Of a stretch of DNA of 64,000 bases, positions 1 through 64,000 are shown in pieces (positions within the stretch are counted from its first letter, which is position 1; each line of letters starts with the position of its first letter). Origin of the DNA: an uncultured Arenicella sp. (GTDB lineage: Bacteria > Pseudomonadota > Gammaproteobacteria > Arenicellales > Arenicellaceae); NCBI GenBank assembly GCA_937974565.1, contig CALJWL010000003.1, forward strand, positions 1 through 64,000, read 5' to 3'. Under the pieces are notes generated by a model. It was not told where the DNA came from, searched no databases, and worked only from the letters and a program-made list of their open reading frames with translations. The position numbers and the translations under genes are program-made.

Positions 1-153
1 AAGGTTTTGTTCGCGCTTTTGAGCGGTAACAATGATCTCCTCTAATAGCCCGCCTGACTCTGAGTTTTGCGCTGAAATCTGTGGAGAAATTAACGCCGCC
101 GCCAGAGCCGTTAATGCAAACGCTTGACGGTGTCTAAACCCGCTTTTATTCAT
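1..153 (-). CDS. TonB-dependent receptor, N-terminal 51 residues (cut by window edge)
   Basis: The minus-strand reading frame starts at ATG 153..151 behind a good GAGGA ribosome site and stays open to the window edge. The first 29 or so residues are a signal peptide: basic start, then an alanine/leucine core ending near ISAQ. Residues 38-51 read LEEIIVTAQKREQNL, the TonB-box and plug-start pattern of outer-membrane TonB-dependent receptors, which import large or scarce nutrients using energy from TonB-ExbBD. The barrel lies outside the window, so the ligand cannot be read. Its position beside a sugar symporter, a GH31 glycosidase and a GntR regulator suggests an oligosaccharide or glycoside (inference). 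A GGTCTT/AAGACC palindrome lies about 63 bp upstream of the start. Confidence 0.88.
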   Translation of the reverse strand, partial: MNKSGFRHRQAFALTALAAALISPQISAQNSESGGLLEEIIVTAQKREQNL

Positions 154-215
154 CTGTATTCCTCTTTTTGACCATTACCGCCCATTTTTCCTGACAACAG
201 TCTAGAGTCTTTCTT

Positions 216-231
216 GGTCTTTTACAAGACC
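216..231. promoter_or_regulatory. Putative operator palindrome upstream of the TonB receptor
   Basis: Inverted repeat GGTCTT-N4-AAGACC with perfect 6-bp arms. It sits just downstream of an AT-rich TATATAAGATA stretch (on the minus strand) that could be a -10 region for the receptor gene. A related copy with two mismatches in one arm lies at 5097..5112, upstream of the GntR gene. This is a candidate site for that regulator; binding is inferred. Confidence 0.45.
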
Positions 232-274
232 TATCTTATATATGATTAGGGCAATGAATTTAGAGCGTTTTCCG

Positions 275-293
275 ACGTCAAGAATATTGACGT
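275..293. promoter_or_regulatory. Perfect inverted repeat at the end of the symporter gene
   Basis: ACGTCAA-N5-TTGACGT, with 7-bp perfect arms. It overlaps the TGA stop of the symporter gene (280..278) and lies about 120 bp upstream of the receptor start. No T-tract follows on the minus strand, so a second operator is about as likely as a terminator. Confidence 0.35.
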
Positions 294-1990
294 TTGACCA
301 ATCTCCTTACCGACCAAACACAAAAAAAGCCATTTACTGTAATAACTAACGACAGGTAGAGCCAAAACTCGCTTGTGATTCCGCCCACCAACCCCACGGG
401 AGAGAAGAGTAAATAGATCGCGACAATGCAACTAAATAGCGTTGAACTCGCCGCCCATGAAAAGCGCCAAGGGGTTAAATCCACCTTTGAATTTGGGGTC
501 AAGTGCGCCGCACTTTGTCGGGGTTCTAACACACCAAATAACAGCATAATTCCAACTTCAATAACAAACAGCACGCCATAAAGGTGAATAAAGTGTAAAT
601 CAACATCGATTACAAACTTGATTAACCCGTAAGCTATAACGTGAAAAATGATCGCTATTTTCGCCCCCTTCGCCGGCACTGTGGTAGTAAACAAGCCGAC
701 TAATACGATCGAGATAACAGGAATGTTGTAGAAGCCTGTGAAAATTCGAATAATCTGCCACAGACCTTCCGGAGCATATTGCAACAATGGCGCAACCACA
801 AAAGAGAATAACGCAATCACCACGCTGGCCACTTTGGCAATTCGAATGAGTTCGTCGTCAGCAACGGCCTTTTTTTTAAGTGGCTGATACACATCTAAAA
901 CAAACAGAGTCGCGGCACTGTTGAGTAGTGAGTTAAAAGAGCTAAAAACAGCCCCAAGCAGCACGGCTAAAAAGAAGCCAGACAAATACCACGGCAACAC
1001 ATCTTTAACCAACTGTGGGTACGCTAGGTCTATACTAGGAAGCTTACCGCCAACTGAACCGTACAAATGAAATGCAATCACGCCAGGCACCATCATCATA
1101 AACGGCACTAACAACTTAAAATAACCCGATAAAAGCACGCCTTTCTGGCCTTCTTTAAGATTTTGGGCGCCTAATGTACGCTGAATCACATATTGGTTAG
1201 TTCCCCAATAAAATAAATTAGCCAACATCATGCCGGTAAAAATGGTGCCAAATGGCACAGGGTCAGTGGCTGCGCCAATGGCATTTAACTTTTCAGTATT
1301 ATCACTAGAGATTTGAGTCAACCCATCAATAAAACTGCCATTACCCAGAAGCATCAATCCTAACGTTGGAACTAAAATGCCAATGAGCAACAGACCTACA
1401 CCGTTGATGGTATCCGAAACCACAACGGCTTTCAGCCCGCCAAAGACCGCATAAATGGCGCCAACGCTACCAATAATAAACACCGTCACAACTATTGATG
1501 TTTCATTGTTTAAGCTTAAGAGTGTGGGCACATCAAACAGTTTTAACACGGCCAATGACCCGGAATACAAAACTGATGGAATGGTGACTAAGCCATAACC
1601 CAACATAAACAACACCACCGTCATCCGGCGCACATCGTCATCATAACGATCTTTTAAGAAACTGGGCAATGTGGTGAAAGCCCCAGAAAGGTAACGAGGT
1701 AAGAATACCAGAGCCATCACAATCGTAGCGAAACCAGCGGTCACTTCCCAAGCCATCGCGCTCATATTGAAACCATAGGCTGAGCCATTCAAACCGATCA
1801 ACTGTTCAGCGGACAGATTAGTTAACAACATCGAGCCAGCAATAAAGGTGCCGGTTAAACCTCGGCCGGCTAAAAAATAACCGTCTTTATCATCAACACT
1901 GCCTTTCGTTTTTTGATAGGAAATCCACCCAACCAGCGCCATGAAACACACGCAAGAAATCAGAGTAAAAAGTAAGTTGCTGGTTTGCAT
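278..1990 (-). CDS. Sodium/solute symporter, SGLT-type (SSS family)
   Basis: A 570-residue protein that is mostly membrane helices, the usual size for SSS transporters with 13-14 segments. The stretch QYVIQRTLGAQ (middle third) and the later VFSSFNSLLNSAATLFVLDVYQP closely follow the Na+/galactose transporter vSGLT, including the paired serines that help form the Na+ site. It should bring a sugar or glycoside across the inner membrane with Na+. The gene lies 82 bp downstream of the GH31 glycosidase on the same strand, so the imported compound is probably that enzyme's substrate or product (inference). The start ATG at 1990 directly precedes the first membrane helix. Confidence 0.9.
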   Translation of the reverse strand: MQTSNLLFTLISCVCFMALVGWISYQKTKGSVDDKDGYFLAGRGLTGTFIAGSMLLTNLSAEQLIGLNGSAYGFNMSAMAWEVTAGFATIVMALVFLPRYLSGAFTTLPSFLKDRYDDDVRRMTVVLFMLGYGLVTIPSVLYSGSLAVLKLFDVPTLLSLNNETSIVVTVFIIGSVGAIYAVFGGLKAVVVSDTINGVGLLLIGILVPTLGLMLLGNGSFIDGLTQISSDNTEKLNAIGAATDPVPFGTIFTGMMLANLFYWGTNQYVIQRTLGAQNLKEGQKGVLLSGYFKLLVPFMMMVPGVIAFHLYGSVGGKLPSIDLAYPQLVKDVLPWYLSGFFLAVLLGAVFSSFNSLLNSAATLFVLDVYQPLKKKAVADDELIRIAKVASVVIALFSFVVAPLLQYAPEGLWQIIRIFTGFYNIPVISIVLVGLFTTTVPAKGAKIAIIFHVIAYGLIKFVIDVDLHFIHLYGVLFVIEVGIMLLFGVLEPRQSAAHLTPNSKVDLTPWRFSWAASSTLFSCIVAIYLLFSPVGLVGGITSEFWLYLSLVITVNGFFCVWSVRRLVKRQYS

Positions 1991-2072
1991 GTTTATGTCC
2001 CCAGTTCTATTGGACTATGAAACTGTTTTGTGATTACTGTTTAAGTTTATAGCCATTAAGTAACAGTGATGA

Positions 2073-4250
2073 TTAGGCTTGCCATATTAATTCAGCCACA
2101 ATTTTTCCATGTTCATCCACGTTTAGATCGGTGGTCGTCTCTACGGCTTTATTAATGGGTAACGCCGTGCCTTTACGAATAAAAACAGCCATTTGATTTA
2201 TCAATAATTCTTCGCTGTACACACAACCGCCCACCCGAAATTCACGCTCGGAATGTTGGTCGTTTAAATTTAAACGAACCCATTCGCCCTCTGGCAGATA
2301 GTATTCAACCCACCCAGACGGGTTAAAACACGGTGCAACGAAAATATCCGCGCCAAACATAAATTGGTTCTCAAACGCCCATGCTTGCTTCTCATGAGGA
2401 AAGGCAAGCACCATCGGGCGCTGTACCGGCCAACCTTGATCGGAGGCCTCTTTCATCGTTTTTTGCAAATACGTCTGCAACTGATATCTTAAACGTAAGG
2501 CACTCATCACGGCTTGTTCGGCTTCAACTGAATACGACCATGGCTCTCTCGAACCTATGCCATGCAAACGATAATGAGCAGAAAACACCGCTGCTTGCGC
2601 CCAACGAACGTAAAGAGTGTCATCACGGGTATCTTTGTAGAAACCGCCTACGTCTGTTGCATAAAACGGCGCGCCACTGAGCCCCCATGATAAACCGCCA
2701 CGAATATTACCGATCATGCCTTCCCAGTCAGCTTGTGGATCACCGCCCCACTGGCTGTTGAACCGTTGGCAGCCAATCCACGAAGCCCGACTAAATAAAA
2801 ATGGGCCATTAGCGCTGTAGCGTTGCGCGGCTTCAAAGACGCAACGGTTATATAGATGAGCGTAGACATTGTGCAACGCTAAACCAGACTCACCATTTGC
2901 AGCAAACATGTTGTCATCTTCAAGCTGCTCCCCGAAGTCGGCTTTAATCATATCAACGCCAATATCAAATAACGCCTTATGCGCATCTCGCCAAAAAGCG
3001 TACGCTTGAGGGTGAGTAAAATCGACGATTCCCGACTTTGGCAGTGCCGTTAATACGGCCCCAAAAGCTTGTTGATCCCAACTATATTGATAGGCTTCAC
3101 CGGTGCGCTTATCCTTTAATAACCAACCTTTTTTGGCAAACATCTCAAACCATTCATGTTCAAGGGATATCAGGGGGTACTCCCATACACAAATTTTGAA
3201 TCCAAGAGTTTTTAATTCATCTAACACCGCTTTAGGGTCAGGCCAACGAGTTTTATCCCACTCAAAAGCAAAGCGCGTTGCTGTATCTTGCCAAGCTCGA
3301 CCATCAATGGTAATGGTGTCACAAGGCATTTTTTTTGCTCTAACGTCTTTAGCAACCGCCAATATCTCTTCTGGATTTTGGTAATACGCCTTTGAAAGAA
3401 TAACGCCACCACTCCATATTGGGGGCATTGGTGCGCGGCCAGTCAAATCGCCTAAAGCCTTAATGATATCCAAGCCAACATTGTTTGATTTTTGTTTCGG
3501 CTTAATAAACAAAAACACATCTAAAACATCGTCTTCTATCAAGCAACAATAACTGCGTTGAGACCAGTATGGGTGCCCCACACTGTGAGTTACAATTGCG
3601 GGTGTGTGTGCTAAAAAGCCCCAGCCTTCAGGACTCCAACAAAACGGAGTGTTTTTGTAGGAAAGTTCAGCGTTTACACCTAATGCATCGCTGTTGTACG
3701 ATCTAATAATTTGACCACGCTTATTCAGCGCGCCCCATTTCTCACCTAAGCCATACACAGGTTCATTCGATTTTAAATCCAAACTCATCAACCAACCATT
3801 ATCAACCTTACACAGCGGCGGAACTCGATGGCGACGAACAAAATGACCGTCCGTGGGAGACTGGCTGATTACTTTTTTGCTTGATAAATCCGTGATTACA
3901 AATGCAAAAGGCGAATGCTGAAGCTCCACCAACAGTTCGTTCGTGCTGACCGTTGTGGTGTTTTCGTCACCACTAAGCTTGAGGGCATGTGGCTGAATGT
4001 TGGAAACCAACAACCCGTAATCATAAGGGCGTTGGTATTCCGAAAACAACCTTACCCCATCGTTGTGTATTTGTAAAAAACACACACCATGAGAGAGTTC
4101 CAACCTTAGCGTATTAGAATCAATTAATTGTGGCGGCACTGTAACGTATGCCGCTTCTATACTGTTCCAGTTGGGCGGCTCAGCCCCTAATAATTGAGAC
4201 GAATTCGCTTTTGCATCGGTGGCGTGAACTAAAGTTGAATTTTCGGTCAT
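2073..4250 (-). CDS. GH31 family glycoside hydrolase, YicI-like (alpha-xylosidase or alpha-glucosidase)
   Basis: A 725-residue cytoplasmic enzyme without a signal peptide. It has an N-terminal beta-sandwich, then a GH31 barrel from about residue 270. The nucleophile is Asp438 in IKADFGEQ and the general acid/base is Asp504 in WGGDPQADW. The Lys two residues before the nucleophile and the FEWD...WPDP segment match E. coli YicI alpha-xylosidase. However, the Cys-Phe pair that YicI uses for xylose selection is Gly-Arg here (IDGRAW), so substrate specificity is uncertain. The adjoining xylose-reductase-like gene favours a xyloside. It lies 22 bp downstream of the GntR gene and is probably co-transcribed with it and with the symporter. 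A sulfoquinovosidase role is less likely. Confidence 0.9.
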   Translation of the reverse strand: MTENSTLVHATDAKANSSQLLGAEPPNWNSIEAAYVTVPPQLIDSNTLRLELSHGVCFLQIHNDGVRLFSEYQRPYDYGLLVSNIQPHALKLSGDENTTTVSTNELLVELQHSPFAFVITDLSSKKVISQSPTDGHFVRRHRVPPLCKVDNGWLMSLDLKSNEPVYGLGEKWGALNKRGQIIRSYNSDALGVNAELSYKNTPFCWSPEGWGFLAHTPAIVTHSVGHPYWSQRSYCCLIEDDVLDVFLFIKPKQKSNNVGLDIIKALGDLTGRAPMPPIWSGGVILSKAYYQNPEEILAVAKDVRAKKMPCDTITIDGRAWQDTATRFAFEWDKTRWPDPKAVLDELKTLGFKICVWEYPLISLEHEWFEMFAKKGWLLKDKRTGEAYQYSWDQQAFGAVLTALPKSGIVDFTHPQAYAFWRDAHKALFDIGVDMIKADFGEQLEDDNMFAANGESGLALHNVYAHLYNRCVFEAAQRYSANGPFLFSRASWIGCQRFNSQWGGDPQADWEGMIGNIRGGLSWGLSGAPFYATDVGGFYKDTRDDTLYVRWAQAAVFSAHYRLHGIGSREPWSYSVEAEQAVMSALRLRYQLQTYLQKTMKEASDQGWPVQRPMVLAFPHEKQAWAFENQFMFGADIFVAPCFNPSGWVEYYLPEGEWVRLNLNDQHSEREFRVGGCVYSEELLINQMAVFIRKGTALPINKAVETTTDLNVDEHGKIVAELIWQA

Positions 4251-4272
4251 TATTACTTAATGTGGCTATTGT

Positions 4273-4989
4273 TTATTTAAGTGTGACTGAATAAACAAAA
4301 TTATCAGTACTGCAAAATGCTTGACTCCACTCAACCACTCGGCCATCAATGTTAATGCTGGAGCGCTCAGTCATCAACGCTGGGCTTCCAATTTCCAGAT
4401 TAAGTCTTTCCGCCACTTCGTCAGTCAACTCCACCGCATGCAACTCGTCTCTTACTTCTACTATGGATACGCCATATTCCGTCTGATAGTAGGCGTAAAG
4501 GGAGTTTGGAATTTCGTCAACCAGATCAAGCCCAGGAAAAACGGCTAAGGGTTGGATAACCTTTTCGAAAATTGCAGGCTTATTACGAATCGAACGCACC
4601 CTCACCATCTCCAACACGTCAATATTATCCGTGAGGCTGAGTTTTCGCCGTTCACGCTCGCTTGCAACACGTTTGGACACGGCAATAATTTCGGTTTCAG
4701 GAATAACGCTTTCACCACCGAGTTCACGGTATCGAAAAAAACGATAAAGGGAACTTTCGTTACTGTGTTCAGCAACATAAGTGCCCTTGCCTTGACGTCG
4801 CCGTAAAAGATTTTCTGCCACTAACTGATTTAATGCTTTACGAACCGTACCTTGACTGACCCCAAGCTCATCGGCTAACCCAAACTCACTGGGCAAAGAG
4901 TCACCCGCCTTCCAATACCCGCTCGAAAGACGTTTCACTATTTCGTCATAAACTTGTTGATACAGCGGTTGATACTTGGTGGATAACAT
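4273..4989 (-). CDS. GntR/HutC-family transcriptional regulator
   Basis: About 238 residues from ATG 4989; a longer reading from TTG 5013 adds eight unlikely residues. Residues 7-75 are a GntR winged helix (PLYQQVYDEI ... SQGTVRKALNQLVAENLLRRRQGKGTYV). The rest is a UTRA ligand-binding domain of the HutC subfamily, ending in an ERSSINIDGRVVEWSQAF strand pattern. Such proteins are usually repressors released by a sugar or other small metabolite. It heads the leftward GH31-symporter operon and is divergent from the reductase gene. The likely effector is a substrate or intermediate of this locus, and GGTCTT-type palindromes nearby are candidate operators. Confidence 0.92.
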   Translation of the reverse strand: MLSTKYQPLYQQVYDEIVKRLSSGYWKAGDSLPSEFGLADELGVSQGTVRKALNQLVAENLLRRRQGKGTYVAEHSNESSLYRFFRYRELGGESVIPETEIIAVSKRVASERERRKLSLTDNIDVLEMVRVRSIRNKPAIFEKVIQPLAVFPGLDLVDEIPNSLYAYYQTEYGVSIVEVRDELHAVELTDEVAERLNLEIGSPALMTERSSINIDGRVVEWSQAFCSTDNFVYSVTLK

Positions 4990-5096
4990 TATTAAAACCC
5001 CGGTTATCGTCAATGATTTAAAGCGAATATCTCTTAATCATTTAACTAAAAATTAAAAATATACCCAATAAAATGAATGCCTCGGTACTTGAGTTA

Positions 5097-5112
5097 GGTC
5101 TTGCATAAGATA
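5097..5112. promoter_or_regulatory. Putative operator, imperfect copy of the 216..231 palindrome
   Basis: GGTCTT-GCAT-AAGATA; the left arm is identical to the site at 216..231 and the right arm differs at two bases. It lies about 108 bp upstream of the GntR start, next to a TATATTATTATA-type stretch. It is a candidate autoregulatory site. Confidence 0.4.
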
Positions 5113-5277
5113 TAATAATATATCATCTTTTTACGTCGTTGAATGACACTATATTTTCGCTTAATTTTGCATCATTTAATTTCGCAACTAACTCAGAACT
5201 GGATGCACCTATTGAGACCTCTATATAAAAAAAACAGACCCACAGACCTTATTTAACGCTAAGTAGCCTCTGACTGA

Positions 5278-5288
5278 CACACAGTGTG
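5278..5288. promoter_or_regulatory. CACAC-A-GTGTG palindrome upstream of the reductase gene
   Basis: A perfect 5-bp inverted repeat with a one-base centre. TCACACT half-sites recur at about 5319 and 5355, spaced 30-40 bp. The group lies 90-175 bp upstream of the aldo-keto reductase start and may be an activator or repressor array. No regulator is identified. Confidence 0.35.
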
Positions 5289-5452
5289 AGCAAATTATCG
5301 AACAAACCAGTCGTCAAGTCACACTTTTTGCTTTCGCAAAACTAGTTAAACTCAGTCACACTGTCTAATGAATGCAAATAAATATGTGTCGAATGCGCTT
5401 ACATTATAAAAATACAATCCAAATTTCATGATTTTGAAAAGGTAAACAGCAC

Positions 5453-6421
5453 ATGAATAATCAACAAACATTAACGATACCACCAGTGGGCTTTGGTTTA
5501 TGGAAGATAGCTGAAGACGAATGCGCCGATGCGGTTTATCAAGCCATCAAGTTAGGCTACCGCCATCTTGACAGTGCCAGTGACTATGGCAATGAAGCTC
5601 AAGTTGGCGAGGGTATAAAACGCGCACTGGAGGATGGCCTGTGTGCCCGTGAAGACTTGTGGGTTACATCAAAATTATGGAATACTTATCATTCACCAGA
5701 ACACGTTGGCCCAGCACTAAAAAAGACGTTAGCTGACTTGCAACTGGACTATTTAGATCTCTATCTTATTCATTTTCCGATCGCTCAAGAGTTCATCAGT
5801 TTTGAAGATCGCTACCCAGCTGGTTGGTTTTTTGACCCAGACGTTGACGACCCGACCATGCATTTATCCAAAGTGCCATTGCACAAAACATGGGAAGCAA
5901 TGGAGCAACAATATCACGCTGGGCTTTGTAAACAAATCGGGGTATGCAACTACAACACGGGACTAATGCACGATCTTTTGAGCTACGCACATGTCAAACC
6001 AGCCATGTTACAAATAGAAGCGCACCCTTATCTAACACAAGAAAGCTTACTGCAACTGTGTGCAATGAATGGCATTCCAGTTACGGCATTTTCTCCTCTT
6101 GGGGCGCTCTCTTATCTTGAATTAGATATGGCTCAAAATGAAGACTCAGTACTCGAACAAGCGGTGGTTAAAGCCGCCGCTACTAGGTTGAATAAAACGC
6201 CAGCACAAGTTGTATTACGCTGGGGAGTTCAGCGTGGCACCGCCATCATACCTAAAACCAGCAAAAAGAGCCGAATGATTGAAAACGCAGCCCTATTCGA
6301 TTTTGAACTCAGCGAGCAAGAAATGAGCGATATTAGCGCTCTTAACAAAAACCAACGTTTTAATGACCCTGGTGTTTTTTGTAAAGCCGCGTTTAACCGT
6401 TTTCACCCAATATACGATTAA
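5453..6421 (+). CDS. Aldo/keto reductase, xylose-reductase-like
   Basis: A 322-residue single-domain AKR barrel. The catalytic tetrad is visible as Asp40, Tyr45, Lys74 and His107 (HLD, SDYGNE, VTSKLW, YLIHFP). The sequence follows yeast-type D-xylose reductase closely: PVGFGLWKI at the start, SKLWNTYH, IHFPIAQEF, LRWGVQRGTAIIPKTSKKSRMIEN for the NAD(P)H pocket, and RFNDPGVF near the end. It should reduce an aldose such as xylose to its polyol, or a related aldehyde, in the cytoplasm. The stop codon shares one base with the start of the next gene, so the two are probably translated together. The partner is unusual for a xylose reductase, so another aldehyde remains possible. Confidence 0.88.
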   Translation: MNNQQTLTIPPVGFGLWKIAEDECADAVYQAIKLGYRHLDSASDYGNEAQVGEGIKRALEDGLCAREDLWVTSKLWNTYHSPEHVGPALKKTLADLQLDYLDLYLIHFPIAQEFISFEDRYPAGWFFDPDVDDPTMHLSKVPLHKTWEAMEQQYHAGLCKQIGVCNYNTGLMHDLLSYAHVKPAMLQIEAHPYLTQESLLQLCAMNGIPVTAFSPLGALSYLELDMAQNEDSVLEQAVVKAAATRLNKTPAQVVLRWGVQRGTAIIPKTSKKSRMIENAALFDFELSEQEMSDISALNKNQRFNDPGVFCKAAFNRFHPIYD

Positions 6422-7470
6422 TGTTAACAACGTTTGAATACATACCTAATATTGCATTTAAACCCGTAAAGACCGAGAGCAGTGCCGTGACAAACTCCAT
6501 CCAGTTTCAAGACTTAGAAAAGCAACTTCAGTTTCATGGCAGCGCGTTTCCACTGGTGATAATGCCACCTAAAGAAAACATGAGCCTCATTGAGGCCATT
6601 GCCTGGGTAAAAGAAAATCAAGCTGAACTAGAGACTCAACTGTCCACCGTTGGTGCCGTATTATTTAGGGGGTTTCCAATGCACGATGCGGAGACGTTTG
6701 ATGAGTTTTCAAGCGCCTTTGGTTATCGCAGCTTTACCTATAAAGAATCATTGTCTAATGCAGTACGAATCAATTTCACGGAACGTGTGTTTACCGCGAA
6801 CGAAGCGCCTAAGGACGTGGAGATTCATCTTCATCATGAAATGGCACAAACACCGGTTTCGCCCGATAAATTGTTTTTCTTTTGTAAGAGCGCGGCCGAC
6901 GATGGCGGCGCAACACCGTTGTGCCGGTCAGACACGCTGTATGAGGCATTTAAAAAGGCCTCACCCGATATGGCAAAATGTTTTCATGATAAAGGTTTAA
7001 AATACACTACCCGCATGCCGGCCGAAGATGATCACGCCTCGGGCCAAGGCCGTAGTTGGAAAAGCACACTCAGCGTCGAAACAACAAAACAGGCAGAGCA
7101 GAAGTTAGTGGAACTTGGCTACACTTGGGAATGGATTCCTGACGGTGGGCTCAAAGCAATAACCCCAGTGCTTCCCGCAGTACGCACATTAGAAAACGGC
7201 ACACAAGTTTTCTACAACCAACTGGTTGCCGCTTATTTGGGTTGGCATGGCGTACGTGAAAACCCAGCCAGCGCCATTACTTTTGGCGATGGCAGCCATA
7301 TCAGCACAGACGCTCTTGAATTGATTGTTGAGTTATCCAAACAATTCACCTTTGATGTGCCTTGGCAAGATGGCGACATGGCTCTGGTAGACAATAAAAT
7401 GGTCATGCACGGGCGACGCCCGTTCTCAGGAGAGCGTAAGCGCCAAGTATTGGTTGCCCTTGCTGCATAA
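6421..7470 (+). CDS. TauD/TfdA-family Fe(II)/2-oxoglutarate dioxygenase
   Basis: A 349-residue protein with the TauD/TfdA fold. The iron ligands are readable as His138-x-Glu140 (HLHHEMAQT) and the distal His330 in MVMHGRRPF, followed by the arginines that bind 2-oxoglutarate (GERKRQ). The Glu in place of the common Asp and the phrase DGGATPLCRSD place it nearer the SyrP-like branch than true taurine dioxygenases. These enzymes hydroxylate or otherwise oxidise a small molecule using O2 and 2-oxoglutarate. The substrate is unknown. It starts on the last base of the reductase stop codon (TAATG), so the two are likely produced at a fixed ratio and may act in one pathway. Confidence 0.85.
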   Translation: MLTTFEYIPNIAFKPVKTESSAVTNSIQFQDLEKQLQFHGSAFPLVIMPPKENMSLIEAIAWVKENQAELETQLSTVGAVLFRGFPMHDAETFDEFSSAFGYRSFTYKESLSNAVRINFTERVFTANEAPKDVEIHLHHEMAQTPVSPDKLFFFCKSAADDGGATPLCRSDTLYEAFKKASPDMAKCFHDKGLKYTTRMPAEDDHASGQGRSWKSTLSVETTKQAEQKLVELGYTWEWIPDGGLKAITPVLPAVRTLENGTQVFYNQLVAAYLGWHGVRENPASAITFGDGSHISTDALELIVELSKQFTFDVPWQDGDMALVDNKMVMHGRRPFSGERKRQVLVALAA

Positions 7471-7704
7471 ATTACCGCATAAATTGCTACATAAAACGTA
7501 AGCGCGCTCAAGTTCGACTTAAACATTTGCCCTAGTAACCGACGAGCGTTGAAAAATAAAAAGAAATGATATTAAAAGATCAACATAAGACGTTGTTATA
7601 GAAAATAATTTTAAAAAGTTATTCGCTAATCATTTTTACATAATAGTAACAATTGAACCTCGAAGAAAATCTCAACCCCGATCTATCTCAAGGTTTACTT
7701 GGCT

Positions 7705-9009
7705 TCAGTTTGATTCGTGATCTTGCGTGTGTCGCCTTAATGCCGTGACAAAAAAACCGTCGGTTCCACTTAACTGTGGGTAGGTTCGCATACGACCTCC
7801 TTTTATATCGACCATTGATTCATCAAGATTGAATGCACAGAAATAATCGATCACTTCAGAAAACTCACTGCTCTTTGCTAAAAAGCGATCTACCTGCGAT
7901 TCATTCTCTTCCTTTAACAAGGAACAAGTTGCGTACAACAACACTCCACCGGGCTTAACTAAGCGTTGTGCGCTGTCTAGTATGGAGGCTTGTGTATTAA
8001 TTAGATTATCGAGGTCTTGGCGTGTCAAATTCCACCGACTGTCTGGGTTTCTCCGCCAAGTGCCGGTGCCTGAACACGGCGCATCAATTAATACCACATC
8101 GGCCATTCCTTTGTGCTGCTTAACCCACTTATCGTGTTCACTGCTTAGTACATGAGTACGGAGGTTATGCACGCCAGCGCGTTTGGCCCGAATGCTCAAC
8201 TGAGCCAAGCGTTTTGAATGCACATCGCTGGCATAGACGACCCCTTTATTCTGCATCATTGCCGCCATTGCTAAGGTTTTACCACCCGCCCCAGCGCAAA
8301 AATCAACCACCTTTTGACCGGCCTTTACACCACTTACCAAAGCCAACAGTTGTGACCCTTCATCTTGAATGTCAAACCAGCCCTGTTTAAACGCGTCTAA
8401 ACCAAATAAGGCCACTCGACGATTAAAACGCACCCCCCACGGAGACAATGGTGTAGGCTCAGCATCGAAACCCACTTTAGATAAAAAGTGAATTACCTGC
8501 TTTCGAGTGCTTTTTAATGTATTAACACGGATATCGGTGGTGGCTTGCTGGTTAGTCGCTCGCATCTCCGGTTCATATCGATCACCTAATGCGGCTTCAA
8601 GCATACCAGCCAACCATTGCGGCACATTGAGTTTCACATTCAGAGGTGCTGATTCCAGTTCATCTAATGTAATTTGGCTCAAGCTTTCAGTGTCTGAGAC
8701 GGACAGTGCAACAGGCGCATGCCCTTCACCCGTAAAAAAGTCCAATGCCTTCAAACCCAAAAATTTTAATAAGACCACAGCTAATCGGCGGCTATTTGAT
8801 TCCAGACCTGCGTTATTAATCAGGTAATCGAAACTCAAACGATGGCGTAATATCGTATAAAAATACTCCGATATTACGGCCTTATCTTTAGAGCCAATAT
8901 AACGCCGTTGCTTAAAGTAATTGGCCATGGTTCTGTCAGCCGGATAACGGGTTTGGGCTATTTCATCCAACAACTCTATCGTTGCTTGTAATTGTGCAGG
9001 TGCTCGCAT
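7705..9009 (-). CDS. RsmB/NOP-family RNA (cytosine-C5) methyltransferase
   Basis: A 434-residue enzyme. The N-terminal part resembles the RsmB NusB-like/PUA-like region, and the SAM-binding domain starts near residue 230. Motif I is DFCAGAGGKTLAMA, motif IV is DAPCSGTGTWRRNPD with one catalytic cysteine, and motif VI is YATCSLLKEENE with the second. It should methylate a cytosine in rRNA using SAM. GRMRTYPQLSGTDGFF near the end is the usual family ending. It lies 68 bp downstream of an SDR gene on the same strand. I do not assign RsmB or RsmF specifically; it could be either type. Confidence 0.9.
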   Translation of the reverse strand: MRAPAQLQATIELLDEIAQTRYPADRTMANYFKQRRYIGSKDKAVISEYFYTILRHRLSFDYLINNAGLESNSRRLAVVLLKFLGLKALDFFTGEGHAPVALSVSDTESLSQITLDELESAPLNVKLNVPQWLAGMLEAALGDRYEPEMRATNQQATTDIRVNTLKSTRKQVIHFLSKVGFDAEPTPLSPWGVRFNRRVALFGLDAFKQGWFDIQDEGSQLLALVSGVKAGQKVVDFCAGAGGKTLAMAAMMQNKGVVYASDVHSKRLAQLSIRAKRAGVHNLRTHVLSSEHDKWVKQHKGMADVVLIDAPCSGTGTWRRNPDSRWNLTRQDLDNLINTQASILDSAQRLVKPGGVLLYATCSLLKEENESQVDRFLAKSSEFSEVIDYFCAFNLDESMVDIKGGRMRTYPQLSGTDGFFVTALRRHTQDHESN

Positions 9010-9077
9010 GGGCGCGAATATACCATGATTACGTCACACCCAGTTTAACTTCATTGTTGGCATTTCAGGCAAATTAT

Positions 9078-9770
9078 TTACCAAGGTATTTGATTGCCAT
9101 CCCAGTTAATAAATGAACCACTCAACTCAGGGGTTAACGACTCTGCAACCGATAGAATTCGCTTAGCCGATTGTTCGGGTGAATAATACTTATCACTGGA
9201 AACACCGCCTGCAAACGGCCTAGACAATGGCCCACGAGTGGTTCCCGGGTGAATGACAGCCAAACACGTGGTTTTATGGGTTCTTGCTAACTCTATTGAT
9301 GCCGTTTTCACCATCATGTTCAAGGCGGCTTTGGAACTGCGATAACCATACCACCCGCCTAACGCATTATCAGTGATGCTGCCGACCATTGCACTAAGAA
9401 ACACAAATTGCGAATTATTTTTCCTATGCAGTAACGGCGCAAACTCTTTCAAACAAAGCGCCGGAATAATGGTATTAATCTTAAAGTATTCGACCAACTT
9501 CTGTCCGCTTAACTGAGCCAAACGTTTTTCAGGTAAAAGTAGCTCATTATGCAAAACACCGACACAACATATAATTAAATCAAGACTCCCTTCTTGTTTA
9601 ATTTCTTCAGATATATTCGCCAGTGAGCTATCGCAGTATTCACTGTTAAAGTCAGGAGCAATACCTGAGTTTTGACGGCTGATTGTGAGTACTTGGTGTT
9701 TTTGGCGCAACAGTTTAGACAAAGAGCCACCGATGGTGCCACCCGAACCAATTACTAATGCACGCTTCAT
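9078..9770 (-). CDS. Short-chain dehydrogenase/reductase (C-factor-like)
   Basis: A 230-residue classical SDR. The nucleotide loop is VIGSGGTIGGSLSKLL at the start, the catalytic Ser lies in FLSAMVGSIT, and the active-site pair is YGYRSSKAALN (Tyr-x3-Lys). The sequence IHPGTTRGPLSRPF follows the CsgA / C-factor type. Members of this group reduce or oxidise small carbonyls, or act in redox signalling; the substrate is not known. It is divergent from the flavin-reductase-like gene across 73 bp and probably co-transcribed with the methyltransferase downstream. Confidence 0.85.
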   Translation of the reverse strand: MKRALVIGSGGTIGGSLSKLLRQKHQVLTISRQNSGIAPDFNSEYCDSSLANISEEIKQEGSLDLIICCVGVLHNELLLPEKRLAQLSGQKLVEYFKINTIIPALCLKEFAPLLHRKNNSQFVFLSAMVGSITDNALGGWYGYRSSKAALNMMVKTASIELARTHKTTCLAVIHPGTTRGPLSRPFAGGVSSDKYYSPEQSAKRILSVAESLTPELSGSFINWDGNQIPW

Positions 9771-9843
9771 TGAATTTTTCGTTATCTAGTTTATCTTCTA
9801 CTCTATTAATTCAATACTTTCTCACAATAACCGTGAAACCACA

Positions 9844-10485
9844 GTGACTAATTCTTCTAAGAAAACGCCCGATAGCATCCTGCTTCAGACACACGATATT
9901 GACAATATGGAAAAACGGTATCGCTCGCATTTTATCAATTCACTATCTGGGTTTAAAAGCGCTAACTTAATTGGCACTCAATCCAAGGACGGTGTACCAA
10001 ATTTGGCTATATTTAGCTCGGTAGTTCATCTGGGTGCCGACCCAGCGTTAGTCGGTTTTATAAACAGACCCCACACCGTGGAAAGACAAACACTTGAAAA
10101 CATCTACACCACCGGCTATTACACGATCAATCATGTCAATGAATCTTTTTTCAAAAAGGCTCACCAAACATCAGCACGCTATAAAGCGCGTATCTCGGAG
10201 TTTGAAGCGGTGGGTTTATCCGAACAAAAAACTCATTTTAAAGCGCCATACGTTGGCGAGAGTCTCATAAAGTACGGCGTTAAATTTATTGAAAAGCAGG
10301 ACATTAACATTAATAAAACGATACTGGTAATAGGCCAAATAGTCGAAGTACTTTGCCACGAGGGGTTGATCGAAAGCGATGGAAAGATTGATGTTAACGC
10401 CGCCAACAGCATTGCCATAAGCGGTTTGGATCAATATCACTTTTGCCGCTCCCTTGGCAGGCAGCCCTACGCAAAACCGAGCTAG
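9844..10485 (+). CDS. Flavin reductase-like, FMN-binding protein
   Basis: Up to 213 residues with a flavin-reductase-like split beta-barrel (NLIGTQSKDGVPNLAIFSSVVHLGADPALVGFINRP is the FMN-phosphate loop pattern). Related proteins bind FMN and reduce it or use it with a partner. The GTG at 9844 has no clear ribosome site and an in-frame ATG at 9907 gives a 192-residue protein, so the start is uncertain. It has no obvious operon partner and stands divergent from the SDR gene. Confidence 0.8.
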   Translation: MTNSSKKTPDSILLQTHDIDNMEKRYRSHFINSLSGFKSANLIGTQSKDGVPNLAIFSSVVHLGADPALVGFINRPHTVERQTLENIYTTGYYTINHVNESFFKKAHQTSARYKARISEFEAVGLSEQKTHFKAPYVGESLIKYGVKFIEKQDININKTILVIGQIVEVLCHEGLIESDGKIDVNAANSIAISGLDQYHFCRSLGRQPYAKPS

Positions 10486-10545
10486 TATTTCGTACGGCCT
10501 GTGATAGCAACACAATGATCGAATGACAAAAAAATTAAAAATATT

Positions 10546-10575
10546 CTTGAAAAATAATTTTACGACTCTAATTAT
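10546..10575 (+). promoter_or_regulatory. Possible heat-shock (sigma-32-like) promoter for the Hsp20 gene
   Basis: CTTGAAAA at 10546 matches the sigma-32 -35 consensus, and a CTCTAATT-like segment lies about 14 bases further on in the -10 position, with only a partial match. It sits roughly 120-150 bp upstream of the Hsp20 start. This is a motif match by eye only. Confidence 0.3.
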
Positions 10576-10658
10576 TTAATGTCGACGCTTAACAGGTCGA
10601 CAAAACAAGCTGAAACTACGCTCACATGAGGTAGCTTAAACAGCGAATTTTAAACTTT

Positions 10659-10676
10659 ATGGCCGATGTTCGGCAT
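10659..10676 (+). promoter_or_regulatory. Small hairpin next to the Hsp20 ribosome site, possible RNA thermometer element
   Basis: GCCGA-TGT-TCGGC (10662..10674) forms a tight stem extended by an AT pair, ending five bases before the GGAG ribosome site. Small Hsp20 genes of proteobacteria often carry temperature-sensitive leader hairpins. This stem does not itself enclose the ribosome site, so the role is speculative. Confidence 0.25.
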
Positions 10677-10692
10677 AAACTGGAGACACATC

Positions 10693-11151
10693 ATGAATAG
10701 AATAGACCTTACCCCTTTATACCGCAGCAGCATTGGTTATGACCGTTTTGGTTCATTATTAGATGCCGCATTTCAAACCGAAAAAACATCCGCTGGCTAC
10801 CCCCCTTACAATATTGAGGTGGTGGGCGACGACAAGTATTCAATCACGCTAGCGTTAGCTGGCTTTAATGAAAGTGAGTTGGATATCCAAGTCGAAAATG
10901 GGGTACTCACGGTCACTGGTAAAAAAGAAGTCAATGGTGAACCGAAGAATTTCTTACATCAAGGCATAGCCAATCGTTCATTTGAACGAAAATTTAATTT
11001 GGCGGATCACGTTGAAGTGGTAAACGCCGATTTAGCGAATGGCTTGCTAACGATCTCGTTAGTTAAAGAAGTTCCTGAAGCGATGAAGCCAAAGAAAATC
11101 GCAATCGGTGGCGGCGCCAAAGTAATTCAGCATAAAAACGAAGCCGCGTGA
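10693..11151 (+). CDS. Small heat-shock protein, Hsp20/IbpA-like
   Basis: A 152-residue alpha-crystallin chaperone, starting at ATG 10693 behind TGGAGA (an ATG at 10666 lies in the leader hairpin and has no ribosome site). The N-terminus MNRIDLTPLYRSSIGYDRF matches IbpA/HspA. The central domain YNIEVVGDDKYSITLALAGFNESELDI and the LTVTGKK strand are typical, and the late SFERKFNLADHVEV completes the alpha-crystallin fold. It binds unfolding proteins in the cytoplasm during heat stress, without ATP. A strong terminator follows, so it is a single-gene unit. Confidence 0.95.
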   Translation: MNRIDLTPLYRSSIGYDRFGSLLDAAFQTEKTSAGYPPYNIEVVGDDKYSITLALAGFNESELDIQVENGVLTVTGKKEVNGEPKNFLHQGIANRSFERKFNLADHVEVVNADLANGLLTISLVKEVPEAMKPKKIAIGGGAKVIQHKNEAA

Positions 11152-11188
11152 GCCACGCTCGCATAACCTCTTCTTATTAATGTAACTG

Positions 11189-11217
11189 ATGGGCTTCTTA
11201 ATTGAAGCCCATTTTTA
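11189..11217 (+). terminator. Rho-independent terminator after the Hsp20 gene
   Basis: Perfect 9-bp stem ATGGGCTTC / GAAGCCCAT with a six-base loop, followed by TTTTT. It lies 38 bp past the Hsp20 stop. Confidence 0.9.
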
Positions 11218-11303
11218 TAGCGCTTCCCTGCCTTCTCGAATCGCCCAAATAAGGCCCTTACTTTATACCCCAAGAGCCTTACGTAAGAATCAAGGGGCTC
11301 ACA

Positions 11304-11906
11304 TTATTCTTCAGCTAATCGTCGATCTTTAAAGGCGGCGGCAAGTGTTCTTTGGTCCATGTACTCCAGTTCACCGCCCACAGGCACACCTCTGGCAAGG
11401 CGTGTCACTTTTACCCCATACGGCGCAAGTAATTGTTGAGTGTAATCAGCTGTTGCATCACCTTCAGCGGTAATGTTAGTTGCCACAACGACTTCTCTGA
11501 TCTCATTTTCAGCCACAGTTCGACTTAACTTTTTGAAGCCCAACTTTTCAGGGCCAATACCCTCCAAGGGGGATAAACGCCCCATTAAAACAAAATAAAG
11601 CCCCTGATAAGCCCCAATTTGTTCTAATGCTTCTAAGTCTGCGGGTGTTTCAACCACGCACAACAAGCCTTGATCACGTTTACCGGATAAACAGATTTCA
11701 CACAGTTCACTTTCGCAAAATGTGTTGCATCTTTCACAGCTGCGCACGGTATCCAGCGCGTAGTTTAATGCCTCAGCAATGGCTTTTGCACCCTCTCGAT
11801 TACGCTCCATCAAGTGAAACGCCATACGTTGCGCGTTCTTCGGCCCTACCCCAGGGAGGACTTTTAGCGCGATCTTTAGCGCTTCAATAGCGGCTGAGGT
11901 CGACAT
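11304..11906 (-). CDS. recR: Recombination mediator protein RecR
   Basis: A 200-residue protein of normal RecR length. It has a helix-hairpin-helix LKVLPGVGPKNAQRMAFHL near residue 15, a four-cysteine zinc finger CERCNTFCESELCEIC, and a Toprim domain starting LLCVVETPADLEALE. The end GGELEYMDQRTLAAAFKDRR is the standard RecR tail. With RecO it loads RecA on single-stranded DNA at gaps. It follows ybaB by 12 bp in the classical dnaX-ybaB-recR operon. Confidence 0.97.
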   Translation of the reverse strand: MSTSAAIEALKIALKVLPGVGPKNAQRMAFHLMERNREGAKAIAEALNYALDTVRSCERCNTFCESELCEICLSGKRDQGLLCVVETPADLEALEQIGAYQGLYFVLMGRLSPLEGIGPEKLGFKKLSRTVAENEIREVVVATNITAEGDATADYTQQLLAPYGVKVTRLARGVPVGGELEYMDQRTLAAAFKDRRLAEE

Positions 11907-11918
11907 CTAATGCATGAC

Positions 11919-12248
11919 CTAGAATGGCATTTTCATGCCGGGGATATTCAGCCCACCGGTCAAACCAGCCATTTTATCTTGCGAGGTTTTCTCAACTTTT
12001 CTCACGGCATCATTCATTGCAGCGGCGACTAAATCTTCCAATATGTCTTTGTCTTCGGCGTTGTCCATCAACTCTGGGTCTATGGTGACACTTTTTACAT
12101 CATGTCGGCAGGTCATAACCAGTTTTACCATGCCTCCCCCCGCTTCACCAACAACTTCAATGTTCGCCAACTCTTCTTGCGCTTTTTGCATATTTTCTTG
12201 CATGGCTTGCGCTTGCTTCATCAGATTACCTAGGCCACCTTTCATCAT
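11919..12248 (-). CDS. ybaB: YbaB/EbfC family nucleoid-associated protein
   Basis: A 109-residue dimeric DNA-binding protein. [46 protein letters not shown] is the family's conserved opening, with the long helix followed by a short sheet. Two adjacent ATG codons (12248 and 12245) are both possible starts. It lies between dnaX and recR, which is the conserved setting, and may link repair or recombination with the nucleoid; its exact role is not settled in any species. Confidence 0.96.
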
Positions 12249-12311
12249 AGCTCTGTACCGTAAAAACCTATTTTATGAATTCAAATTAGTTTGCCAATGT
12301 TCTAACTGATG

Positions 12312-14429
12312 TTAGGACAACGGCTTTATGGAGTTTTCTTTTATTTTAGCGTCAAATTCTGACATCAGAAATCGCACACTGGGGTCGCTTTGCATGGATT
12401 CACGAACTTGTTTTTCATGCTCGTAGCCTAAACGGCTAAGGCATTCAGCGGGGGTTTCTTCATCGCTTTCACTCATACCCAATTCAATCGTGATTTGCGA
12501 GTGAGTTGCCGCAATCACCGCTATCTTAATGTCTTGGAAGCGAGAATCCTCATACAGGTGTTTAAGCTTGGGTGATAAACGCAAATCGATTCGTTCATCA
12601 CTGATGCTCTGAGCAGCGCAATTCATGGCCAGTTCTTTGGCCATGCCCACCAAAGAAGTTTGCTCTACCAATTCACCCCACTCATTATTGCCCGCTAACG
12701 TCACGGAAATTAAACTCAAAGGTTGAAGTGCGTTTGAATTAGGGTTTATCTCGTGGTCCAACGCCCTACTTTCTGACGACTCAATTTGGCTAATTAGCGG
12801 TCCTGACGTTTGTGATTCAAGTACCGCAAGGGGGGGCGTTGACGCCGGCATGAGTGAATCAATAGGCTCTTTAACAGTAGAATGAGTACTTGAGTGTGGC
12901 AAAGCCACGCTCTCAGGCAACTCGGCTGAGCTGGATTCCCAAGGCGGAACCTCGACCATCAGTGGAATTTCGGCCATCGATGGAATTTCAGTGTCTGAGT
13001 GTCTTGGAGCGTTGCTCTGAACACTGGCATTGATCGGCGGCCTGTCGGCGCTCACATCGGTTAATATGTGACGATTAAGATTCGAATCACTTTCAGCATC
13101 GGCTTGTGTTTCAGAACTAAGGCAAGCACCGCTTGCTAAGCCATGGCCGACTGATTCAGTCATCTCAGCCGAGCTTTCTTTGTATTCAGGGGTTAAATTA
13201 ACTAACTCAAGTGTTTTTTTTTCCGTTGCTTCGAGGGCCTGTATTGTTTCAGTATTTGTCGCTTCCTGAGACTTTTCTTCAACTCGCGTTTGCGTCACGA
13301 TCTGAGACAGAGCGTCTGGAATCGCTACTGTCGACGGGTCATTCTCAGCCGGTTCAAAAGCAAACATCCGTAACAATGCCATTTCAAAACCAACTCGTAA
13401 ACTGGGCGCCAACGCAATATCTCGTTTACTAATCAAACCAATTTGATAAAAGAGTTGCAAAGATTCAGGTGCAACTATGCTAGCCAACTCTTTGATTTTA
13501 TTTAAATCAATGTCGCTATTTGCGATTGAGTTTGGTGAGACTTGAGCCAGCGATATGTAATACAACTGAATTAACACTTCATCCAAAGCAACAGTGAAGT
13601 CCACCGCGTTGTCAGCCATATCGGCAACCACTGAGAGCGCTTGGTCAACGTTATTTTTCAACAGTGCATCTACAATGGCTTGCGTATGTTCGGCCTTAAT
13701 TGTGCCTAGCATGGCTTGCACATCCACCGTGCGCACTTCCCCCCCGCCTTGGGCAATGGCCTGATCTAATAAGCTTAAGCCATCTCGCATGCTGCCATCA
13801 GCCGCTTTAGCAATGGCGTGTAATGCGGTTGCATCGTATTCAACGCCTTCATTACCCAGGATTTTGACCAGCTGATTTTCCACTTGTTCAGGCCGCATAG
13901 CGCGCAAATTAAACTGCAAGCAACGAGACAGAATTGTCACGGGTAATTTTTGCGGGTCGGTGGTCGCAAATAGAAACTTAACGTGTTCTGGGGGTTCTTC
14001 CAGCGTCTTCAACATTGCGTTGAAGCTGTGCCCAGAAAGCATATGAACTTCGTCTATCAAGTAAACTTTAAATTTACCTGAGGTTGGCGCATAGTGAACG
14101 TTTTCAAGAATTTCACGAGTGTCGTCAACCTTAGTGCGCGATGCGGCATCCACTTCAATAAGATCGACGTATCGACCCTCATCAACTGACAGGCAAGTAC
14201 CGCATTGCTGACAAGGTTCAGCACTGGTGCCTTGTTCACAATTCAGTGATTTAGCAAAAATTCTTGCTAACGTGGTCTTACCTACGCCTCGGGTGCCAGT
14301 AAAAAGAAATGCGTGATGAACGCGCCCAGTGTCTAAGGCATTTGAGAGAGCTTGCACCACATGCTGCTGTCCGACAACTTCGGAGAATGCTTTTGGTCGC
14401 CACTTACGGGCCAGTGCAAGGTATGCCAT
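12312..14429 (-). CDS. dnaX: DNA polymerase III subunits gamma and tau
   Basis: A 705-residue tau protein. Walker A is GTRGVGKT (residues 45-52), the zinc cysteines are C64, C73, C76 and C79, and a Walker-B-type LIDEVHML follows. The clamp-loader ATPase occupies about residues 1-370, a low-complexity linker runs to about 560, and the last 130 residues are the tau domain that binds the polymerase core. A run of nine A lies at codons 403-406 in the linker. Slippage by one base there gives a stop within two codons (-1) or three codons (+1), which would yield a roughly 407-residue gamma-like form. The gene follows the SRP RNA and leads ybaB-recR. Confidence 0.97.
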   Translation of the reverse strand: MAYLALARKWRPKAFSEVVGQQHVVQALSNALDTGRVHHAFLFTGTRGVGKTTLARIFAKSLNCEQGTSAEPCQQCGTCLSVDEGRYVDLIEVDAASRTKVDDTREILENVHYAPTSGKFKVYLIDEVHMLSGHSFNAMLKTLEEPPEHVKFLFATTDPQKLPVTILSRCLQFNLRAMRPEQVENQLVKILGNEGVEYDATALHAIAKAADGSMRDGLSLLDQAIAQGGGEVRTVDVQAMLGTIKAEHTQAIVDALLKNNVDQALSVVADMADNAVDFTVALDEVLIQLYYISLAQVSPNSIANSDIDLNKIKELASIVAPESLQLFYQIGLISKRDIALAPSLRVGFEMALLRMFAFEPAENDPSTVAIPDALSQIVTQTRVEEKSQEATNTETIQALEATEKKTLELVNLTPEYKESSAEMTESVGHGLASGACLSSETQADAESDSNLNRHILTDVSADRPPINASVQSNAPRHSDTEIPSMAEIPLMVEVPPWESSSAELPESVALPHSSTHSTVKEPIDSLMPASTPPLAVLESQTSGPLISQIESSESRALDHEINPNSNALQPLSLISVTLAGNNEWGELVEQTSLVGMAKELAMNCAAQSISDERIDLRLSPKLKHLYEDSRFQDIKIAVIAATHSQITIELGMSESDEETPAECLSRLGYEHEKQVRESMQSDPSVRFLMSEFDAKIKENSIKPLS
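13207..13222 (-). promoter_or_regulatory. A9 slippery run in dnaX with immediate out-of-frame stops
   Basis: On the coding strand, GAA AAA AAA ACA reads Glu-Lys-Lys-Thr, with nine A in a row (13222..13214). A -1 shift gives Asn-Thr-stop (TGA 13209..13207). A +1 shift gives His-Leu-Ser-stop. The position just after the ATPase region matches where E. coli (ribosomal frameshift) and Thermus (transcript slippage on A9) make gamma. Confidence 0.7.
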
Positions 14430-14610
14430 TAATGAATGAACGTTATTCGGTTTTGGCTAACGAGAGTATCATACCCGAAGGCCCATGAATAATTCGAATA
14501 AGGGATAACATCTCTGGGTAATAATCTGGATAATGATCGAAGATACATGTTGGCCAATAAACGATCGTTTCATCATGAAAACACGCGAAACAGTATAAAA
14601 GAGAAATGAT

Positions 14611-14711
14611 GGCGGCTAACCTGATCACGGCACCCGAATCAGCTGCTACGGCTGCTCCCTTCCGGGCCTGACCGGGTTCACAACCTATCGCCACCGTGGA
14701 GACTAGCCGCC
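14611..14711 (-). ncRNA. ffs: 4.5S signal recognition particle RNA
   Basis: On the minus strand, the segment GGTCAGGCCCGGAAGGGAGCAGCC (split here: GGTCAGGC, CCGGAAGG, GAGCAGCC) is the apical SRP loop with its GGAA-type tetraloop and symmetric bulges. The ends GGCGGCTA and TAGCCGCC pair to close a hairpin of about 101 nt, the normal bacterial small-SRP size. The RNA binds Ffh and targets membrane proteins. It lies about 180 bp upstream of dnaX, its usual neighbour in gammaproteobacteria. Confidence 0.95.
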
Positions 14712-14721
14712 ACCGCGGGCG

Positions 14722-14727
14722 ATTATA
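14722..14727 (-). promoter_or_regulatory. -10 box of the SRP RNA promoter
   Basis: A consensus TATAAT on the minus strand, followed by a GC-rich CGCCCGCG discriminator before the RNA starts. The GC discriminator is usual for stable RNA promoters under stringent control. The -35 region is weak by eye. Confidence 0.6.
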
Positions 14728-14897
14728 ACCAACCTAATGTGTTACGCCTACCAGTGATTTGGTCTTTCGATAAAAAAGTTGCCAATAGAGCCACTTAAAA
14801 ACTCAGATTCTTCTGAATTTACCGCAGTTTTTCAGTTCCCTTTGTTCCAGTTGCGTTAAAATCATCAAACTAGATTTAAAAAGACACAGCAAAGTTA

Positions 14898-16283
14898 ATG
14901 AATCAATCACATACGGTTTACCAAGTTAGCGAACTCACCAACGAAATGCGTCGCTTGATGGAGACCAGCTATCCTGAGATTTGGATCGAGGGTGAACTTT
15001 CATCGCTTAGCGCCCCCGCATCAGGGCACGTATACTTCAGTCTAAAGGATGAGCGTTCGCAATTACGCTGCGCCATGTTCAAAGGTCGCGCGTCGATCAG
15101 TCGTTATAAACCCAAAGCCGGAGACTTGGTTCGCGTTAGAGCAAAAATTTCGGTGTATGGCGCACGCGGTGACTTACAATGCGTTGTGCAGCACATCGAA
15201 GAAGCAGGGGAAGGTTTGTTGCAAAGGCGCTTTGAAGAGCTAAAACAAGAACTGAATCGCCAAGGCTTATTTGAGCAAAAATATAAAAAGACAATACCTG
15301 CGTTTCCCAACCATATAGGAGTAATCACCTCGCCCTCTGGTGCCGCAGTGCAAGACGTCTTAACCACATTGAAACGCCGATGTCCGGGCATACCTGTTAC
15401 CGTGTACCCAGCGGTAGTACAAGGAGACAGTGCCGCCCAATCGATCATTCAAGGGCTTAGAGACGCCGTTCAGCATAAACAAGCCGATGTATTAATCCTG
15501 ACACGAGGCGGTGGCTCACTGGAAGATCTTTGGTGCTTTAACCACGATGAGCTTGCCAAAATCATTTTCGACTGCCCTATTCCTGTAGTCAGTGGTGTGG
15601 GGCATGAGGTGGACATCACTATAGCCGACCTTGTGGCTGATGCTCGTGCAGCCACGCCAACAGCCGCCGCTGAGATGGTCACACCAGACACCCGTTATCT
15701 TGCTGGCCAACTTATTAGTGTGTCTTTTCGGCTGCACAACGCTCAACGCAGGGCCATAGAGCGCTTAGGGCAAAATGTTGACATGACAGCCAAGCAACTT
15801 GTACACCCCAAAGAATCTCTAATACGAAAGAATGAAAGGTTACGAGCGCTGTCTAACAGAGTTAAACGCGCCATAACTAACGACATAAAATGGCAAAGCT
15901 CGGCCATTGATCGCACTGGCCGCCAGTTATTATCAAGCCATCCTCTGCGATTAGTAAAACACAAAACAAACACATTAATTCAGACTTCTAACCGGCTAAA
16001 ACGAGCGCATCAACGAGGCTTTGAAATTAATCATGCAAAAATTAGCGCACTAAGTGGTCAACTCAATATGATAAGCCCATTGGCAACGCTGGAACGTGGA
16101 TTTTCAATTGCCAGAGACAAGAACCAAGACATCATTCGCTCTAAAACCAAGGTTATGCTCGGCGATCCTATAACGTTGCAATTGGCTGACGGCGCCGTTG
16201 ATTGCAAAGTGCTTAGCACTAAAAACAGCCCTGCGATTAATAACATAAAAACCACTGAATCAAACACCGATGTTATTGAGTGA
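14898..16283 (+). CDS. xseA: Exodeoxyribonuclease VII large subunit
   Basis: A 461-residue protein. Residues 5-100 are an OB-fold (YQVSELTNEMRRLMETSYPEIWIEGELSSL ... HVYFSLKDERSQLRCAMF), then the nuclease core with PSGAAVQDVLTTLKRRCPGIPV and RGGGSLEDLWCFNHDELAKII ... GVGHEVDITIADLVADARAATPTAAAE. A coiled helical region follows and a short C-terminal barrel (LERGFSIARD) ends it. With XseB it degrades single-stranded DNA. It is transcribed away from the SRP RNA, and its TGA is six bases before the next start. Confidence 0.97.
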   Translation: MNQSHTVYQVSELTNEMRRLMETSYPEIWIEGELSSLSAPASGHVYFSLKDERSQLRCAMFKGRASISRYKPKAGDLVRVRAKISVYGARGDLQCVVQHIEEAGEGLLQRRFEELKQELNRQGLFEQKYKKTIPAFPNHIGVITSPSGAAVQDVLTTLKRRCPGIPVTVYPAVVQGDSAAQSIIQGLRDAVQHKQADVLILTRGGGSLEDLWCFNHDELAKIIFDCPIPVVSGVGHEVDITIADLVADARAATPTAAAEMVTPDTRYLAGQLISVSFRLHNAQRRAIERLGQNVDMTAKQLVHPKESLIRKNERLRALSNRVKRAITNDIKWQSSAIDRTGRQLLSSHPLRLVKHKTNTLIQTSNRLKRAHQRGFEINHAKISALSGQLNMISPLATLERGFSIARDKNQDIIRSKTKVMLGDPITLQLADGAVDCKVLSTKNSPAINNIKTTESNTDVIE

Positions 16284-16289
16284 TAAATT

Positions 16290-17219
16290 ATGATCGGTTG
16301 CGTATCACTTTTTTATTACGATTCTCAAAACAATCAAGCTCTTTACAAAACCACAACGGGGTCACACTATAAAACAAGCGACCTGAGACTAAAGTTTACT
16401 ATTAGCTTAATGATGGTTGTGGCTTGGGTGGCAAATACGCCCTTCTCTGTTGCCAACGCATCGGAGGATATTAATCACCCAGGTGGTATCGCAATACTGG
16501 AAATTCCAAAAAAATCGGAAGAATTACCCACCGTAAGATATGGTTTGACAGAGCCTGCAATACTGAGCCAAGAAAACACTTGGCAAATATTAATCGGGCT
16601 GGATATTAACCAGTTGCCAGGCGAATATCTCTTGTATACACGCCAAGCCGGTGACGCTGAATCGGCCTATTTTTTAAAATTCCAGGTATCTCACAAAAGC
16701 TACCCAATAGTTCAGGTTCCAGCTGAGGAGTTGATTGAACTGCCCAATTATGAACAACTTTCTGAACTTGACTTTTCTAACTCTCAGCCACCTGGGCTGC
16801 CCATGCGACTTCCGTTTGAAGGAGATTGGAACAACGGTTTTGGGCAGCTTTTTTTAGTGCATCAAAACCAAAAAATGCTTGCGCAAAATCACACATGGGG
16901 AGCCGTAAAACCATCGTCACTGGTTAGATCACCGCAGGCCGGCATTATCGCTAAAATCGTCACGAACGATGTGGGTGTTTCCAGCCTCGTTTTAGATCAT
17001 GGCCGGGGTATTTACAGCGTACTTCACGGGCTTGATAACTTGGCCGTGGAACTTGGCAATAGTGTGGTTGCCGGGGCGGTCTTAGGAAAAGTACCTGAAC
17101 AAAAAACAACGTCTTCAAGGGCAAAAAAAACAAACGATTCAGAAATAAGACCCAAAGTGTACTGGCAGGTTCAACTCAACGGTGTGTTTGTAAATCCGCT
17201 TTTAATGACCCAGTTATAA
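16290..17219 (+). CDS. M23/LytM-like secreted protein, apparently lacking the catalytic residues
   Basis: 309 residues with a hydrophobic segment at about 34-50 (ISLMMVVAWVANTPFSVANAS) that could be a signal peptide behind a long N-terminal tail; ATG 16410 would give a conventional one. The C-terminal third follows a LytM fold (MRLPFEGDWNNGFGQLFL ... NHTWGAVK ... GIIAKIV ... VLDHGRGIYSVLHGLDNLAVELGNSVVAGAVLG ... WQVQLNGVFVNPL). The usual HxxxD pair and the final HxH, which is YWQ here, are not preserved, so zinc binding and endopeptidase action look lost. EnvC and NlpD show that such proteins can still activate amidases. It lies between xseA and a hydrolase gene, one base from the latter. Confidence 0.7.
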   Translation: MIGCVSLFYYDSQNNQALYKTTTGSHYKTSDLRLKFTISLMMVVAWVANTPFSVANASEDINHPGGIAILEIPKKSEELPTVRYGLTEPAILSQENTWQILIGLDINQLPGEYLLYTRQAGDAESAYFLKFQVSHKSYPIVQVPAEELIELPNYEQLSELDFSNSQPPGLPMRLPFEGDWNNGFGQLFLVHQNQKMLAQNHTWGAVKPSSLVRSPQAGIIAKIVTNDVGVSSLVLDHGRGIYSVLHGLDNLAVELGNSVVAGAVLGKVPEQKTTSSRAKKTNDSEIRPKVYWQVQLNGVFVNPLLMTQL

Positions 17220-17220
17220 A

Positions 17221-18114
17221 ATGTTATCGATGATCCTTTCAGCAACTAAAACAATAAAATTTGGCCTGGGTTCGCTTCTAGCTCTCTGCATCGCAGTAAG
17301 CTTTGTATCGGTACTCGCTCAACCTTACACTCCCACTAAAATAAAACACCCTGAGATTCAGTTTCGTCAGGTTCCCGTAGACAAACACCAATTATTTTAC
17401 GCTCATTCTGGTGATGAAGAAAAAACAGGGGTGATATTTATTCACGGCACTCCTGGAGGGTGGGAAGCCTTCGAAGGCTACCTTGAAAGCGAACGCCTAC
17501 AACAAGACTTTTTATTGGTATCAATAGATCGAATCGGCTGGGGAAAATCGTCGATACCCAGCAAAGAGATTGACGGGAACTTTTCACTCCAATCAAAAAG
17601 CGTTGGCGAATTAATGAAGCAGTATCCAGACAAGAAATGGATATTGGTTGGTCACTCTCTAGGGGCCTCGATTGCCCCCCAAATAGCCGTTGATTATCCC
17701 GACCAAGTTTCAGGGTTGCTATTATTAGCGGGCTCACTTAAACCCACATTAGGCTCACCACGCTGGTACAACTATGCCGCCAGCACTTGGCTGGTAGCTA
17801 GTTTAATTGGCGATACGATGAAGTATTCCAATAGAGAAATAATGGGCCTGCGCAAGCAGCTCAAGACAATGGACAAAGAGATTAAAAAAGTAAATCTGTC
17901 AACAAACGTCACTATTATACAGGGGCAAAAAGACAAATTGGTCTCTCCTAAAAACCCAGCTTATGTTGTCGATGCTTGGAAAGATAATTTTGCCAGCATC
18001 AAACTTATAGAATTGGAAAACGAAGGCCATTTCCTCCCTTGGCGTCAAGCGCCGTTGATTGTAAAATCTTTGTATGAGTTAGCCAACATGCCTCCCAAGG
18101 ATATCGATCAATAA
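17221..18114 (+). CDS. Alpha/beta hydrolase, membrane-anchored or exported
   Basis: A 297-residue serine hydrolase. Residues 12-34 form one hydrophobic segment (signal or anchor). FIHGTPGGWEAFEGYL is the oxyanion region, GHSLGAS contains the nucleophile, and the acid/His pair lies near the end (IIQGQKDKLV and ENEGHFLPW). The substrate is not readable. It begins one base after the stop of the LytM-like gene, so it is co-transcribed and probably also works at the envelope. Confidence 0.85.
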   Translation: MLSMILSATKTIKFGLGSLLALCIAVSFVSVLAQPYTPTKIKHPEIQFRQVPVDKHQLFYAHSGDEEKTGVIFIHGTPGGWEAFEGYLESERLQQDFLLVSIDRIGWGKSSIPSKEIDGNFSLQSKSVGELMKQYPDKKWILVGHSLGASIAPQIAVDYPDQVSGLLLLAGSLKPTLGSPRWYNYAASTWLVASLIGDTMKYSNREIMGLRKQLKTMDKEIKKVNLSTNVTIIQGQKDKLVSPKNPAYVVDAWKDNFASIKLIELENEGHFLPWRQAPLIVKSLYELANMPPKDIDQ

Positions 18115-18268
18115 AGCCATTTTAACAATAACTATGGTTTATAGAACGTTTGACTGGTCGTGCTGTACTCTCATTTCTTATTTGACAAAAGTGGGCCCTG
18201 ACACTGAAAATACAAACTTGATTAAAAAAGATCGTCATAAGGCCAACAACCATAGAAAAGAAAACACA

Positions 18269-18670
18269 ATGAAAAATACGAAAACACGTTATGGTCTCAC
18301 TGCCGAGAATATTAGCGCAGCAGTGAGTGCCGCTTTCTTGCTATTTGGCACAACCACCATAGCTCAAGATCGTCTAGAGACTGACAAAAAAAGTTGTTCA
18401 TATAATACAACAACGCCCATTATCCCTGATGGTAATATTGCCACCAAAGACGAATTGATCTCAGCGCAAAAGCGCATCAAAATCTATCAAGATAATTTGT
18501 TGGATTTCAGGGAATGCTTGAGCGAAAAAGAAGCGGCGCTTTCAACTGAGGCACAAGATTATGAAACGCAAAAAGCCGCCTTGTTTGCACGTCGAGATGA
18601 GTCCATTGATCTTGAAAATAAAGTGGCCGCCGAATTTAACGAAGCAATTAGAATATATAAAGAGCGCTAA
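18269..18670 (+). CDS. Small exported protein of unknown function
   Basis: 133 residues from ATG 18269; a start at 18134 would add 45 residues of poor quality. A signal-like segment follows (LTAENISAAVSAAFLLFGTTTIAQ). The mature part is charged and helical with two cysteines (KKSCSY and FRECLS) and heptad-like spacing (ISAQKRIKIYQDNLL ... ETQKAALFARRDESIDLENKVAAEFNEAI), so a short coiled coil in the periplasm is likely. No family is recognised. It is 155 bp downstream of the hydrolase gene. Confidence 0.6.
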   Translation: MKNTKTRYGLTAENISAAVSAAFLLFGTTTIAQDRLETDKKSCSYNTTTPIIPDGNIATKDELISAQKRIKIYQDNLLDFRECLSEKEAALSTEAQDYETQKAALFARRDESIDLENKVAAEFNEAIRIYKER

Positions 18671-18842
18671 TACCTTTAAGTCAAAGGCCATAAACCCTGT
18701 TGAGTCAAATTTCAGTGGGGTCTTTAGAAATCAATTTATTATGATGTCGAGCATTTATTAAAAAAGTCCATGGCCACAAGTGTTCTATTTTAGCTAACAC
18801 CGGACATTACTCAAACGCAAAAAACAATCACATTAAAAGAAT

Positions 18843-20657
18843 TTAATAGCGCTGCGTCGGAATTCTCAAGCGTTGTCCAACGCGAATCGTATCTCGTCGA
18901 CTTAGGCGGTTAGCGTCCAGTAACAAACTGCATTTCACTCGATAAACTTCAGCAATTCCACAAGCCGTCTGCCCCGACCTCACCGTATGCCAACTGTTTT
19001 TTGATGTGACGGTTAGCCGCTGGCCTGTCCGTATTATACTTTCACGAGTCAAGCCATTAAGAGCCAACAGTTCATTACATTTCATACCAAATTGCTCCGC
19101 AATTGAGCAAGCGGTGTCACCAGAACGAACTCGGTAACGGCGCATGGATTCGGTCTTTTTAGGCACACTGGTGCTGGCTTTAAGGTCTGGCACTATTGGA
19201 TTGGCGGTTGACTTGCTTTTGACTTTTGCAATGCTGATGCCGCCATTGTTTGTCGGAACCTTTATACGCTTACCAACATAGATGGTGCTTTTTCGATTCA
19301 ATTTATTAAGTCGCAATAACGCTCGACACGAGGCATTATAACGCTCAGCAATACCGCAAGCCGTTTGGCCTGAACGCACACGGTGCCAAAGAAATCCGGG
19401 CTTCTCTTTTTCCACTGGCAAGTTATAAACCGCGTCCATTGCGACGCTCCAACCGGTTTCACGGTAAGGAAGCTTGAGTTCAAAATCCTTAGGAATAAGC
19501 GCTTTATGCCGCCAAATAACGTTTTTAAGCGCTGGGTTTAGACGTTTAAGTACAGTTTTATCAACGTTGGTTTGTTGACTTATTCGCTTCGCAGACGTCG
19601 CTCTGGTTAGTTTTACCGTATTGTAAGACGTAATATTGTTAGACTTATCATGCTCAATCTCTCCAAAAAACGCGGTTGAGTTCTTAGCCACATGACGAGC
19701 GGCTAAAAAGCTAGCATAGAAATTTTTAACCGCAATCTGGAAACTGGGGGATTTATATTCACTCAACAAGCGCTCATAATCCAACCCCACTTGTTTGATG
19801 GCCCGTTCCATTCCTCGAACACCGTAATTGTAGGATGTAATAACAAACGGATTCAGGTCTTTATTCACCACCGTCAAACCGTTTTCAAAGGCTGTTTCTG
19901 TCAAGTTATCGACACTGTTTCTAAAATACTGAGCAGCCGCATACGTCGCGGCATTAGGGTCATAACGTTGATCTACTTTATTATTTACCGTTAAGCCCAG
20001 TGTACGACCAGTGCTGGGCATAATTTGCCATAAGCCAGCGGCTCCCACGTGAGACAGTGCTTGAGGGTCAAACGCAGACTCAACGAAGGGCAAGTATTGC
20101 AACTCAGGAGTTAAACTCTGCTTTTCAAGTGCATCTAATATCACAGGACGATACGTCATAAATTGCGAGAGTGCTTTTCGCATTCGATCTCGATTCCCTG
20201 ATTGGCAACGCACGCGTTCAGACGCACGTTCAATCTCTCGCACACTTTCATCTTTAAACAACTCATGGTATTGCTTTTCAGTGTTATTGAGTGCGTTCTT
20301 GTTTTTAAGTTTTGCAGCTAAACGTGCTAAATTTTTCTTTATTCGCTGACGTTCACGATCAATAGAGTCGCCCTTCTTACTACGACGGCACCCCTCACGG
20401 CGTTTAACCGTAGAATAAACACGGTGCGGATTATCTTTGTCATGAAATATAGCCGTATTGGTATCCCAACGACTGAAAACCTCAACCCAAAACGCAACTC
20501 TGGGTTTAAGTGAGTCAGGACAAGAAAAAGTCTCGTTACAATCGAGCGGGTAAATACCAACCTGCTTCGGAATCTTTGCCGAGGTCGCAGCAACGAACAT
20601 CCAACAAAAAAGAGTAACGGTGGTAGTTTTGAGAACCGATTTTAAATTAAACAACAT
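18843..20657 (-). CDS. Membrane-bound lytic transglycosylase, MltD-like, with three LysM domains
   Basis: 604 residues from ATG 20657, which gives a clean signal peptide; ATG 20675 adds six residues. The SLT domain lies at about residues 185-300, with the catalytic Glu in LPFVESAFDPQALSHVGAAGLWQIMP and the SYNYGVRGMERAI motif. Three LysM modules follow at about 435-480, 515-560 and 562-607. Each begins RSG-x-TAC-x-IAE and has a second Cys eight or nine residues later, suggesting a disulfide in each. It should cleave peptidoglycan glycan strands to 1,6-anhydro ends, anchored to the wall by LysM. Confidence 0.9.
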   Translation of the reverse strand: MLFNLKSVLKTTTVTLFCWMFVAATSAKIPKQVGIYPLDCNETFSCPDSLKPRVAFWVEVFSRWDTNTAIFHDKDNPHRVYSTVKRREGCRRSKKGDSIDRERQRIKKNLARLAAKLKNKNALNNTEKQYHELFKDESVREIERASERVRCQSGNRDRMRKALSQFMTYRPVILDALEKQSLTPELQYLPFVESAFDPQALSHVGAAGLWQIMPSTGRTLGLTVNNKVDQRYDPNAATYAAAQYFRNSVDNLTETAFENGLTVVNKDLNPFVITSYNYGVRGMERAIKQVGLDYERLLSEYKSPSFQIAVKNFYASFLAARHVAKNSTAFFGEIEHDKSNNITSYNTVKLTRATSAKRISQQTNVDKTVLKRLNPALKNVIWRHKALIPKDFELKLPYRETGWSVAMDAVYNLPVEKEKPGFLWHRVRSGQTACGIAERYNASCRALLRLNKLNRKSTIYVGKRIKVPTNNGGISIAKVKSKSTANPIVPDLKASTSVPKKTESMRRYRVRSGDTACSIAEQFGMKCNELLALNGLTRESIIRTGQRLTVTSKNSWHTVRSGQTACGIAEVYRVKCSLLLDANRLSRRDTIRVGQRLRIPTQRY

Positions 20658-20675
20658 GTATCCGATTTTACCCAT

Positions 20676-21046
20676 CTGTTTCGATGGATGATTTAATTTT
20701 TGAACACCCTTTAGCCGTTCAAAAATAACAGTTTAAAAAACAACAAATCCACGAAAATCGACTCATAATAACAGTCGCTAATCAGGGTATGACAGCGTGA
20801 CACTCAATTCTATCAGATGCTGACTGTGTCTCTGATACTAGATTCTAATAATAGTGATTGAATGACTATGAGGGCATGATTATTGCCAAGTTTTTAGTTG
20901 CAATGACAATCGAAACAGATTGTCTTCATCAAACCCTCTTTTTCGGCACTAAATTATCTATTTCTCTGACGCAATAGTGCGCTTATATGTTTAAATCACA
21001 CTATTGTTCAGACATTGTTAGTAACCGTTAGAAAGAGTAATACAAA
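20676..21046. other. Gene-free stretch between the transglycosylase and aroG starts
   Basis: About 370 bp, AT-rich, between divergent genes. It contains a CAATAGTG-N19-CACTATTG inverted repeat (20972..21006) that brackets a TTATAT-type -10 candidate, and an AAAGAG ribosome site before the aroG ATG. No TyrR or TrpR box was found by eye. Confidence 0.5.
20972..21006. promoter_or_regulatory. Inverted repeat in the DAHP synthase promoter region
   Basis: Perfect 8-bp arms CAATAGTG and CACTATTG, 19 bases apart, centred about 58 bp upstream of the start. It could be a repressor site or a leader hairpin. Confidence 0.4.
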
Positions 21047-22120
21047 ATGACACTCGAAAACACCAATATCAATAGCTTCGAGCGGCTGGTAACACCAGCG
21101 GAATTCAAACGGCGTTTTCCGATAACTCCAGCAATCGAACGGCATGTAGAGAGATCTAGAAAAACCATCCGAGAAATACTGGACCGTACCGACAAACGAT
21201 TAATTGTGGTCGTTGGGCCTTGTTCAGTACACGACACCAAGGCCGCGCTTGAATATGCCGAACGTTTGGCCACATTTTCCAAACGTGTTGAAGACCAAAT
21301 CTTCATTGTTATGCGAGTCTACTTTGAAAAGCCTCGCACAACCGTTGGTTGGAAAGGTTTAATTAACGATCCGTATTTAGACGGCACTTTTCAGATCGCC
21401 AAAGGCATGGAAATTGGTCGAGATTTAATGCTTAAAATTAATGAGTTGGGCTTACCCATTGCCAATGAAGCGTTAGACCCAATTTCACCACAATATATGC
21501 AAGACCTTATTTCATGGTCGGCCATTGGCGCCAGAACCACTGAATCGCAGACCCACCGAGAGATGGCCAGCGGTTTATCGGTGCCAATTGGATTTAAAAA
21601 TGGCACTGACGGCTCTCTAGGCGTGGCCATTAACGCTCTACAAAGCGTCAGCAGCGGCCATAGCTTTCTAGGCATAGACGTCGAAGGAAAAGTTTCGATT
21701 GTGCATTCATCAGGTAATCAGTACTCGCATATTGTGTTACGCGGCGGCGGTGGTAAACCTAACTACGATTCAGTCAACGTGCGTTTGACTGAGCGAGCAT
21801 TAAGAGCTGAAAACTTACCCGAAAACATTATGGTCGATTGCAGTCACGCAAATTCCAACAAAGACCCTGAATTGCAGCCACTGGTGCTGGATAATATTGG
21901 CCAGCAAATACTTGAGGGTAACCAAAGTATTATTGGATTAATGCTAGAGAGCCATTTAAAAGCCGGTAATCAAAAACTTACCAGTGATAAAACCGCATTG
22001 GAATACGGAAAATCCATTACCGATGGCTGCATCGACTGGGATACCACCTGTGCAGCACTAACCAAATTAGCGGAAAAGTTGCGTGTGTTTAAACGTTCAA
22101 TAGCCCAAAACTATGCATAA
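21047..22120 (+). CDS. 3-deoxy-7-phosphoheptulonate synthase, class I (AroF/G/H type)
   Basis: A 357-residue DAHP synthase, the first enzyme of aromatic amino-acid synthesis (phosphoenolpyruvate plus erythrose 4-phosphate). Family blocks are LIVVVGPCSVHD, MRVYFEKPRTTVGWKGLINDPYLDG, LDPISPQYMQDLISWSAIGARTTESQTHRE, SVPIGFKNGTDGS and VDCSHANSNKDP. The N-terminal extension carries the usual feedback region, but the inhibiting amino acid cannot be read reliably. The 3' end overlaps the convergent transporter gene by 32 bp. The nearby aromatic aminotransferase supports a shared theme. Confidence 0.95.
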   Translation: MTLENTNINSFERLVTPAEFKRRFPITPAIERHVERSRKTIREILDRTDKRLIVVVGPCSVHDTKAALEYAERLATFSKRVEDQIFIVMRVYFEKPRTTVGWKGLINDPYLDGTFQIAKGMEIGRDLMLKINELGLPIANEALDPISPQYMQDLISWSAIGARTTESQTHREMASGLSVPIGFKNGTDGSLGVAINALQSVSSGHSFLGIDVEGKVSIVHSSGNQYSHIVLRGGGGKPNYDSVNVRLTERALRAENLPENIMVDCSHANSNKDPELQPLVLDNIGQQILEGNQSIIGLMLESHLKAGNQKLTSDKTALEYGKSITDGCIDWDTTCAALTKLAEKLRVFKRSIAQNYA

Positions 22121-23444
22121 ACACCATCAGTACGATTAACGGACATACCACCTTTACGTAGGCAGGCCAGACTTTCCAGAAAAAACTATTTTCCACATCA
22201 GGTTTGCCTTGTTGAAGTTCTTGTAATAACTCATTTCGTTTCCAAATCCAACCGGCAAAAACACAAAACAATATTCCAATCAGTGGTTCGCTGTACTTAG
22301 TGGTTAAATCAATAACCCATCCGAACAACACACCAAAGTTGAACACGATAACCACGCTGACCGCCATAATAACCAAACCAACAACCCAAGCCGCCTTTTT
22401 ACGTGCTAACCCCAAACTTTCTTGGGCGTGAGCAACGGGCACTTCCAGCATGGATATAGACGATGTGATTGCCGCGATGGTCATCAATATGAAAAACAGC
22501 AACGACACAACAATCCCCGTGCCTCCCATGGTTTCAAATAAAGCCGGTAGCACGGTAAAGATCAATCCATCGCTATCGATCAAAGCGCCTGATTCATTGT
22601 AAATAGTTACGCCGTTTGCTTGCGCTACGTACATTGCTGGAATCACCAACAAACCGGCCATAAAAGCAATACCAATATCGATTGCGGCGACCGTTGCTCC
22701 GAGTTTAGGTAGGTTTTCCGATTTACTAATATAGCTGCCATACACCATCATTGTTCCAACGCCTAAGGACAAAGAAAAGAAGGCTTGCCCCAAAGCACTA
22801 ATTAACAAATCTGGGTTAAGAACGCGACTGAAATCCGGTTGTAAATAAACACGCCACCCCTCAGCGGCACCATTTTGCGTGCCGATATAAGCGATTAGAG
22901 CCAAAATAAGCACGATTAACATAGGCATTAGTCGTGTTGACCATTTCTCAATCCCTGCAGTCACGCCATTAGCAACAATGCCGATGGTTAACAAATAAAA
23001 TACAGCCACAAAGGTCAAATTTCGATTCAGAGAAAAGCCGGTTAACCACTCGCTCTGGGCATTAGCACCAATAAGGTCGGCCGCTGACGCTAAACCAAAG
23101 GCAATCATCCAACCGGCAACAATGGCATAAAAACCAAGAATTAGACTTGCGGTTAGAATCCCCCAATAACCCGTCAAGAATGCCAATGGCCTACTTTTTC
23201 TAGAACTGATTTTTACCAGTGACGCTACCGTGTCGGACTTAGCATGCCGCCCAATCACTAACTCGGCCATCAAAATTGGGTAAGCAAGCAAAAACGTTAA
23301 TACCACATAGGTGAAAACAAAAGCACCGCCTCCGTTGGACGCCACTTTGATGGGAAAGCCCCATATATTACCTAAACCGATTGCAGAACCCGATGCAGCC
23401 AACACAAACGCCATGCGCGAGCTGAATTCACCTCTAGCGGCCAT
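22089..23444 (-). CDS. Sodium-dependent transporter, NSS (neurotransmitter:sodium symporter) family
   Basis: 451 residues with about 11 helices. The opening SSRMAFVLAASGSAIGLGNIWGFPIKVASNGGGAFVFTYV is the unwound TM1 Na+ and substrate site of the NSS family (LeuT-like). Bacterial members import amino acids, some of them specifically aromatic. Its neighbours are an aromatic/aspartate aminotransferase and DAHP synthase, so an aromatic or branched substrate is plausible (inference). Its 3' end overlaps aroG, so any read-through would make antisense RNA. Confidence 0.93.
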   Translation of the reverse strand: MAARGEFSSRMAFVLAASGSAIGLGNIWGFPIKVASNGGGAFVFTYVVLTFLLAYPILMAELVIGRHAKSDTVASLVKISSRKSRPLAFLTGYWGILTASLILGFYAIVAGWMIAFGLASAADLIGANAQSEWLTGFSLNRNLTFVAVFYLLTIGIVANGVTAGIEKWSTRLMPMLIVLILALIAYIGTQNGAAEGWRVYLQPDFSRVLNPDLLISALGQAFFSLSLGVGTMMVYGSYISKSENLPKLGATVAAIDIGIAFMAGLLVIPAMYVAQANGVTIYNESGALIDSDGLIFTVLPALFETMGGTGIVVSLLFFILMTIAAITSSISMLEVPVAHAQESLGLARKKAAWVVGLVIMAVSVVIVFNFGVLFGWVIDLTTKYSEPLIGILFCVFAGWIWKRNELLQELQQGKPDVENSFFWKVWPAYVKVVCPLIVLMVFMHSFGLLNV

Positions 23445-23547
23445 AGATACGCCTCTTTTATGATTTAATTGTTATTTTAATCAGTTTGAAAATGACTAAA
23501 GAGGCGCCAAAAGTTTGGACAAACACACAGTGCGGCATCAATAGCGG

Positions 23548-24744
23548 CTATCGAGTGAGTACCTCTGATACGCGCTCGACAATAACAGGCAGGTTATCTT
23601 CAGACAAGCCCGCGATATTGATGCGTGTGCTTTCTAGCAAATAAATAGCGAAATCAGAACGCAGTGTTAACACATCATCACGAGGAATACCCAAGTAGCA
23701 AAACATGCCGTTACTTCGTGCAACAAAATCAAAATTCATTTTTGATTGAGCTTGATTCAAACCTTCCGCCAAGCCTTGCCGTAACATCTGCATACGCTCG
23801 CGCACTTGATTCAACTCAGTCTTCCACTCGACCGTAAGAACATCATCAGATAAGAGGTGACCAACAATACCACCACCATGGTACGGCGACATACTGTAGC
23901 AACGACGTGCCGCGCTCATGACATGAGATTTAGCGGCATTAGTTTGCTTGGCTGATTCACAAAGCATCATGACGGCGCCAGTGCGCTCCCGATACAAACC
24001 GAAATTTTTCGAGCAAGAGTTGGCGATCAATACTTCAGGTAATTTAGCCACCGCTTGACGCACACCGTAAGCATCTTCATCCAAACCTTGACCAAAACCT
24101 TGGTAAGCCACATCAATAAACGGAACTAATTTTCGCTCCGCCAGCACATTGATTACCTGATCCCACTGCTCGGGGGTGATGTCGGCGCCAGTAGGGTTAT
24201 GGCAACAACCGTGCAACAACACGACATCGCCCTCGGGGATTTGCTGAAGGTCTTCCAACATTGCAGCAAAATCAACACCGCGAATATTTGCGTCATAATA
24301 ACGATAGGTAGTCAGAGACAAACCTGCGCTTTGCAATAACGGAAAATGATTAGCCCATGTGGGGTTGCTCACCCAGACCTTGCCCTTAAAACCAGTGGAC
24401 ACTAAAAGTTCGGCCCCCATTCTAAGAGCCCCACACCCACCGGGAGTCATGACGGTAGCCAGTCTATCACCAAGCTGGGCGACAACGGGTGTACTTAAAA
24501 GCAATCGAGCTATGTGATCTAAAAATGCAGGATCACCCGCTTGAGGTGCATAAGTTTTGGTCATTTGCCCATCAATCAACTGCTGCTCAGCTTTTTTAAC
24601 GGCTGAGAATATTGGCGTTTGGCCGCTGGCGTTTTGGTACACACCAACCGATAGATTAATTTTTTCTGGATTATTGTCTTTCTGAAACGTTTGATTCAAG
24701 CCCAAAATCGGGTCAGCTGGCAAGGTCTCTATGGTGTGGAACAT
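23548..24744 (-). CDS. Aromatic/aspartate aminotransferase (TyrB/AspC family)
   Basis: A 398-residue PLP enzyme, fold type I. The conserved blocks are VWVSNPTWANHFPLLQSAGL, CCHNPTGADITPEQWDQV, VPFIDVAYQGFGQGLDED, and the PLP lysine in ANSCSKNFGLYRERTGA. It moves an amino group between aspartate, glutamate, tyrosine or phenylalanine and 2-oxoglutarate. Closeness to DAHP synthase suggests the last step of aromatic synthesis, though AspC activity is equally compatible. It is transcribed toward the NSS transporter across a 103 bp gap. Confidence 0.94.
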   Translation of the reverse strand: MFHTIETLPADPILGLNQTFQKDNNPEKINLSVGVYQNASGQTPIFSAVKKAEQQLIDGQMTKTYAPQAGDPAFLDHIARLLLSTPVVAQLGDRLATVMTPGGCGALRMGAELLVSTGFKGKVWVSNPTWANHFPLLQSAGLSLTTYRYYDANIRGVDFAAMLEDLQQIPEGDVVLLHGCCHNPTGADITPEQWDQVINVLAERKLVPFIDVAYQGFGQGLDEDAYGVRQAVAKLPEVLIANSCSKNFGLYRERTGAVMMLCESAKQTNAAKSHVMSAARRCYSMSPYHGGGIVGHLLSDDVLTVEWKTELNQVRERMQMLRQGLAEGLNQAQSKMNFDFVARSNGMFCYLGIPRDDVLTLRSDFAIYLLESTRINIAGLSEDNLPVIVERVSEVLTR

Positions 24745-24819
24745 AATGTTTTTAACTAAAACTGGCGTTTGAAATTTAAGAAATTGAGGCGAATATAACC
24801 AAAGCTAATTAGCAAAAAC

Positions 24820-25353
24820 TCACGTTTCGCTGTGGGACCTAGCATTCGGTTCTATGGACGTGCTTTTTTTGAGTTCAGCTAAGTACTTAAATAGCGCTCG
24901 AGCTGATTTGGGTGTCTTCTCTTTTTTACGTTCTAAAGCGGCGTTTCGAACCAATTGCCGAATCATCTGTCGATCAATAATTGGAAATTGATCAATTAAA
25001 TCGGTGAGTAATTTTTCGTCGCCATCGATCAGCCTATCTCGCCACTGCTCCAGTTGATGAAACTCAGCGGTCTGCTGTTTACTCGGCTGCTTTTGGCGCC
25101 TGAGTTCTTGTTGAATTGCCTCTATATCTTCATGTTGCATTAACGAGGCAATGCGGCGCAATTGACGTTGTAGAGCGCCACGACTAAAGCGTTGACCGTC
25201 TTCAATCGCATTTCGCATTTGCTCACTAAGTGGAACTTTCTTAAGCGAGGAAGGCGGCAAGTCGATCAGTTCCTTACCCAATGCATTGAGAATTTTTATC
25301 TCACGTTTGAGTTCGGTTTTGTTTGGCCGAATGGCGTATTCTTTTTCACTCAT
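24820..25353 (-). CDS. darP: Dual-action ribosomal maturation protein DarP (YjgA)
   Basis: 177 residues, a normal length for the DUF615 family. The highly charged helical protein reads IRPNKTELKREIKILNALGKELIDL at the start and RQMIRQLVRNAALERKK ... ARALFKYL toward the end. It associates with the large ribosomal subunit late in its assembly. It stands upstream of the aminotransferase gene on the same strand, with 75 bp between them, so either shared or separate transcription is possible. Confidence 0.93.
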   Translation of the reverse strand: MSEKEYAIRPNKTELKREIKILNALGKELIDLPPSSLKKVPLSEQMRNAIEDGQRFSRGALQRQLRRIASLMQHEDIEAIQQELRRQKQPSKQQTAEFHQLEQWRDRLIDGDEKLLTDLIDQFPIIDRQMIRQLVRNAALERKKEKTPKSARALFKYLAELKKSTSIEPNARSHSET

Positions 25354-25473
25354 GAGTGAACTGGCGTATTTCTAACTGGATAATTGAGTCGAATTATGCG
25401 CCCACAGCACATCGATTACCAGAAGTTTAGCTCGATAGTGACTACGAACAATCGATAAAATTTTTAAGGTCGG

Positions 25474-26841
25474 TTAACCGGCTTCTAAAAAAATAATCTC
25501 AATACGAGTGCCGACACCCAACTCACTTTCAACTTCGACTACCCAATTAAAACGTGTCGATAGGCGCTTAACGATGGTTAACCCTACCCCATAGCCTTTA
25601 CGCTTAGTCTTACTCTTATTTTCAGCTCGGTAGTAAGGCTGGAATACCTTCTTAATTTGCTCTTCAGACATTCCGATTCCGGTATCAACTATCTGAACTG
25701 AATACTCTTTGATCGATATGGTTACAGTGCCTTCATTGGTATAAAGAATGGCATTACGTATCAAGTTACCAAGCACGATCGACATGATTTTACGAGCCGT
25801 AAACAGTTCTAAGGGATACTGTTCATCAATTTCGATTCGCACTGGCTTACCTTCAAGGTAAATTTGCGCACTCTTAACTTCTTTATCGACCACTTCAGAG
25901 ATAACCGTATGTTCGTCAATAAACTCCTTATCCGTTTCACGCGCCAATATAAGAAAAGCATCTATAAGCTCTTCCATATCACGCGCTGACCCTTTAATGC
26001 GTGTTACGTACTTTTTGGAATATTCATCAAGATCCTGCTCTGCGAGTAGTAAATCAGAAGCCATTTTTATCACCGTCAACGGTGTCCTAAACTCATGGCT
26101 GGCATCACGGGTAAATGCGCGTTCGCGCTCAACAAAATTCTGGATTCGACGTGAGTATGAAGTAAATGACGTGAGCAGTTTTTCGACCTCCCAATCGGTG
26201 TCTCCTGGTACGTCTGAGATGTCTTCAAGATCTGCATCAGGGTGAGCGGGATCAAAACGGTCGAATTTATTGGCCAACCACACAATTGGGCTCAACAAGC
26301 TGCTCGACTCACGATACACCCACCATGCCGTGATATAGATCAGCATCAAAACTAAAGTCAGTGGGAAAATTCCGAAAAATATTGCCAGCCTTAAGACACT
26401 TTTTCCATCAAACAATAAATGCAATAAATCACCGTCTTTTTCACTTACGTATAAAAGTGAGTGCGCTGCTTGGCCGTGCATTTTATGAAAACCAGGTTCC
26501 ATATCAGCGTACTCGAGTGGTGTTCTGGGTGATTCACTGCTATCACCATTTGGCGTATGGTATCCTTTTAAATTAGACGTATTAGGGGCAAGAAAATCAG
26601 GATTTTTCTGAATATTTTCCCAAAAGTGTTGCGCTTCACTTTTCAGCGCTTCGCGCACCAAAAATTGCTCTAAAACAACACTGGCAAAGCCAATACCAAG
26701 TATCGCAACCAAGCCAATCAGACACACTTGCAGTGTGGTCTTTTGACTAAACTTGCTCTTTATCGTTGACTGAGTAACATCGCCATTGTTGTTTAAAGTG
26801 CGATTAATCAAACCACGTCCCCCTTTTGTTGACACCCTCAT
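25474..26841 (-). CDS. Sensor histidine kinase of a two-component system
   Basis: 455 residues from ATG 26841; an upstream TTG at 26895 would add 18. Two membrane segments flank a periplasmic part of about 110 residues (VCLIGLVAILGIGFASVV and FGIFPLTLVLMLIYITAWWVY). The phospho-acceptor His lies in TRDASHEFRTPLTVIKMA, the N box is GNLIRNAILYT, and the G boxes are VDTGIGMSEEQ and KGYGVGLTIVKRL. The signal is unknown. It follows its response regulator by about 118 bp and should be co-expressed with it. Confidence 0.92.
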   Translation of the reverse strand: MRVSTKGGRGLINRTLNNNGDVTQSTIKSKFSQKTTLQVCLIGLVAILGIGFASVVLEQFLVREALKSEAQHFWENIQKNPDFLAPNTSNLKGYHTPNGDSSESPRTPLEYADMEPGFHKMHGQAAHSLLYVSEKDGDLLHLLFDGKSVLRLAIFFGIFPLTLVLMLIYITAWWVYRESSSLLSPIVWLANKFDRFDPAHPDADLEDISDVPGDTDWEVEKLLTSFTSYSRRIQNFVERERAFTRDASHEFRTPLTVIKMASDLLLAEQDLDEYSKKYVTRIKGSARDMEELIDAFLILARETDKEFIDEHTVISEVVDKEVKSAQIYLEGKPVRIEIDEQYPLELFTARKIMSIVLGNLIRNAILYTNEGTVTISIKEYSVQIVDTGIGMSEEQIKKVFQPYYRAENKSKTKRKGYGVGLTIVKRLSTRFNWVVEVESELGVGTRIEIIFLEAG

Positions 26842-26959
26842 GGCCCAGTTTTGCGCCCCTATTGATCTCAAATGCTTGACAGCTAAGCGTATCAATCAGC
26901 GCACTTACGCTCAAGAACTTGAATTAATTCAGTGACGATTCGCTTTTAAATGGCTCAAA

Positions 26960-27649
26960 TTATGGTGCATCGCCTATACGATAGCCGCGTGATTGTATTG
27001 TTTGTAATAGAGGTTGATCAAACGGTTTATCGATTTGTTTTCGCAAATTGTACATATGACTGCGCAAAGTGTCGCTGTCTGGCAAAATATCGCCCCAAAT
27101 TTCATGCTCAAGCTGGTTTCGGCTGACCACTTTCGGTGACTCTTTCATCAGAATGGTTAAAATTTTCAAGCCGATTGGCGATAAATAAATAGGAGTATCT
27201 TCACGCGTAACTTCCAATGTGCCAGTATCCAGCTTTAAGTTACCGACCTCTAATAGCTCTTGCTTTGCAACCTGCCCTTTACGTCTCATCAAGGCTTTAA
27301 TACGGGCCTCTAATTCTAAAATTTCAAAAGGTTTAATCAAGTAGTCGTCGGCACCCATTTCAAGCCCTTTGACTTTATCTTCAAGAGTGTCTCTGGCGGT
27401 TAACATCAAGATAGGCGTGTAGTTTTTACAATCTTCTCGCAATCGACGGCAAACATCCAAACCGTCCATCTGAGGCAACATCAAATCAAGTAAAATAACG
27501 TCGTATTCATTTTGGCTGGCCAAATTGAACCCCATACGTCCATCGCTTGCGTAATCTAACTCATAATCTCGTCGTTCGAAATAGTCGTAAAGCATTTCAG
27601 CAATGTCTTTGTGGTCTTCTATAATTAATACGCGAGTTCTGTTCGTCAT
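26960..27649 (-). CDS. OmpR-family response regulator
   Basis: 229 residues. The receiver domain has the acidic pocket VLIIEDHKDI, the phospho-Asp in VILLDLMLPQMDG, the Thr in LMLTARD and Lys in YLIKPF. The C-terminal winged helix ends HMYNLRKQIDKPF...TIQSRGYRIG. It binds DNA when phosphorylated by the adjoining kinase. It is the first gene of the pair, with the ATG at 27649. Target genes are not evident. Confidence 0.94.
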   Translation of the reverse strand: MTNRTRVLIIEDHKDIAEMLYDYFERRDYELDYASDGRMGFNLASQNEYDVILLDLMLPQMDGLDVCRRLREDCKNYTPILMLTARDTLEDKVKGLEMGADDYLIKPFEILELEARIKALMRRKGQVAKQELLEVGNLKLDTGTLEVTREDTPIYLSPIGLKILTILMKESPKVVSRNQLEHEIWGDILPDSDTLRSHMYNLRKQIDKPFDQPLLQTIQSRGYRIGDAP

Positions 27650-28140
27650 GATGGTTAGGTTATTGGATACAATAAAAGGAGTTTAGGCAACAATCGGTGA
27701 TTGCAGCGTGAAAAAATGTTTTCTGTTACCAGGTTAAATTACTAAAATGGTTTTCGTTTTTCTGATACTTGCGAACGCATTGAGATGCACTAATAAAATC
27801 ACAAAACGCACTATCGAGAAACGTCCCCAAATAAAGAACTTATTCTTGAACAAGAACGCTAAATGTTTTCAAAACTCGATGATTGGCCATGTTTATTTGT
27901 GTGTGGTTAAAACTGGCTGGCATACCGCACTTACATCAGTCATAGCCAAAGAGGTGTTTTTTGGAGAGGGGATAAAACCAATGGTTTGCTAAACCGCTAC
28001 ACAAGCGTTTAATTCGACATCGACATAATTGAGTCACACCAGGAAACACGACCTAAACTATCGGATTATTGTCATTAATCTACAAGTCGATGCTTCAAAA
28101 CAACGAATGAACACACTTTGTGTAGATCAAATTGCTAAAT
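27650..28140. other. Gene-free stretch between the two two-component systems
   Basis: About 490 bp. It holds the promoter of the response-regulator/kinase pair on the minus strand and the end of the next kinase operon. An 81-codon plus-strand frame at 27747 has atypical composition and no ribosome site, so I do not call it. No clear terminator or repeat is seen. Confidence 0.5.
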
Positions 28141-29571
28141 TCAAACGCTTTCTAATCTGTTTTTTCTCAGTTCACTGTTGGTATCAGCAACCACCGTCAC
28201 TTTTAAGCCTGGCTTATTATCTGAAAAATTCAATACCATGCTATGTACTTTTAGCACGGCAAACACTAAGGCCAAACCTAGTCCACTGCCAGGGGTTGTG
28301 CGACTTTGATCCAGTCGATAGAAACGCTGCACGACTTTTTCGTACTCGTTCTCCGGTATGCCTGGGCCGTTATCGCAAATATCCAGATGCCATTTTCCAT
28401 CTTCTGTTCGAGTGCGAATCGAAAGAACACCCTGCTCTGGCGTGTACTTAATTGCGTTATCCAAAAGGTTAGCAAACGCCTGAAACAGCATATCACGATC
28501 GGCCCATATTTCGATAGTAGAGCCCAATTGCACCACAAGACTTTGTCCTTTCTCTTCGATCAAAGGCTCATAAAGCTCTTCAATGTCATGAATGATGGAA
28601 TTGATGTCAACATTTTTGAACCCTTTACGCTGTTCGCTGTATTCAATTCTGGCAATTCTTAATAACGCATTAAAAGTGGCCAACAAACCGTCTGCCTCGT
28701 GAATAATTTGATCCACTGAAGCTTCCTGTTCAATATTACCAGCCACTTTAAAGCGCAGTTCTTCCACTCGATTTTTCAATCTTGCGAGTGGGGTTTTTAA
28801 ATCATGGGCAATGTTGTCTGAGACCCGGCGCACCCCTTCCATCCCGCCTTCAATTTGATCGAGCATACTATTGAGGTTAATGGCCAACTCATCAAATTCG
28901 TCGCCACTGCTGATGCCTGAACCACGGGTTGCAATGCGCTTGCGTAGATCGCCCTGCATGATTTTACGCGCTGTTTGATTAATGGCACTCAAACGGCTGC
29001 TGAGTGTTTGACGCATCATAAACCCACCAATGATACCTAATGCCAAGGTGAGCCCTAACCCCCATATCAACGCACGGCCTACTAACTCTTTTAGATTAGC
29101 AAGGTCTTTCATTCCTTGGCCAACCAAAAGACTGTAACGATTCTCGATAACAAAGGTTCGGGCACGAGCGGTGTATTCGCCGGAAGACGTTTCACGAGGG
29201 TCATCTATCCTAAAATCCAACCAACCATCGCGACGATCTTGTGCAATCTTAGGCCAACTGTTTATATTGCCCACCAATCGCTGAAACTGCTCATCCACGA
29301 GCAAGTAAACGGATGAATCGCCTGGTCGCTGTTGTTGAATCAACACACGCTCACTTAAAAGAGTTACTAATCCAGGGTAACCCTTGCGCTCATACACATT
29401 GGATAATACTTGAAGCTCAGCGTTGATTGATTGCTCAGTTTGATTTGTGGTGTAAACAATCGTCGACCAATAAACAAAGCCTAGAATAATGAAAACACTC
29501 AAACCAAACAGCAATACATAAACCAGTGTTATGCGAAACGCTGAGCTTTTAAACGGACTAATCTGGTTCAC
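28141..29571 (-). CDS. Sensor histidine kinase with HAMP domain
   Basis: 476 residues from GTG 29571, overlapping the response-regulator gene by 14 bases. Two membrane helices (residues 13-35 and 165-190) flank a periplasmic sensor, then a HAMP linker (TLSSRLSAINQTARKIMQGDLRKRIA). The His box is VSDNIAHDLKTPLARLKNRV, the N box is LLDNAIKYTPEQG, and the G box is DNGPGIPENE ... GSGLGLALV. It should phosphorylate the regulator upstream. The chain htrA-regulator-kinase suggests envelope-stress sensing (inference). Confidence 0.93.
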   Translation of the reverse strand: MNQISPFKSSAFRITLVYVLLFGLSVFIILGFVYWSTIVYTTNQTEQSINAELQVLSNVYERKGYPGLVTLLSERVLIQQQRPGDSSVYLLVDEQFQRLVGNINSWPKIAQDRRDGWLDFRIDDPRETSSGEYTARARTFVIENRYSLLVGQGMKDLANLKELVGRALIWGLGLTLALGIIGGFMMRQTLSSRLSAINQTARKIMQGDLRKRIATRGSGISSGDEFDELAINLNSMLDQIEGGMEGVRRVSDNIAHDLKTPLARLKNRVEELRFKVAGNIEQEASVDQIIHEADGLLATFNALLRIARIEYSEQRKGFKNVDINSIIHDIEELYEPLIEEKGQSLVVQLGSTIEIWADRDMLFQAFANLLDNAIKYTPEQGVLSIRTRTEDGKWHLDICDNGPGIPENEYEKVVQRFYRLDQSRTTPGSGLGLALVFAVLKVHSMVLNFSDNKPGLKVTVVADTNSELRKNRLESV

Positions 29572-30253
29572 TTAGCATGTACCCAGCACCACGAACGGTG
29601 TGCAGCAAGGTTACATCAAACTCCTTATCTATTTTTCCGCGCAAACGGCTGATATGGACATCAATCACATTCGTCTGTGGATCAAAGTGATAATCCCAAA
29701 CCTTTTCTAGCAACATAGTGCGAGTGACTACTTGACCACTATGACGCATCAAGTATTCAAGTAATCTAAACTCACGCGGCTGCAAATCAACTTTCTGATC
29801 ATTGCGGCGCACTTCACGTTTCAACAGATCCATCTCAAGGTCAGCGACTGTGAGTACGGTATCTGGTGACTCTGGCTCAGCTCTACGTACTAAAGCCTCA
29901 ATTCGTGCTTGCAGTTCAGAAAACGCAAACGGTTTTACTAAGTAATCGTCGGCGCCCGCTTTCAGGCCAACCACACGATCATCCACGTCACCCAATGCGC
30001 TTAACATCAAAATTGGCGTGCGGTTGCCACTGCCTCGTAAGGTTCGCGTCATCGTTACGCCATCGACCTTAGGCAACATGCGATCAGCAACGATAACTTG
30101 ATACTCAGTCGAGTCGGCCATTAACAACCCTTCTCGCCCATCTTCCGCCTTATCCGCTATATGCCCACACTCGGTGAGCCCTTTAACGATATACGCAGCC
30201 GTTTCTTTGTCATCCTCGACAACTAGTACACGAATCATGTTCTTTTTAGTCAT
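29558..30253 (-). CDS. OmpR-family response regulator (partner of the HAMP kinase)
   Basis: 231 residues. The receiver opens IRVLVVEDDKETAAYIVKGL, and the phospho-Asp lies in VIVADRMLPKVDG. The output domain reads FRLLEYLMRHSGQVVTRTMLLEKVWDYHFDPQTNVIDVHISRLRGKID, a standard OmpR winged helix. It starts 83 bp after the HtrA-type protease gene and overlaps the kinase start. Control of the protease is a reasonable guess but no binding site is visible. Confidence 0.94.
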   Translation of the reverse strand: MTKKNMIRVLVVEDDKETAAYIVKGLTECGHIADKAEDGREGLLMADSTEYQVIVADRMLPKVDGVTMTRTLRGSGNRTPILMLSALGDVDDRVVGLKAGADDYLVKPFAFSELQARIEALVRRAEPESPDTVLTVADLEMDLLKREVRRNDQKVDLQPREFRLLEYLMRHSGQVVTRTMLLEKVWDYHFDPQTNVIDVHISRLRGKIDKEFDVTLLHTVRGAGYMLSEPD

Positions 30254-30290
30254 TCTTAATTTCCTACAGTTTACGCTATTTAAACCAACC

Positions 30291-30319
30291 TACCCAGCTA
30301 GATTTAATCTAACTGGGTA
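30291..30319. terminator. Hairpin between the protease and response-regulator genes
   Basis: TACCCAG ... CTGGGTA with an inner TAGAT/ATCTA stem and one mismatch. There is no clear T-run on the minus strand. It may attenuate read-through from the protease gene into the two-component genes, or stabilise the mRNA end. Confidence 0.4.
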
Positions 30320-30336
30320 AGTATTTTCGGCGGCGA

Positions 30337-31956
30337 TTATTTAAGGTCAAATGGAATGTATCCCGAGCTTCTACCACGGCGAATTAATACCGGCACCGAC
30401 TCTTTTCCAGATTTAACGGCCGCCTTTAGGGCCTCGATCACCTCAGAAGGTTTGCTTACCTCTTCACGATTAAACTGTTCAATAATGTCACCGCGAACTA
30501 GGTCATTTTTAGCAGCCAGACCACCACGCTGAACGGATAACACCAGCACGCCTTTGGTGTCCTCGGCCAGACGGTAACGCGCACGAATGTCGTCATTAAG
30601 CTCAGTAAGTTCAGCTCCTAAACGTTCATCAGACTCAGGTTTCACCTCTTTAGATTCGGTGGACCGACCAGCAAGAACATCATCGCTTGGAAACGCCTCT
30701 GTCTTGATCTTTAGTTTCTTGGTTTTGCCATCTCGCCATACTTGAAGTGGGTAGGTCTTACCCACTTTAGATTGCGCCACTTCTCGCGGCAGATTGCGAG
30801 TTTCTTTAATTGCTTTACCATTAAAGCTTAAAATAATGTCGCCCTGTTTAATTCCCGCTTTAGCCGCTGGTGAATCTTTACGCACCATGGATACCAACGC
30901 GCCTTCTTCATTGTCGCGATCAAACGCTTTGGCCAACTCTTCTGTTACGGCACCGATCTCAACACCGATCCAGCTGCGCTCTACTTCACCTGAGTCACGA
31001 AGTTGTAAAACAACCCCTTGGGCCAGCGAGGAAGGAATAGCAAATCCAATGCCGACGCTACCGCCGCTGGGTGAATAAATCATTGAATTAATGCCAATTA
31101 CTTCGCCGTTCATATTAAACAAAGGGCCGCCGGAATTACCACGATTAATCGCCGCGTCAACCTGAATGAAATCATCGTAAGGTCCAGATCGAATATCGCG
31201 CCCTAACGCCGAAATAATTCCAGTACTCGCGGAGCCACCCAAACCAAACGGATTACCAATGGCCAAAACCCAGTCACCAACACGCGACTGTTTATCGTCG
31301 CCCCACGCAACAAATGGTAAATCCTTAGCGTTCTCAAGCTTTAATAACGCCAAATCAGTTTTTGGGTCGCTGCCTTTAATTTCGGCATCGTACTCATCAC
31401 CGTTAGGCAGAGTAACAACGATTTCATCCGCTCGATCAATAACATGATGGTTGGTTACCACGTAGCCATCGGCACTGATGATAAAGCCCGAACCGATTCC
31501 TAAAGGTCGGGTGTCACGATCTTCTTCATCAGGCTCGACTTCATCTTCGGGTTCATTGAACCGCTCATCGGGGAACGGCGTACCTTCGAAAAAGCGGCGG
31601 AAAAACTCTCGAGGGTCATTAAATTCCTGTTGACCTCCGCGCCTAGTGCTTCTTCGTGTGATGTAACCCGATGTCGACACGTGTACCACGGCTGGGTTTA
31701 CCGTTTCAATTAGATCTGCAAACCCCGTTGCAGGAGACCACGGCTTTGATGGGCTTAATAAGGCTGTTTTTTCAACACGCACATCACCAGCATTCGGTTT
31801 TATCATGGCATGTTGCACGCCTTCATTTGGCGAACCTTCAGCACTCTTACTAGCATCGGCACTGACTTGAATAGAAATAACCACAGCAGCGGTAGCAGCG
31901 ACAACTGAAAGCCACTTGACGGCAGGAACGATTGGTTTTGCGATTTCTTTGATCAT
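30337..31956 (-). CDS. Periplasmic serine protease of the HtrA/DegP (DegQ, MucD) family
   Basis: 539 residues with an N-terminal membrane or signal segment (KWLSVVAATAAVVISIQVSADA). The catalytic triad is His171 (TNHHVI), Asp201 (KTDLALLKL) and Ser275 (NRGNSGGPLF). Two PDZ domains follow (about 340-420 and 455-530), as in DegP. An acidic loop lies ahead of the protease domain (EPEDEVEPDEEDRD, about 134-147). It degrades or folds misfolded periplasmic proteins. A GGAG ribosome site precedes ATG 31956. It heads a probable operon with a two-component system. Confidence 0.95.
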   Translation of the reverse strand: MIKEIAKPIVPAVKWLSVVAATAAVVISIQVSADASKSAEGSPNEGVQHAMIKPNAGDVRVEKTALLSPSKPWSPATGFADLIETVNPAVVHVSTSGYITRRSTRRGGQQEFNDPREFFRRFFEGTPFPDERFNEPEDEVEPDEEDRDTRPLGIGSGFIISADGYVVTNHHVIDRADEIVVTLPNGDEYDAEIKGSDPKTDLALLKLENAKDLPFVAWGDDKQSRVGDWVLAIGNPFGLGGSASTGIISALGRDIRSGPYDDFIQVDAAINRGNSGGPLFNMNGEVIGINSMIYSPSGGSVGIGFAIPSSLAQGVVLQLRDSGEVERSWIGVEIGAVTEELAKAFDRDNEEGALVSMVRKDSPAAKAGIKQGDIILSFNGKAIKETRNLPREVAQSKVGKTYPLQVWRDGKTKKLKIKTEAFPSDDVLAGRSTESKEVKPESDERLGAELTELNDDIRARYRLAEDTKGVLVLSVQRGGLAAKNDLVRGDIIEQFNREEVSKPSEVIEALKAAVKSGKESVPVLIRRGRSSGYIPFDLK

Positions 31957-32319
31957 TAAATTCTCCAGAAAAACAATAAATTTTGGAACACGATGTTTTA
32001 GCTAATGACCAACAAACCCATTCCGTTACCCAGGTTTGCTAGCACCAACATCACACCAACATTACTTTTAAGACAAGTGATAAATAAAATTTATGACAAC
32101 CTGATAGTAAGGGCGAGTTGATTACCCTCAAGTGAACACAGGATTACGTTTTAGTAATAGCCGGAAAAACAGCTGGGTTAACGATCAAGCGTCCATTAAC
32201 CGCATTGACATTTGTCTTCTTAGAAGATCCTTTTGATGACAAACGCCCAGAAAGCTCAGTTAATTAAACTCTGTTAAGAATTAAAATTAACTGAGTAATT
32301 CATTTTAAAAAACACCGAT
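31957..32319. other. Gene-free stretch upstream of the HtrA-type gene
   Basis: About 360 bp. It holds the protease promoter, with no convincing sigma-E or CpxR site seen, and on the other side the end of the saccharopine-dehydrogenase-like gene. An inverted repeat CTCAGTTAATT/AATTAACTGAG (32255..32295, 19-base loop) may end that gene's transcript. Confidence 0.45.
32255..32295 (-). terminator. Inverted repeat after the saccharopine-dehydrogenase-like gene
   Basis: Perfect 11-bp arms with a 19-base loop and only a weak T-rich tail on the minus strand. A factor-assisted terminator or an mRNA-end hairpin. Confidence 0.4.
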
Positions 32320-33492
32320 TCAAGCCTCATGCGTAAACGTCAAACCCGCATTTTCTTCTAAACGAGTGATCAATTTGTCACCCATGGCAGGGGCTGTGGT
32401 CCATATGCCGCCTTCAGTATCAGCGGCTTCTTTAACCAAGCAAATAGCACTTTCTGAAATCATCTTGCTGGTGGAACCGTAACCGGGATCACGATCACCT
32501 TTCACACTGACCACGCACGCCCCACCGCCAGCCAATTTACCTACGTACACAATGTCGTAATAGCCTGACTCACGTTCTTCCTTACTTGGCCCTTCGCCAG
32601 GTTTGGGCGCATCAGGGCCGGCCATGCTGCGATCATTTTTAACGTGATTGGCAATCGCCTGGCCCTTCTCATCAGGGCCAGTCAACATCATCTCATCATA
32701 AGTAAAATCTTCGCCATATTTAAATCCCAGCAAAGCGTTACTTCGATGTACGTTACGAGTATTAATAGCGGCCATGATAAATGGCGCCACCCAACTGTTG
32801 AACTCTTCAGAGAAATGCACACTCTCACCGTCTGGCTGTTCAACTCCGTTGTAATCCGGAATCAAAGCGTACGGATCAAAAGCCAATTTAAGAATCTCAG
32901 GGTCATTTTTTGCGGCCTTCATAGAGGCTTGTAAACTGGCCGCGGTGCCGCCCGAGAATGTGCCTTTCATGCTGCGAACCCGAGCGCTGACGTGCGAACA
33001 TGGTTTGCCGGTTTTTTCCATTGCCAAGTCTTGCAACATAAATATTCCCAAATCACTGGGGATGGAATCAAAACCGCAAGAAAACACGATTCTTGCGCCA
33101 GAGGATTTGGCCGTAGCTTCATATTGATCAATCATCTGGCGCATCCAAAATGGCTCACCGCATAAATCCACGTAATCAGTGCCTGAATGGGCGCACAAAC
33201 CCACCAATTCAGAGCCATACAACTGATAGGGACCCACCGTTGTTAATACCAGTTTAGTGCTGTCCACCATGGCTTGCATAGAGGCTTGGTTATCGGAATC
33301 CGCCACCACCAAAGGTGTGTCTTCTGGCAACCCCATTTCACTCCTCACTAATGCAAGTTTTTCTGCATTACGGCCAACCATTGCCCATATCACATCGTCA
33401 TGATTGCCATAGCGACGATATAGATACTCGGCCACCAAACGACCAGTAAAGCCAGTCGCCCCATAAACAACAATATCGAATTTTTTATCCAT
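32320..33492 (-). CDS. Saccharopine dehydrogenase-like NAD(P)-binding protein
   Basis: 390 residues. The N-terminal Rossmann fold reads FDIVVYGATGFTGRLVAEYL, then DLCGEPFWMRQMIDQYEATAKSSGARIVFSCGFDSIPSDLG, the hallmark of the saccharopine-dehydrogenase / trans-acting enoyl reductase family. Members include mycobacterial enoyl reductases for lipid assembly and proteins of unknown role. Lysine metabolism is not implied. It is a single gene with no linked pathway, so the substrate is open. Confidence 0.85.
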   Translation of the reverse strand: MDKKFDIVVYGATGFTGRLVAEYLYRRYGNHDDVIWAMVGRNAEKLALVRSEMGLPEDTPLVVADSDNQASMQAMVDSTKLVLTTVGPYQLYGSELVGLCAHSGTDYVDLCGEPFWMRQMIDQYEATAKSSGARIVFSCGFDSIPSDLGIFMLQDLAMEKTGKPCSHVSARVRSMKGTFSGGTAASLQASMKAAKNDPEILKLAFDPYALIPDYNGVEQPDGESVHFSEEFNSWVAPFIMAAINTRNVHRSNALLGFKYGEDFTYDEMMLTGPDEKGQAIANHVKNDRSMAGPDAPKPGEGPSKEERESGYYDIVYVGKLAGGGACVVSVKGDRDPGYGSTSKMISESAICLVKEAADTEGGIWTTAPAMGDKLITRLEENAGLTFTHEA

Positions 33493-33733
33493 TACTACTT
33501 TCTCTTAATTTTGCACATTTAATTTGCCTGACTAATGACAGCAAGCCTTCATTCGCAATCGCAGGAGTGAATAGATGTCTTTTAGAGGCAGGTATAGACC
33601 ACTCAATTATCAGAATAACAGAACTGGGCAAGGTCAAACATACGTTACTTCAAGCTGGGCACAATTCATCAACTTGCGCTAAGGCTCGGAACAAAAATCT
33701 AACTAACCTCGACTGCGTCTACCCTTTCGACAT

Positions 33734-34777
33734 TTAGCTTCTGGAAGCACCTGACAACGCTTGTGATAGTAGCTTAGAAGTAATATCAACCACTGAAATT
33801 ACTGAATCGTACGCCATGCGCGTAGGCCCAATCACTCCTAACGTACCAATGACTTTTCCATTAACCTCATAGGGGCTCGCAATGACACTGCATTCACCCA
33901 AGGCGCTAAACCCAGACTCTTCACCAATAAACACACTCACACCATCGGCTTTCATACTTCGGTCTAACAAATCCAGTAAGTCTCTTTTGGTTTTAAACGC
34001 ATCGAATAAAGCTTGTAATGTCTCGATTTGACAAAGGTCGGGCACTCCAAGAAGTTTTTGCTCACCACTCACGACCACATCCGATGGGGTTCCTTGATCT
34101 TCGGCTGAGATTACTTGACTTGCTGCTTGAATGGCGGATTGATTAATGCGGTGCATCTCATCATTGTCGGCTTGCATATCTTTCACCAACAAACGCCTAA
34201 CATCACTTAAGGTGTTGCCTTTGTAACGTTGATTAAAAAAATTAGCCGCTTGAACCAGTTCTGATTCACCAAAACCATCCGCCGAAGACAGCACACGATT
34301 TTGCACGCGCCCATCTTCAGTAACCAAAATGGCCAACACACGCGTCTCAGACAAACGCATAAACTCCAATTGATGAAATCGGGTTACGGATTGGTTTGGC
34401 AGCACAACCATACCTGCGAACTCCGTTAATTCCGACAGTACATCAGAGGCATGAGACAATAATTTCTCTGGATCAGACTCCCCTTCAAATCGCTCAGAGA
34501 GTTGAGTAACAGCCGCTGCCGTTGGCGTTGACGCTCGAACCATACTATCAACAAACAAACGATAGCCCTGCACTGTAGGTATGCGCCCCGCAGAAGTATG
34601 TGGAGACGTAATCAAACCAAGTTCTTCTAAATCCGACATTACATTTCGGACAGTCGCAGAGCTTACTCCCAGTTGCGGTAATTTTGACAGCGTGCGTGAC
34701 CCCACCGGCTGACCATCGTGAATGTAGGTCTCTACCAGATTCTTTAAAACATTTTCAGCGCGCTGATCTAAACTCAT
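33734..34777 (-). CDS. hrcA: Heat-inducible transcription repressor HrcA
   Basis: 347 residues. The winged helix reads QRAENVLKNLVETYIHDGQPVGSRTLSKLPQLGVSSATVRNVMSDLEELGLITSPHTSAGRIPTVQGYRLFVDSM, the family's fixed opening. The rest is the GAF-like and dimerisation part, ending GVIGPTRMAYDSVISVVDITSKLLSQALS. HrcA represses groESL or dnaK operons at CIRCE sites and is folded by GroEL. No CIRCE palindrome was found upstream of itself or of the Hsp20 gene here. It is divergent from nadK. Confidence 0.96.
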   Translation of the reverse strand: MSLDQRAENVLKNLVETYIHDGQPVGSRTLSKLPQLGVSSATVRNVMSDLEELGLITSPHTSAGRIPTVQGYRLFVDSMVRASTPTAAAVTQLSERFEGESDPEKLLSHASDVLSELTEFAGMVVLPNQSVTRFHQLEFMRLSETRVLAILVTEDGRVQNRVLSSADGFGESELVQAANFFNQRYKGNTLSDVRRLLVKDMQADNDEMHRINQSAIQAASQVISAEDQGTPSDVVVSGEQKLLGVPDLCQIETLQALFDAFKTKRDLLDLLDRSMKADGVSVFIGEESGFSALGECSVIASPYEVNGKVIGTLGVIGPTRMAYDSVISVVDITSKLLSQALSGASRS

Positions 34778-34962
34778 AAGGGTTCATTGGGTGTTTGTCG
34801 TGTGTAATTAGGTTTGGGTAAACTGAGTTGCAATTGCATCATGTCAATTATTTAACTTTGACCAACACGGATCTATCTTCAACAGGCCTACCTTCATTAT
34901 TTATCAATGTGTCTGGACAAACCGAAGGCACAGCGCGACAATCGACACGCTAGCAATCATAA

Positions 34963-35844
34963 ATGAATTCGCACATGTTTAAAACTATTGGTGTATTTGG
35001 TAAGTACCAAGACACTAGCGTTGAAAAGCCCATCAAGGCGTTGGCTCAACATCTGGAAGACAACGGCATTAAGGTCAAGCTAGGGTATACGACGGCCGAA
35101 GAAATAACTCGTGAACTGCCACAGGAGTTAATGCACGAGAGCCTCACTTCGGATATTGACCTGGCTGTTGTGATTGGTGGCGATGGCACTTTGCTACACG
35201 TGGCGCGCACAATGGCGGAAAAAAATGTGCCCGTAGCAGGCGTAAATTTAGGTACGTTAGGCTTTTTGACCGACATACCACAAGCCGACATGCTCACTGA
35301 AATTGATCGCATCCTTGAAGGAGATTATGAGGTTGAGCAACGTATTATGCTGCACGTGCGCGTTTTGCGTGGCGATGAGTGTTTATACCAAGACATCGCG
35401 TTAAACGACATTGTCATTGGTCGTTATGCGTCAGAAAAACTGATTAAATGGCAAGTTCACGTGAATGGGCAGTTTGTAACCTCAGCACGCTCAGATGGCG
35501 TAATACTCGCCACCCCGACGGGCTCAACCGCTTATGCCCTATCAGCAGGAGGCCCGATTGTTCACCCTGGCACCGATGTCATCTCCATGGTGCCCGTTTC
35601 ACCTCATACTTTGTCTAATCGCCCCATTACCTTGCCGGCAAACAGCAAAGTGGAACTTTCACTGCAAAACAAAACGCCTAACTGCGCCCACGTTTCAAGT
35701 GATGGCTTGATTGGTTACAACCTCATGGGGGACGAACTGGTGGAAATAAGCCGATCCAAACATTCGGTAAAGTTGGTTCATACGGAACGCTACAATTATT
35801 TTGCTATGCTCAGAGCTAAATTGGGCTGGGGTAGCGGCAAATAG
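34963..35844 (+). CDS. nadK: NAD kinase
   Basis: 293 residues. The GGDG loop is VVIGGDGTLLHVARTM, followed by GVNLGTLGFLTDI and LATPTGSTAYALSAGGPIVHP, all core NAD-kinase motifs. It makes NADP from NAD using ATP. The start could be ATG 34963 or the ATG at 34975, which gives the usual MFKTIGVFGKYQ opening. It sits between hrcA and recN, the conserved gammaproteobacterial order. Confidence 0.96.
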   Translation: MNSHMFKTIGVFGKYQDTSVEKPIKALAQHLEDNGIKVKLGYTTAEEITRELPQELMHESLTSDIDLAVVIGGDGTLLHVARTMAEKNVPVAGVNLGTLGFLTDIPQADMLTEIDRILEGDYEVEQRIMLHVRVLRGDECLYQDIALNDIVIGRYASEKLIKWQVHVNGQFVTSARSDGVILATPTGSTAYALSAGGPIVHPGTDVISMVPVSPHTLSNRPITLPANSKVELSLQNKTPNCAHVSSDGLIGYNLMGDELVEISRSKHSVKLVHTERYNYFAMLRAKLGWGSGK

Positions 35845-35934
35845 GCCGCCACACGGTAGTACCTAAGCATTACGAAATAAAAATCCACGAAATAATAATT
35901 CTGTTATGCCCTACCCCATTGCTATACTAACGTC

Positions 35935-37626
35935 ATGGCATTAAGAGAACTCAGTATTAGAAATTTCGCGATCATCAAACAGTTAGAGCTTGAAGTTGAT
36001 GATGGCTTGACGGTGGTCACTGGTGAAACGGGGGCTGGCAAATCCATTGTTCTGGGGGCGCTAAATCTTTTGTTAGGCTCTCGAGCTGAGGCCGACATGA
36101 TTCGCTATGGCGAAGAGCAGTGTGAAATTACGGCTTTATTTTCAATCAGCAAACAAAAAAACGTTCGTGACTGGTTAGAACAGAAAGATTTAGCCGATAA
36201 AAACGAACAAAATTATTGTCTAGTACGTCGCATTGTTCGTAATAACAAACCCACCAAATGTTATATCAATGACCAACCCAGCACGCTATCGAGCTTGCGC
36301 GAATTGGGCTTGATGTTGGTTGACCTTCACGGCCAACATGAACACCAATCATTGCTGCGACTGCCACACCAGCGTCACATTATCGACCAATTTGCGGGCC
36401 ACGAAGACGGCCTAAAAGCGATGGCCGCGCTGGCTTCGCATATCAACAGAACGAAACGCGAGCTGTCGCAACTTTCTCAAACCCAAAACGATAATCAAGA
36501 CCGCATGGAGCTGATGTCTTTCCAGCTCGACGAGCTTGACGAAGCAAGCGCCTTAGACGGTGAATTTGAAGAGTTGGAGAAAGAGCATCTGCGCCTCAGC
36601 AACTCACAAGCCTTACAAGATGGCGTCACGGCTTTAATTGATGGTTTATTTCACAACGAAACATCGAACGTAAGCTCTGACTTAGGACGTGCTATTAATC
36701 AGATCGCCGATCTCACTAAATTCGACCAAAGCTTAGAACCGTCAAATGAGCTGTTAAACAGCGCACTGGCACAAATCGAAGAAGTACAAAGCCTGCTTGA
36801 TACATCACTAAGCCGAATTGACCAAGATCCCGAGCGGCTCCTAGAGGTCGAGCAACGCAGAGACACGCTGATCAACCTAGCTCGCAAACACCGCTGCCAC
36901 GAAACAGAGTTACCAAAAAAACACCAAGAGTTGCAAAGCGAATACACTCGGCTAGCAAACCAACACGCACAGCCCGAAAAGCTTCAGAAACAGTTAGATG
37001 AATTACTGGTTAAGTATCATAAAATCGCGGCACTCATATCAGATCGAAGACAAGCCGTGGCTAAACAACTCTCCAAGGAAATCACCATGCAGATGCAAGA
37101 CCTTGGAATGCGCGGTGGCGAGCTGGCCATTTCGGTGGAGCGGCAAATAAGCGATGAGCCCATCATTTCTGAACACGGCGTTGATCAGATAGAGTTTTTG
37201 GTGAGTACGAATCACGGCATGCCACTCAAGCCGTTAAGTAAAACGGCATCCGGTGGGGAATTGTCGCGCATCAGTTTGGCCATTCAAGTTATTACTAGCG
37301 AAAAATCAGACACACCTACCCTTGTATTCGATGAAGTTGATGTGGGTGTTGGAGGAAAAATCGCTCAAATAGTGGGCATGCGTCTACGAAACCTTGGGGA
37401 AAGCGCACAAGTAATCTGCATCACGCACCAGCCACAAGTAGCCGCTCAAGGCCATCAGCATTTATTGATCGATAAGGTCAGCCGTGAACAGGACACCTAT
37501 TCAACCTTAATAAAACTGGATGACGACCTGCGTACAGCGGAAATTGCGCGCATGTTAGGTGGCAGCGAAATCACCGACCGCACTAAAGCTCACGCCCAAG
37601 AGATGCTACAATCGGCCATCATCTGA
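35935..37626 (+). CDS. recN: DNA repair protein RecN
   Basis: 563 residues of SMC-like architecture. The N-terminal head has Walker A GETGAGKSIVLGAL (residues 30-43), and long coiled coils flank the middle. The signature ASGGELSRISLAIQV and Walker B LVFDEVDVGVGGKIAQIVG are at the C-terminal head. It gathers broken DNA ends for RecA repair and is usually SOS-regulated, though I did not find a LexA box by eye. nadK ends 90 bp upstream. Confidence 0.97.
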   Translation: MALRELSIRNFAIIKQLELEVDDGLTVVTGETGAGKSIVLGALNLLLGSRAEADMIRYGEEQCEITALFSISKQKNVRDWLEQKDLADKNEQNYCLVRRIVRNNKPTKCYINDQPSTLSSLRELGLMLVDLHGQHEHQSLLRLPHQRHIIDQFAGHEDGLKAMAALASHINRTKRELSQLSQTQNDNQDRMELMSFQLDELDEASALDGEFEELEKEHLRLSNSQALQDGVTALIDGLFHNETSNVSSDLGRAINQIADLTKFDQSLEPSNELLNSALAQIEEVQSLLDTSLSRIDQDPERLLEVEQRRDTLINLARKHRCHETELPKKHQELQSEYTRLANQHAQPEKLQKQLDELLVKYHKIAALISDRRQAVAKQLSKEITMQMQDLGMRGGELAISVERQISDEPIISEHGVDQIEFLVSTNHGMPLKPLSKTASGGELSRISLAIQVITSEKSDTPTLVFDEVDVGVGGKIAQIVGMRLRNLGESAQVICITHQPQVAAQGHQHLLIDKVSREQDTYSTLIKLDDDLRTAEIARMLGGSEITDRTKAHAQEMLQSAII

Positions 37627-37803
37627 ACGTCATTCTTCATTTCATGCGCCTAAACCAATTCAGCCTAAACTTAACCTCTAAAGTAACTTGCTCTAAAATA
37701 GTTTAGGCTTGGGCAAACGCCGCCGGCGCCTCGCTAGCAACTTGAAGCTCATTTTTACAACGACTTAAATGCCATTTAGGCATCCATTTATTAACCAAAG
37801 CAA

Positions 37804-38298
37804 TTGATAAACACATCACCCAATCAAAACTGTGCCAACAAGCAAGATCGTGTTCGCGCGGCTACCGTTAATGATGTTCAGGGAATCCAAGTATTACTGA
37901 ATCATTACGCGGCCATGGGCGACCTTTTGCCGCGAACAAAATCAGATATTATCAAACAAATTGAACACTTTCGCGTCATCGAGCGGACGGGCACTGTGGT
38001 CGCCTGTGGTTCACTGGAAAATTTTACCGATGCGCTGGCCGAGATTCGCAGCCTCATGGTCAGTGAATCGATTAAAAGTTCCGGTCTTGGGCGCCAGATT
38101 GTTGAAGAGCTTATTGCGCTGGCCAAACAACGCGGGGTCAAACGTCTTATGGCGCTGACTTATGTGCCCGCTTTTTTCCATAAACTCGGTTTTAAAACCG
38201 TAGACAAAAACATATTCCCTGAAAAAGTGTGGGGGATTTGTGTAAACTGCTACAAATTTGAAAATTGCGATGAAATTGCTGTACTCAAAGAGCTGTAA
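37804..38298 (+). CDS. GNAT N-acetyltransferase, short N-acetylglutamate synthase-like
   Basis: 164 residues, read from a TTG at 37804 because no upstream ATG or GTG fits; a weak AAAG-type site precedes it. The GNAT core is AEIRSLMVSESIKSSGLGRQIVEELIALAKQRGVKRLMALTYVPAFFHKLGFKTVDKNIFPEKVW, which follows the C-terminal half of ArgA, so it may make N-acetylglutamate without a kinase-like domain. It interrupts the common recN-bamE adjacency. Other acetyl acceptors are possible. Confidence 0.78.
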   Translation: MINTSPNQNCANKQDRVRAATVNDVQGIQVLLNHYAAMGDLLPRTKSDIIKQIEHFRVIERTGTVVACGSLENFTDALAEIRSLMVSESIKSSGLGRQIVEELIALAKQRGVKRLMALTYVPAFFHKLGFKTVDKNIFPEKVWGICVNCYKFENCDEIAVLKEL

Positions 38299-38392
38299 AA
38301 TAAAACTTGCAAATATAGTCATAAACGTTACGTTAGAATAAGCTTGAGTACTGCGTTAAAATAACTCGCAATAAAATATAAATACTTACATC

Positions 38393-38863
38393 ATGAAACT
38401 TCGAATTCACGCAATCAGAACCGGCCTACTCGTTATTGTCTGCAGCAGCCTATTAGGCGCCTGCATTAGGCCTTATCAGCCTGACATTCAACAAGGCAAC
38501 ATCATTAACAATAGCGATTTACGTGAGATTCGTTACGGCATGAGTAAACAAGAAGTATTATTCATTCTTGGCACGCCTATGGTGATCGACCCCTTTAATG
38601 AGCAACGCTGGGACTATTTTTATTCACGCCGCAACCAACAGCGTAATCAGACTGATCAACGAGTAATTACGGTCTTATTTGACGGTGATAAGTTGGTTGA
38701 AATGACCGGTGATGTCACGTTAGACAACATTGCAAGCTTGGAAGCCAGCATAGAGGATCGCCAGCATGGCGGCACTGTTATCACCAAACCAACGCAACGT
38801 GAGAAAGGCTTGCTCAACAGGTTGGGCATACTAAAGCCGAAGAACGTCATTAAGAAAAAATAA
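38393..38863 (+). CDS. bamE: Outer-membrane assembly lipoprotein BamE (SmpA/OmlA)
   Basis: 156 residues. A lipoprotein signal ends at LLGAC with Cys24, and the BamE core reads LREIRYGMSKQEVLFILGTPMVIDPFNEQRWDYFYSRR, the family's key block. It is part of the BAM complex that folds outer-membrane proteins. The C-terminal tail (from about residue 115) is longer and more charged than in E. coli and ends in a lysine run. A hairpin lies 50 bp past its stop. Confidence 0.95.
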   Translation: MKLRIHAIRTGLLVIVCSSLLGACIRPYQPDIQQGNIINNSDLREIRYGMSKQEVLFILGTPMVIDPFNEQRWDYFYSRRNQQRNQTDQRVITVLFDGDKLVEMTGDVTLDNIASLEASIEDRQHGGTVITKPTQREKGLLNRLGILKPKNVIKKK

Positions 38864-38914
38864 CTTAAAAACAGTCTGCTCATGTGATATTCAAATACAC
38901 GAGCAAGGCATCAG

Positions 38915-38952
38915 AGAAAGCCCCAATAGGCCACTGCTTATTGGGGCTTTCT
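38915..38952 (+). terminator. Strong hairpin after bamE
   Basis: A perfect 14-bp stem AGAAAGCCCCAATA / TATTGGGGCTTTCT with a ten-base loop. The T-run is part of the stem rather than a tail, so it acts either as a terminator or as an mRNA-end block. Confidence 0.75.
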
Positions 38953-39046
38953 AACACTCTAGACCAGAGACTTTAATTGTAAAAATTGACTTTTTTCTTG
39001 CCTAAATGAGACACACAAAAAAGTTAAAAACTAACCTTTTATTAAG

Positions 39047-39075
39047 TTGAAAATTATTATTTAATCGCCAATATT
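39047..39075 (+). promoter_or_regulatory. Candidate promoter for the MoxR/Bat operon
   Basis: TTGAAA, a 17-base spacer, then AATATT; four of six bases match at -10. It lies about 115 bp upstream of the MoxR start in an otherwise empty stretch (38953-39188). Confidence 0.3.
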
Positions 39076-39188
39076 TTGGTATGCCGCCACTGTGACAAGG
39101 CCGCACCCAAAGCCGACATTAAGATCTCTCAAGTTAGAGGTCTGCACGCATTTACAACACGTATTCAAAAATAGAAACAGGCTACTTT

Positions 39189-40145
39189 ATGCATTCGTCT
39201 TTTATTGAACTTCGAGATTGGTTATCGGATCAAATTTTAGGCCAGCCAAAACTGGTCAACAAACTGATCATCGCCTTGTTAGCCGACGGTCATTTACTGG
39301 TTGAAGGAGCGCCAGGTTTAGCCAAAACTAAAGCCATTAAAGCACTCAGCGAGGGCATTGAAGGACATTTTCAACGAATTCAATTTACCCCTGACTTGCT
39401 GCCTTCAGACATTACGGGCACGGAGGTTTATCGCCCTGAATCTGGGGAGTTTAAATTTCAACCGGGCCCCATTTTTAACAACTTGGTATTGGCCGATGAG
39501 ATAAATCGTTCGCCAGCCAAAGTGCAAGCGGCACTGCTTGAAGCCATGGCCGAACGGCAAGTCAGTGTTGGCCGGCAAACAATGGCTCTGTCTTCATTGT
39601 TTTTAGTGATGGCCACACAAAACCCGATAGAACAAGAAGGCACCTACCCGCTTCCCGAAGCACAGTTAGATCGCTTTCTTATGCACGTAAAGATTGATTA
39701 CCCGGATGTGTCGGCTGAACGGAAAATTTTGTCGCTGGCGCGTGGCGAGGCTCTTGAAGGCCAAGTCCCATCGCCGGCTAACGTCATTTCACAACAGCAA
39801 ATATTTGATGCTCGTAATGCCGTTGTGAAACTGCACATGGCCGAGGCGGTAGATGAGTATTTAGTGCAACTCATTCTTGCCACCCGCACCCCCCATCACT
39901 ACGGAGAAGACATGGCCGGGTGGTTGGAGTTTGGTGCCAGCCCACGTGCGACGATTGCAATCGACCGGTGCGCACGGGCCCATGCCTGGCTCACCGGCAG
40001 AGATTTTGTGACACCGGATGATGTGCAAGCCGTAGCACATGATTGCCTACGACATCGTCTGATATTGAGTTATGAAGCCGAAGCCGAAGGCGTAACCCCC
40101 GATCTGGTGATCGACGAGTTACTAAAAAGAGTGCCGGCAAGCTAG
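39189..40145 (+). CDS. MoxR-family AAA+ ATPase
   Basis: 318 residues. Walker A is VEGAPGLAKTKAIKAL (around residue 37), Walker B is LVLADEINRSPAKVQAALLEAM, and the block QNPIEQEGTYPLPEAQLDRFLM is diagnostic of MoxR. The C-terminal lid holds RATIAIDRCARAHAWLTGR. MoxR proteins act with vWA-domain partners as chaperone-like machines. The operon that follows supplies those partners. Confidence 0.95.
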   Translation: MHSSFIELRDWLSDQILGQPKLVNKLIIALLADGHLLVEGAPGLAKTKAIKALSEGIEGHFQRIQFTPDLLPSDITGTEVYRPESGEFKFQPGPIFNNLVLADEINRSPAKVQAALLEAMAERQVSVGRQTMALSSLFLVMATQNPIEQEGTYPLPEAQLDRFLMHVKIDYPDVSAERKILSLARGEALEGQVPSPANVISQQQIFDARNAVVKLHMAEAVDEYLVQLILATRTPHHYGEDMAGWLEFGASPRATIAIDRCARAHAWLTGRDFVTPDDVQAVAHDCLRHRLILSYEAEAEGVTPDLVIDELLKRVPAS

Positions 40146-40161
40146 GGTTCTATTATCACTA

Positions 40162-41148
40162 ATGAATTCAAATTCGACACAGGAAACAACACTGACGGAT
40201 GCAGCTCATCACGGTATTGTGACTGATCTTCAGCGTTTACTGCTATCGCGTCACTGGGCAAGGCTTCTGAAGTTATTCTCATCAAAGATGTCCAGCAGCG
40301 TAATGCTGGGAAGCTCTCGTTCTAAGTTTCGCGGGCGAGGCATGGAATTTGACGAAGTAAGGCCATATCAAGCTGGGGACGATATTCGTACTATTGACTG
40401 GAAAGTCACCGCAAGGGCCAACGGCGCCTACACAAAATTGTTTCGTGAAGAGCGTGAGCGCCCCTGCCACATTATTGTGGATCAACGAAACTCACTGTTT
40501 TTCGGCTCCACTGGCTTATTCAAATCGGTACTCGCAGCAGAGATATCAACGGCCCTAGGTTGGGCTGCACTTGCCACAGGTGACCGCGTTGGTGCCCAAA
40601 TTATCGGCCAACAAACTGAAATTGACATCAGAGCTAAAAACAGTCGAAAAGCCGTATTGAAACTGATTCATGAGCTACATCAAGCCAATACTCAATTACT
40701 TGCTAACAAAGTAACTACCGATACCAATGACGATTCCCAGAGTCAGCTCGCCAATACGTCGAGCAAAAAACTATCTTATTACATCGATGAAAGCCAACGA
40801 ATTGTTCGTCCAGGCACTGCGGTATTTGTCATTAGTGACTTTTATGACATTGATCAAGCGGCAGTTAAGGCCATCAGTAAATTAGGTCGGCACGCTGACC
40901 TAACGCTCATTAGAGTCACGGACCCACTTGAAGAACACCTGCCTGCTAGCGGTTCTTTACCAATCAGTGATGGCAAAAGAGTCGCAAAGTTTAGATTAAC
41001 AAGCAAAACAAAAGATGTGTATCGAAAATCGGTAGATCAAAGAGCGTCACTACTCAATCAGGCCACGACACTAAGCAAATCACGGTTGATTATGGCCAAC
41101 ACCACTTTAACCGCTCGCAAAATTTTGACCGGCGTATTTCAGTCATAG
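40162..41148 (+). CDS. DUF58 domain protein of the Bat operon
   Basis: 328 residues, 16 bp after the MoxR gene. The DUF58 signature GRGMEFDEVRPYQAGDDIRTIDWKVTARA lies near residue 55-85, followed by a vWA-like fold (FVISDFYDIDQAAVKAI). It has no membrane segment. The partner function with MoxR is inferred from conserved gene order. Confidence 0.92.
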   Translation: MNSNSTQETTLTDAAHHGIVTDLQRLLLSRHWARLLKLFSSKMSSSVMLGSSRSKFRGRGMEFDEVRPYQAGDDIRTIDWKVTARANGAYTKLFREERERPCHIIVDQRNSLFFGSTGLFKSVLAAEISTALGWAALATGDRVGAQIIGQQTEIDIRAKNSRKAVLKLIHELHQANTQLLANKVTTDTNDDSQSQLANTSSKKLSYYIDESQRIVRPGTAVFVISDFYDIDQAAVKAISKLGRHADLTLIRVTDPLEEHLPASGSLPISDGKRVAKFRLTSKTKDVYRKSVDQRASLLNQATTLSKSRLIMANTTLTARKILTGVFQS

Positions 41149-41188
41149 CGTCTATTGAGTCTTAGCCACTCTAAATCATGTCTAAATT

Positions 41189-41806
41189 ATGCAAGAGAAC
41201 CTTACCAAAATACTAGAAGAAAACCTTCGCGATATTCACTTACCTGAACCAGTGTCATGGTGGCCACTGGCCATTGGTTGGTGGGCCATCATCATAGTCT
41301 TAATACTCGCGCTCAGTTTGCTGGTATTTAAGCTACGCCAACGAAAGCGTCTTAATCAGTATCGAAAAACAGCCACCATTGAGCTTGAACAACAGTACGC
41401 AAACTGGGGAAAAGACCAAAACACCGTTCAATACTTAAGGTCGGCTAACTCTATCCTAAAACGTTGCGTCATACATCAAGCAAAAACAACTCAATCAATG
41501 GCAAACAGCAACCAACCAATAACCGGCGTCGCGGGCGCCATAGGGAGTTCTTGGAGTACACTTCTGTCTTGCTCATCACCCTCTCCTCTCAGCCCTACAA
41601 GCCTTGAAGCACTGACGATAAACTGTTATCAACCGGAGCCAAAGGTTGATATTTCAAATTTGCATAACGAACTCCTCATCTGGCTGAGAACGCATGAGAT
41701 TGACTTAAGGGACTTTAAATTTTATGAAGGTGAGCATAACGCTAAAGAGCAAGAAGCAAAGCGAGTATCTCAGCATGCACAAATAACGGAGCCCGTAAAT
41801 GCTTAG
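41189..41806 (+). CDS. DUF4381 membrane protein of the Bat operon
   Basis: 205 residues with one membrane helix (WWPLAIGWWAIIIVLILALSLLVFKL, about 21-46) and a basic cytoplasmic part (KLRQRKRLNQYRKTATIELEQQY). This is the usual place of the small DUF4381 protein between DUF58 and the first vWA gene. Its end overlaps the next gene by 8 bases. Confidence 0.85.
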   Translation: MQENLTKILEENLRDIHLPEPVSWWPLAIGWWAIIIVLILALSLLVFKLRQRKRLNQYRKTATIELEQQYANWGKDQNTVQYLRSANSILKRCVIHQAKTTQSMANSNQPITGVAGAIGSSWSTLLSCSSPSPLSPTSLEALTINCYQPEPKVDISNLHNELLIWLRTHEIDLRDFKFYEGEHNAKEQEAKRVSQHAQITEPVNA

Positions 41807-42779
41807 TTTGGAATGGCCCTTAGTAATGCTGCTTGCTCCACTGCCGTTGCTTATCAGACGACTTTTACCTCGCCATGATCAGGCCAGTGGCGCCATCAAA
41901 GTACCCTTCTTTGATTTAATAGATTCATCAACGAGCAATAGCGCGGGCTTCGTAAAAACCGCTTTAGCAAACGCCATATTGTTGTGGTTGCTGTGGCTCT
42001 CCTCTCTAACGGCGCTATCTCGCCCAGTTTACTTAGGCGATTTGATAGAGCTACCGCAAGACCGGCGTGACTTGTTATTAGCCGTGGATATCTCTGAATC
42101 CATGCTTGAAGAAGACATGCTCTATAATAACAACTACATAGATCGAATCAGCACAGTTAAATCCGTTGTTGGTGAGTTTGTAGAGAGACGCGGCGGAGAT
42201 CGGCTGGGGCTGATCTTGTTTGGCGAACAAGCCTATCTGCAAACCCCACTCACCCATGATCGACAAACGGTCAAACAACAGCTTGAAGAAGCTCTAGTGG
42301 GCTTTGCAGGTCGTGCTACCGCTATTGGTGACACCATTGGCTTAGCAATAAAACGTTTGCGAGACCGGCCCGCAGATAGCCGTGTCCTTATCTTGCTTAC
42401 CGATGGTGCAAACTCAGCTGGCACCGACCCTAGAGCCGCCGCCGATATCGCAGCCGAAGCTGACATTAAAATCCACACCATCGGAGTTGGCGCTAAATCT
42501 AAAGCGGTTACCGATCTGTTGGGCCGCAAGCGAGAGGTACGCCTACGCAATCAAATCGACGAACCAACCATGCAATACATTGCCGATAAAACCGGTGGGC
42601 AATATTATCGCGCTACCGACCCTGAAAGCTTGCAAAAAATTTATCAACGATTGGATGAACTCGAACCTAAGCCAGAAACACAATCGTTTCGTGAACAAAA
42701 AAGTATGTTGCACTGGCCTGCCCTACTCGCATTTTTGTTGGCAGTCTCTGTCTTTATGCTAGGACGACGTTGGTCATGA
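41799..42779 (+). CDS. vWA-domain membrane protein, BatA-like
   Basis: 326 residues. Membrane helices stand at both ends and a vWA domain lies between. The MIDAS motif is DISESM (LLLAVDISESMLEEDM) with the later Thr and Asp (LTDGANSAGTDPRAAAD). It is the first of two vWA genes typical of this operon and overlaps both neighbours. The vWA domain probably faces the periplasm and binds a partner protein through a metal ion. Confidence 0.93.
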   Translation: MLSLEWPLVMLLAPLPLLIRRLLPRHDQASGAIKVPFFDLIDSSTSNSAGFVKTALANAILLWLLWLSSLTALSRPVYLGDLIELPQDRRDLLLAVDISESMLEEDMLYNNNYIDRISTVKSVVGEFVERRGGDRLGLILFGEQAYLQTPLTHDRQTVKQQLEEALVGFAGRATAIGDTIGLAIKRLRDRPADSRVLILLTDGANSAGTDPRAAADIAAEADIKIHTIGVGAKSKAVTDLLGRKREVRLRNQIDEPTMQYIADKTGGQYYRATDPESLQKIYQRLDELEPKPETQSFREQKSMLHWPALLAFLLAVSVFMLGRRWS

Positions 42780-44758
42780 TGAACGTGTTAGGCTTTCACT
42801 TTATTCGTCCTGAATGGCTTTGGCTGTTGCCTGTGCATGTTGTACTGATCTGCGCTTTACTCCGTTCTTCTGGCGCAACGCCTTGGGCTGCTCATTTACC
42901 CAAAGCCGCACTTGAAGTACTCAGCATTGGGCGATTTAGCCCTCATCGGTTTGAACGCTACTGGCTAGCCGTGACTGGATTGAGCCTAATAATTGCGGCA
43001 GCTGGCCCATCTTGGGTCAAACAAAGTGCGCCCTCGCTGAATAATCAAAGCGCCACGATTATTTTGCTCGATTTATCGCCTTCAATGTTATCCGAGGACA
43101 TTCAACCCGACAGAATCACGCGTGCAAGATACGAGTTGCTTGACCTATTAGATCGACAAAAAGACGGGCAAGTGGGCTTAATTGCCTACGGCGGTTCAGC
43201 TCATATCGTTAGCCCCTTAACCGACGACGCCGACACCATCAAAGCATTGGTTCCCGCCCTTTCACCAACGATCATACCTGAGCGTGGTAGTAACGCAGAA
43301 GCGGCAATACGGCTTGCGCAAAGATTGCTAAACGATGCCGGCGTGAGTCGCGGCAACTTGGTACTGATCACAGATGGTGTTAGCGACACCGCGAAAGAAC
43401 AAATATTACGCGATTTTAAACGAACTCACACTCTGTCAATATTGGGTGTCGGCGGCCGCAAATTAGCACCGATACCAGAGGAGAATGGCGGCTTTTTAAA
43501 AGACTCTAATGGGCAAATTGTGCTGACTAAATTGGAATTTAACGGCCTAAGAGAGTTGGCATCTTCAACCGGCGGACGAGCAACCACGCTGTTTCCAGAC
43601 ACTCAAGACACGGACATTTTAACCAACAATGCAACCACAGCGTTTGCTGGCGATAAGCACAGCGACTCGCAACCACAAGAAAACCATGACTACGATCAAT
43701 GGCAAGACATGGGCTATCTGCTGATTCTTTTAACACTGCCAATTGTTGTATTGCTATTTCGAAAAGGCGCCGTTTATTGTCTGGCTCTGTTTCTATTAGC
43801 GCCGATGCCGTTTGATGCAACAGCGGAATCCACAATCAGTTTGGCGCATTTATTCCAGACTCAAAACCAACGTGCGGCTGCGTTAATGCAAAAAGGCAAA
43901 CACGCTGAAGCAGCCGACACTTTTGAAAACGAAGACTGGTCTGCCGTGGCCAATTATAAAGCGAAGAATTATGAGGCAACCATTACAGACCTTGATAATA
44001 AAGCCGACGCAATCAGTTTATACAATAAAGCAAATGCGCAAGCCTTGAATGGCCAATTAGAAGCGGCCATTGAAAGCTACAACGCGGTTTTAACATTAGA
44101 ACCTGGACACGAAGACGCCGAGCATAATAAGGCTTTCTTAGAGCAATTGATAAAACAGCAAGATCCGCAAAACCAAAACCAAGACTCACAACAAGGCGGA
44201 GAACAGAACCAGGAGCAGGGTCAGAACCCGCAAGATCAACAACAAAGCGGTTCTGATTCAAACAACGGACAAGAGTCTGAAAACCAAACACCCTCGTCGG
44301 ATAATAATCAGCAACAGCAAGAGTCACCCAGTTCAGCTAAACAAGACGACACCAACTCCCTAAGTGAACAAAGCGAACAACAAGCGAATTCGTCTGAGCC
44401 GACTGACGACCAACAAGAACAGACAAGCGACAATCAGACTTCACAACCCGAGAACCAAGCAGGCGAAGGCGAAACCCAACAAGAAAGCCTCATTAATGAT
44501 CAAACGCGCTTGGAAAATGAGCGTCCAGGTGAAAACGACCCTAGTGCCCCTCCCTCTCTTTCAGAACAAACAACCGTGATTGAAAATAATGAACAGAGCT
44601 TATCGGATTCGAGCGAACAATGGCTGCGTAGCATAGGCGAAGACCCTTCCGGTTTACTGCGCCGAAAATTCGAATACCAAGCTTGGCAACGGCAGCAACA
44701 ACAAAAAAACCAACAACGCAATCGCACGTCCAATTCAGCTAAAGAACAGAGGTATTGA
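42770..44758 (+). CDS. vWA plus TPR membrane protein, BatB/BatC-like fusion
   Basis: 662 residues. The vWA domain has MIDAS DLSPSM and an ILITDG-type strand, a membrane helix lies at about residue 322-345, then a TPR pair (SLYNKANAQALNGQLEAAIESYNAVLTLEPGHEDAEHNKAFLEQL). A Gln/Asn/Ser/Glu-rich low-complexity tail of about 180 residues follows (roughly 465-640), ending in a basic WQRQQQQKNQQR stretch. The gene combines what BatB and BatC do in Bacteroides-type operons. It overlaps BatA by 10 bases. Confidence 0.92.
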   Translation: MVMMNVLGFHFIRPEWLWLLPVHVVLICALLRSSGATPWAAHLPKAALEVLSIGRFSPHRFERYWLAVTGLSLIIAAAGPSWVKQSAPSLNNQSATIILLDLSPSMLSEDIQPDRITRARYELLDLLDRQKDGQVGLIAYGGSAHIVSPLTDDADTIKALVPALSPTIIPERGSNAEAAIRLAQRLLNDAGVSRGNLVLITDGVSDTAKEQILRDFKRTHTLSILGVGGRKLAPIPEENGGFLKDSNGQIVLTKLEFNGLRELASSTGGRATTLFPDTQDTDILTNNATTAFAGDKHSDSQPQENHDYDQWQDMGYLLILLTLPIVVLLFRKGAVYCLALFLLAPMPFDATAESTISLAHLFQTQNQRAAALMQKGKHAEAADTFENEDWSAVANYKAKNYEATITDLDNKADAISLYNKANAQALNGQLEAAIESYNAVLTLEPGHEDAEHNKAFLEQLIKQQDPQNQNQDSQQGGEQNQEQGQNPQDQQQSGSDSNNGQESENQTPSSDNNQQQQESPSSAKQDDTNSLSEQSEQQANSSEPTDDQQEQTSDNQTSQPENQAGEGETQQESLINDQTRLENERPGENDPSAPPSLSEQTTVIENNEQSLSDSSEQWLRSIGEDPSGLLRRKFEYQAWQRQQQQKNQQRNRTSNSAKEQRY

Positions 44759-46539
44759 TGATGCAATTACTATTAGGCCCCTTCTTAACGCCTGCCTTAA
44801 GCCTCAGAATGATCACAACGGCAATGATCATGGGGCTTGTCGTGTTGTTAAGCCCCATAAACATGGCTAACGCCGCCTCTCTGCGCAGCCTAGTCAGTCA
44901 AAATGAGATAAGCCTAAATGAGACCATTCAATTAGTCGTAGAATTAGATCAACAAGCCGACACTCTAGCTCTGGACATCAAATTACTAGAACCTAACTTT
45001 GATGTGCTGGGAATCAGCCCTCAAAACAACAGCTCTGTTACTGTCATTAACGGGCAAACCACACAAAAAGTATCGACAACATGGGTGATCACATTGGCAC
45101 CAAAACGCGAAGGCCTACTGACCATACCGGCGTTTAACATTGCCGGCGCCCAGAGTTCGCCAATCACCGTAACCGTTAAGCGTGACCATGCGGCAAACAA
45201 GCAAGCGAGTTCTCCTCTGTCTGCTTCAGCGTTAGTATCAAAGCGTCAGGTTTACCCTGGTGAACAAGTATTATTGACCGTCATGTTATCCGCCAGCAGT
45301 GACGTCAGTAATTTAAACGCATCATCACTGGAAATTCAAAACGCCGATTATGAATTACTAAATCAAGAGAGTTTTAGTAAGGTCAATAATGGCATTGCAC
45401 GCCAAATTGTTGAATTAAAATACACCGTATTTGCTAAAGACGCAGGAACTCTGAAAATACCTTCTCTCACCTTTACGGGTATTCAAGGCAGCAGCAGAAG
45501 CTTTTTTGGGCAACGGGGCAAGCAAGTGGTTGCGAGAACCAAACCATTTGACGTAACCGTATTAGAGAAACCAGACTCCGTTAACGCTTGGTTTCCCGCT
45601 GCTCACGTAGAGATACAAGCCACTTGGTCTGGCGACACGTCTCTGCTCACGGTTGGAACCCCCATCACTCGAACTGTAACCATTAAAGCCCAAGGTCAGC
45701 GAGCCGAAGCAATCCCCCCCATTAGGGTTACTTCGGGAACCAACTCTAACTACAGCCGCTATGAAGACCAGCCGCAATTAAGCACCGAAAAAACAGCGGA
45801 AGGCTTGCTTGGCATTCGTGTTGAATCTGAAGCCATTGTCCCATCAACGCCTGGAAATTTCACCTTACCGGCAGTGATCATCGACTGGTTTAATACCGAG
45901 TTAAAAGAATGGCAACAAGCGACTTTACCCGCCCAAACACTGGTGGTCGTGGCTGACGCAGTTCAATTGCCATCAGAACATCAAGCTCAACAAGTCTCCC
46001 CCTACCCTTCTTCACAATATCAAAACATCACAAACCAACCCTCGCCCCCACTCTACAATCGGGTGTGGTTGTGGCAAATCGTCAGCTTATTTTTACTGTT
46101 ATTGTGTCTCTATCAACGTTTCTTCTTAACAAGCAAAGAAAAGCACAGTAATGATATCAGAACGCGGGCACAAACAACTTTGAACGAGGTCAGCGCTTGG
46201 AAGCAACTAAAAAGTGATTTTAATTCAGGCAACACAGCGAATGTACGACGAAGTTTGCTTATATGGTCTGGTGAAGCCTTCCAAGATAAAACTCGGTTAA
46301 CCTTAGACAAAGTCGCTGAAAAAATTGCCGATGAAACTGGTAAATCAGACATATGCCGTGCTTTGGAAAATTTGCAAGCCCATCTGTATAGGGAGCCAGA
46401 AAACCTTATTTCAGAGCAACTGAAAGACCTAGAAGATATATTGACAAGTTATCGGTCGTCACATAAGAAAAACCTACTCAAAGACGCCAAGAAAAAAGCA
46501 AAAGAAAATGACTTGAAACCGCTTTACCCGCATACGTAG
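44755..46539 (+). CDS. BatD-like periplasmic/membrane protein
   Basis: 594 residues. It has an N-terminal signal (LRMITTAMIMGLVVLLSPINMANA), several beta-rich domains (ISLNETIQLVVELDQQADTL ... VTINGQTTQKVSTTWVITLAPKREGLLTIPAF), a late membrane helix (VWLWQIVSLFLLLLCLYQRFF), and a short lysine-rich cytoplasmic tail. BatD proteins are linked with oxidative or envelope stress. It overlaps BatB/C by four bases (ATGA) and ends the operon. Confidence 0.9.
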   Translation: MMMQLLLGPFLTPALSLRMITTAMIMGLVVLLSPINMANAASLRSLVSQNEISLNETIQLVVELDQQADTLALDIKLLEPNFDVLGISPQNNSSVTVINGQTTQKVSTTWVITLAPKREGLLTIPAFNIAGAQSSPITVTVKRDHAANKQASSPLSASALVSKRQVYPGEQVLLTVMLSASSDVSNLNASSLEIQNADYELLNQESFSKVNNGIARQIVELKYTVFAKDAGTLKIPSLTFTGIQGSSRSFFGQRGKQVVARTKPFDVTVLEKPDSVNAWFPAAHVEIQATWSGDTSLLTVGTPITRTVTIKAQGQRAEAIPPIRVTSGTNSNYSRYEDQPQLSTEKTAEGLLGIRVESEAIVPSTPGNFTLPAVIIDWFNTELKEWQQATLPAQTLVVVADAVQLPSEHQAQQVSPYPSSQYQNITNQPSPPLYNRVWLWQIVSLFLLLLCLYQRFFLTSKEKHSNDIRTRAQTTLNEVSAWKQLKSDFNSGNTANVRRSLLIWSGEAFQDKTRLTLDKVAEKIADETGKSDICRALENLQAHLYREPENLISEQLKDLEDILTSYRSSHKKNLLKDAKKKAKENDLKPLYPHT

Positions 46540-46697
46540 CCAACGTTCCCAAACACAGTAACTGGTGTCTATGTGATGTTGCATTGTGATTAGCATCGAC
46601 AAACGATCTTATTTTCAAAGCTTTGTTGTAATGAATTTAAACAATAGTTCAATACATTGAGGTTTGTTTATCTTGCGGGTAAGAATACCTAGCAGAT

Positions 46698-46735
46698 AAA
46701 AAAAACACCCTGTGGTTTTAAGAGGGTGTTTTTTT
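46698..46735. terminator. Bidirectional terminator between the Bat operon and carbonic anhydrase gene
   Basis: AAAAAACACCCT ... AGGGTGTTTTTTT forms a stem with A-run and T-run on both sides, serving the plus-strand Bat operon and the convergent minus-strand gene. Confidence 0.85.
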
Positions 46736-46749
46736 ATGTCATCTGACGT

Positions 46750-47631
46750 TCAGTTAATTGGTGATAATAGCGTTGGATTTGTGACCAAGTTCCGTACGCC
46801 ATGAGCATGATCTTCCTTAAAGATATTGCCTTTACACCACTGTCCTACTGAGTTGATGTCTAACGTGGCCGTCTTCGGGCGCATACTCCAACTGACTTGC
46901 AATGGTGATGCTGTTTCATTATAGGCTGGCCCTGTTGTTGAACCTAAATACTCAACCGGCTTTCCCGTTGAAGATGGGATATTCGGAGCTTGTGAGTAAC
47001 CATTTATCATTTTCACCTCGGCCAACTGATTGAAATCCAAGGCGCTTTCATCGTTTGCCAATACAAATACTTGACCTTCCACTCTAAGACCAGGGTTCAT
47101 CGTACTTTCGGCTAAGCACGCACCAAGAGTAGGACCCGGAGTAACTTGTGCTGACGAATAAACCCAGTGCACTTCAATTGTGTCACCTACATTTAAGGCA
47201 GCACCTTTACCATCGCAGATATTTTGCTTGACGGGTTTGAGCTGATTTTTAGTCAATTTACCATCATAAATAAAGCCTGTATTTTTTCCTTTGCCATCAC
47301 CATTACCCGCATAAGTAGTAAAGTCCCCTCCTTTGTGTTCGGCATTTTTATGAAAATGTATATTACATAAGTTCATTGTTGTGCGATTAGGTGCAAAGCC
47401 GAACGTTCGAAGATTAGTACCATAAGCTTGATCAATGTCTCTGGGCGACTGCGGTCCAAACCCTTTACCTGCCGTATTTATTTGTAAGGCAGCGCGTTGT
47501 GCCTTAATTATAGAGTCATTAACATTGTTCGCCATAACTGACGGTATCGTGCAAGCGCTTACAATTGATAATGCTAATAAAGTGTTTTTAGCATTTATGG
47601 TCTTTTCAGACAAAGTGCGAATATTTTTCAT
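46750..47631 (-). CDS. Delta-class carbonic anhydrase
   Basis: 293 residues with a signal peptide (KNTLLALSIVSACTIPSVMA). The block MNLCNIHFHKNAEHKGGDF carries the clustered histidines that bind zinc in delta-class enzymes, and EVHWVYSSAQ holds a further His. These enzymes interconvert CO2 and bicarbonate and here would act in the periplasm. The four cysteines suggest disulfides. It is a single gene, convergent with the Bat operon. The delta class is best known from diatoms, with bacterial homologues in marine genomes. Confidence 0.85.
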   Translation of the reverse strand: MKNIRTLSEKTINAKNTLLALSIVSACTIPSVMANNVNDSIIKAQRAALQINTAGKGFGPQSPRDIDQAYGTNLRTFGFAPNRTTMNLCNIHFHKNAEHKGGDFTTYAGNGDGKGKNTGFIYDGKLTKNQLKPVKQNICDGKGAALNVGDTIEVHWVYSSAQVTPGPTLGACLAESTMNPGLRVEGQVFVLANDESALDFNQLAEVKMINGYSQAPNIPSSTGKPVEYLGSTTGPAYNETASPLQVSWSMRPKTATLDINSVGQWCKGNIFKEDHAHGVRNLVTNPTLLSPIN

Positions 47632-48236
47632 GATGTAGTTTATATCGTTATAGTTTTATTAATTAACGTCAATTTGTCCCAAAGAACAACGTAAGACTCA
47701 GCAATAAGCCTTACGTTGAAGCAAAGAGAACCAGCAACGAATTATAAATTGCGTAAACCTATTGGTTAAATCGAAATAAAAGCCACTTAGATTTTCGCTC
47801 TTTAGATTTTCGCTCTAAAGGTTTCTTAAGAGAATTTTAGAGAAGCGCATAATACTACACGTTCCAACAAAACTGACTTTGGTTTACATATCAACGCAGC
47901 TTTAACTTTGTTAAAACTGCGCACAATGGTGTGTGGTGACTTCCATCAGTAATAGCCAAACAAATCTCGACAACCTTAAAGCGCCTTGCTTTTTCTTATC
48001 AAAACGATGATCAGAAACGCATGTTTGATAATTTCATATCGCATTAAATTCAAACAATGAACTTGTAATAGCGTGTAATAACATGCGCGCATTAAAGGCC
48101 CACATAATAGGTCGGTTCAGTTAATGATGACTGAATGTAAGTATTTATCAAAATCAACATTGCTTGTCGAGCCACTGTTCTTAGCGTTGAAGAATACTTA
48201 TAAAAATGCACTCACCATAAACCTTAGGAATACCCA
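47632..48236. other. Gene-free stretch upstream of the carbonic anhydrase gene
   Basis: About 600 bp, AT-rich, between divergent genes. It has one 15-bp tandem duplication (47787..47816) and no convincing open frame apart from a shadow of the next gene. The ribosome site AGGA for the next gene's GTG lies at 48226. Confidence 0.45.
47787..47816. repeat. Two perfect tandem copies of a 15-bp unit
   Basis: TTAGATTTTCGCTCT twice in a row, about 155 bp upstream of the carbonic anhydrase start. No further copy was seen. Confidence 0.85.
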
Positions 48237-49703
48237 GTGTTTAAACTATCTATTACTGAAATTAATTGTGTTCACGTGGGCGGTAGCAGTCAAGATGACG
48301 ATGTCGAAATCTTGGTTCAACCTGATGCTGGCCCACCATCTAAATACCCAGTAATCGGGTCACATTCGATGAACAACGGTCAAGTTTTTAGCCTATCGGA
48401 CAACCCGCCTATTCCGGTTTTCTATTTCGATCATACCGCGGCAATCAGTGTTTGGGATCGCGATGGTGCGTTTAACACTTTTGATTCCGCTGATTTTTTA
48501 GGCTCAGGATACGTTCATCAAGCGGGTTCATTTGAGTTAGACATGAAAGGCAATAATGATGCACACTACAAAATCAGCTGCGTGGTAGAAGAAATCACCA
48601 CGGCAGCACCGCCACCAAACAACAGTATTCCAACCAACTTATACCAAGCCATTGCCGACGACCTAAAGGATTGGAAAGCAAGCACATCCATAGAACCAAC
48701 ACTGCAAACAGTGGTTGAATGTACAGACCCTGAAGACCTCGAAGATTACCTGAAAGACATTCTATTTTCAGCTGCATTCACGCGAGTTAAAGCCGCGCTG
48801 GCAGACGCGACTAAAGTTAAAGCCTTTTCAATCGGCTTGATGGCTCAGGTTGAATTTATTGGCGGCTTAGAAGGTGTATTTGGCATCGCTGTAGACCGAT
48901 CAGATTTTAACTTGATTGGTACTTCTGGCACACAGCCTTCGGTTGCAATTTTTGGTGGCCCCGCTCTTGTTGAAGGCGTAGACGCAGGTGCTGATGCAAG
49001 CTTAGCTGTGGGTGTGTGGTTTGAAGACACCGAGAGTATTCGTGGGCGTTATGTGGGTGCCGAATTAACGGTTGATGAAGATATCGGTTTAACCGGCGCC
49101 GCATTCGCCAACCGCGCTGATAAAGACGCATTTACCGAAGACGATGAATCCATCAACTTAGATAAGGTTCGTGAACAGGCAAAAGTGGCATTTTTGGGCA
49201 TTGATGTTGGGTTTGACGATGGCGGAGAAGGAGTTGAAAGCTATTTCTTTTCAGGCATTATTCCAGGTTCTGCATGCTATCAAACAGGAACATACGATCA
49301 TATGGTTAACCTAGATCAGTTGCATTGTCATGATGCGCTGTCTATGAGTAGCGGCGAGCATGACAATATCAGCATTCGGTACAAAGTGGACGATGAATCA
49401 TCTTGGTATATCTACCCAATCTGGAACACCTTCGCAATATCAGAAGATGACTATAGCCGAATGATCGGTTGCGCCATCAAATTCAACACCAAATTTAAAA
49501 TTAGCCTGCGTATCGCCACCTCACAAGCCAATACGACGATTGAAGAGGTCGACCCGGTACAAACATTCTGGTATCAAGAAGACACAAACGATGACAGCAA
49601 AGGTAGCTATTTTAAAGACACAGCCGATGTGGATAAATCATTCCAAGATCATTTCGGAAGCCATCAAGCGGATTACCATCTGCACGCGAAGTTACGATAT
49701 TAA
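48237..49703 (+). CDS. Unrecognised acidic protein with a C2-like N-terminal region
   Basis: 488 residues from a GTG at 48237 behind AGGA with good spacing. There is no signal peptide. Residues 1-120 look beta-rich and include VFYFDHTAAISVWDRDGAFNTFDSADFLGSGYV, a D-x-D loop pattern resembling calcium-binding C2-type folds (weak). Residues 150-350 are Gly/Ala-rich with alternating hydrophobic strands (VEFIGGLEGVFGIAV ... VAIFGGPALVEGVDAGADASLAVGVWF), suggesting a compact beta sheet. The last 120 residues hold several cysteines and aromatic strands. The protein is very acidic. No family or operon is recognised. It is flanked by the carbonic anhydrase and another orphan. Confidence 0.75.
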   Translation: MFKLSITEINCVHVGGSSQDDDVEILVQPDAGPPSKYPVIGSHSMNNGQVFSLSDNPPIPVFYFDHTAAISVWDRDGAFNTFDSADFLGSGYVHQAGSFELDMKGNNDAHYKISCVVEEITTAAPPPNNSIPTNLYQAIADDLKDWKASTSIEPTLQTVVECTDPEDLEDYLKDILFSAAFTRVKAALADATKVKAFSIGLMAQVEFIGGLEGVFGIAVDRSDFNLIGTSGTQPSVAIFGGPALVEGVDAGADASLAVGVWFEDTESIRGRYVGAELTVDEDIGLTGAAFANRADKDAFTEDDESINLDKVREQAKVAFLGIDVGFDDGGEGVESYFFSGIIPGSACYQTGTYDHMVNLDQLHCHDALSMSSGEHDNISIRYKVDDESSWYIYPIWNTFAISEDDYSRMIGCAIKFNTKFKISLRIATSQANTTIEEVDPVQTFWYQEDTNDDSKGSYFKDTADVDKSFQDHFGSHQADYHLHAKLRY

Positions 49704-49813
49704 CCTATGTACCTGACATGAATTCACTGTATTAGTTAGTAGGCGACTGCTTGGATAAAAGAATATCTAAGCAGCCGCCATAAACGAACCTAATAGCGAT
49801 ACGCTGAAATCAC

Positions 49814-51058
49814 CTAATCATCGCAGATACCGTCGCCATCGTTATCACTTAAATCCGTTCGTGTTTCCCAGTCTGTGCAAAACAAACCCACCTCATCTTG
49901 GTTGATGGTAATTTCATTTCCAGGCCCTTCGATGATTTGCCCTGGTAGACGTACTTCTATCGCGCTTCGGCAAGAAGAGCAGCTCATTTGGGTCAGTCCA
50001 TCCTCAATCGGTTTTGTATCTGGTGGCGTTGAAGGATTTGCATCGCTTGGAGGTGGCGGTGTTGCGTCCTTACAATGTTTTCTGACTTGGTATCTAACAA
50101 ACCCAGCCGTTGCAGTCGTGATCAAAGCACCTGTTTGGCTCGCTGTAAGAAATGCAAACCCACCACCAGCTATCGCTCCTCCACCCGCTCCTATTGGCCC
50201 ACCTTCAGCACCAGCTACCCCTCCAACGGCTGCGCCGGCCGGTACCGCTACTCCGTTAGTAAGGTATGCCGTTGCAACGCCGCCTATTAAAAGTGTTGCA
50301 ACGCCTGCAGCATCCGCTTGATCAGTGCATGACATCGATGCCCCTTCTTGAGTCATGGGAAAATAAACAGCCGTCTCTTTAGGCTTAGCAAGAATATTAT
50401 AGTCCCTGTCTTGTATCTCAAATCGATGGCTATAAACTCCTGGAGACCATTTGTGCCAAGTATTTATCCGAGTAACTCTATCCCATTTTGAACCTCTATT
50501 TATCGAGCTGTCGATTACCTGTGCAACAACATTTGTTTTCTTTTGAGGTACGTCATTTAAGTGATACTTTGTTCTGTATACGGAATTAACTTGAAAACGT
50601 TGAACGTTATCGTTCCCTTGTGGTTCTGGAATAAGTTTGGTGACAATTTTTGTCTCAACCGAGTACCCCCCAAGACAAAACCTACTTGGAATACCGTCAC
50701 ATAAATGATCATTTATGAAGTATTGTTCAGTAACATCACCAGACTTAAATGTCAGAGTCAAGCAAGCTTGAATATCAATTTTATTAGGCACAAATTTTTC
50801 AAGAACAGGCTTGCCATTAACAATTCCATATGAGCAATTTGCCCAATCTATTAGATTACGATTACCAGCTATTCTTCTAGCAAGTCTTTTTCTTATTTTT
50901 CTTTTATCAAATTTTACAGGTGTACGATTAACTATTGGACGTACCTCAAGGCGCGACATGCCCAACAAATCCTTTGACTTAACTGTCTTGGCTAAAGTTG
51001 CTGTCGTAAAACTTAAAATAAACCCACTGAAAATTATTAGATTTATGAATCTCATCAT
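49814..51058 (-). CDS. Unrecognised exported protein with a glycine-rich segment and TSP3-like tail
   Basis: About 414 residues from the ATG at 51058 or 51055, next to AAGGA (an ATG at 51085 adds nine residues). A signal peptide is clear (FINLIIFSGFILSFTTATLA). The middle part is basic then beta-rich with paired cysteines (CSYGIV, IQACLTL, DHLCDGIPSRFCLGGY). Residues of about 255-330 form a glycine/alanine zipper (GVATLLIGGVATAYL ... GAAVGGVAGAEGGPIGAGGGAIAGGGFAFL), likely membrane-inserting. A proline-rich linker follows, and the end DLSDNDGDGICDD is a thrombospondin-type-3 calcium loop. The AT-rich 5' part differs from its neighbours. Function unknown. Confidence 0.72.
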   Translation of the reverse strand: MMRFINLIIFSGFILSFTTATLAKTVKSKDLLGMSRLEVRPIVNRTPVKFDKRKIRKRLARRIAGNRNLIDWANCSYGIVNGKPVLEKFVPNKIDIQACLTLTFKSGDVTEQYFINDHLCDGIPSRFCLGGYSVETKIVTKLIPEPQGNDNVQRFQVNSVYRTKYHLNDVPQKKTNVVAQVIDSSINRGSKWDRVTRINTWHKWSPGVYSHRFEIQDRDYNILAKPKETAVYFPMTQEGASMSCTDQADAAGVATLLIGGVATAYLTNGVAVPAGAAVGGVAGAEGGPIGAGGGAIAGGGFAFLTASQTGALITTATAGFVRYQVRKHCKDATPPPPSDANPSTPPDTKPIEDGLTQMSCSSCRSAIEVRLPGQIIEGPGNEITINQDEVGLFCTDWETRTDLSDNDGDGICDD

Positions 51059-51331
51059 CCTTAAAAAAAACTCCATTATTAACATGAAAACTCAGTATTA
51101 AATAAATTTTAGGTTATGTCAAAAAATATTAGCGTTTCTCTTTTCGGTAATAAACAATAGCTGTCGTTAGTTGGTATTTTTGATAGTGTCCAAGATCAGA
51201 ATCGCTTGTATTAATTCGAAGGTAAGCAATATAGTGGCTAATTTTTTAGTTTGTTTAACATTATTTTCACCTATATTTAATGAAAGAGTTTCATCAATCC
51301 ACTGTTATGTTTAATTACGCACACTAAGGCC

Positions 51332-52327
51332 ATGCTGCCAGCCATAACTGACATTGTGTTATCAGCAACTGATGCACGAACAATTAACAACTCAACGATA
51401 ATTCAATCGTTATGGAGTGGGTATGGTCAAATTTTGCGTGTTGAGCTTAATGGCGGCACTCACCCTTCTGTGATCTTGAAACACATTAAATTACCAGACG
51501 CAGGCCATCACCCTCGCGGTTGGAATACGAGCTTGTCTCATCAAAGAAAAATACGCTCTTATCAAGTAGAAAGTCACTGGTATCAACATTATGCAACGCA
51601 ATGCGCAAGCGATTGCGTGGTACCCAATTGTCTTGCTGTAAACTCACAAAAAAATGAAACCGTTTTAGTCTTATCAGACCTCGACAGAGCGGGTTTTGAC
51701 GTGAGAAAAAGCCGAGTTGAAGCCCAAGATATCTACGCCTGCTTAGACTGGTTAGCCAGCTTTCACGCCACATTTTTAAACACAGAAGCACAGGGGTTGT
51801 GGGAGTGTGGCACTTACTGGCATCTTGACACACGCCCAGATGAATTGGCGGCCTTGAATGACGTTGCTCTGCGCAAAGCGGCCCCTCTCATTGATCAAAA
51901 ACTGCGGCAGTGTCGCCATCAAACGCTAGTGCATGGTGACGCCAAATTGGCTAATTTCTGCTTTCGTCACGATCACTCATCATTAGATTCTTTACAAGCG
52001 GTTGCCGCAGTTGATTTCCAATACATTGGGCGCGGCTGCGGCATGAAAGACGTGGCCTATTTTCTAGGCAGCTGCCTGAATGAGAGTGAGTGTGAAACAA
52101 TGGAAGATGAATTATTAGACGCCTACTTCTCTGTTCTAACTAAACGAATTGCACAGAAAAAAGTCCGCATCAACGCCGTTGAATTAGAGAATGAGTGGCG
52201 AGAGCTTTACCCAGTTGCTTGGGCTGACTTCCATCGTTTTATTAAAGGGTGGAGCCCAGAGCATTGGAAAATTAACAGCTACAGTGAAAAACTCACCAAC
52301 GGCGTTATTAACAACCTACAGCGGTGA
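51332..52327 (+). CDS. Phosphotransferase/choline-kinase-like (APH fold) protein
   Basis: 331 residues of the protein-kinase-like APH fold. The catalytic loop is [13 protein letters not shown] with the Asp and Asn, and the metal-binding DFQ lies in [23 protein letters not shown]. Families with this fold phosphorylate choline, aminoglycosides, ecdysteroids or similar small alcohols. The nucleotide loop at the start is unclear. The gene overlaps the phosphatase-like gene by four bases (GTGA), so the two are translationally coupled. Confidence 0.83.
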
Positions 52328-53265
52328 GCCAAAAGCCTCCAACGCTTATGACATTAACGTTTTCAACCGAACAACTGCAAGCATTGTGCGACACGGCCGC
52401 TCAAGCCGCGCAAGAGGCTGGCCAGTTCATAGAAAAACTTGACCGCCGCAATTTACAACGAATGTTTAAAAACACTGGAAGCAGCAACGCGTCGCAACTC
52501 GTGACAGAGGCCGACATTCACAGTGAAAAAATTATTCACCGGCACTTAAAAAAAGTTTCAGCGCCGCTGAACATCGCCTTCATTGGCGAAGAATCATCTT
52601 TGAACACGCCCAGCAATGCCCGCGAACGTTTTGAAAAACCGTATTTCTGGTGTGTCGACCCACTTGATGGCACTTTACCCTTTGCCGAGGGCCGTTCTGG
52701 CTACGCCGTTTCCATCGCTCTGGTTGAGCAATCCGGAAAACCATTAATTGGCGTTGTATATGACCCCAACCGCCAAGCCTTATATCATGCCATCAAAGGG
52801 CAAGGCAGCTATCGAAATTCAACCCCATTCAATCAAGCTCAACACCTTGAAAAAGTACTAACGGTCTACGCAGATACAAGTTATAAAACGCAGCCCCAAT
52901 ATAAATCAATCGCCATTGCCTTAGAAAAATACGCGCAAGCCTTACGGCTGGATGGTGTGAAATTTGTTTATGGCAACGGAGCCGTAAACAATGCCTGCCA
53001 CGTGCTGAATTCAAGCCAATCCTGCTATCTAAAACCACCTAAAAAAGAAGACGGTGGCGGCAGTATTTGGGATTACGCTGCCACGGCTTGCATTGCTCAT
53101 GAGGCTGGTGCTTGGGTAAGTAACGTGCATGGCCGCCCCTTAGCACTTAATCGCCGTGACTCCACTTTCATGAATCACGAAGGCGTTATCTTTGCCTCAA
53201 ATAATCAAGTGGCGGAGGTCTTAATGAACGCACTTGATGTGAGAAACAGTAAGTTGCGTTTTTAA
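52324..53265 (+). CDS. Inositol monophosphatase-family phosphatase
   Basis: 313 residues from GTG 52324, with an in-frame ATG at 52348 as alternative. The metal-binding motifs are present: the early Glu in [29 protein letters not shown], and the late [22 protein letters not shown]. The family covers inositol phosphatases, 3'(2'),5'-bisphosphate nucleotidases (CysQ) and fructose bisphosphatases; the exact substrate cannot be told. It overlaps the kinase-like gene before it. Confidence 0.85.
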
Positions 53266-53383
53266 GGATAACTTCAAAGAGAAGCTACGTTATCGTGATC
53301 TAATTAATACCCTAAATCAAAATAAATACGCTCTGAACAAGCGTGTCAATCGAAGTCGTTATTAAGGGAGATAGATCGCCACT

Positions 53384-55048
53384 CTAATCACTGTATTCAA
53401 ACGCACCAACGTCGTAGAAAGAGTCTCTGGCTTTTCCAGTTAAATCAGAAATGGGTAACAGCGGCAACGGAGCCCCAATATCGATCACCGGTGACGCTTT
53501 TGTAAGACCGTAATTTCCAGCATGAGCATCAACAAAGTGCAAACTTTCTGAGCCCACACTGATGAATTGATGACTTTCAGAGAAATTATTAGGTATGGGG
53601 CCTTGAGCAAAGCGTTGAAAATTAGCTTGCTGATCAACATACAAATTATTGATTGTGTTTATTTTAATGTCGTTGTAAAGAGCATAAGACACAAAGTAGT
53701 GTGCGCTTCTCATTCTAATCACCGTGTTATTATAAACCTCAATCGTTTGATCGGCATCCACTGTGTCTTGAGCATCTCGGGTAATTCCGATCGCTTGTTC
53801 GCAATCTTTAAATACGTTGTTGTAAATCCAAAGGGAGACACTGCTGTCATCGTCACTTGGCCCGCCGGCCGCCCAAACACAGTCTGAGGCACCGCGGTCT
53901 ATATAATTATTATATAAATGACCACTGGTGCCCTGCCCAAGTTGCACGCCTTTAGTGTGACCACGATTATTGAAAGGGTTATACCCCACATTATGGACAT
54001 AGTTGTTGTAGATATTGGTATTGGCACGCGCGCACCCAACTTGAATGCCATCACCACCGATGTGTGCAACGATATTATCGTGAATTTGGGTGTCCTCTAA
54101 CGCAAGGCCAGCATCAAACGTTTCTTGATCACAACCAAAGCGCCCCACGTACATGCCTTCAGCCTCTAGTGAATTATGAATGTAGTTGTGATGAATGTGT
54201 GTGCCAGTTTGAACAAAAACTCGGTCAGGGTACTCTAAATCGTATTGAACAATGAGGTTGCCCTCGGCGTCCGTCAATGTTTTGGTTACAAAGTGAATCC
54301 CGGGGGCACGAGGGCCACGTGGGTTTGATATTTCCATCCATGCTATTTCGATATTACGGCTTAGCTCTCCGATATCCAGCGCTGGCTGGCTATTAGTTTG
54401 GAACCCAGCGCCGTATTTTGCTATAAACTGGGCCTCCTCCTTTAATGTGCCCATGATTTTAAAGCCATATAAAGTACCATCATGGCCATTACCTAATAAT
54501 TTTACATGACGAGACTCACTGACTGGGATCTCGTCTCTGAACACGGCTTGGCCACCGCAGTTAGTGATTGTAATGGGTTCTGCTTCCGTGCCCGCGATTC
54601 GGTGAATGATCGTCGATTTGTAATAACCCGGTGCCACACAAACTTTGTCACCGGGCCTAACGACCCTGTTGGGGCTTCCATCCAACGGAGAAAGTGTTCT
54701 ATCGCTCTTAACAAGTACGCGGTCGGAAAAACTGTCCGGTGTAATTAAGAACGTACAATTCGCCGCCTGAGGGTTAGTTAATTGGCATTGACCATGTCCC
54801 TCAGTTGTATGCTTCGGAGGCCACACAAACTGAGCAGGCTGGGGCTGCTGTAAGTTATCGGTTTCATAATTTAATATTGATAAGATGGCATTCAGTGTTT
54901 TGGCTGAATCCAACTGGGCCATCGCAAATGCGGGCACAAAAAACAAAGATATTAATGCCGAGTGGAGCGTTAACAACAACATCTGATTCTTTTTCACTGA
55001 AATAAGTACTCCCGTGTTGTCGTACAGATGATTTGTCATTGCAATCAC
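53384..55048 (-). CDS. Exported right-handed parallel beta-helix protein
   Basis: 554 residues. A signal segment (LLLTLHSALISLFFVPAFAMA) is preceded by an N-terminal tail. From about residue 160 repeating asparagine-rich turns recur (HHNYIHNSLEAEG, DNIVAHIGGDGIQVG, NIYNNYVHNVGYNPFNN, HLYNNYIDRG, WIYNNVFKDCEQAIG), the pattern of pectate-lyase-like solenoids. The opening VVRPGDKVCVAPGYYKSTIIHRIAGTEAEPITITNCGG is common in this group. Members bind or cut polysaccharides, but catalytic residues cannot be placed. It ends TGKARDSFYDVGAFEY. It is 92 bp downstream of the PQQ dehydrogenase gene on the same strand. Confidence 0.85.
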   Translation of the reverse strand: MIAMTNHLYDNTGVLISVKKNQMLLLTLHSALISLFFVPAFAMAQLDSAKTLNAILSILNYETDNLQQPQPAQFVWPPKHTTEGHGQCQLTNPQAANCTFLITPDSFSDRVLVKSDRTLSPLDGSPNRVVRPGDKVCVAPGYYKSTIIHRIAGTEAEPITITNCGGQAVFRDEIPVSESRHVKLLGNGHDGTLYGFKIMGTLKEEAQFIAKYGAGFQTNSQPALDIGELSRNIEIAWMEISNPRGPRAPGIHFVTKTLTDAEGNLIVQYDLEYPDRVFVQTGTHIHHNYIHNSLEAEGMYVGRFGCDQETFDAGLALEDTQIHDNIVAHIGGDGIQVGCARANTNIYNNYVHNVGYNPFNNRGHTKGVQLGQGTSGHLYNNYIDRGASDCVWAAGGPSDDDSSVSLWIYNNVFKDCEQAIGITRDAQDTVDADQTIEVYNNTVIRMRSAHYFVSYALYNDIKINTINNLYVDQQANFQRFAQGPIPNNFSESHQFISVGSESLHFVDAHAGNYGLTKASPVIDIGAPLPLLPISDLTGKARDSFYDVGAFEYSD

Positions 55049-55140
55049 TTATTTTTCCCCTATTAATTACCGAAAGCAGAAAAACATGATAATGAAACGG
55101 TCAAAATAAATCGAATGATGTCATGAAATATTCAGCTTAT

Positions 55141-57339
55141 TCACTGAAAAGACTGATAAAACTCAGCGCCTCGATCGCTGTTGGCCTCTGAGATAACGTA
55201 CGCTCGAATCGCTTCAACTGTCTCTTCGTCCAAAATTGTTTCGAAATTAGGCATTCCTCTGTCTTCCAACGCACCACCGCGCACGATCTGCTGCCATGCT
55301 TGCCGACTTTTTGTGATTGGCGAGTAACGAAGGTTAGGTATAAGACCCGATGAGTAAGCTTGATCACCATGACAGATAGAGCAACGGTTCGCATAAGCCT
55401 TAACACCCATCGCCAACACGTCATCTGAAACCTCTAAGGATTCTGGCACCGCGGGCACGGTCACGTCAGTCTTGGGTAAAGGCGGCAGAGCGTTTGATGC
55501 ACCTAATTTAAACACCATTACACGCCCCACATTGGCCACACTGCCCGTGGGTAATACGCCTCCGGTTACCAATGCATAAGACCCACCCCAACCTGAGGCA
55601 ACGGCCACAAACTGCTCACCATCTAATTCATAAGTAATGGGGGCAGCCACAATGCCAGTTTGAGTGAAAAAACGCCACAAACGCTCGCCATTGGTAGCAT
55701 CGTACGCCGCAAAGTGCGCATCGGCGGTGCCTTGAAACACTAAGCCGCCTGAGGTTGACAACACTCCGCCATTCCACGGGCCATTGTGTTCGAATGTCCA
55801 TGCGGGTGCCTGTTCGACTGGGTCCCATGCAATAAGGCGCCCTTTTAAAGACGCTTTTAATGCCGCAAATATTGCTTTTTGCGAGGGCAACATGCCTAAC
55901 GTAAAATCTGTGCCCGTGTTCCACGCTCCTTGTGTGTAACGATATTCAGAATCTTCACCGTATACCCAAGGCGCTTCTTGTGCTGGAATATACACTAAGC
56001 CCGTATCAGGGCTGTACGACATTGGGTGCCAGTTGTGCGCACCTAATGGCCCGGGCAATTGGATGTTCGGCTTATTACCGCCGTAATATCGAGCAAACTT
56101 ATTTTCAACAGGCCGACCCGTGTCTTCATCTATGTGTGAGGCCCAAGTAACGGTGACAAAATTTTTAGCGGATATGAATTCACCGGTCTCTCTATCTAAC
56201 ACGTAAAAGAAACCATTCTTAGGTGCCTGCATGATTACCTTTCGCGATTTCCCGTCAATCTCAAGCTCGGCGAGAATCATATGTTGAGTTGCCGTGTAAT
56301 CCCACGTTTCGGCCGGCGTGGTTTGATAATGCCATACGTATTCCCCAGTGCTTGCGCGCAACGCAACGATCGAGGATAGAAATAAATTATCACCGCCTTC
56401 AGGGCTTCGAATACCGTGATTCCATGGCGAGCCGTTCCCGACTCCGACATAAAGAAGATCCAGTTCTGGATCATACGCCATGGAATCCCATGCAGTACCG
56501 CCACCGCCCGCTTGCCAATACTGACCTGTCCAAGTTTTAGCGGCCATCTCCATGGTTTTATTTTCAAACCCATCGGCCGGATTGCCTGGCACCGTATAAA
56601 ATCGCCACAGTAAATCACCAGACTCCGCCGAATAAGCCGTAATGTAGCCACGCACCCCAAGTTCGGCCCCCCCATTACCAATAATCACTTTGCCATCAAC
56701 AACCCTTGGCGCGCCCGTGATTGTGTAAGGCTTGGTTTTATCGATGGTATTGATGTCCCAGTTCACTTCACCAGTTTTACTGTTCAGAGAAATTAAACGA
56801 CCATCGATAGTCGCCGTGAAAACGGATTGCCCCCAGATTGCCACGCCACGATTAACCACATCACAACACCCTTTACCCGCTTGTGCTTTATCCACCTTAG
56901 GGTCAAAGCTCCATAATTTGGCGCCTGTGCGGGCATCCAGAGCATGGACGATATTCCAAGTCGAGGTGACGTACATGATTCCATTATGCACGATTGGCGT
57001 GGTTTCAATGCCCCGACTGGTGCCCAAATCAAAGGACCATTCCAACCCCAAATCGCTCACCGTTTTACTGCTGATTTCAGATAAAGGCGAATGCCGCTGC
57101 TCAGAATAAGTACGGCCGTGAGATCGCCATCCAGAATTGTCGGCCCGAACTATGTCGGCCGTAAACACTCCGGAGTTTGCAATCTCAGGCGCTGATGCTC
57201 CCTCATCCGTTGCAGGTTGGCATGCCACTAACATCAGAGCAATAGCAAGCATAATGAAACGCTTAAGAGTCCGGCAGCTTTGCTGCCCACACCCAGCATG
57301 TTTAAAAATTTGTATTACGCTCATTTGTTCTCTGATCAT
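55141..57339 (-). CDS. PQQ-dependent quinohemoprotein alcohol dehydrogenase
   Basis: 732 residues. A lipoprotein-like signal ends LMLVACQP (Cys40). An eight-bladed PQQ propeller follows with the vicinal disulfide GKGCCDVVNRGVAIW and the catalytic Asp in AETWDYTATQHM. The position two residues after that Asp is Thr, not the extra Asp of lanthanide enzymes, so calcium is expected. A C-terminal cytochrome c domain has CSICH near residue 653 and a Met ligand likely in RGMPNFETIL. It oxidises primary alcohols in the periplasm and passes electrons through heme. The beta-helix gene follows on the same strand. Confidence 0.93.
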   Translation of the reverse strand: MIREQMSVIQIFKHAGCGQQSCRTLKRFIMLAIALMLVACQPATDEGASAPEIANSGVFTADIVRADNSGWRSHGRTYSEQRHSPLSEISSKTVSDLGLEWSFDLGTSRGIETTPIVHNGIMYVTSTWNIVHALDARTGAKLWSFDPKVDKAQAGKGCCDVVNRGVAIWGQSVFTATIDGRLISLNSKTGEVNWDINTIDKTKPYTITGAPRVVDGKVIIGNGGAELGVRGYITAYSAESGDLLWRFYTVPGNPADGFENKTMEMAAKTWTGQYWQAGGGGTAWDSMAYDPELDLLYVGVGNGSPWNHGIRSPEGGDNLFLSSIVALRASTGEYVWHYQTTPAETWDYTATQHMILAELEIDGKSRKVIMQAPKNGFFYVLDRETGEFISAKNFVTVTWASHIDEDTGRPVENKFARYYGGNKPNIQLPGPLGAHNWHPMSYSPDTGLVYIPAQEAPWVYGEDSEYRYTQGAWNTGTDFTLGMLPSQKAIFAALKASLKGRLIAWDPVEQAPAWTFEHNGPWNGGVLSTSGGLVFQGTADAHFAAYDATNGERLWRFFTQTGIVAAPITYELDGEQFVAVASGWGGSYALVTGGVLPTGSVANVGRVMVFKLGASNALPPLPKTDVTVPAVPESLEVSDDVLAMGVKAYANRCSICHGDQAYSSGLIPNLRYSPITKSRQAWQQIVRGGALEDRGMPNFETILDEETVEAIRAYVISEANSDRGAEFYQSFQ

Positions 57340-57638
57340 TCAATAAACCTCATAGAGCAATGTCTTGCACTTTAACGGACTCAGCTTGTCAAAATTCACA
57401 GAGAAACCCGATGTTGAAAACGGTCATATTGAGCGCAGAAGTCGCACAAAAAACTCATGTGTGGACTCAGGCCCGAAAAAACGTTGTGCCTAATCAAAAA
57501 ATGCACATTGAGGTGAATACAAATCATGGGCGTTTACCCACAACTTCATGACTTATTGACGCTCTTAAATAATAAACAGAAAAAAGCCCGGCAATTCAGG
57601 GCTCTAATCTCAAACAAATACTTGCTAAGCTATGATCT
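57340..57638. other. Intergenic stretch between KAS III and PQQ dehydrogenase genes
   Basis: About 300 bp. It holds the terminator of the KAS III gene (57580..57604) and the presumed promoter of the dehydrogenase, with no conserved promoter boxes readable. Short plus-strand frames here look random. Confidence 0.5.
57580..57604 (-). terminator. Rho-independent terminator of the KAS III gene
   Basis: On the minus strand, AGCCC-TGAATTGCC-GGGCT is followed by TTTTTT, 36 bases beyond the stop codon. Confidence 0.8.
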
Positions 57639-58760
57639 CTATCGTTTGCGTATAACCAAACTACCAATAGAATACCCAGCCCCAAACGAACAAATTACGC
57701 CGACATCATTCTTTTTTAAATCTTTATGATGCTTGGAAAACGCAATGATTGACCCTGCCGACGCTGTGTTAGCGTATTCGTCCAAAACAATGGGCGCTTC
57801 TTCTGCCGTTGCATCACGGCCCAATAACCGCTTACTAATCAGCACGTTCATATTGATGTTTGCCTGATGTAACCACCACCGAGTTAGATCTTGAGGCGTT
57901 AAATCGTGCGCATTCAAGTGTTCAGCGATATGCTCGGCCGCCATCGGACAAACCTCTTTGAAGACACTGCGCCCAGCTTGGCGAAACAATTTATCTGGGC
58001 CAAAAGGGTCGGCATCAGTGGCGTGTGATACATAACCAAAATTAGAGCGGATATTATTCGAGTATTTCGTGACCGCTTTGATGCCAAGAATGTCATAACT
58101 GTGGTCTGATTTGCATGACTTGTCTGATTCAACAATCACTGCCGTTGAAACGTCACCAAAAATAAAGTGCCCATCGCGATCGGTGTAATTCACTTGAGGC
58201 GACGTCAACTCTGGATTAATCACAAGCACGACATTAGCCGTGCCTGATTGCACCATTTCATAAGCACGTTGCAAGGCGAATGTGGCCGCCGAACACGCCA
58301 CTAACATGTCAAAACCAAAGCCTTCTATTCCTAATTGATCTTGAACTTCTATTGCTATTGCCGGATAGGCTCTTTCGGTATAAGCACAACTCACGATTAC
58401 CGCATCAATATCTTTAGCTTCTTTATTCGCATCCTGCATGGCCAGACGTGCCGCGTTAACAGCAAATTCAGCTTGATGAGACAACTCATTGCTAGCACGT
58501 TCGGGTATTTTCGGGCGCATGCGATTAATGTCAAGCGCGCCCTCTTTCACGTAAATATAGCGCTGTTTTATGCCCGAAGCTTTTTGTACGAACTCAGCCG
58601 AAGACAACGGCATGGGTGTAATACTCCCTCGTTCAATTTCTTGCTGATTTTCAACGTTGAATCGCTCCGCATAAGCATTATACGAACCAACCAACTCTTC
58701 GTTGGTAATTACATGCGGCGGGTTCCAAACGGCTGAGCCGCTGATTACTGCTTGAGTCAT
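57639..58760 (-). CDS. Beta-ketoacyl-ACP synthase III (FabH-like)
   Basis: About 373 residues from ATG 58760; a GTG at 58769 would add three. The thiolase-fold triad is Cys156 (LVACSAATFAL), His298 (WLHQANINMN) and Asn331 (EYANTASAGS), the III-type Cys-His-Asn. The protein is longer than E. coli FabH and has an N-terminal extension (GSAVWNPPHVITNEELVGSYNAYAERFN). It condenses an acyl-CoA with malonyl-ACP to start fatty-acid chains or related products. It is a single-gene unit, with a terminator after it and three 16-bp repeats just before it. Confidence 0.9.
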   Translation of the reverse strand: MTQAVISGSAVWNPPHVITNEELVGSYNAYAERFNVENQQEIERGSITPMPLSSAEFVQKASGIKQRYIYVKEGALDINRMRPKIPERASNELSHQAEFAVNAARLAMQDANKEAKDIDAVIVSCAYTERAYPAIAIEVQDQLGIEGFGFDMLVACSAATFALQRAYEMVQSGTANVVLVINPELTSPQVNYTDRDGHFIFGDVSTAVIVESDKSCKSDHSYDILGIKAVTKYSNNIRSNFGYVSHATDADPFGPDKLFRQAGRSVFKEVCPMAAEHIAEHLNAHDLTPQDLTRWWLHQANINMNVLISKRLLGRDATAEEAPIVLDEYANTASAGSIIAFSKHHKDLKKNDVGVICSFGAGYSIGSLVIRKR

Positions 58761-58785
58761 AATTGGCACTTTCTGTCTTTTTATA

Positions 58786-58833
58786 GTTCGCGGGTTTTAT
58801 GGTTCGTGGGTTTTATGGTTCGTGGGTTTTATG
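58786..58833. repeat. Three tandem 16-bp repeats upstream of the KAS III gene
   Basis: Unit GTTCG(C/T)GGGTTTTATG three times without gaps; only one base differs between units. The array ends 26 bp upstream of the ATG, inside the probable leader or promoter of the minus-strand gene. Copy-number change could alter expression. Confidence 0.85.
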
Positions 58834-59073
58834 ATTTTGTCGTATATAGCGCGTTTAAAGTGCGCAAGCCTGAATGGCCATTACCTGATATAACGCAACG
58901 CTATTATCAACTTCACAATTGGGCAGTTTGTCACCAAACGGTTGTCTATACGACATGAATCCCCTGCTTTAACTCAAGAAAACAGCCCTTTAGATTTTAG
59001 AAAAAATAATTTCAATAAAGATTAAATATCAATAACTTAAAAACAATAAGAAATGCTCTTTATAACAAAGAAC

Positions 59074-59117
59074 CCAACAACCTCAGCCCACTCAAATGGA
59101 CTGTTGGTATTTTTATA
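59074..59117 (+). terminator. Hairpin with T-rich tail in an intergenic stretch
   Basis: CCAACA ... TGTTGG with a weak inner CCA/TGG stem, then TATTTTTATAA. No plus-strand gene precedes it, so it may end a short non-coding transcript or be chance. Confidence 0.3.
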
Positions 59118-59397
59118 ATGAAATCTTATACACACAACAGCGTAATCCGTAATGGCAATGACTGGCTTTACCACGAGATGTATTTTACATGGCAACACCT
59201 GTTATTGCATTCTCTGTCTTGAGTGCAAACTATTAACAATGCCTTGGATAAAACCCTTCGAAAGTAGCATGCGAAAGGCGTGAAACACCTCTGAAAAGCG
59301 ATAATTCTCATTCTACTTCTTAGATCGACATCAACTAGAATACTTTGCAAACACCATATCATCACATAATCGGGGGCTAACTGGCGCTCACATTGAT

Positions 59398-59412
59398 TAC
59401 GATAGCATCGTA
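59398..59412. promoter_or_regulatory. Operator-like palindrome upstream of the molybdenum hydroxylase genes
   Basis: TACGAT-AGC-ATCGTA with perfect 6-bp arms, followed by a partial copy (TAACGATAC). It lies about 90 bp upstream of the first gene. A TetR- or LysR-type site is plausible; no linked regulator is in the window. Confidence 0.4.
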
Positions 59413-59498
59413 TAACGATACAGTGTTTCTTCGCGCATGTTATCGGTTATATTTAGCTTTGCTTTCAAAATCACCAACCAAACAATGTGGTAACTAAG

Positions 59499-59996
59499 AT
59501 GAAATTAGTCATCAATAACAACGAACATGAGGTTGACGTTGCTCCCGACATGCCTCTTTTATGGGTACTAAGGGATGAACTGAACATTAAGGGCCCTAAA
59601 TTTGGCTGTGGCATTGCCATGTGCGGTGCCTGCACCGTTCACCTTAATGGTCACCCAATACGCTCATGTTCATTCCCAGTCTCAGCCGTTAATGGGAACA
59701 TCACCACGATTGAAGGCTTAGGATCAGAGAGTTCACTGCATGCCGTGCAAAAAGCGTGGTTGGAACATCAAGTAGCGCAGTGCGGCTATTGTCAATCTGG
59801 GCAAATCATGTCTGCTGCGGCCCTTTTAGAGAAAAACCCAAGCCCCAGTGACCAAGACATCGACACCGCCATGTCAGGCAACCTGTGTCGTTGCGGAACT
59901 TACCCTAGAATTAAAGCCGCGATTAAAAGCGCAGCAACCTCAATTCATGAAAGTGAACTAGAAATAACACAACACGACTCCGTTGAGGAAGTTTAA
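59499..59996 (+). CDS. [2Fe-2S] subunit of an aldehyde/isoquinoline-type molybdenum hydroxylase
   Basis: 165 residues from ATG 59499; GTG 59487 would add four. The plant-type cluster is [15 protein letters not shown]...C, and the second cluster is [11 protein letters not shown] ... [12 protein letters not shown], the pattern of the small subunit of IorA-type enzymes. It passes electrons from the molybdenum subunit encoded next. Its stop is two bases before the start of that gene. Confidence 0.93.
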
Positions 59997-59998
59997 CT

Positions 59999-62266
59999 AT
60001 GGGTAAAGTTGCAAAAATCACGCGTAGAACATTTTTAGTTGGGTCGGTAGCCATTGCCGGTGGGGCCGCATTTGGTTTCTGGAAATACAAACAACCTTAT
60101 AAAAACCCGTTACTTGCCGATTTACAAGACAACGAAATGGCGTTAACACCGTACGTCATCATAAGCAAGCATGGAATAAAAGTAATCGCCGCTCGTGCGG
60201 AGATGGGACAAGGCACTTACACCACATTGGCGGCCATGGTGGCTGAAGAACTTATGGTCGATTTGGCTGATGTAGAGGTAATTCATGGCCCAGCATCGAA
60301 AGCGTATTACAATGCTGCTGTCATGGAAGAAGCCGTGCCTTTTGCGCAGGTAAACACGAGCGCATTGGCAAGAAATGTTCGCGAATTTACGAAAGTGCCA
60401 GCTAAATTCTTAGGGATGCAAATTACTGGCGGCTCTTCAAGCACCGCCGATGGCTTTGATAAGATGCGCATAGCCGGTGCCACTGCACGCGACACATTAA
60501 TCGAGGCGGCGGCCATTAAATGGGGCGTTCCAAACAACCAATTACGTGCGCAAGACGGGCACATTGTTGCTGTTAATTCGTCAGAAAGAGAATCCCAAGG
60601 CTTGTCAATTAGCTACACCGATTTGAGTGATTTTTTGGCCGATGTTGAATTAAAACACGAACCAAAGCTCACACCGCAGTCGCAATGGCGAATTTTAGGA
60701 AAATCACAATTCAGGGTGGATATGTTAGGTAAGGTTACCGGCACCGCCGAATTCGGCGTTGATGTTGAGTTACCCAATATGTTGCATGCCACCGTTAGAA
60801 TGAACCCATCATTGGGCGGTTCCATTCGCAGTTTTGATGCCGCTCAAGCCGAGCAAGAGCGCGGAGTAAAGTCAATATTTCAACTCGATAACGGCATAGC
60901 CGTTGTCGCAACCAATACTTGGTATGCTTTTAACGCGATTAAAAAGGTTAAGGTGGATTGGTCTGACAATCAGATTCCTAAAACTAACCAAAAGCTAGTC
61001 GAATTAGTCCAAGCCAGTTTTTCCGACGAACACCAAGATAGCCGCTTTAGAGATGAAGGCGATTGTGAAGGCGTGTGTAACGACTCTTCTGAAACCGTGT
61101 CAGCCGAGTATCAAGTGCCCTACCTCGCTCACGCGGCAATGGAGCCTTTAAACGCAACGGCCTTATTGAAAGAAGGTCAACTGACAATCTGGGCCGGTAA
61201 CCAATGGCCGACGCTGGCTAGAAGTAAAGCGGCTGAGATCAGTGGTTTGGATGAGAAAAATATTCAGATTCACACACTGATGATGGGCGGCGGCTTTGGT
61301 CGACGACTTGAGCCCGTGTATATTGAGCAAGCGATAAAAATTGCACAACGGTTTGAGGGGCAACCCGTCAAACTCACATGGACTCGTGAAGAAGACACCA
61401 TGCACGATCATTACCGCCCCATGGCGATCGCACGCTTTCAAGCCGTGATGGGGGAGAAATCCCCCATAGCAATCGATTTAAAAACAGCGAGCCCGTCTGT
61501 TAGCGCCTCGCAAATGGGGGAACGCGCAGGCATACCAGCAATGGGGCCTGACCTGGCAATTGCCCAATCAGCATGGGACCAACCTTATGCGGTTCCTAAC
61601 TACAGAGTCACCGGTTATCGCACTCCGGCCAGTGTACCCGTGAGTTCATGGCGCTCAGTGGGGGCCTCACAGAACGGTTTTTTCCATGAAAGCATGCTAG
61701 ATGAGTTGGCCGTTTCTCGGAATGTAGACCCTTTGCAAATGCGACTCGACATGATCAGTCATATGCCGAGCAGAAAAGTGCTTGAGGCCGTCGGCGAGTT
61801 ATCTAACTGGGGTAGTCAACTGCCAGAAGGTCATGGTCGTGGCATAGCTTATTGTCTTTCATTTGGCGTGCCCGTTGCCGAGGTAATTGAAGTCGCAAAC
61901 ACCAACAACGGTATTAAGATACTCAATGCTTATGCGGCTGTGGATGTCGGCACGGCCATGGACCCGCGTAACATTGAGGCCCAAGTGTTTGGCGGTTTGA
62001 ATTTCGGGCTGGCGGCCGCCATGATGGGGGAAATCACCTTCGAGCGCGGTATAGCACAGCAATCAAACTTTCATAATTACAACTCGATACGCATGAACCA
62101 AAGCCCTGACTTTAAAATTAGAATACTGGAGAATGGTGATAAGGTTAAGGGGATCGGTGAGCCCGCCACCCCGCCCGCTGCGCCGGCTTTGGCAAACGCC
62201 ATTTTTAATGCCACTGGTAAACGAATAAGAGAATTGCCGATGAATAAGCACGTGAACTTTGTATAG
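59999..62266 (+). CDS. Molybdopterin-binding large subunit, xanthine dehydrogenase family (IorB type)
   Basis: 755 residues. The N-terminus carries a twin-arginine signal (TRRTFLVGSVAIAGGAAFGFW), so it acts in the periplasm. Cofactor motifs are RAEMGQGTYTTLAAMVAEEL, MMGGGFGRRLEP, RSVGASQNGFFHESMLDEL, and the catalytic Glu in GIGEPATPPAAPALANAIF. Such two-subunit enzymes oxidise aldehydes or N-heterocycles. No flavin or cytochrome subunit follows, so the electron acceptor must be encoded elsewhere. It is coupled with the iron-sulfur gene. Confidence 0.92.
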   Translation: MGKVAKITRRTFLVGSVAIAGGAAFGFWKYKQPYKNPLLADLQDNEMALTPYVIISKHGIKVIAARAEMGQGTYTTLAAMVAEELMVDLADVEVIHGPASKAYYNAAVMEEAVPFAQVNTSALARNVREFTKVPAKFLGMQITGGSSSTADGFDKMRIAGATARDTLIEAAAIKWGVPNNQLRAQDGHIVAVNSSERESQGLSISYTDLSDFLADVELKHEPKLTPQSQWRILGKSQFRVDMLGKVTGTAEFGVDVELPNMLHATVRMNPSLGGSIRSFDAAQAEQERGVKSIFQLDNGIAVVATNTWYAFNAIKKVKVDWSDNQIPKTNQKLVELVQASFSDEHQDSRFRDEGDCEGVCNDSSETVSAEYQVPYLAHAAMEPLNATALLKEGQLTIWAGNQWPTLARSKAAEISGLDEKNIQIHTLMMGGGFGRRLEPVYIEQAIKIAQRFEGQPVKLTWTREEDTMHDHYRPMAIARFQAVMGEKSPIAIDLKTASPSVSASQMGERAGIPAMGPDLAIAQSAWDQPYAVPNYRVTGYRTPASVPVSSWRSVGASQNGFFHESMLDELAVSRNVDPLQMRLDMISHMPSRKVLEAVGELSNWGSQLPEGHGRGIAYCLSFGVPVAEVIEVANTNNGIKILNAYAAVDVGTAMDPRNIEAQVFGGLNFGLAAAMMGEITFERGIAQQSNFHNYNSIRMNQSPDFKIRILENGDKVKGIGEPATPPAAPALANAIFNATGKRIRELPMNKHVNFV

Positions 62267-62320
62267 GGCTTACTGGGGTTTAAGAAAACCCGCATCAATA
62301 GCCGATAAAAAAATCATTTT

Positions 62321-62740
62321 ATGTTTATATTCAATCAGTTGCTATTGGGTTCTATAGTAATACCTATCACTGTTTTGGTGCAGATAATTTTCATACAAAT
62401 CGCCATCAAGCAATTACGAAAATTTGAAAAGGCCGAGCAAAAACTCAACACTATTAAGGTCTCTGGACTGCTTTCACTTTCGGCTCTTTGGTTATTGGCC
62501 GCACTGAGCATCGCAATCTGGATATGGGCGGGTTTCTTTCTGCTCATCGGCTGCTCAACGCTTGAACAATCCTTGTATTTTTCGATGGTGGCTTTCACAA
62601 CTCTCGGCTTTGGCGATCTCACTCTACCGCAAGAATGGCGCCTTCTGTCGGGCATGATTGCCGCCAATGGGTTGGTATTGTTTGGTTTAAATACCGCTTT
62701 TTTAATTGAAGTTTTACACAGAACCTTAGTTAAAAAATAG
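62321..62740 (+). CDS. Small potassium-channel-like protein (Ion_trans_2)
   Basis: 139 residues with an N-terminal helix, a second helix (LLSLSALWLLAALSIAIWIWAGFFLLIG), a pore loop TTLGFGDLTLP in place of TVGYGD, and a last helix (LLSGMIAANGLVLFGLNTAFLIEVL). This is a minimal 2TM-type channel with an extra first helix and no sensor domain. It is 54 bp after the molybdenum hydroxylase gene. Its role beside these genes is unknown. Confidence 0.8.
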   Translation: MFIFNQLLLGSIVIPITVLVQIIFIQIAIKQLRKFEKAEQKLNTIKVSGLLSLSALWLLAALSIAIWIWAGFFLLIGCSTLEQSLYFSMVAFTTLGFGDLTLPQEWRLLSGMIAANGLVLFGLNTAFLIEVLHRTLVKK

Positions 62741-62757
62741 AACTAAACACAAACAAC

Positions 62758-62794
62758 AAAAAGGCTCAACGAGAACACCCCCGTTGAGCCTTTT
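62758..62794 (+). terminator. Terminator after the channel gene
   Basis: AAAAAGGCTCAACG ... CGTTGAGCCTTTT with an approximately ten-base loop and T-tail. The A-run on the other side would also serve the convergent methyltransferase gene. Confidence 0.85.
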
Positions 62795-62888
62795 CCATAC
62801 TTTAACTCAATACCATATTATTCAGCACTAGGCTTGCAATGCAAGTTAAGTGCTAAACATTAAAGTGTGTCTGTAAATAATAACCAGT

Positions 62889-63653
62889 TTATGGTTTACG
62901 AAATAATAAGGTAAACCTATCTGTATTGCCTGTTACTGACTTGCGGCCCACTTCGAAACGCAATTCGTCATCCGCACGGTAGTGCAAATCACTGAATCCA
63001 TCAAATTCGAAACCGATATCGAGAAGTTCTTTGATGATCTCAACTGGGTCTGCACGGCGACGATTTTCTAATGTGTGCGGTTCCATATGGCGACGAGTAT
63101 GATCCACCACGCCGTACACACCGCCCTTCTTCAACGAATTAAATACCTGCTGGTTAATAATCTTTCGACTTGGTGCATCAAAGTTGTGCATATTTCTGAA
63201 TGTCAGTGCAACATCAAAGTCTTTCTCACCAAATTTAAAGTCGCTGATCGAATTTGTACCTGGCAATTCGCCTTTATCAAATTCAGCACCAGTATCAAGC
63301 ACCTTGACCTTATCAAAACCGTCCACTTTGCCAATCAATTGATCGTTAACCCGCCCTGTCCCGAGCGCAACATAAAGGTCGCCTTGTTCTCTAAGAACCG
63401 GGGCTAGAATTTTTGTATACCAGCCTCGCCCTGGAAACAATTCAAGTACCTTCATTTCTTGCGTGACACCAAAAAACTCAAGTGTTTTCAATGGCTTTCG
63501 ATTCCTATCTCGTTCTTTTTCTTTATCGCTTCTCGCATCAGACGCAAGTGCTGCATCAACGGCCACTTTTAAAGAAGAGCCTTTTTCAGCGTCTTGTGCA
63601 AAAACCATTTGGCTCGCGGTTAAGGCTAAGGCTAAGGCAATAATTTTTTTCAT
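62889..63653 (-). CDS. Exported methyltransferase-like protein
   Basis: About 254 residues from ATG 63653 (MKKIIALALALTASQMVFAQ, a normal signal peptide); an ATG at 63677 adds eight residues and overlaps the hydrolase stop by ATGA. The SAM-methyltransferase fold is recognisable (MKVLELFPGRGWYTKILAPVL, motif I; FGEKDFDVALTFRNMHNF, motif IV region; GGVYGVVDH). An exported SAM enzyme is paradoxical since SAM is cytoplasmic; homologues of this kind exist but have no known role. It follows the serine hydrolase directly. Confidence 0.78.
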   Translation of the reverse strand: MKKIIALALALTASQMVFAQDAEKGSSLKVAVDAALASDARSDKEKERDRNRKPLKTLEFFGVTQEMKVLELFPGRGWYTKILAPVLREQGDLYVALGTGRVNDQLIGKVDGFDKVKVLDTGAEFDKGELPGTNSISDFKFGEKDFDVALTFRNMHNFDAPSRKIINQQVFNSLKKGGVYGVVDHTRRHMEPHTLENRRRADPVEIIKELLDIGFEFDGFSDLHYRADDELRFEVGRKSVTGNTDRFTLLFRKP

Positions 63654-63673
63654 AATAATATTGATCTCAAAGT

Positions 63674-64000
63674 TCATTCAGTTGATTGTATATTGGGGAA
63701 GGCTTTTAATACTTCACGCGTTAGATCCCAACGACTAAAGCCTTGCTTTCCGTAGTCTAAACCACGTCTAACGATGACAAGGTCGTGAGAAGGCACAACA
63801 ATGACAAATTGCCCGCGGTTACCAGCCGTAGAATAAGCCGTTTTCGGCACTCCGATTATATTATCGGGGACCAACCACCACTGTGCGCCATAGTCATGAT
63901 TACGTACAGCAGAAGCCGGAGCTGGCGTGGTACTAAACTCAATCCAATCAGGTGAGATTAATTGCTCACCGCGCCACCTCCCAGCTTGCTGATACAACAA
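63674..64000 (-). CDS. Serine hydrolase / beta-lactamase-family protein, C-terminal part (cut by window edge)
   Basis: The last 108 residues. RGEQLISPDWIEFSTTPAP and YGAQWWLVPDNIIGVPKTAYSTAGNRGQFVIVVPSHDLVIVRRG follow the C-terminal half of class-C-like serine hydrolases (esterases and peptidases), including the late YGxQWW and GxxGQ/V patterns. The catalytic SxxK lies outside the window. The stop codon overlaps one candidate start of the methyltransferase-like gene, so the two are probably one operon. Confidence 0.82.
   Translation of the reverse strand: MLYQQAGRWRGEQLISPDWIEFSTTPAPASAVRNHDYGAQWWLVPDNIIGVPKTAYSTAGNRGQFVIVVPSHDLVIVRRGLDYGKQGFSRWDLTREVLKAFPNIQSTE

Follow-up and report, generated by a model that had tools for sequence, protein, structure and literature searches.

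In the window analysed here, i.e., the whole stretch of 64,000 nucleotides from an uncultured Arenicella sp., the dnaX gene carries a run of nine A in its linker. This run is probably a site kept by selection, at which slippage by RNA polymerase would give a mixture of messages and hence a gamma-like protein; this account, which is derived from sequence comparisons, is held with modest confidence. The broader statement that slippage of some kind makes a short DnaX is very probable. Three points are inferred, namely synthesis of the short protein in useful amounts, its action as gamma, and RNA polymerase as the machine that slips.

The A9 run and its predicted products

The gene is located on the minus strand (14429-12312), and no other full-length match to DnaX was found in the genome. 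Its features are the following.

12312-14429, minus strand: dnaX, DNA polymerase III tau/gamma subunit, open reading frame of 705 codons
13740-14372, minus strand: ATPase and lid domains, residues 20-230 (Pfam PF13177 at 20-177, PF22608 at 182-230)
13359-13727, minus strand: domain III, residues 235-357 (Pfam PF12169)
12327-12710, minus strand: tau domain V, residues 574-701 (Pfam PF12170)
13214-13222, minus strand: A9 run, proposed slippage site; zero frame GAA AAA AAA ACA, codons 403-406
13215-13221, minus strand: A_AAA_AAA heptamer in the zero frame, potential ribosomal -1 site within the A9
13207-13209, minus strand: TGA of the -1 frame, two codons behind the run; predicted product of 407 aa (A10 transcript or -1 ribosomal shift)
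13202-13204, minus strand: TAG of the +1 frame, three codons behind the run; predicted product of 408-409 aa (A8 or A11 transcript)

The preliminary description, whose span (13207-13222) extends from the A9 through the -1 stop, had reported nine A at codons 403-406, where the -1 frame is closed two codons on and the +1 frame three codons on. The sequence bears this out in full, the run being exactly A9 from 13222 down to 13214. The same description had placed the run right after the ATPase region, which is roughly right, the run being located between domains III and V, about 45 residues past the end of domain III as delimited by Pfam (residue 357).

Slippage of RNA polymerase on the nine A/T pairs would generate a mixed population of dnaX mRNAs. 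Messages with A9 or A9+3n would encode full-length tau (705 aa and 76.8 kDa when translated in silico); those with A10 would end two codons on (407 aa, 44.5 kDa), and those with A8 or A11 would end three codons on, at 408 and 409 aa, respectively. The predicted short form keeps the ATPase, the lid and domain III; it would thus be a gamma-like product without the polymerase-tethering linker and without domain V, described in Pfam as interacting with alpha. Two sequence features of a Thermus-type site, i.e., at least nine A between domains III and V and stops in both shifted frames, are found in the window dnaX; such a site would further be expected to yield A8, A10 and A11 messages and tau and gamma in roughly equal amounts.

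Regarding the surroundings of the gene, dnaX is followed by ybaB-like and recR-like genes (11304-14429; names assigned by eye), in agreement with the order annotated in E. coli, and an xseA-like gene (also named by eye) is located upstream of dnaX on the opposite strand. The sense strand of dnaX also contains a G7 at 13739-13745 (codon 229) and a C7 at 12830-12836 (codon 532).

Retention of the run in one clade of the genus

A dnaX gene was found in all 18 genomes of the genus, and the linker carries A9 in three of them, i.e., the window genome, G014 and G006. No run of more than six A was present in the dnaX sequence read from the other 15, the gene being truncated at a contig end within the linker in G004 and near the start of domain V in G007. 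The preliminary description had proposed to check in relatives whether run and stops are kept; in this respect the genus is split, since the expectation holds for the three clade members and fails for the remaining 15. The three carriers form a single clade (100/100) in a tree of RpoB plus DnaX residues 1-370, recovered both with 17 taxa and with 21 taxa, four of which lack RpoB. The tree of DnaX alone implies two changes of the A9 character, and a single change is obtained in 29% of 200 bootstrap trees. The simplest account of these sequences would be one gain of A9, kept in 3/3 sampled descendants.

In the dnaX gene of G014 (L003), two A9 runs are spaced 15 nt apart (codons 379-387) and each is followed by a separate -1 stop two codons on; a 15-nt unit may have been duplicated in tandem here. 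The four runs of the clade all read GAA AAA AAA ACN, and in all of them the -1 stop lies exactly two codons on; the +1 stop is found 3 codons on in the window, 15 and 10 in G014, and 6 in G006. The word GAAAAAAAAAC is present in all three members and, with 11 bases, is the longest one common to their linkers; none of 1000 codon-shuffled sets reaches this length, and when the A9 is masked the longest common word has 7 bases. At residues identical in the three species, lysine is encoded by AAA in all of them at 33/95 positions, and glutamate by GAA at 53/144; from these counts the expected frequency of three all-A wobbles is 0.044. The retention of A9 cannot be ascribed to lack of time, since the linkers of the clade are 21–26% identical with 50–70 gapped positions, and 56–61% of the four-fold third positions differ among its members, in dnaX as in rpoB.

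Open reading frames of at least 80 aa contain 15 runs of nine or more A or T in the window genome (dnaX included), 7 in G014 and 8 in G006, and dnaX alone has such a run in all three. The 14 other runs of the window genome mean that an A9 by itself does not prove programming. A second shared run was considered, a homologous T9 pair in G000 and G006 (cobD-like by eye), and it was rejected, the runs being located at different residues (78 and 19). The absence of the run from 15 of the 18 genus members indicates that gamma made by the A9 route would be dispensable in the genus. In seven dnaX loci of the genus (L005, L006, L007, L010, L011, L013 and L019), the linkers consist of long repeats of low complexity (PAPQA-, APQVAPQ- or SPTP-like), very unlike the linker in the window.

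These data also bear on the possibility that the run is incidental, i.e., that Glu-Lys-Lys-Thr happens to be encoded by A9 in a fast-changing linker where stops are common by chance, which we regard as distinctly unlikely. Under local codon use EKKT is coded as A9 in 34% of cases, and both shifted-frame stops are this close at 3.3% of 16,544 coding positions (47 open reading frames of the window), the corresponding value for the dnaX linker being 5.8% (191 positions). Taken alone, the double stop is therefore only mildly unusual, and the earlier statement that the pattern was unlikely by chance was exaggerated as regards the stops; it stands for the A9, which is the rarer part. The lack of the run in the rest of the genus and the putative duplication in G014 also agree with an incidental origin. 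Nevertheless, this view has to contend with the retention of the run in 3/3 members of the clade despite the divergence of linkers and silent sites, with the uniqueness of dnaX among the open reading frames of the three genomes, and with the presence of A9 or A10 in 28/28 genomes of two other genera, tau being out of frame in 3 of them (see below). In the window, one A9/T9 is found versus 6.85 expected from dinucleotide shuffles. Across the 3.37-Mb assembly, A or T runs of at least this length occur at 27 sites (28 rows as listed, two of which are a single T10); G014 has 12 in approx. 3.0 Mb, two of them within the dnaX linker, and G006 has 20 in approx. 3.6 Mb. Open reading frames of at least 100 aa in the window genome contain eight further A-sense runs, all of which lack a -1 stop within two codons.

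Runs of nine or ten A in other Gammaproteobacteria

In the order, 109 genomes were searched, a dnaX match was obtained in 105, and 95 genes were read (21 + 9 + 65), ten being left out (nine plus L241). Among the 74 genes from outside the family, A9 is present only in L192, with stops 8 and 31 codons away, and A8 in nine, including L204, where the stops are located 1 and 6 codons on. A survey of named gammaproteobacterial records comprised 79 loci (80 less L023; L048, L055 and L067 are cut by contig ends), and a linker A9 was found in L031 (Psychrosphaera), L053 (Kangiella) and L100 (Oceanospirillum). In the last of these, from Oceanospirillum sanctuarii, A9G occurs at codon 397, followed by a stop after 3 codons in the -1 frame and after 1 in the +1 frame, and from its sequence Oceanospirillum is a possible fourth lineage with such a run.

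The genera Psychrosphaera and Kangiella were chosen for further search since one member of each had A9, a criterion that did not apply to the other members; the genus labels of the surveyed genomes rest on the named starting records. Every dnaX gene from the Psychrosphaera genus has A9 or A10 (8/8, one gene being cut by a contig end), with stops 2 codons on in the -1 frame and 3–5 codons on in the +1 frame. Likewise, A9 or A10 is present in all 20 genomes searched of the Kangiella genus. In 17 of these, tau is encoded in frame 0 and both shifted frames stop within 1–4 codons, and in the other three (L307, L308 and L309, from G133, G127 and G134, respectively), the tau part is found in the -1 frame. 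The zero frame of these three genes ends at 370–374 aa, just behind the A10, and the -1 frame continues for 367–417 more codons, a stretch in which BLAST finds similarity to the end portions of two other DnaX proteins. Unless the length of the run was miscounted in the assemblies, recoding would be needed to make tau in these organisms; i.e., the site in this genus appears to tolerate a change of frame behind the run.

The codon register of the run differs among the three lineages, whose named records come from distinct families; both facts speak for separate origins of the run. One old origin followed by many losses is a possible alternative.

RNA polymerase or the ribosome as the putative slipping machine

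The same short protein could also be produced by -1 ribosomal frameshifting on A_AAA_AAA, which would be a weaker site than that of E. coli and one without strong stimulators. We consider this alternative rather unlikely, although several facts agree with it. The heptamer is in frame in all four runs of the clade, and their -1 stop is fixed at two codons (4/4) whereas the +1 stop varies. Sites of the ribosomal type, defined here by an in-frame A_AAA_AAG, a -1 stop no more than two codons on, and the absence of A9, are frequent in gammaproteobacterial dnaX, with 14 in the 79 named loci; the site of E. coli dnaX itself is the fifteenth. Moreover, shifts in one direction only have been read as a sign of the ribosome, and shifts in both directions as a sign of transcript slippage (PMC3711429), and by this rule the three out-of-frame genes of the Kangiella genus, all of which need -1, favour the ribosome. 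Finally, the only tRNA-Lys gene found in the window genome is a UUU gene of 76 nt, a single one as in E. coli. This count is bounded by the incompleteness of the assembly; it comes from 37 tRNA matches, of which 30 were scanned directly and five lie in neighbouring loci, the two unread ones having 84 and 88 nt. It has been suggested that the difference between Thermus, with two tRNA-Lys, and E. coli, with one, may matter in this regard (PMC5009743).

On the other hand, the length of the run favours RNA polymerase because a ribosome would need only seven A. The length is nine or ten in 32/32 runs of the three lineages, and nine in the four runs of the clade, despite the rarity of such runs genome-wide. 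The elements that stimulate frameshifting in E. coli dnaX are also missing. A Shine-Dalgarno-like word is present upstream of 4/32 A9/A10 runs versus 13/15 ribosomal-type sites (E. coli and 12 of the other 14), and upstream of none of the four runs of the window clade. As stated in the preliminary description, no strong hairpin follows the run: the 93 nt downstream fold with an MFE of -17.6 (z = -0.97), and 37 of 200 shuffled sequences fold as well. For the 70 nt downstream, the MFE is -29.6 in E. coli and -12.9 in the window. The median downstream MFE is -11.5 for the clade and -21.3 for the ribosomal-type sites; the z-scores differ little, and base composition therefore explains much of the gap in MFE. 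AT-rich linkers may be partly behind both the weak hairpins and the missing Shine-Dalgarno words.

The window dnaX has no in-frame A_AAA_AAG after residue 330; this region contains two frame-0 heptamers, A_AAA_AAA within the run and, at residue 562, AAACCCT, which has an immediate -1 stop. In E. coli, A_AAA_AAA is far less shifty than A_AAA_AAG (PMC5009743), and its ribosomes gave little sliding product on A9 or A10 in vitro (PMC4363877). The linkers of the 15 genus members without A9 have no frame-0 X_XXY_YYZ heptamer with a -1 stop within two codons. In G007 and G003 (L006 and L015), GGGTTTT with an immediate -1 stop is located at residue 347, inside domain III.

A close +1 stop would be needless for a pure -1 ribosomal shift. 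Its median distance is 2 codons in the Kangiella genus (17 genes) and 3 in the Psychrosphaera genus (8 genes), versus 13 at the ribosomal-type sites (p = 5e-7 and p = 0.002, respectively, values that treat species as independent, which they are not). In the window clade the median is 8 (p = 0.15, Mann-Whitney against the ribosomal-type sites), and selection on the +1 stop is not clearly seen in it.

Proteolysis of tau, as occurs in Caulobacter (PMC5009743), could also act in the 15 members of the genus that lack the run, but it would leave the retention of run and stops unexplained, and we consider it highly improbable that the short form arises in this way with an unrelated A9.

Overall, RNA polymerase is moderately preferred to the ribosome as the slipping machine. 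The Thermus-like reading of the preliminary description is supported by the retention of the run in the clade against the divergence of the linker, by the absence of E. coli-type stimulators, and by the A9/A10 runs with close stops in Kangiella and Psychrosphaera. What counts against it is the split within the genus, the +1 stop of the clade, the shift of the out-of-frame Kangiella genes in the -1 direction only, the single tRNA-Lys, and the report that E. coli RNA polymerase slips more on T runs than on A runs (PMC6260861).

Comparison with known systems

Slippage at dnaX is established for Thermus (PMC3711429, PMC5009743, PMC1088944), and the reviews consulted give two ways of making gamma by slipping, with the ribosome in E. 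coli and with RNA polymerase in Thermus. The dnaX gene of T. thermophilus, like that of the window, has an intact tau reading frame with A9 (PMC1088944) on the sense strand and stops in both shifted frames. These are 2 and 16 codons on in Thermus (PMC4320859), versus 2 and 3 in the window, 2 and 6 in G006, and 2 and 10–15 in G014; given the values of Thermus itself, the distances in the clade (2 and 3–15) fit the Thermus pattern. The position of the run is different, 57% through the gene in the window as compared with seven-eighths in Thermus (PMC1088944). Furthermore, slippage has been measured in Thermus, which has two tRNA-Lys, whereas the gammaproteobacterial site is known from sequence and one tRNA-Lys was found.

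With E. coli dnaX the window shares the gene, the location in the linker after domain III and a -1 stop close behind the site. It differs in having A_AAA_AAA within A9 instead of A_AAA_AAG, a stop after two codons instead of one, and neither the Shine-Dalgarno word nor the strong stem-loop. A third system is that of the dnaX genes formed by two open reading frames that were detected with GeneTack, where 12 of 17 have a poly-A of 7–10, e.g., in Chlorobium, and recoding makes tau (PMC3711429). The poly-A of these genes is located at the boundary between gamma and tau, as in the window; in the window, however, tau is encoded in frame 0 and gamma would be the product of recoding. The two-frame layout is the one seen in the three Kangiella-genus genomes mentioned above. 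The frameshift in the dnaX gene of Blochmannia is located elsewhere, in the part of the gene specific to tau (PMC3017870).

According to one review, most other bacteria keep no dnaX frameshift signature (PMC3290774). A literature search covering few subscription papers yielded no study of dnaX in Kangiella or Psychrosphaera, and no paper on dnaX and "transcriptional slippage" dealt with these groups by its title; the main text of PMC3711429 mentions neither genus.

Significance

The recurrence of these runs in several gammaproteobacterial lineages, together with an apparent flip of the encoded product in one genus, makes the case more than routine. We tentatively propose, at somewhat less than even confidence, that run-length slippage by RNA polymerase at dnaX originated on three or more occasions among free-living Gammaproteobacteria, in differing registers and in replacement of the E. 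coli signal, and that tau and gamma have exchanged roles within the Kangiella genus. If the latter is true, the genus would have passed between a state in which tau is encoded and gamma is made by slipping and one in which gamma is encoded and tau is made by slipping. If A9 or A10 was indeed gained and kept in several lineages of this class, the run-length route would be a recurrent solution, and the disputed value of gamma could be tested by means of close relatives with and without the run.
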